Shown: piece by piece, positions 1 to 11,313 of the stretch | How the letters are laid out: every line of letters begins with the position of its first letter | How positions within the stretch are numbered: position 1 is the stretch's first letter | Origin: Clostridia bacterium | Lineage (GTDB): Bacteria > CBDUZB01 > JAGLHV01 | Length of the DNA stretch: 11,313 bases | NCBI GenBank assembly: GCA_030595925.1 | Contig: JAUVLC010000079.1 | Coordinates: 1 to 11,313, forward strand | Direction: 5' to 3' | Translations under genes and position numbers: made by a program | Notes under the pieces: generated by a model | Database searches by the model: none | Told to the model about the DNA's origin: nothing | What the model saw: the letters and a program-made list of their open reading frames with translations, nothing else

Positions 1-52
1 CACTCGATGCGGAATCTATAATGTTTTTAAATATCAATAGATTCCTGTTTCC

Positions 53-172
53 CAGACTGTGTCATAATCCCTTTTTTGGTAGTCGCAGGCTTTAGCCTGC
101 GGAAAAGCTCCGACGATAACGCAGGCTAAAGCCTGCGGCTACCACATGAAAATATGAGTTGTGACACAGTCT
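53..172. mobile_element. Small non-coding element with CAGACTGTGTCATAA ends (MITE-like), copy 1
   Basis: The left end is CAGACTGTGTCATAA (53-67). The right end, TTGTGACACAGTCT (159-172), is its complement with one mismatch. TTCC flanks both sides (49-52 and 173-176), or TTTCC if the boundary shifts one base; this looks like a target duplication. The outermost 33 bases at the right (140-172), read as complement, match 7819-7851 of copy 2 with two differences. There is no coding capacity, so movement would need a transposase encoded elsewhere. Confidence 0.75.
77..144. repeat. TGGTAG...CTACCA palindrome inside element copy 1
   Basis: Two 25-base arms (77-101 and 120-144) are inverted copies with one mismatch. 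Each arm is itself a small palindrome, CAGGCTTTAGCCTG or its complement. The core between the arms contains CCGACGATAACGC, and copy 2 at 7818-7997 carries nearly the same core (CCGTCGATAACGC). RNA or single-stranded DNA could fold into either one long stem or two short hairpins. Confidence 0.8.
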
Positions 173-207
173 TTCCGCAGGAATGACCCGCCATTTTTTC
201 TAAATTT

Positions 208-224
208 AAGTCTGTGTCATAATT
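208..224. repeat. Solitary copy of the CAGACTG element end
   Basis: AAGTCTGTGTCATAATT repeats the end sequence of the elements at 53-172 and 7818-7997 (GTCTGTGTCATAA versus GACTGTGTCATAA) but has no partner end within reach. It may be the remnant of another insertion. The rest of 225-330 shows only AT-rich sequence with no recognisable site. Confidence 0.45.
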
Positions 225-330
225 AATCTGACTTTTGTTTTTAGTTAATCCTATCAAAAAAACATTTTCCAATAAAAAGATTATATCATATTTTCAAGAC
301 TTGCTCAAGTTTTCCATAAAAGAAGTAGTG

Positions 331-1602
331 TCAAGAACTAACCACTGATTGTGCAGCAAGGTATGCGGTAGAAAAAGCTAACTGCAGATTATATCCCCCG
401 GTTTTACCGTCAAGATCAATTATTTCTCCACAAAAATATAGCCCTTTAATCTTTTTTGATTCCATAGTATAAGGATTGATTTCTTTTAAAGAAATTCCTC
501 CTCGGGTAATAATAGCTTCTTCAATTGGTCTGGATTTAGTTATTTTCAAACTAAAATTAGTCAAAAGATTGATTATTTTTTCTTTTTCCTGATGGGTAAT
601 TTGTTTAAATTTTTTATCACTACTTATGTTAGCTAATTTCAGAAAGACAGGAACAAGTTTTCGGGGAAGGAAATTTTTTATTACATTATTGACTGATTTA
701 AGACCAAAATTTTTAGTTTCACGGAACAATCTGTCTGTCAGTTTTTTTTTATCTAACGCCGGTTTAAAATTGATAGCTATAATAACTTCTTCATTTTTGT
801 TTAAATGTTTAACGACTAAAGCACTCATTTTTAATATAATCGGTCCTGAAAGGCCAAAATGAGTAAATAACATTTCACCAAAGCCTCCACAAATCTTCCT
901 GCCATCGGCAAAAGCAATACCACTGACATTTTTCAAGGATAATCCTTGTAAATCTTTAACAAAATCTTCCTTGGTTTCTAAAGGCACCAATGCCGGCGTA
1001 AGCGAAACAATACTGTGCCCTAATTTTTTTGCCATCCGGTACCCATCTCCGGTAGAGCCGGTCTTAGGATAAGAAAGTCCTCCGGTAGCCAAAACGACTT
1101 TGTCTGTTTCTATAATTTCTTTGCTTTCACCTATTTTTATTCCTATGACTTTATTATTCCCATCTGTTTTATTGTCATCAACTATAATTTCTTTGACTTG
1201 TAGATTCAAACCTAAAGTCACTTTATTTTCTTTAAGATAATTTCTTAAAGCATTTACAATGCTTTCGGAATTATCAGTAACAGGAAAAATTCTTCCACCC
1301 CTTTCTACTTTAGTTCTAACCCCGTAACGATTAAAAAAGGCAATTAAATCCTGATTGAAAAAATTTGTGAACGCCCGATATAAAAATTTTCCGTTTTTCC
1401 CATAACTCTCAATAAAATCATTTACCTCGCCAACATTAGTAAGATTACATCTGCCTTTTCCGGTAATGCTTAATTTTTTACCTAATTGATTAGTCTTTTC
1501 TAACAAGAGAGTATCAGCACCTTTAGCTGCTGCACATCCGGCAGTAAACATTCCTGAAGCACCGCCACCAATTACAATTACATCGTAGAATTTTTTAAAC
1601 AT
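331..1602 (-). CDS. HI0933-family FAD-dependent oxidoreductase (BaiN/RdsA-like), 423 aa
   Basis: A cytosolic flavoprotein of the HI0933/BaiN family (NAD(P)/FAD-dependent oxidoreductase); physiological substrates of most members are unknown. The N-terminal FAD-binding Rossmann loop is GGGASG (residues 12-17), followed by the family signature ITGKGRCNLTN (46-56). ATGGLSYPKTGSTGDGY (172-188) is a second nucleotide-contact motif. LFTHFGLSGP (245-254) and the C-terminal GLYFCGEIIDLDGKTGGYN (387-405) complete the pattern, so the protein is full length. The start is placed just ahead of the Rossmann strand. The leader is A-rich with no Shine-Dalgarno sequence. It lies 37 bases downstream of the MATE exporter on the same strand and is probably co-transcribed. 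Family assignment is secure; the reaction is not. Confidence 0.93.
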   Translation of the reverse strand: MFKKFYDVIVIGGGASGMFTAGCAAAKGADTLLLEKTNQLGKKLSITGKGRCNLTNVGEVNDFIESYGKNGKFLYRAFTNFFNQDLIAFFNRYGVRTKVERGGRIFPVTDNSESIVNALRNYLKENKVTLGLNLQVKEIIVDDNKTDGNNKVIGIKIGESKEIIETDKVVLATGGLSYPKTGSTGDGYRMAKKLGHSIVSLTPALVPLETKEDFVKDLQGLSLKNVSGIAFADGRKICGGFGEMLFTHFGLSGPIILKMSALVVKHLNKNEEVIIAINFKPALDKKKLTDRLFRETKNFGLKSVNNVIKNFLPRKLVPVFLKLANISSDKKFKQITHQEKEKIINLLTNFSLKITKSRPIEEAIITRGGISLKEINPYTMESKKIKGLYFCGEIIDLDGKTGGYNLQLAFSTAYLAAQSVVSS

Positions 1603-1639
1603 TTTATATTTTTGTTTTTTTAATAAATTATCTTATAAC

Positions 1640-3055
1640 TTAATTTATTTTCACTCCTACTTTTTTATATTTCCATTTACCATTTAAAAAAATAACGGCC
1701 ATTAATAATCCATTGATAAAACTTCCTATAAGACCGGCCATCCAGATGCCTCTTTCGTTAAATCTTAAATACGTAGATAAAAAATAAGCAAAGGGTATTT
1801 GAAATATATACAGAGAAAGTCCGGTCATTAACATCGGAGAAATTGTATCTCCTGCTCCTTGTAATGCCCGGGAAAATACTACCCCGGAACTAAGAAAAAC
1901 AGAGCCAACTGCCAAATATTTAAGGAATAAAGAACAAATCTTTACAAATTCTTTTTCCGGATTAAAAAGAGCAGCAATAGGAGAGGAGAAAATAAAAACA
2001 AATGTGCCGCTTACTAATAAAAATACAAGGTAATAATAAGAAGATAACAAAGCACTTTTGTAAGCCCGATGGGGATTTTTTGCTCCTAAATTCTGTCCCA
2101 CTAAAGTCGCTGCTGCTCCACCAAAACAAAAGCCGGGCAAAAGAAAAAAATGAAATATTCTTCCCCCTATTCCGTAAGCAGCTATTACGGTAGTACCAAA
2201 CAAAGCAGCTATTTTAATTAATATCACAGCTGAAAAGCTTCTCAGTAACATTTGAATAGATCCGGGAAAACCAATCAATAATATTTTTTTAATTATCTTA
2301 AAATTTAAACCTAAATCATCTAATTTTATTTGTACTAAATGTTTTCCTCTAAAAAAAATACTTAGCATTATTATACCCCCTATAGTCCGGGATATAACTG
2401 TCGCCCATGCTGCTCCGGAAACTCCTAAATTAGGAAAACCTACTAGGCCAAAGATCATTAAAGGATCAAGTATAATATTTATTATAATAGTTATTGCTCC
2501 GATTTTCATCGGGATTTTAGTATCCCCTGCTCCCTGAAAAACAGCGTTACCCAAAAACATAAAAAACATGGACAATATTCCCGTAAATAAAATTTTAAGA
2601 TAACTACTGCCTATTAACAAAACTTCTCCTTTTGCTCCCAGAAAACTCAATAACCGGGGCGAAAAGAAAAAACCAAGTATCCCTAAAATAAATGAAACGA
2701 CTACTCCTAAATATAAAGATTGCAAAGCAATCTTATCTGCCTTCTCGAAGTCTCCTTCTCCAAATGCAGCAGATACCAAAGCTATTGTCCCTATTCCCAA
2801 CCCCACTCCAAAAGTGGCTAAAAAGAATATTACCACGCTGGCCATAGCTATTGCAGCAAGTGCTTGCGGGCCTAAACGCCCCACGAAAAAGGCATCAATA
2901 AGTTCCAGGGCAATACTAAAGGTATTCACAACAACCAATGGTAAAGCTATAGAAAGTACACTTTTATGAAGATTCCCATTAATTAAATGAAAATTATTTT
3001 TTTCACTGCGTAAATTATTATTATTATTCATTTTATTCTCACTGCGTCCATACAA
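1640..3055 (-). CDS. MATE-family multidrug/cation antiporter, 471 aa
   Basis: An inner-membrane exporter of the MATE family, which uses a Na+ or H+ gradient to expel organic cations, drugs or metabolites. The sequence is hydrophobic throughout and consistent with twelve membrane segments in two homologous halves. The repeated motif QGAGDT appears once in each half (174-179 and 399-404), and GQNLGAKNP (320-328) marks the start of the second half. Length is normal for the family. Two starts are possible: Met1 and Met9 (ATG at 3029-3031). Neither has a strong ribosome site, though GTGAG lies ahead of Met9. The residues before about 22 are polar and Asn-rich. The flavoprotein gene follows after 37 bases. 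Substrate cannot be inferred. Confidence 0.93.
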   Translation of the reverse strand: MYGRSENKMNNNNNLRSEKNNFHLINGNLHKSVLSIALPLVVVNTFSIALELIDAFFVGRLGPQALAAIAMASVVIFFLATFGVGLGIGTIALVSAAFGEGDFEKADKIALQSLYLGVVVSFILGILGFFFSPRLLSFLGAKGEVLLIGSSYLKILFTGILSMFFMFLGNAVFQGAGDTKIPMKIGAITIIINIILDPLMIFGLVGFPNLGVSGAAWATVISRTIGGIIMLSIFFRGKHLVQIKLDDLGLNFKIIKKILLIGFPGSIQMLLRSFSAVILIKIAALFGTTVIAAYGIGGRIFHFFLLPGFCFGGAAATLVGQNLGAKNPHRAYKSALLSSYYYLVFLLVSGTFVFIFSSPIAALFNPEKEFVKICSLFLKYLAVGSVFLSSGVVFSRALQGAGDTISPMLMTGLSLYIFQIPFAYFLSTYLRFNERGIWMAGLIGSFINGLLMAVIFLNGKWKYKKVGVKIN

Positions 3056-3067
3056 CTTTTATATTAT

Positions 3068-3097
3068 CTTATACGCTCTATTTATTATAAAAATCAA
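3068..3097 (-). promoter_or_regulatory. Possible promoter for the MATE-flavoprotein pair
   Basis: On the minus strand TTGATT (3092-3097), an 18-base spacer and TATAAG (3068-3073) resemble a housekeeping promoter. It would start transcription only about ten bases before Met1 of the MATE gene. AT-rich sequence makes chance matches likely. Confidence 0.35.
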
Positions 3098-3133
3098 TTA
3101 AAACTATGAAAATTATTGTTTCTTAAAATATTC

Positions 3134-3469
3134 TTATTCGTTTTTCAAATCTTTATAATATTGATTAATAATTTCTTCTGCATTAATTTTGTTTTTTTCT
3201 TCTACCATTATTTTTAAAGGTATCGGGTCAATTCCTACGGATATAAGCGAACAAAAATGTGTATTTTTAATAAAACAATCAATCCCATTTGTTTCTAATA
3301 ATGATTGAACAAATCTCACTTCAGCAATTTTCCAAGTGGAAAAAACTTTCACTAATTTATGATATTCCGGTTTTGGCTGTGGAGATAATTTTTTAACTAA
3401 GGAAATTCCACAATCACTACAAACGGTTATCCCATCTATAAATTCAGCTCCACACTTTGGACAAAACAT
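3134..3469 (-). CDS. Zinc-ribbon plus DUF2007 (putative signal-transducing) small protein, 111 aa
   Basis: A small soluble protein with two parts. Residues 3-20 form a zinc ribbon, CPKC then CSDC (C3, C6, C17, C20). Residues about 39-108 (LVKVFSTWKIAEVRFVQSLL onward, through GIDPIPLKIMVEEK) match the DUF2007 family, often annotated as a putative signal-transducing protein and related to the PII fold. Biochemical role is unknown. The start is well supported: TAGGAGAA lies ahead of the ATG, with AGGAGA at 3475-3480, five bases from the start. It sits 78 bases upstream of the MATE gene on the same strand and could share a transcript. There is nothing to tie it to a partner. Confidence 0.85.
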   Translation of the reverse strand: MFCPKCGAEFIDGITVCSDCGISLVKKLSPQPKPEYHKLVKVFSTWKIAEVRFVQSLLETNGIDCFIKNTHFCSLISVGIDPIPLKIMVEEKNKINAEEIINQYYKDLKNE

Positions 3470-3510
3470 TTCATTCTCCTATTTTTTTTATTTTACCACT
3501 ACACAATCAT

Positions 3511-3747
3511 AAAAGAAAATAAAGATAAAATGTGTTTTGAATTTTGAATTTATTTTTGTCTTTGGACTATTCTTTGTCTTTATTTTTTTATTCTTTTGTC
3601 CTTGTCTTTTATCTATGGACTATGGACTGTCGACTATGGACTTTTGTTTTTGTTTTTAACTCATAACTAATAACTAATAACTTATAACTTATAACTGTGT
3701 TTTTTATCTGTTGTCTATGGACTATGGACTGTCGACTATGGACTATC
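3511..3747. repeat. Heptamer-repeat spacer, copy I
   Basis: This T-rich spacer contains the same 30-base block twice (3613-3642 and 3715-3744), built of seven-base units TATGGAC, TATGGAC, TGTCGAC, TATGGAC. Between them, 3662-3696 is five tandem seven-base units of the form NATAACT. The AAATGTGTTTT segment near 3528 and the order of motifs recur at 5600-5720. No gene, CRISPR spacing or terminator was found here. Confidence 0.85.
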
Positions 3748-3755
3748 TTTTTTCT

Positions 3756-5537
3756 TTACTTCGCCACCACCACCGTCCCGTTAAATACTTTACCACCTAT
3801 TTTAATTTGATACATATACACCTTACCACTTACACAACTCCCACTATCATCCCGGCCATCCCAGATTAAAGAAGTGTCGCTGTTTTGAACTAAACCATCC
3901 TTTACTACACTGCCCGATAAATCAAATATCATTCCCTCGACTGTTTCATTATTGGGATTGGTAAAAATAAAATTAGCTACGTCATTTATTCCATCCCCGT
4001 TAGGAGTAATTATCTTAGGACTTAGCTTAACAAAACGAGAATTTTCTCCATCCTGATAACTAATGTTTTCCCTGATTTCAAATCCACTGACTAACATTCC
4101 ACTTGCTTCATCAATATTAGTCACCGTTGTATCCCTCATCCCTGATAATGCATCGGAAGCAACAGTAATATTTGCTCTAATTTCCATAGAACTAATAAAA
4201 TTGACTGAATTGACCAATATCCCGGTGCCATTAAAAGTAATATCAGCCCCTTCATAAAAATTTAAACCGTTGATAATAAGCCCCAGTGTTTCTCCCTGGT
4301 TTCCCCCTAAAGGAAAAATTGAAGATATAGTTGGTGAACCAAGGTATTTTATCGTGAAAAAATTAAATTTTACTCCATTATCACTGTATCCGGTAACAAT
4401 AATATTTCCATTATTATCGATAACAATTCCAAGGGCTTCATCATCACCATTACCAACTCCATTATAAGCAGCCGAAGCAATAACAATTAAATTTTGGTCA
4501 TATTTTATGGTAAAATAATCTACATTTGTTCCATTATAAGCACGGCCGGTAATAATAATGTTTCCTTTTCCATCCACAGCTACTCCATGTGCATAATCAC
4601 CACCACTTGGATTGCTGGCATACGTAGCCGAAGCTATCGCCACAAAATTAGAGTCATATTTTATAGTAAAATAATCAAGAGTTATTGGCACTCCTGGTCC
4701 ATTATAAATACGGCCGGTAACAATAATATTTCCTGCTTGATCTACAGTTATTCCAAAAGCAGTGTCATAGTCATTTCCATTTCCATTATAAGTGACCAAA
4801 CCAAGTTGTGAAGATAAATCATTATTATATTTTATGGTGTAATAATCGTTATCCATTCCATTATAACATGCTCCTGTAACAAGAATATTTTCTTCGTGGT
4901 CTACAACTATTGCGTTACCCCAATCAATATGATCTCCTGGCCCATTATAAACAGTCGAAGCAAGCACCACTGATAAATCATCATTGTACTTTATGGTAAA
5001 ATAATCACGGTTTGTCCCAATATAACTAGTTCCGAAAACAAAAATGTTTCCATTACCATCTACTGCTACTTCACTAGCACTATCCATATCTCCTCCATCA
5101 TATATTGCCTGGTTCAGCAGCAGGGATAAATCATTATTATATTTTACAGTACAATAATCAAAATTTGATCCATTCCAACTTGTTCCGGTAATAATAATAT
5201 TTCCAACCTGATCTATAGTTATTCCGTGAACAGAGTCGTTACCATTGGCGATTCCATTATAGGTAGCCGAAGCAAGTACCACTGATAAGTCATTATTATA
5301 CTTGATGGTAAAATAATCATTATTTGCTCCATTCCAAACTTTCCCGATAACAATAATATTTCCACTTTGACTTATTGCTATTCCAGAAGCTTTATCATTG
5401 ACAGGTGTGGGTCCATCATAAGTAATCGAAAAAATCGGAATCAATGTACCCACAGCCCATGCTCTAAAAGAAAAAACAAAAACAATTTCAATTAAAACTA
5501 ATCCTATTTTTCCTAAAACTAAATATTTTCTTTTCAT
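3756..5537 (-). CDS. Secreted seven-bladed beta-propeller protein with TIG-like and FlgD-Ig-like C-terminal domains, 593 aa
   Basis: A probable exported protein. Residues 1-28 are a signal peptide: MKRK, a hydrophobic stretch, then cleavage after AWA. Residues about 36-398 contain seven units of about 52 residues, each running from a TYNG-like start through a D/N-G-NIIVTG strand to DYFTIKY; the DYFTIKY-type strands end at 80, 133, 184, 237, 294, 346 and 398. This is the SBBP/delta-60 kind of repeat, and seven copies suit a closed propeller. Residues about 402-488 resemble an IPT/TIG domain (SPTISSIFPLGGNQGETLGL). Residues about 505-593 match the FlgD-Ig/gliding-motility C-terminal type (ITPNGDGINDVANF, IWDGRDDSG, KVYMYQI). 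The first Met gives the signal peptide; an AGGA is 12 bases upstream. A surface, adhesion or binding role is inferred; ligand unknown. Confidence 0.85.
   Translation of the reverse strand: MKRKYLVLGKIGLVLIEIVFVFSFRAWAVGTLIPIFSITYDGPTPVNDKASGIAISQSGNIIVIGKVWNGANNDYFTIKYNNDLSVVLASATYNGIANGNDSVHGITIDQVGNIIITGTSWNGSNFDYCTVKYNNDLSLLLNQAIYDGGDMDSASEVAVDGNGNIFVFGTSYIGTNRDYFTIKYNDDLSVVLASTVYNGPGDHIDWGNAIVVDHEENILVTGACYNGMDNDYYTIKYNNDLSSQLGLVTYNGNGNDYDTAFGITVDQAGNIIVTGRIYNGPGVPITLDYFTIKYDSNFVAIASATYASNPSGGDYAHGVAVDGKGNIIITGRAYNGTNVDYFTIKYDQNLIVIASAAYNGVGNGDDEALGIVIDNNGNIIVTGYSDNGVKFNFFTIKYLGSPTISSIFPLGGNQGETLGLIINGLNFYEGADITFNGTGILVNSVNFISSMEIRANITVASDALSGMRDTTVTNIDEASGMLVSGFEIRENISYQDGENSRFVKLSPKIITPNGDGINDVANFIFTNPNNETVEGMIFDLSGSVVKDGLVQNSDTSLIWDGRDDSGSCVSGKVYMYQIKIGGKVFNGTVVVAK
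4344..5432 (-). repeat. Coding repeat: seven propeller blades
   Basis: The seven units of the propeller gene, about 153-171 bases each, are still recognisable at DNA level by recurring complements of the DYFTIKY codons. Unit lengths in the protein between successive strands are 53, 51, 53, 57, 52 and 52 residues. The last unit has diverged (NFFTIKY). Confidence 0.85.
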
Positions 5538-5599
5538 CTGTAATAATTATCCTGACTATTCGATTTTTATCCCACCTTCTCTTTTTAAACATACTAAAA

Positions 5600-5720
5600 A
5601 ATAAGAAAACATAAAGGCGAAATGTGTTTCAAATTTAGTATTTACTCTGTGTTTTTGTCTTTGTCTATGGACTATCGACTGTGGACTATGGACTATCTGT
5701 TGTCTTTTAACTGTCTTTTA
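5600..5720. repeat. Heptamer-repeat spacer, copy II
   Basis: This spacer has the same order of motifs as copy I: GAAATGTGTTT (5619-5629), T-rich GTC units, then a 30-base block at 5665-5694. That block differs from the copy I blocks by two exchanged bases (TATCGAC and TGTGGAC in place of TATGGAC and TGTCGAC). It separates the propeller gene from the ATP-grasp gene. No gene or clear promoter was identified. Confidence 0.8.
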
Positions 5721-5724
5721 TCTT

Positions 5725-6741
5725 TTATCTATTCCGCTTAAAAGCAAAATGCAATATTTTTTGGATAAACTGCGGATAAGAAAAACCGGCCTTTCCCGCC
5801 GATAAAGCAAACTCATCATCGGGGGCAAGTGAAGGATTAGCATTTGCTTCCAAAATAAAAATTTCATTTTTTGGCGTCAGTCTTATATCAAATCTGGCAT
5901 AGCCTTGTAGTTGTAAAACCCGATACGCCTTTTTGCAAATTTCCTCTATTTTTTCCGGGATATCCGCAGGAAGACGCCCGGCAAATTCATTTTTAATACC
6001 CCATTTTTTTCGATATTCCGCATCCCATTTTGCTTTATAAGTAGCTATTTTATGTTCATTATCGTTAACTTGCGTAAATTTTATCTCACGTAGAGGAAAA
6101 ACCATTAATTTTTTGCTGCCCAGAATACTTACATACAATTCACGGCCTTCAATATATTCTTCGGCAATAGCATCCATTTTAAGCTGTTGGTGAGTAAAAC
6201 TAACTCTTTCACAAAGTTCCTTTTCGTTTTCCACAAAAGAATCCTGAACAATACCGGTAGAAGCTTCTTCTCTTAAAGGCTTTACTATAAGAGGAAATCG
6301 TAATTTTTTAGGCTGCCAGATGCGTTTTCCTCTCTGAAACACATAAAAACGAGGCACTTTAATCCGATGAAAGGTTAGTATTTTTTTACTAATTGCTTTG
6401 TTGTTACATAACATCATTCCTACCGGACCTGAACCGGTATAAGGGATTTGTAACATTTCCAGAATAGAAGGAATATTTCTGTCAAAACTGGCTTTACCTA
6501 AAAACACTTCAACCAGATTAAAAACCACATCAGGCTTATGCTCTTTAATTTCTTCGATAATTAAATTTACATCATCATAAATTCCTAATATCCTTACCTC
6601 ATAGTTTAACTTTTTTAAATTATTAATAACCTCTACCTCTGTTTCCCAACCATCACCTTTTAATTCTTCTTTAAAATTCTGATCGGACGGCGGAGAACCG
6701 GCACTATCAAATAAAACTAGAACTTTTAATTTTTTCCTCAT
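5725..6741 (-). CDS. D-alanine-D-alanine ligase-like ATP-grasp protein, 338 aa
   Basis: A cytosolic ATP-grasp carboxylate-amine ligase of the Ddl-like superfamily, which joins a carboxylate to an amine through an acyl phosphate. Seen motifs: VFNLVEVFLG (73-82) and YTGSGPVGMMLCNNKAISKK (101-120), which parallel the Ddl N-terminal and linker motifs; IVKP with Lys154 for ATP; AEEYIEGREL (193-202) with the nucleotide-binding Glu; FDIRL (Asp285); and EANANPSL (298-305) with the metal-binding Glu298 and Asn300. True Ddl enzymes usually have a VNTLPG-type sequence there, so a substrate other than D-Ala is plausible. Its ATG overlaps the stop of the metallopeptidase gene (ATGA), with AAGGA two bases ahead of the start and GGAGG further upstream. 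The pair probably acts in one peptide- or cell-wall-related pathway; this is inference. Confidence 0.88.
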   Translation of the reverse strand: MRKKLKVLVLFDSAGSPPSDQNFKEELKGDGWETEVEVINNLKKLNYEVRILGIYDDVNLIIEEIKEHKPDVVFNLVEVFLGKASFDRNIPSILEMLQIPYTGSGPVGMMLCNNKAISKKILTFHRIKVPRFYVFQRGKRIWQPKKLRFPLIVKPLREEASTGIVQDSFVENEKELCERVSFTHQQLKMDAIAEEYIEGRELYVSILGSKKLMVFPLREIKFTQVNDNEHKIATYKAKWDAEYRKKWGIKNEFAGRLPADIPEKIEEICKKAYRVLQLQGYARFDIRLTPKNEIFILEANANPSLAPDDEFALSAGKAGFSYPQFIQKILHFAFKRNR

Positions 6742-7763
6742 CGTCCTTTTTTAAAACCTCCGGTATAAAGATAATTCATTATTAATGTTGTTATATAAGC
6801 GGTTATTTTAGAAACTGTGTTACATTCGTTATTCCCGGTATATAAATTTAATTCATCACATCGCTTAATTAAATCCTTTGTAATACGATTGATTATATAC
6901 TTTTTCTCACCTGTCCACATAGAAACATTATCAAGAATCTGTTTTTGATGATACTTCAAAAACCGTGAAGCTTTTGAGTTTGACGGGGAAAAGTCAACAG
7001 AAAAAAATATTTCTTTAAGATTGGAATCGTGAAAATCCGGATATTCTTCTTCGTAAAGTTTTCTTTTTCGTCGATAGTAAGTTTTTAATTTTAATGTTAA
7101 TCGGGAAGCCTCCCATAACTTCTTTCCTGTTTTTATCAAAGGCTGTTTATTGCTGATTTCCTTCATCAACCGGTCAACATATTCCAGCTTTTCCAGGGCT
7201 TTCCACCCTCGATATTTTTCCCTCCAGTTCATTTTAGGAGTCAGCCATACGGCAAAGGTTTCAGCAAAATCCTCATCAGGGTGATACTGGGCATACCAGT
7301 CTTCTAAATGTCGCACATAACTTTTGCTATAAGGCCGAAAACGGTACTTTTGGGGATAATCTTTAGAAAACAAACCAAATAATTCCTTCCAGCGTTTTCT
7401 TCGATATAAACGATAAGCATAGTTAATAGTATGTCCGGCTTCGTGTCTTAAAAGTCGCATACAGGAAGATTTTGTTCCTCCTTCTACATCCAGCATCATT
7501 TTATGTTCCAGTTTTTTTAGACGGGAATGGGCCAGATAGAAAGGAATTCCAATTACCGGCTCCAGGTCAGGACATAACCACTCATCGGCTAAATAACAGA
7601 CAGGATGAAAAATAATATTTTTTTGGGTGAGTTCATAATAAAGTTGTTGCACATAAACTTCTAAATCTGTTCCCTTAATAGTTAAATGAAAATCACAAAG
7701 TCGAAAATCCAGCAACTCCTCATCTTTTAAACGTTCCCAATCTTTAATATTTTTATCATTCAT
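6738..7763 (-). CDS. Putative zinc-binding metallopeptidase (HExxH), 341 aa
   Basis: A predicted zinc metallopeptidase. RHEAGH (His107, Glu108, His111) is the HExxH zinc site, and DEDFAETFAVWL (163-174) supplies a likely third ligand at Glu168, the pattern of the family labelled putative zinc-binding metallopeptidase (PF15887-like). There is no signal peptide or membrane segment, so it should be cytosolic. The middle (about 176-245) is rich in Lys/Arg and the C-terminal third has no domain I recognise. The start has only an A-rich leader. It is translationally coupled to the ATP-grasp gene by a four-base ATGA overlap. Substrate is unknown; a peptide made or modified by the partner ligase is a natural guess. 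Confidence 0.83.
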   Translation of the reverse strand: MNDKNIKDWERLKDEELLDFRLCDFHLTIKGTDLEVYVQQLYYELTQKNIIFHPVCYLADEWLCPDLEPVIGIPFYLAHSRLKKLEHKMMLDVEGGTKSSCMRLLRHEAGHTINYAYRLYRRKRWKELFGLFSKDYPQKYRFRPYSKSYVRHLEDWYAQYHPDEDFAETFAVWLTPKMNWREKYRGWKALEKLEYVDRLMKEISNKQPLIKTGKKLWEASRLTLKLKTYYRRKRKLYEEEYPDFHDSNLKEIFFSVDFSPSNSKASRFLKYHQKQILDNVSMWTGEKKYIINRITKDLIKRCDELNLYTGNNECNTVSKITAYITTLIMNYLYTGGFKKGR

Positions 7764-7817
7764 TTTAATTTCTTTTTTGGGCTAATTTTTTTCTGCTTGC
7801 TGCGTCATTTCCGCGAA

Positions 7818-7997
7818 CAGACTGTATCATAACTCATATTTTCATGTGGTAATTGCAACCTTTCTTGTCCGCCTCTGGAGAAAAGTTGCGTAATTTCTCC
7901 GTCGATAACGCGATTGTAGTTGCCTCATTTATGAGGCATTATTATTATTTGTTCCGCCCAATAAATTGGGCAACTACATTGATTATGACACAGTCTG
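7818..7997. mobile_element. Small element with CAGACTGTGTCATAA ends (MITE-like), copy 2
   Basis: Left end CAGACTGTATCATAA (7818-7832), right end TTATGACACAGTCTG (7983-7997): inverted repeats matching at 14 of 15 bases. GAA flanks both sides (7815-7817 and 7998-8000). The 180-base interior has several hairpins: GGAGAAA (7877-7883) with TTTCTCC (7894-7900), a GCAACCTTT/AAAAGTTGC pair, and the palindrome at 7915-7978. The open frames across it are not credible genes. Confidence 0.8.
7915..7978. repeat. Three-way palindrome TGTAGTTGCC...GGCAACTACA
   Basis: The outer arms TGTAGTTGCC (7915-7924) and GGCAACTACA (7969-7978) are perfect complements. Inside are two smaller hairpins: TGCCTCA/TGAGGCA (7921-7938) and CCCAAT/ATTGGG (7957-7970). 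It can fold as a cruciform-like three-way junction. It occupies the right half of element copy 2. Confidence 0.85.
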
Positions 7998-8097
7998 GAA
8001 AGCGGGAATCTACAGGAATAGACTCCTGGTTTCGCAGGAGTGACATTGATTGATACCCCATAGCTTTTTTGTGGGGAGGTTAATTGTTTTTTTAAAT

Positions 8098-8811
8098 TTA
8101 TTGAGGAATTAAACACAGTTTATTTCTGATATTTTCCAACTTTCCAAAACATACCAATTTATCACCTAAAAGAAATTTAATTTTTGCAGAAGGATTGGGA
8201 ATTATTTCTCCGTTCCTTTCTATTACCAAAATTGTAATATCCTGCTTTCTTAAGGCCGCCTCAATCATCGTCTTGTCTAATATCGGACTATCTTTACAAA
8301 TCTCCATACTTGACACTCCATAACCACCTGTGGCTACCATTAATTCTTCAAAGGTTACCGGTTTAATAATTTCTTTTTTTACCATACGTGCTCTTAAGAT
8401 ATCAGTTAATCGTTTAGTAAATTTAGCATAAGTAGCGATTTTATAAATAATATATACAGAAATAATAATGATGAGAAAATTTACCCAGTGCACTATACCT
8501 GACGGAAAAATCGAAGACAAGAAAGGAATATCAAAAGTAGGAGACGGCCTTAAAGAATTAGCAAAAGTGACAATTATGGTAACTAATCCGGCATAACCCA
8601 AAATAATAAGGACAGAAGCAATACGCCTTCTTTGAAGATTACCGGTAATTAGTTCTGATTCCTTGGTAGTAAAACCAGTTCCGGTAAAGCAGGATAAAGC
8701 TTGAAACTGGGCTAAAGACCATTCCAGTCCGGTCAATTGAAAAGCAATAGCGCCTATTTTTATCACAATAAAAGACACAATAAGAGTAACTAAAAATAAC
8801 AACAAATTCAT
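8098..8811 (-). CDS. Membrane-anchored TrkA-C (RCK_C) domain protein, 237 aa
   Basis: A membrane protein with a cytosolic regulatory domain. Hydrophobic segments lie at about residues 3-25, 64-84 and 107-127. Residues about 157-234 form a TrkA-C domain, the ligand-binding half-domain that gates K+ and other ion transporters. Between the first two segments, LSCFTGTGFTTKESE (39-53) resembles the Thr-x-Gly-Phe pore signature of TrkH/KtrB subunits and is, to my knowledge, conserved in this small family. One such motif cannot make a full four-part pore, so it could form an oligomer or regulate a partner. The start is firm: AAGGAG (8819-8824) is seven bases from the ATG. No transporter gene is adjacent. 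Role in K+ or osmotic balance is inferred. Confidence 0.82.
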   Translation of the reverse strand: MNLLLFLVTLIVSFIVIKIGAIAFQLTGLEWSLAQFQALSCFTGTGFTTKESELITGNLQRRRIASVLIILGYAGLVTIIVTFANSLRPSPTFDIPFLSSIFPSGIVHWVNFLIIIISVYIIYKIATYAKFTKRLTDILRARMVKKEIIKPVTFEELMVATGGYGVSSMEICKDSPILDKTMIEAALRKQDITILVIERNGEIIPNPSAKIKFLLGDKLVCFGKLENIRNKLCLIPQ

Positions 8812-8871
8812 AAGTTTTCTCCTTTGTTTGCTAAGAATTGATTATATTTTAGGTGAAAATGTTTTATTTTC

Positions 8872-9039
8872 TGGTAGTCGCCCGCCTAAAGCGGACGTTT
8901 TTATGTAATAATTTATTCTAAATCAAAATCCAACGAATCTTTAAACGTATACTCTTTCCAATGAGCAATTCTAACAATTTACAGAGAATCTGTGTTTCCT
9001 CCCCTTACGCAGGCTGAAGCCTGCGGCTACCAGATTCTC
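8872..9039. repeat. Composite TGGTAG...CTACCA repeat region
   Basis: The left side has TGGTAGTCG (8872-8880) followed by a CCGC/GCGG hairpin (8882-8894). The right side has the near-perfect palindrome CGCAGGCTGAAGCCTGCG (9008-9025) and GGCTACCA. GAGAATCTG (8984-8992) and CAGATTCTC (9031-9039) are a perfect nine-base inverted pair around that palindrome. The pieces match those inside the 53-172 element, but the outer CAGACTG ends are missing. Confidence 0.7.
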
Positions 9040-9110
9040 ACAACATCTATCATTTCTTTCCACTTATTTTTAACATTACCCTGTGTCCACTACTTTAATA
9101 TACATATTAC

Positions 9111-9140
9111 CGGGGTAACCGAATATTATCAGTTACCCCG
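9111..9140 (-). terminator. Strong hairpin after the glutamate-synthase-like gene; possible terminator without a T tract
   Basis: CGGGGTAAC (9111-9119) and GTTACCCCG (9132-9140) form a perfect nine-base-pair stem with a twelve-base loop, about 40 bases beyond the stop codon. No T run follows on either strand, so it may be an mRNA end stabiliser instead of an intrinsic terminator. Confidence 0.5.
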
Positions 9141-9180
9141 ATTAAATGAACGTTTCAATTTCAGGTTTTTTCTCCTAAAA

Positions 9181-10770
9181 TTAACCCTCCAGAATAGCCT
9201 CTGCTTCCTGACGATAAGCATCCATCACATAAGGTATTCCCGATACTTTAGCTGCTTCCTGAGTAAGTGCGGTAACATCTTTTCTGGAAATAGTTGAAAG
9301 CTTAAAATTTCGGGTACCGGCCATTAACTGCTGCAACCCTACTTTTATTTTCTGTGAAAAACAATAAATCCCGATAGCACCTAATGGAATATCTTTTATG
9401 TCTTTCCCATATTCATCAACCAACTCTTCATAACAAACAAAGATTTCTTCTGCTGTTTTTCCGTATTGAGAAACCGTTTTGGGTAAGTTGTTTTCTTTCA
9501 TCCATTGACCAATATTTTTACCTACCATTCCGGGAATCATTAGTGCTCTGCCCATACAAACAGCTTTGGTATAGGGTGCACCCATAGACAGCACTTTAAA
9601 TACATGATCTTCAGTGGAAAAACCACCGGCGATAGCAATATCCGGAACACGCATTCCCTTTTTAGTTAACTTCTCACAAATCTCCTGGGTCAATGACTGC
9701 AAATAGAATGTGGGAATACCCCATTCCTGCATCATTCTCCATGGACTCATTCCTGTTCCACCCGGAGCACCATCAATGGTTAAGAGGTCAATGTTAGCAA
9801 TTGAACAATACTTAATTGCCATGGCCAGTTCTCTCATCGGATAAGCACCTGTCTTTAAAGTAACACGTTTAAAACCAAGTTTTCTTAAACGTTCTACTTC
9901 GGACAAAAAACCTTCTTCGGAAACAAATCCAAGACGGGAATGCCGTTCAAATTCCTTAATTTCGCCAACCCGATATGCTTCCTTCACTGAATGGACTGTT
10001 GGATCCGGAGTAACGATATACCCACGTTTTTTAAGTTCCAATGCCCTTTCAATACTTTTTACTTTAATTTCTCCACCAATACACTTTGCCCCCTGTCCCC
10101 ATTTCAACTCAATTGTTTCCAACTTATGTTTATTTAACACATATTCGGCAACACCCAGACGGGTATCTTCCACATTCATTTGAACTAATATTTCACCATA
10201 GCCACCGTGAAATTTTCTGTAAGTTTCGATTCTACGATCCATATCAGGAGCATTTTTAACTTTACCTTTAGCATCTAACTCGAGTTTTGGATCAATTCCA
10301 CAGACATTTTCTCCGCAAACCAGGGTTACCCCGGAAATTGCGGCCCCAATGGCAAAATGTTCCCAGTTTTTACGGGCAATTTCCGTAGAACCCAATGCCC
10401 CGGTAAAAATAGGTACTTTCAGTTTTACTTTCTTGTCCCAACCATATTCGGTTTCAGTTCTCACAGCCGGAAAAGTTGCCGTATCCGGTCCTGCTTCGAC
10501 TCCTTCAGGAAGTCCTTTTGCCCCCATTGCATATCCTAAAATGTTAAGATGTGAATAATCTATAGGATACTCTTTATCTCCTCCGGCAGTAATATCTCCG
10601 AAAGGTCCCGGATAAATCACTTCCCGTCCTCTAAACGTTGCTTTAAAAACATCGCAGTTACCACGACATCCGTCAATACACCGGGTACAAAGTCCTGAAC
10701 CCGGAGAAACATTTCTTGACCGGTTTGAAGTCTGTATTGCTTCATTTGCATTTGGTTGTTGTAAATTCAT
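9181..10770 (-). CDS. Glutamate-synthase-like FMN-binding protein (GltB2-type domain), 529 aa
   Basis: A cytosolic flavoenzyme with the FMN-binding TIM-barrel domain of the glutamate synthase large subunit. Motifs: ELKWGQGAKC (221-230), TIDGAPGGTGMSP (331-343) for FMN/substrate, AGGFSTEDH (381-389) and GAPYTKAVCMGRA (397-409). It lacks the glutaminase domain, and the Cys-rich segment that binds the 3Fe-4S cluster in classical GltB is absent after CMGRA. Instead the N-terminus has CTRCIDGCRGNC (Cys28, 31, 35, 39), possibly an iron-sulfur site. Conversion of 2-oxoglutarate to glutamate is therefore only a family-based guess. The start is firm: AAGGAG (10778-10783) is seven bases from the ATG. 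A long leader with an antiterminator-like structure precedes it (10955-11073), consistent with nitrogen control. Confidence 0.9.
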   Translation of the reverse strand: MNLQQPNANEAIQTSNRSRNVSPGSGLCTRCIDGCRGNCDVFKATFRGREVIYPGPFGDITAGGDKEYPIDYSHLNILGYAMGAKGLPEGVEAGPDTATFPAVRTETEYGWDKKVKLKVPIFTGALGSTEIARKNWEHFAIGAAISGVTLVCGENVCGIDPKLELDAKGKVKNAPDMDRRIETYRKFHGGYGEILVQMNVEDTRLGVAEYVLNKHKLETIELKWGQGAKCIGGEIKVKSIERALELKKRGYIVTPDPTVHSVKEAYRVGEIKEFERHSRLGFVSEEGFLSEVERLRKLGFKRVTLKTGAYPMRELAMAIKYCSIANIDLLTIDGAPGGTGMSPWRMMQEWGIPTFYLQSLTQEICEKLTKKGMRVPDIAIAGGFSTEDHVFKVLSMGAPYTKAVCMGRALMIPGMVGKNIGQWMKENNLPKTVSQYGKTAEEIFVCYEELVDEYGKDIKDIPLGAIGIYCFSQKIKVGLQQLMAGTRNFKLSTISRKDVTALTQEAAKVSGIPYVMDAYRQEAEAILEG

Positions 10771-10797
10771 TTTTCCTCTCCTTTTAATAACTTCACA

Positions 10798-10939
10798 TAA
10801 ACTTCTGCAAAATAGCTTTTTATCTTTTTTGTCATTCCTGCGGAAGCAGGAATCTATTGATATTTAAAAAATTATAGATTTCGCATCATCCGCCTCAGGC
10901 GGAGCGGAATGACAGAATATTGTATTTTGCAGAACTCTT
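10798..10939. mobile_element. 142-base element with TTCTGCAAAATA ends and 10-base flanking direct repeats
   Basis: TTCTGCAAAATA (10803-10814) and TATTTTGCAGAA (10923-10934) are perfect 12-base inverted ends. TAACTTCACA occurs directly repeated at 10788-10797 and 10940-10949, with exactly five bases between repeat and inverted end on both sides. This suggests an insertion with a 10-base target duplication. It carries a GTCATTCC palindrome and lies in the leader of the glutamate-synthase-like gene. No protein is encoded. Confidence 0.7.
10831..10913. repeat. GTCATTCC-type extragenic palindrome, copy C, intact
   Basis: GTCATTCC (10831-10838) and GGAATGAC (10906-10913) are perfect inverted ends. 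Inside are ATTCCTGC/GCAGGAAT with a GGAA loop (10834-10853), AATCTAT (10851-10857) with ATAGATT (10874-10880), and CCGCCTCAGGCGG (10890-10902). It serves as the uninterrupted reference for copies A and B. Confidence 0.85.
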
Positions 10940-10954
10940 TAACTTCACACCCTT

Positions 10955-10993
10955 AAAAAAAATAAAAGTGCCCTTCTAATATCGGACCCCTTT
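10955..10993 (-). terminator. Leader intrinsic terminator, mutually exclusive with the second antiterminator hairpin
   Basis: On the minus strand AAAGGGGTCC (10993-10984) can pair with GGGCACTTTT (10973-10964) across a ten-base loop, with one mismatch and two G-U pairs. A T8 tract follows (10962-10955, after a single A). The 5' arm reuses the loop and 3' arm of the P2 hairpin at 10984-10997, so the two structures cannot coexist. Confidence 0.7.
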
Positions 10994-11019
10994 GTCCTTA
11001 CAATGCACACCATTGTGCA
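10984..11019 (-). promoter_or_regulatory. ANTAR-type dual-hairpin antiterminator RNA in the leader of the glutamate-synthase-like gene
   Basis: As minus-strand RNA: P1 is UGCAC, loop AAUGGU, GUGCA (11019-11004); a six-base linker UUGUAA follows; P2 is GGAC, loop AAAGGG, GUCC (10997-10984). Both hairpins have six-base loops with A at position 1 and G at position 4, the known recognition pattern of ANTAR-domain antiterminators such as EutV and NasR. P2 overlaps a terminator, as expected for that mechanism. P1 begins about 20 bases after the predicted transcription start. The P2 stem is only four pairs. Confidence 0.75.
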
Positions 11020-11044
11020 ATTTTTTTTCGTAAAAATATGCATT

Positions 11045-11073
11045 ATTATAAGTATTAAAGGTAACCTTGTCAA
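11045..11073 (-). promoter_or_regulatory. Consensus sigma-70-type promoter for the glutamate-synthase-like gene
   Basis: On the minus strand TTGACA (11073-11068) and TATAAT (11050-11045) are both perfect and 17 bases apart. Transcription would begin near 11037-11041, giving a leader of about 270 bases that carries the antiterminator, the terminator and the 142-base element. Confidence 0.85.
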
Positions 11074-11082
11074 GCTTTTTAA

Positions 11083-11116
11083 TTCGAGCTATTTGCGCTG
11101 TAAAAATAGCGTCGAA
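11083..11116. repeat. Imperfect 12-base inverted repeat just upstream of the -35 box
   Basis: TTCGAGCTATTT (11083-11094) pairs with AAATAGC (11104-11110), an unpaired G, and TCGAA (11112-11116). It lies ten bases upstream of the -35 box of the minus-strand promoter. It could be a regulator site or an element end; nothing in the sequence decides. Confidence 0.4.
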
Positions 11117-11235
11117 GAAACAAGAAATTAAAAATCACTTTACCCCAAAGTTTGCAGGGAAAGATGGATGGGAGGATGGTTAAAAAAGGAAATTCACCCC
11201 GGAGGTAAAAAAGGCAAAAAAAATAAAAAAAAAGC
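11117..11235. other. Intergenic stretch with nothing recognised
   Basis: This purine-rich sequence lies between two divergent promoters. TTTACC (11140-11145) and GGTAAA (11204-11209) are complementary but far apart. If the gene at 11299 is a transposase, the left end of its element should fall in or near this stretch; I could not place it. Confidence 0.4.
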
Positions 11236-11264
11236 GTGACTTCTCCGACGAGAATTGGTATAAT
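11236..11264 (+). promoter_or_regulatory. Promoter for the gene at the right edge (extended -10)
   Basis: GTGACT (11236-11241) as a partial -35, a 17-base spacer, and TATAAT (11259-11264) preceded by TGG, which makes a TGnTATAAT extended -10. GAGAATT (11250-11256) and AATTCTC (11262-11268) form an inverted pair centred on the -10 box. The start would be near 11270, leaving an untranslated leader of about 29 bases. Confidence 0.7.
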
Positions 11265-11298
11265 TCTCATTGTAAACAAAAAAGAAAGGAGAAGTCAC
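11236..11298 (+). promoter_or_regulatory. Perfect 11-base inverted repeat that can hide the Shine-Dalgarno sequence
   Basis: GTGACTTCTCC (11236-11246) is the exact complement of GGAGAAGTCAC (11288-11298), which contains the GGAG of the ribosome site (AAAGGAG, 11285-11291) and ends one base before the ATG. The left arm overlaps the -35 box and so is absent from transcripts started at the local promoter, but present in read-through RNA. Confidence 0.75.
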
Positions 11299-11313
11299 AT
11301 GGCAATTGTACAA
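11299..11313 (+). CDS. Start of a gene cut by the window edge; possibly a transposase
   Basis: Only five codons are visible, reading MAIVQ, so the product cannot be identified from protein sequence. The start is convincing: AAAGGAG lies seven bases ahead of the ATG and a TATAAT promoter lies upstream. It is the only plus-strand gene in the window and is divergent from the glutamate-synthase-like gene. The inverted repeat that would block translation of read-through RNA is a feature known from insertion-sequence transposase genes such as IS10 and IS200, which is the sole reason for suggesting a transposase. A chromosomal gene with an operator here is the alternative. Confidence 0.65.

Follow-up and report, generated by a model that had tools for sequence, protein, structure and literature searches.

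Organization of the gltB2 Leader

The window, i.e., the whole stretch of 11,313 nucleotides analyzed here, carries on its minus strand a GltB2-type glutamate-synthase-like gene of 529 amino acids (gltB2; positions 9181–10770), recognized by the Pfam profile Glu_synthase (PF01645; E-value 2e-17). No NCBIfam family was matched by this protein. The window GltB2 nests among those of Omnitrophota, adjacent to that of locus L006, and the phylum of the window genome is represented in the comparison set by three genomes of a single genus. Upstream of the gene, on the same strand, a putative sigma-70 promoter spans positions 11045–11073, with TTGACA at 11073–11068, a 17-base spacer and TATAAT at 11050–11045. 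It matches the consensus at 12 out of 12 positions and ranks at the top of 34 promoter-like sites scanned in the window, in line with the perfect promoter that had been claimed in the original prediction.

The promoter is followed by two hairpins on the minus strand. P1 (11004–11019) reads TGCAC[AATGGT]GTGCA, or UGCAC[AAUGGU]GUGCA as RNA, and is backed by sequence, fold and covariation. P2 (10984–10997), backed by sequence and fold, reads GGAC[AAAGGG]GTCC, or GGAC[AAAGGG]GUCC as RNA, and is the candidate antiterminator. Both bracketed loops carry A at position 1 and G at position 4 (A1/G4), and both are closed by AC/GU pairs (CAC..GUG in P1 and GAC..GUC in P2). The linker between them, TTGTAA (10998–11003), counts six bases, which is within the range of about 5–12 nucleotides expected of ANTAR-target RNAs. 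Indeed, linkers in the eut leaders of Enterococcus faecalis measure 5–12 nucleotides and induction is impaired at 3 or 14 nucleotides, while AC/GU closing pairs are required by EutV (PMC3369931). An intrinsic terminator hairpin (10964–10993) comprises the arms AAAGGGGTCC (10993–10984) and GGGCACTTTT (10973–10964) around a 10-base loop and leads into a T8 tract at 10955–10962. As had been proposed, the second hairpin overlaps this terminator: the 5' arm of the terminator consists of the P2 loop and the P2 3' arm, so that P2 and the terminator are mutually exclusive. The leader has all of the defining sequence features of an ANTAR-target RNA that were tested.

Downstream of the terminator, the rest of the 5' leader up to the start codon (10772–10954; about 184 bases, minus strand) consists largely of a repeat that blastn against 1.27 Mb of the same genome showed to be dispersed in many copies. 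Upstream of the promoter, a stretch at about 11085–11225 has 99% identical counterparts terminating no fewer than six further contigs of this genome and is probably the end of an insertion sequence.

Motif Specificity and Folding

Hairpin pairs with A1/G4 loops had originally been taken as the pattern recognized by ANTAR proteins. The bare pattern occurs 94 times in 1.27 Mb of the genome versus 62–86 times in Markov copies. This is near chance in such an AT-rich genome, which makes A1/G4 a weak criterion on its own, and the bare scan was therefore dropped as a test. A looser scan allowing loops of six to eight bases was also dropped as too noisy (57 real matches versus 26 in Markov copies). 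The pattern does discriminate once AC/GU closing pairs are demanded as well: the window leader is then the only match in 1.27 Mb, versus none in five Markov copies. The motif scan covers these 1.27 Mb; about half of the genome is covered by the model search (see below) only.

The region 10940–11040 folds better than 200 out of 200 shuffled sequences (z = −3.1). For the protein-free RNA, P1 combined with the terminator has an energy of −13.6 kcal/mol versus −11.5 kcal/mol for P1 combined with P2. The difference of about 2 kcal/mol in favor of the terminator fits the expectation for a default-off switch. Of the two six-base loops originally described, AAUGGU and AAAGGG are both present in the sequence, but RNAfold closes P1 by a further A-U pair, leaving a loop of four bases; the hexaloop of P1 is therefore to be read as the ANTAR-bound form. 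The terminator itself is modest, at about −7.3 kcal/mol with an internal G.A mismatch (fold of 10955–10993), versus about −10 to −24 kcal/mol in most related leaders, which counts against the proposed switch. Across the window, the number of terminators called by the scanner is at the shuffled level.

Related Leaders and Covariation

No Rfam family matches the window leader. Covariance models were built from the leaders themselves, R1 from seven leaders (P1 and P2) and R2 from 23 leaders. Scores of leaders used for training, among them that of the window, therefore follow from the way in which the models were built. Outside its training set, R1 matches leaders in Omnitrophota, for instance at loci L013 (8.6e-9), L008 (1.1e-8) and L024 (3.6e-7). 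The R1 leaders are sense-oriented and lie upstream of gltB2 or of an ANTAR gene that precedes gltB2, with five of them situated directly upstream of gltB2 (L006, L013, L056, L061 and L068). The nearest leader-bearing GltB2, that of L006, is encoded in the order gdhA, leader, gltB2, glnA and GAF-ANTAR. An ANTAR protein is encoded in 40 of the 50 genomes with a close gltB2 that were tested. The covariance search placed R2 leaders at 22 of 40 gltB2 loci from genomes with ANTAR versus none of 10 from genomes without (about p = 0.001 by hand calculation, not corrected for kinship). No leader was found with R2 at archaeal gltB2 loci.

The joint covariation score of P1 and P2 is 0.322 versus 0.189 ± 0.020 for shuffled alignments, with none of 500 shuffles scoring as high. 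This signal is carried by P1, in which five out of six pairs show two-sided changes. P2 shows no two-sided covariation; its sequence is conserved (GGAC-AAAGGC-GUU) with one-sided variation only, and its GAC-AAAGG-GT core is kept in related leaders. The elements on which the original prediction hinged are largely conserved, as related gltB2 leaders retain G4, the AC/GU closing pairs and the overlap between P2 and the terminator, and mostly A1; in three leaders (L013, L030 and L035), position 1 of the P2 loop is G. At one locus, L031, which was left out of the models, the terminator appears to overlap the first hairpin. The first hairpin of this variant leader (L031:2859–2934), GGAC[AAAGAC]GUCC, contains the 5' terminator arm, and the terminator loop encloses the second hairpin, ACAC[AAGGUU]GUGU. 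A second strong ANTAR-type leader is present away from gltB2 on the contig of Deltaproteobacteria CSMAG_2901 (L056:851–918, minus strand).

Within the window genome, the leader is the sole one found. A search for further dual hairpins near glnA, glnB or amtB had originally been suggested; none was found near glnA, amtB or P-II genes. Weak matches on three contigs were rejected as they represent one common repeat and have no terminator. This repeat, TATACAGTGACTGCATAAATTGACAAAGGTGTTATTAAAAT (L136, L137 and L143, on contigs C26, C5 and C48 of G000), resembles the P1/P2 core and is probably the end of a mobile element.

GAF-ANTAR Proteins of the Same Genome

Two ANTAR proteins are encoded in the window genome (E-values of 4.5e-23 and 1.5e-20), both composed of a GAF and an ANTAR domain in intact reading frames. 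The original prediction had pointed to an ANTAR response regulator or two-component pair. ANTAR proteins are indeed there, but the receiver domain (REC) that would relate them to the two-component type of EutV and GnfR is absent from both. Their ANTAR domains match those of Rv1626, EutV and NasR, and both keep a methionine aligned to Met172 of EutV, a residue indispensable for binding RNA (PMC8934654). ANTAR gene 1 (contig C157) starts just after the 3' end of a truncated glnA (L001:2205–2436), in which a fragment of an ISL3 transposase cuts off the body of the gene. ANTAR gene 2 (contig C129) is located about 3.7 kb downstream of a full-length glnA. The nearest named relatives of the GAF domain include those of PtsP and NifA, which makes nitrogen status a plausible signal. 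The genome also has amtB and four P-II genes. On another contig (C135; L265 and L266), nifH, two P-II (NifI-like) genes and a nifD-like gene are found, given which this lineage may fix nitrogen. In the sister genome G002, gltB2 is 98% identical and its contig stops 81 bases upstream of the gene, short of the leader. No ANTAR protein was detected in a search of this sister genome, which counts against the proposed regulation.

Omnitrophota Clusters and Loop-Size Variants

In many Omnitrophota, the gene order is gdhA, GAF-ANTAR, gltB2, a gene for an ECF-like sigma factor, amtB and P-II. In most Omnitrophota, the leader precedes the ANTAR gene in front of gltB2 rather than gltB2 itself, which counts against the reading proposed for the window leader. 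The cluster is seen at six loci (L019, L030, L034, L042, L017 and L023), where the ECF-like sigma factor of 175 amino acids, encoded beside amtB and the ANTAR gene, is a candidate second regulator. Loops of six bases are found in the window and in L056, L061 and L068, which are labelled Deltaproteobacteria. In 16 of the 23 aligned leaders (e.g., L008:1929–1971, L011:1441–1479, L024:1983–2022, L030:2069–2112 and L034:1982–2023), the P1 loop has seven bases in the pattern A-N-N-G-N-N-N, and in four (L014, L016, L021 and L054) the P2 loop has eight. These leaders retain G4 and the C-G closing pair. The seven-base P1 loops possibly represent a new variant; no paper linking ANTAR domains with Omnitrophota or with a heptaloop was found in a search of the available literature.

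A wider model can be drawn up for the Omnitrophota as a whole, to which we assign an even chance of being correct. In this model, a GAF-ANTAR protein whose gene mostly sits immediately before gltB2 would control its own synthesis via the leader of that gene and would run a nitrogen-assimilation regulon through leaders with a P1 loop of often seven and a P2 loop of sometimes eight bases, in which G4 and the closing pairs are kept. If true, this regulon extends the rule of hexaloop recognition by ANTAR domains. The natural seven- and eight-base variants could also help to find out how the size of a loop is gauged by ANTAR domains.

Proposed Mechanism and Alternative Explanations

The window leader is very probably a cis-acting ANTAR antitermination leader that controls gltB2, a reading derived from sequence comparison. 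Transcription would start about 20 bases ahead of P1. By default, the terminator is expected to form and RNA polymerase to halt at the T8 tract, leaving gltB2 off. An active GAF-ANTAR protein would bind P1 and then the P2 hexaloop, keeping P2 closed. The terminator would thereby lose its 5' arm and gltB2 would be transcribed. Both GAF-ANTAR proteins of the genome are likely regulators, and they would probably sense nitrogen status via the GAF domain. The original proposal of an ANTAR leader is supported overall, with regulation by an ANTAR protein predicted from sequence.

The most serious alternative is that the leader is a relic that came along with gltB2 from a cluster under ANTAR control and is now mainly a constitutive leaky terminator, with the linkage to the regulator broken by insertion elements. 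The weak terminator would fit such a history, as would the position of ANTAR gene 1 behind an IS-truncated glnA, the dispersed repeats within the leader with an IS-like repeat upstream, the lack of an ANTAR match in the sister genome and the occurrence of only one leader in the genome. Yet the loops, closing pairs, linker length and P2/terminator overlap are all intact, and so are both ANTAR reading frames; we consider a relic unlikely.

Functional antitermination by an ANTAR protein is also to be weighed against control by another type of attenuator (a riboswitch, a leader peptide or another RNA-binding protein) that shows hexaloops by chance. Such a coincidence gains some credit from the near-chance frequency of A1/G4 pairs without the demand for closing pairs, but no Rfam family matches the leader, and its core is conserved and P1 covaries across distant genomes, all of them encoding ANTAR, which leaves this explanation very improbable. 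The same holds, even more strongly, for an ordinary terminator with accompanying hairpins and no regulatory role. An AT-rich genome is rich in hairpins and the terminators scanned in the window are at shuffled level, but the single strict motif versus none in Markov copies, the fold z-score of −3.1 and the related leaders at the same gene, gltB2, render chance exceedingly improbable, and it is already disfavored.

Comparison with Known ANTAR Systems

ANTAR antitermination has been described chiefly in Firmicutes, Proteobacteria and Actinobacteria. The present leader belongs to the known kind of ANTAR-target RNA. Its likely regulator is a one-component GAF-ANTAR protein, and no earlier report for this lineage was found in the search of the available literature. 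It would place ANTAR antitermination centrally in the ammonium assimilation of Omnitrophota and a neighboring uncultured lineage, as a compact one-component system, made up of a GAF-ANTAR protein and a leader, that has regulator and target side by side.

GnfR of Geobacter sulfurreducens, reportedly described by Ueki and Lovley in 2010, is a two-component response regulator that exerts ANTAR control of nif genes. ANTAR control of nitrogen genes is common to both systems, whereas the two-component regulator and the nif targets differ. The nasF leader of Klebsiella shares a receiver-less ANTAR protein, NasR, and the control of nitrogen assimilation by antitermination, but NasR has a NIT sensor domain instead of GAF and acts on a nitrate assimilation operon. 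In the EutV/eutP leader of E. faecalis, the two hexaloops, the AC/GU closing pairs, a similar linker length and the mutual exclusion of P2 and terminator recur. In contrast, EutV is a phosphorylated response regulator, the signal is ethanolamine and four terminators are present per locus. ANTAR RNAs were predicted earlier before glutamate synthase genes in Desulfotomaculum reducens and before other nitrogen genes (Ramesh et al. 2012, PMC3369931). These share the dual A1/G4 hexaloops, the P2-overlapping terminator, glutamate synthase as a predicted target and the nitrogen theme; here, however, the lineage is another one, the enzyme is of the stand-alone GltB2 type, and the likely regulators are GAF-ANTAR proteins, the genes of which are direct neighbors of gltB2 in many Omnitrophota.
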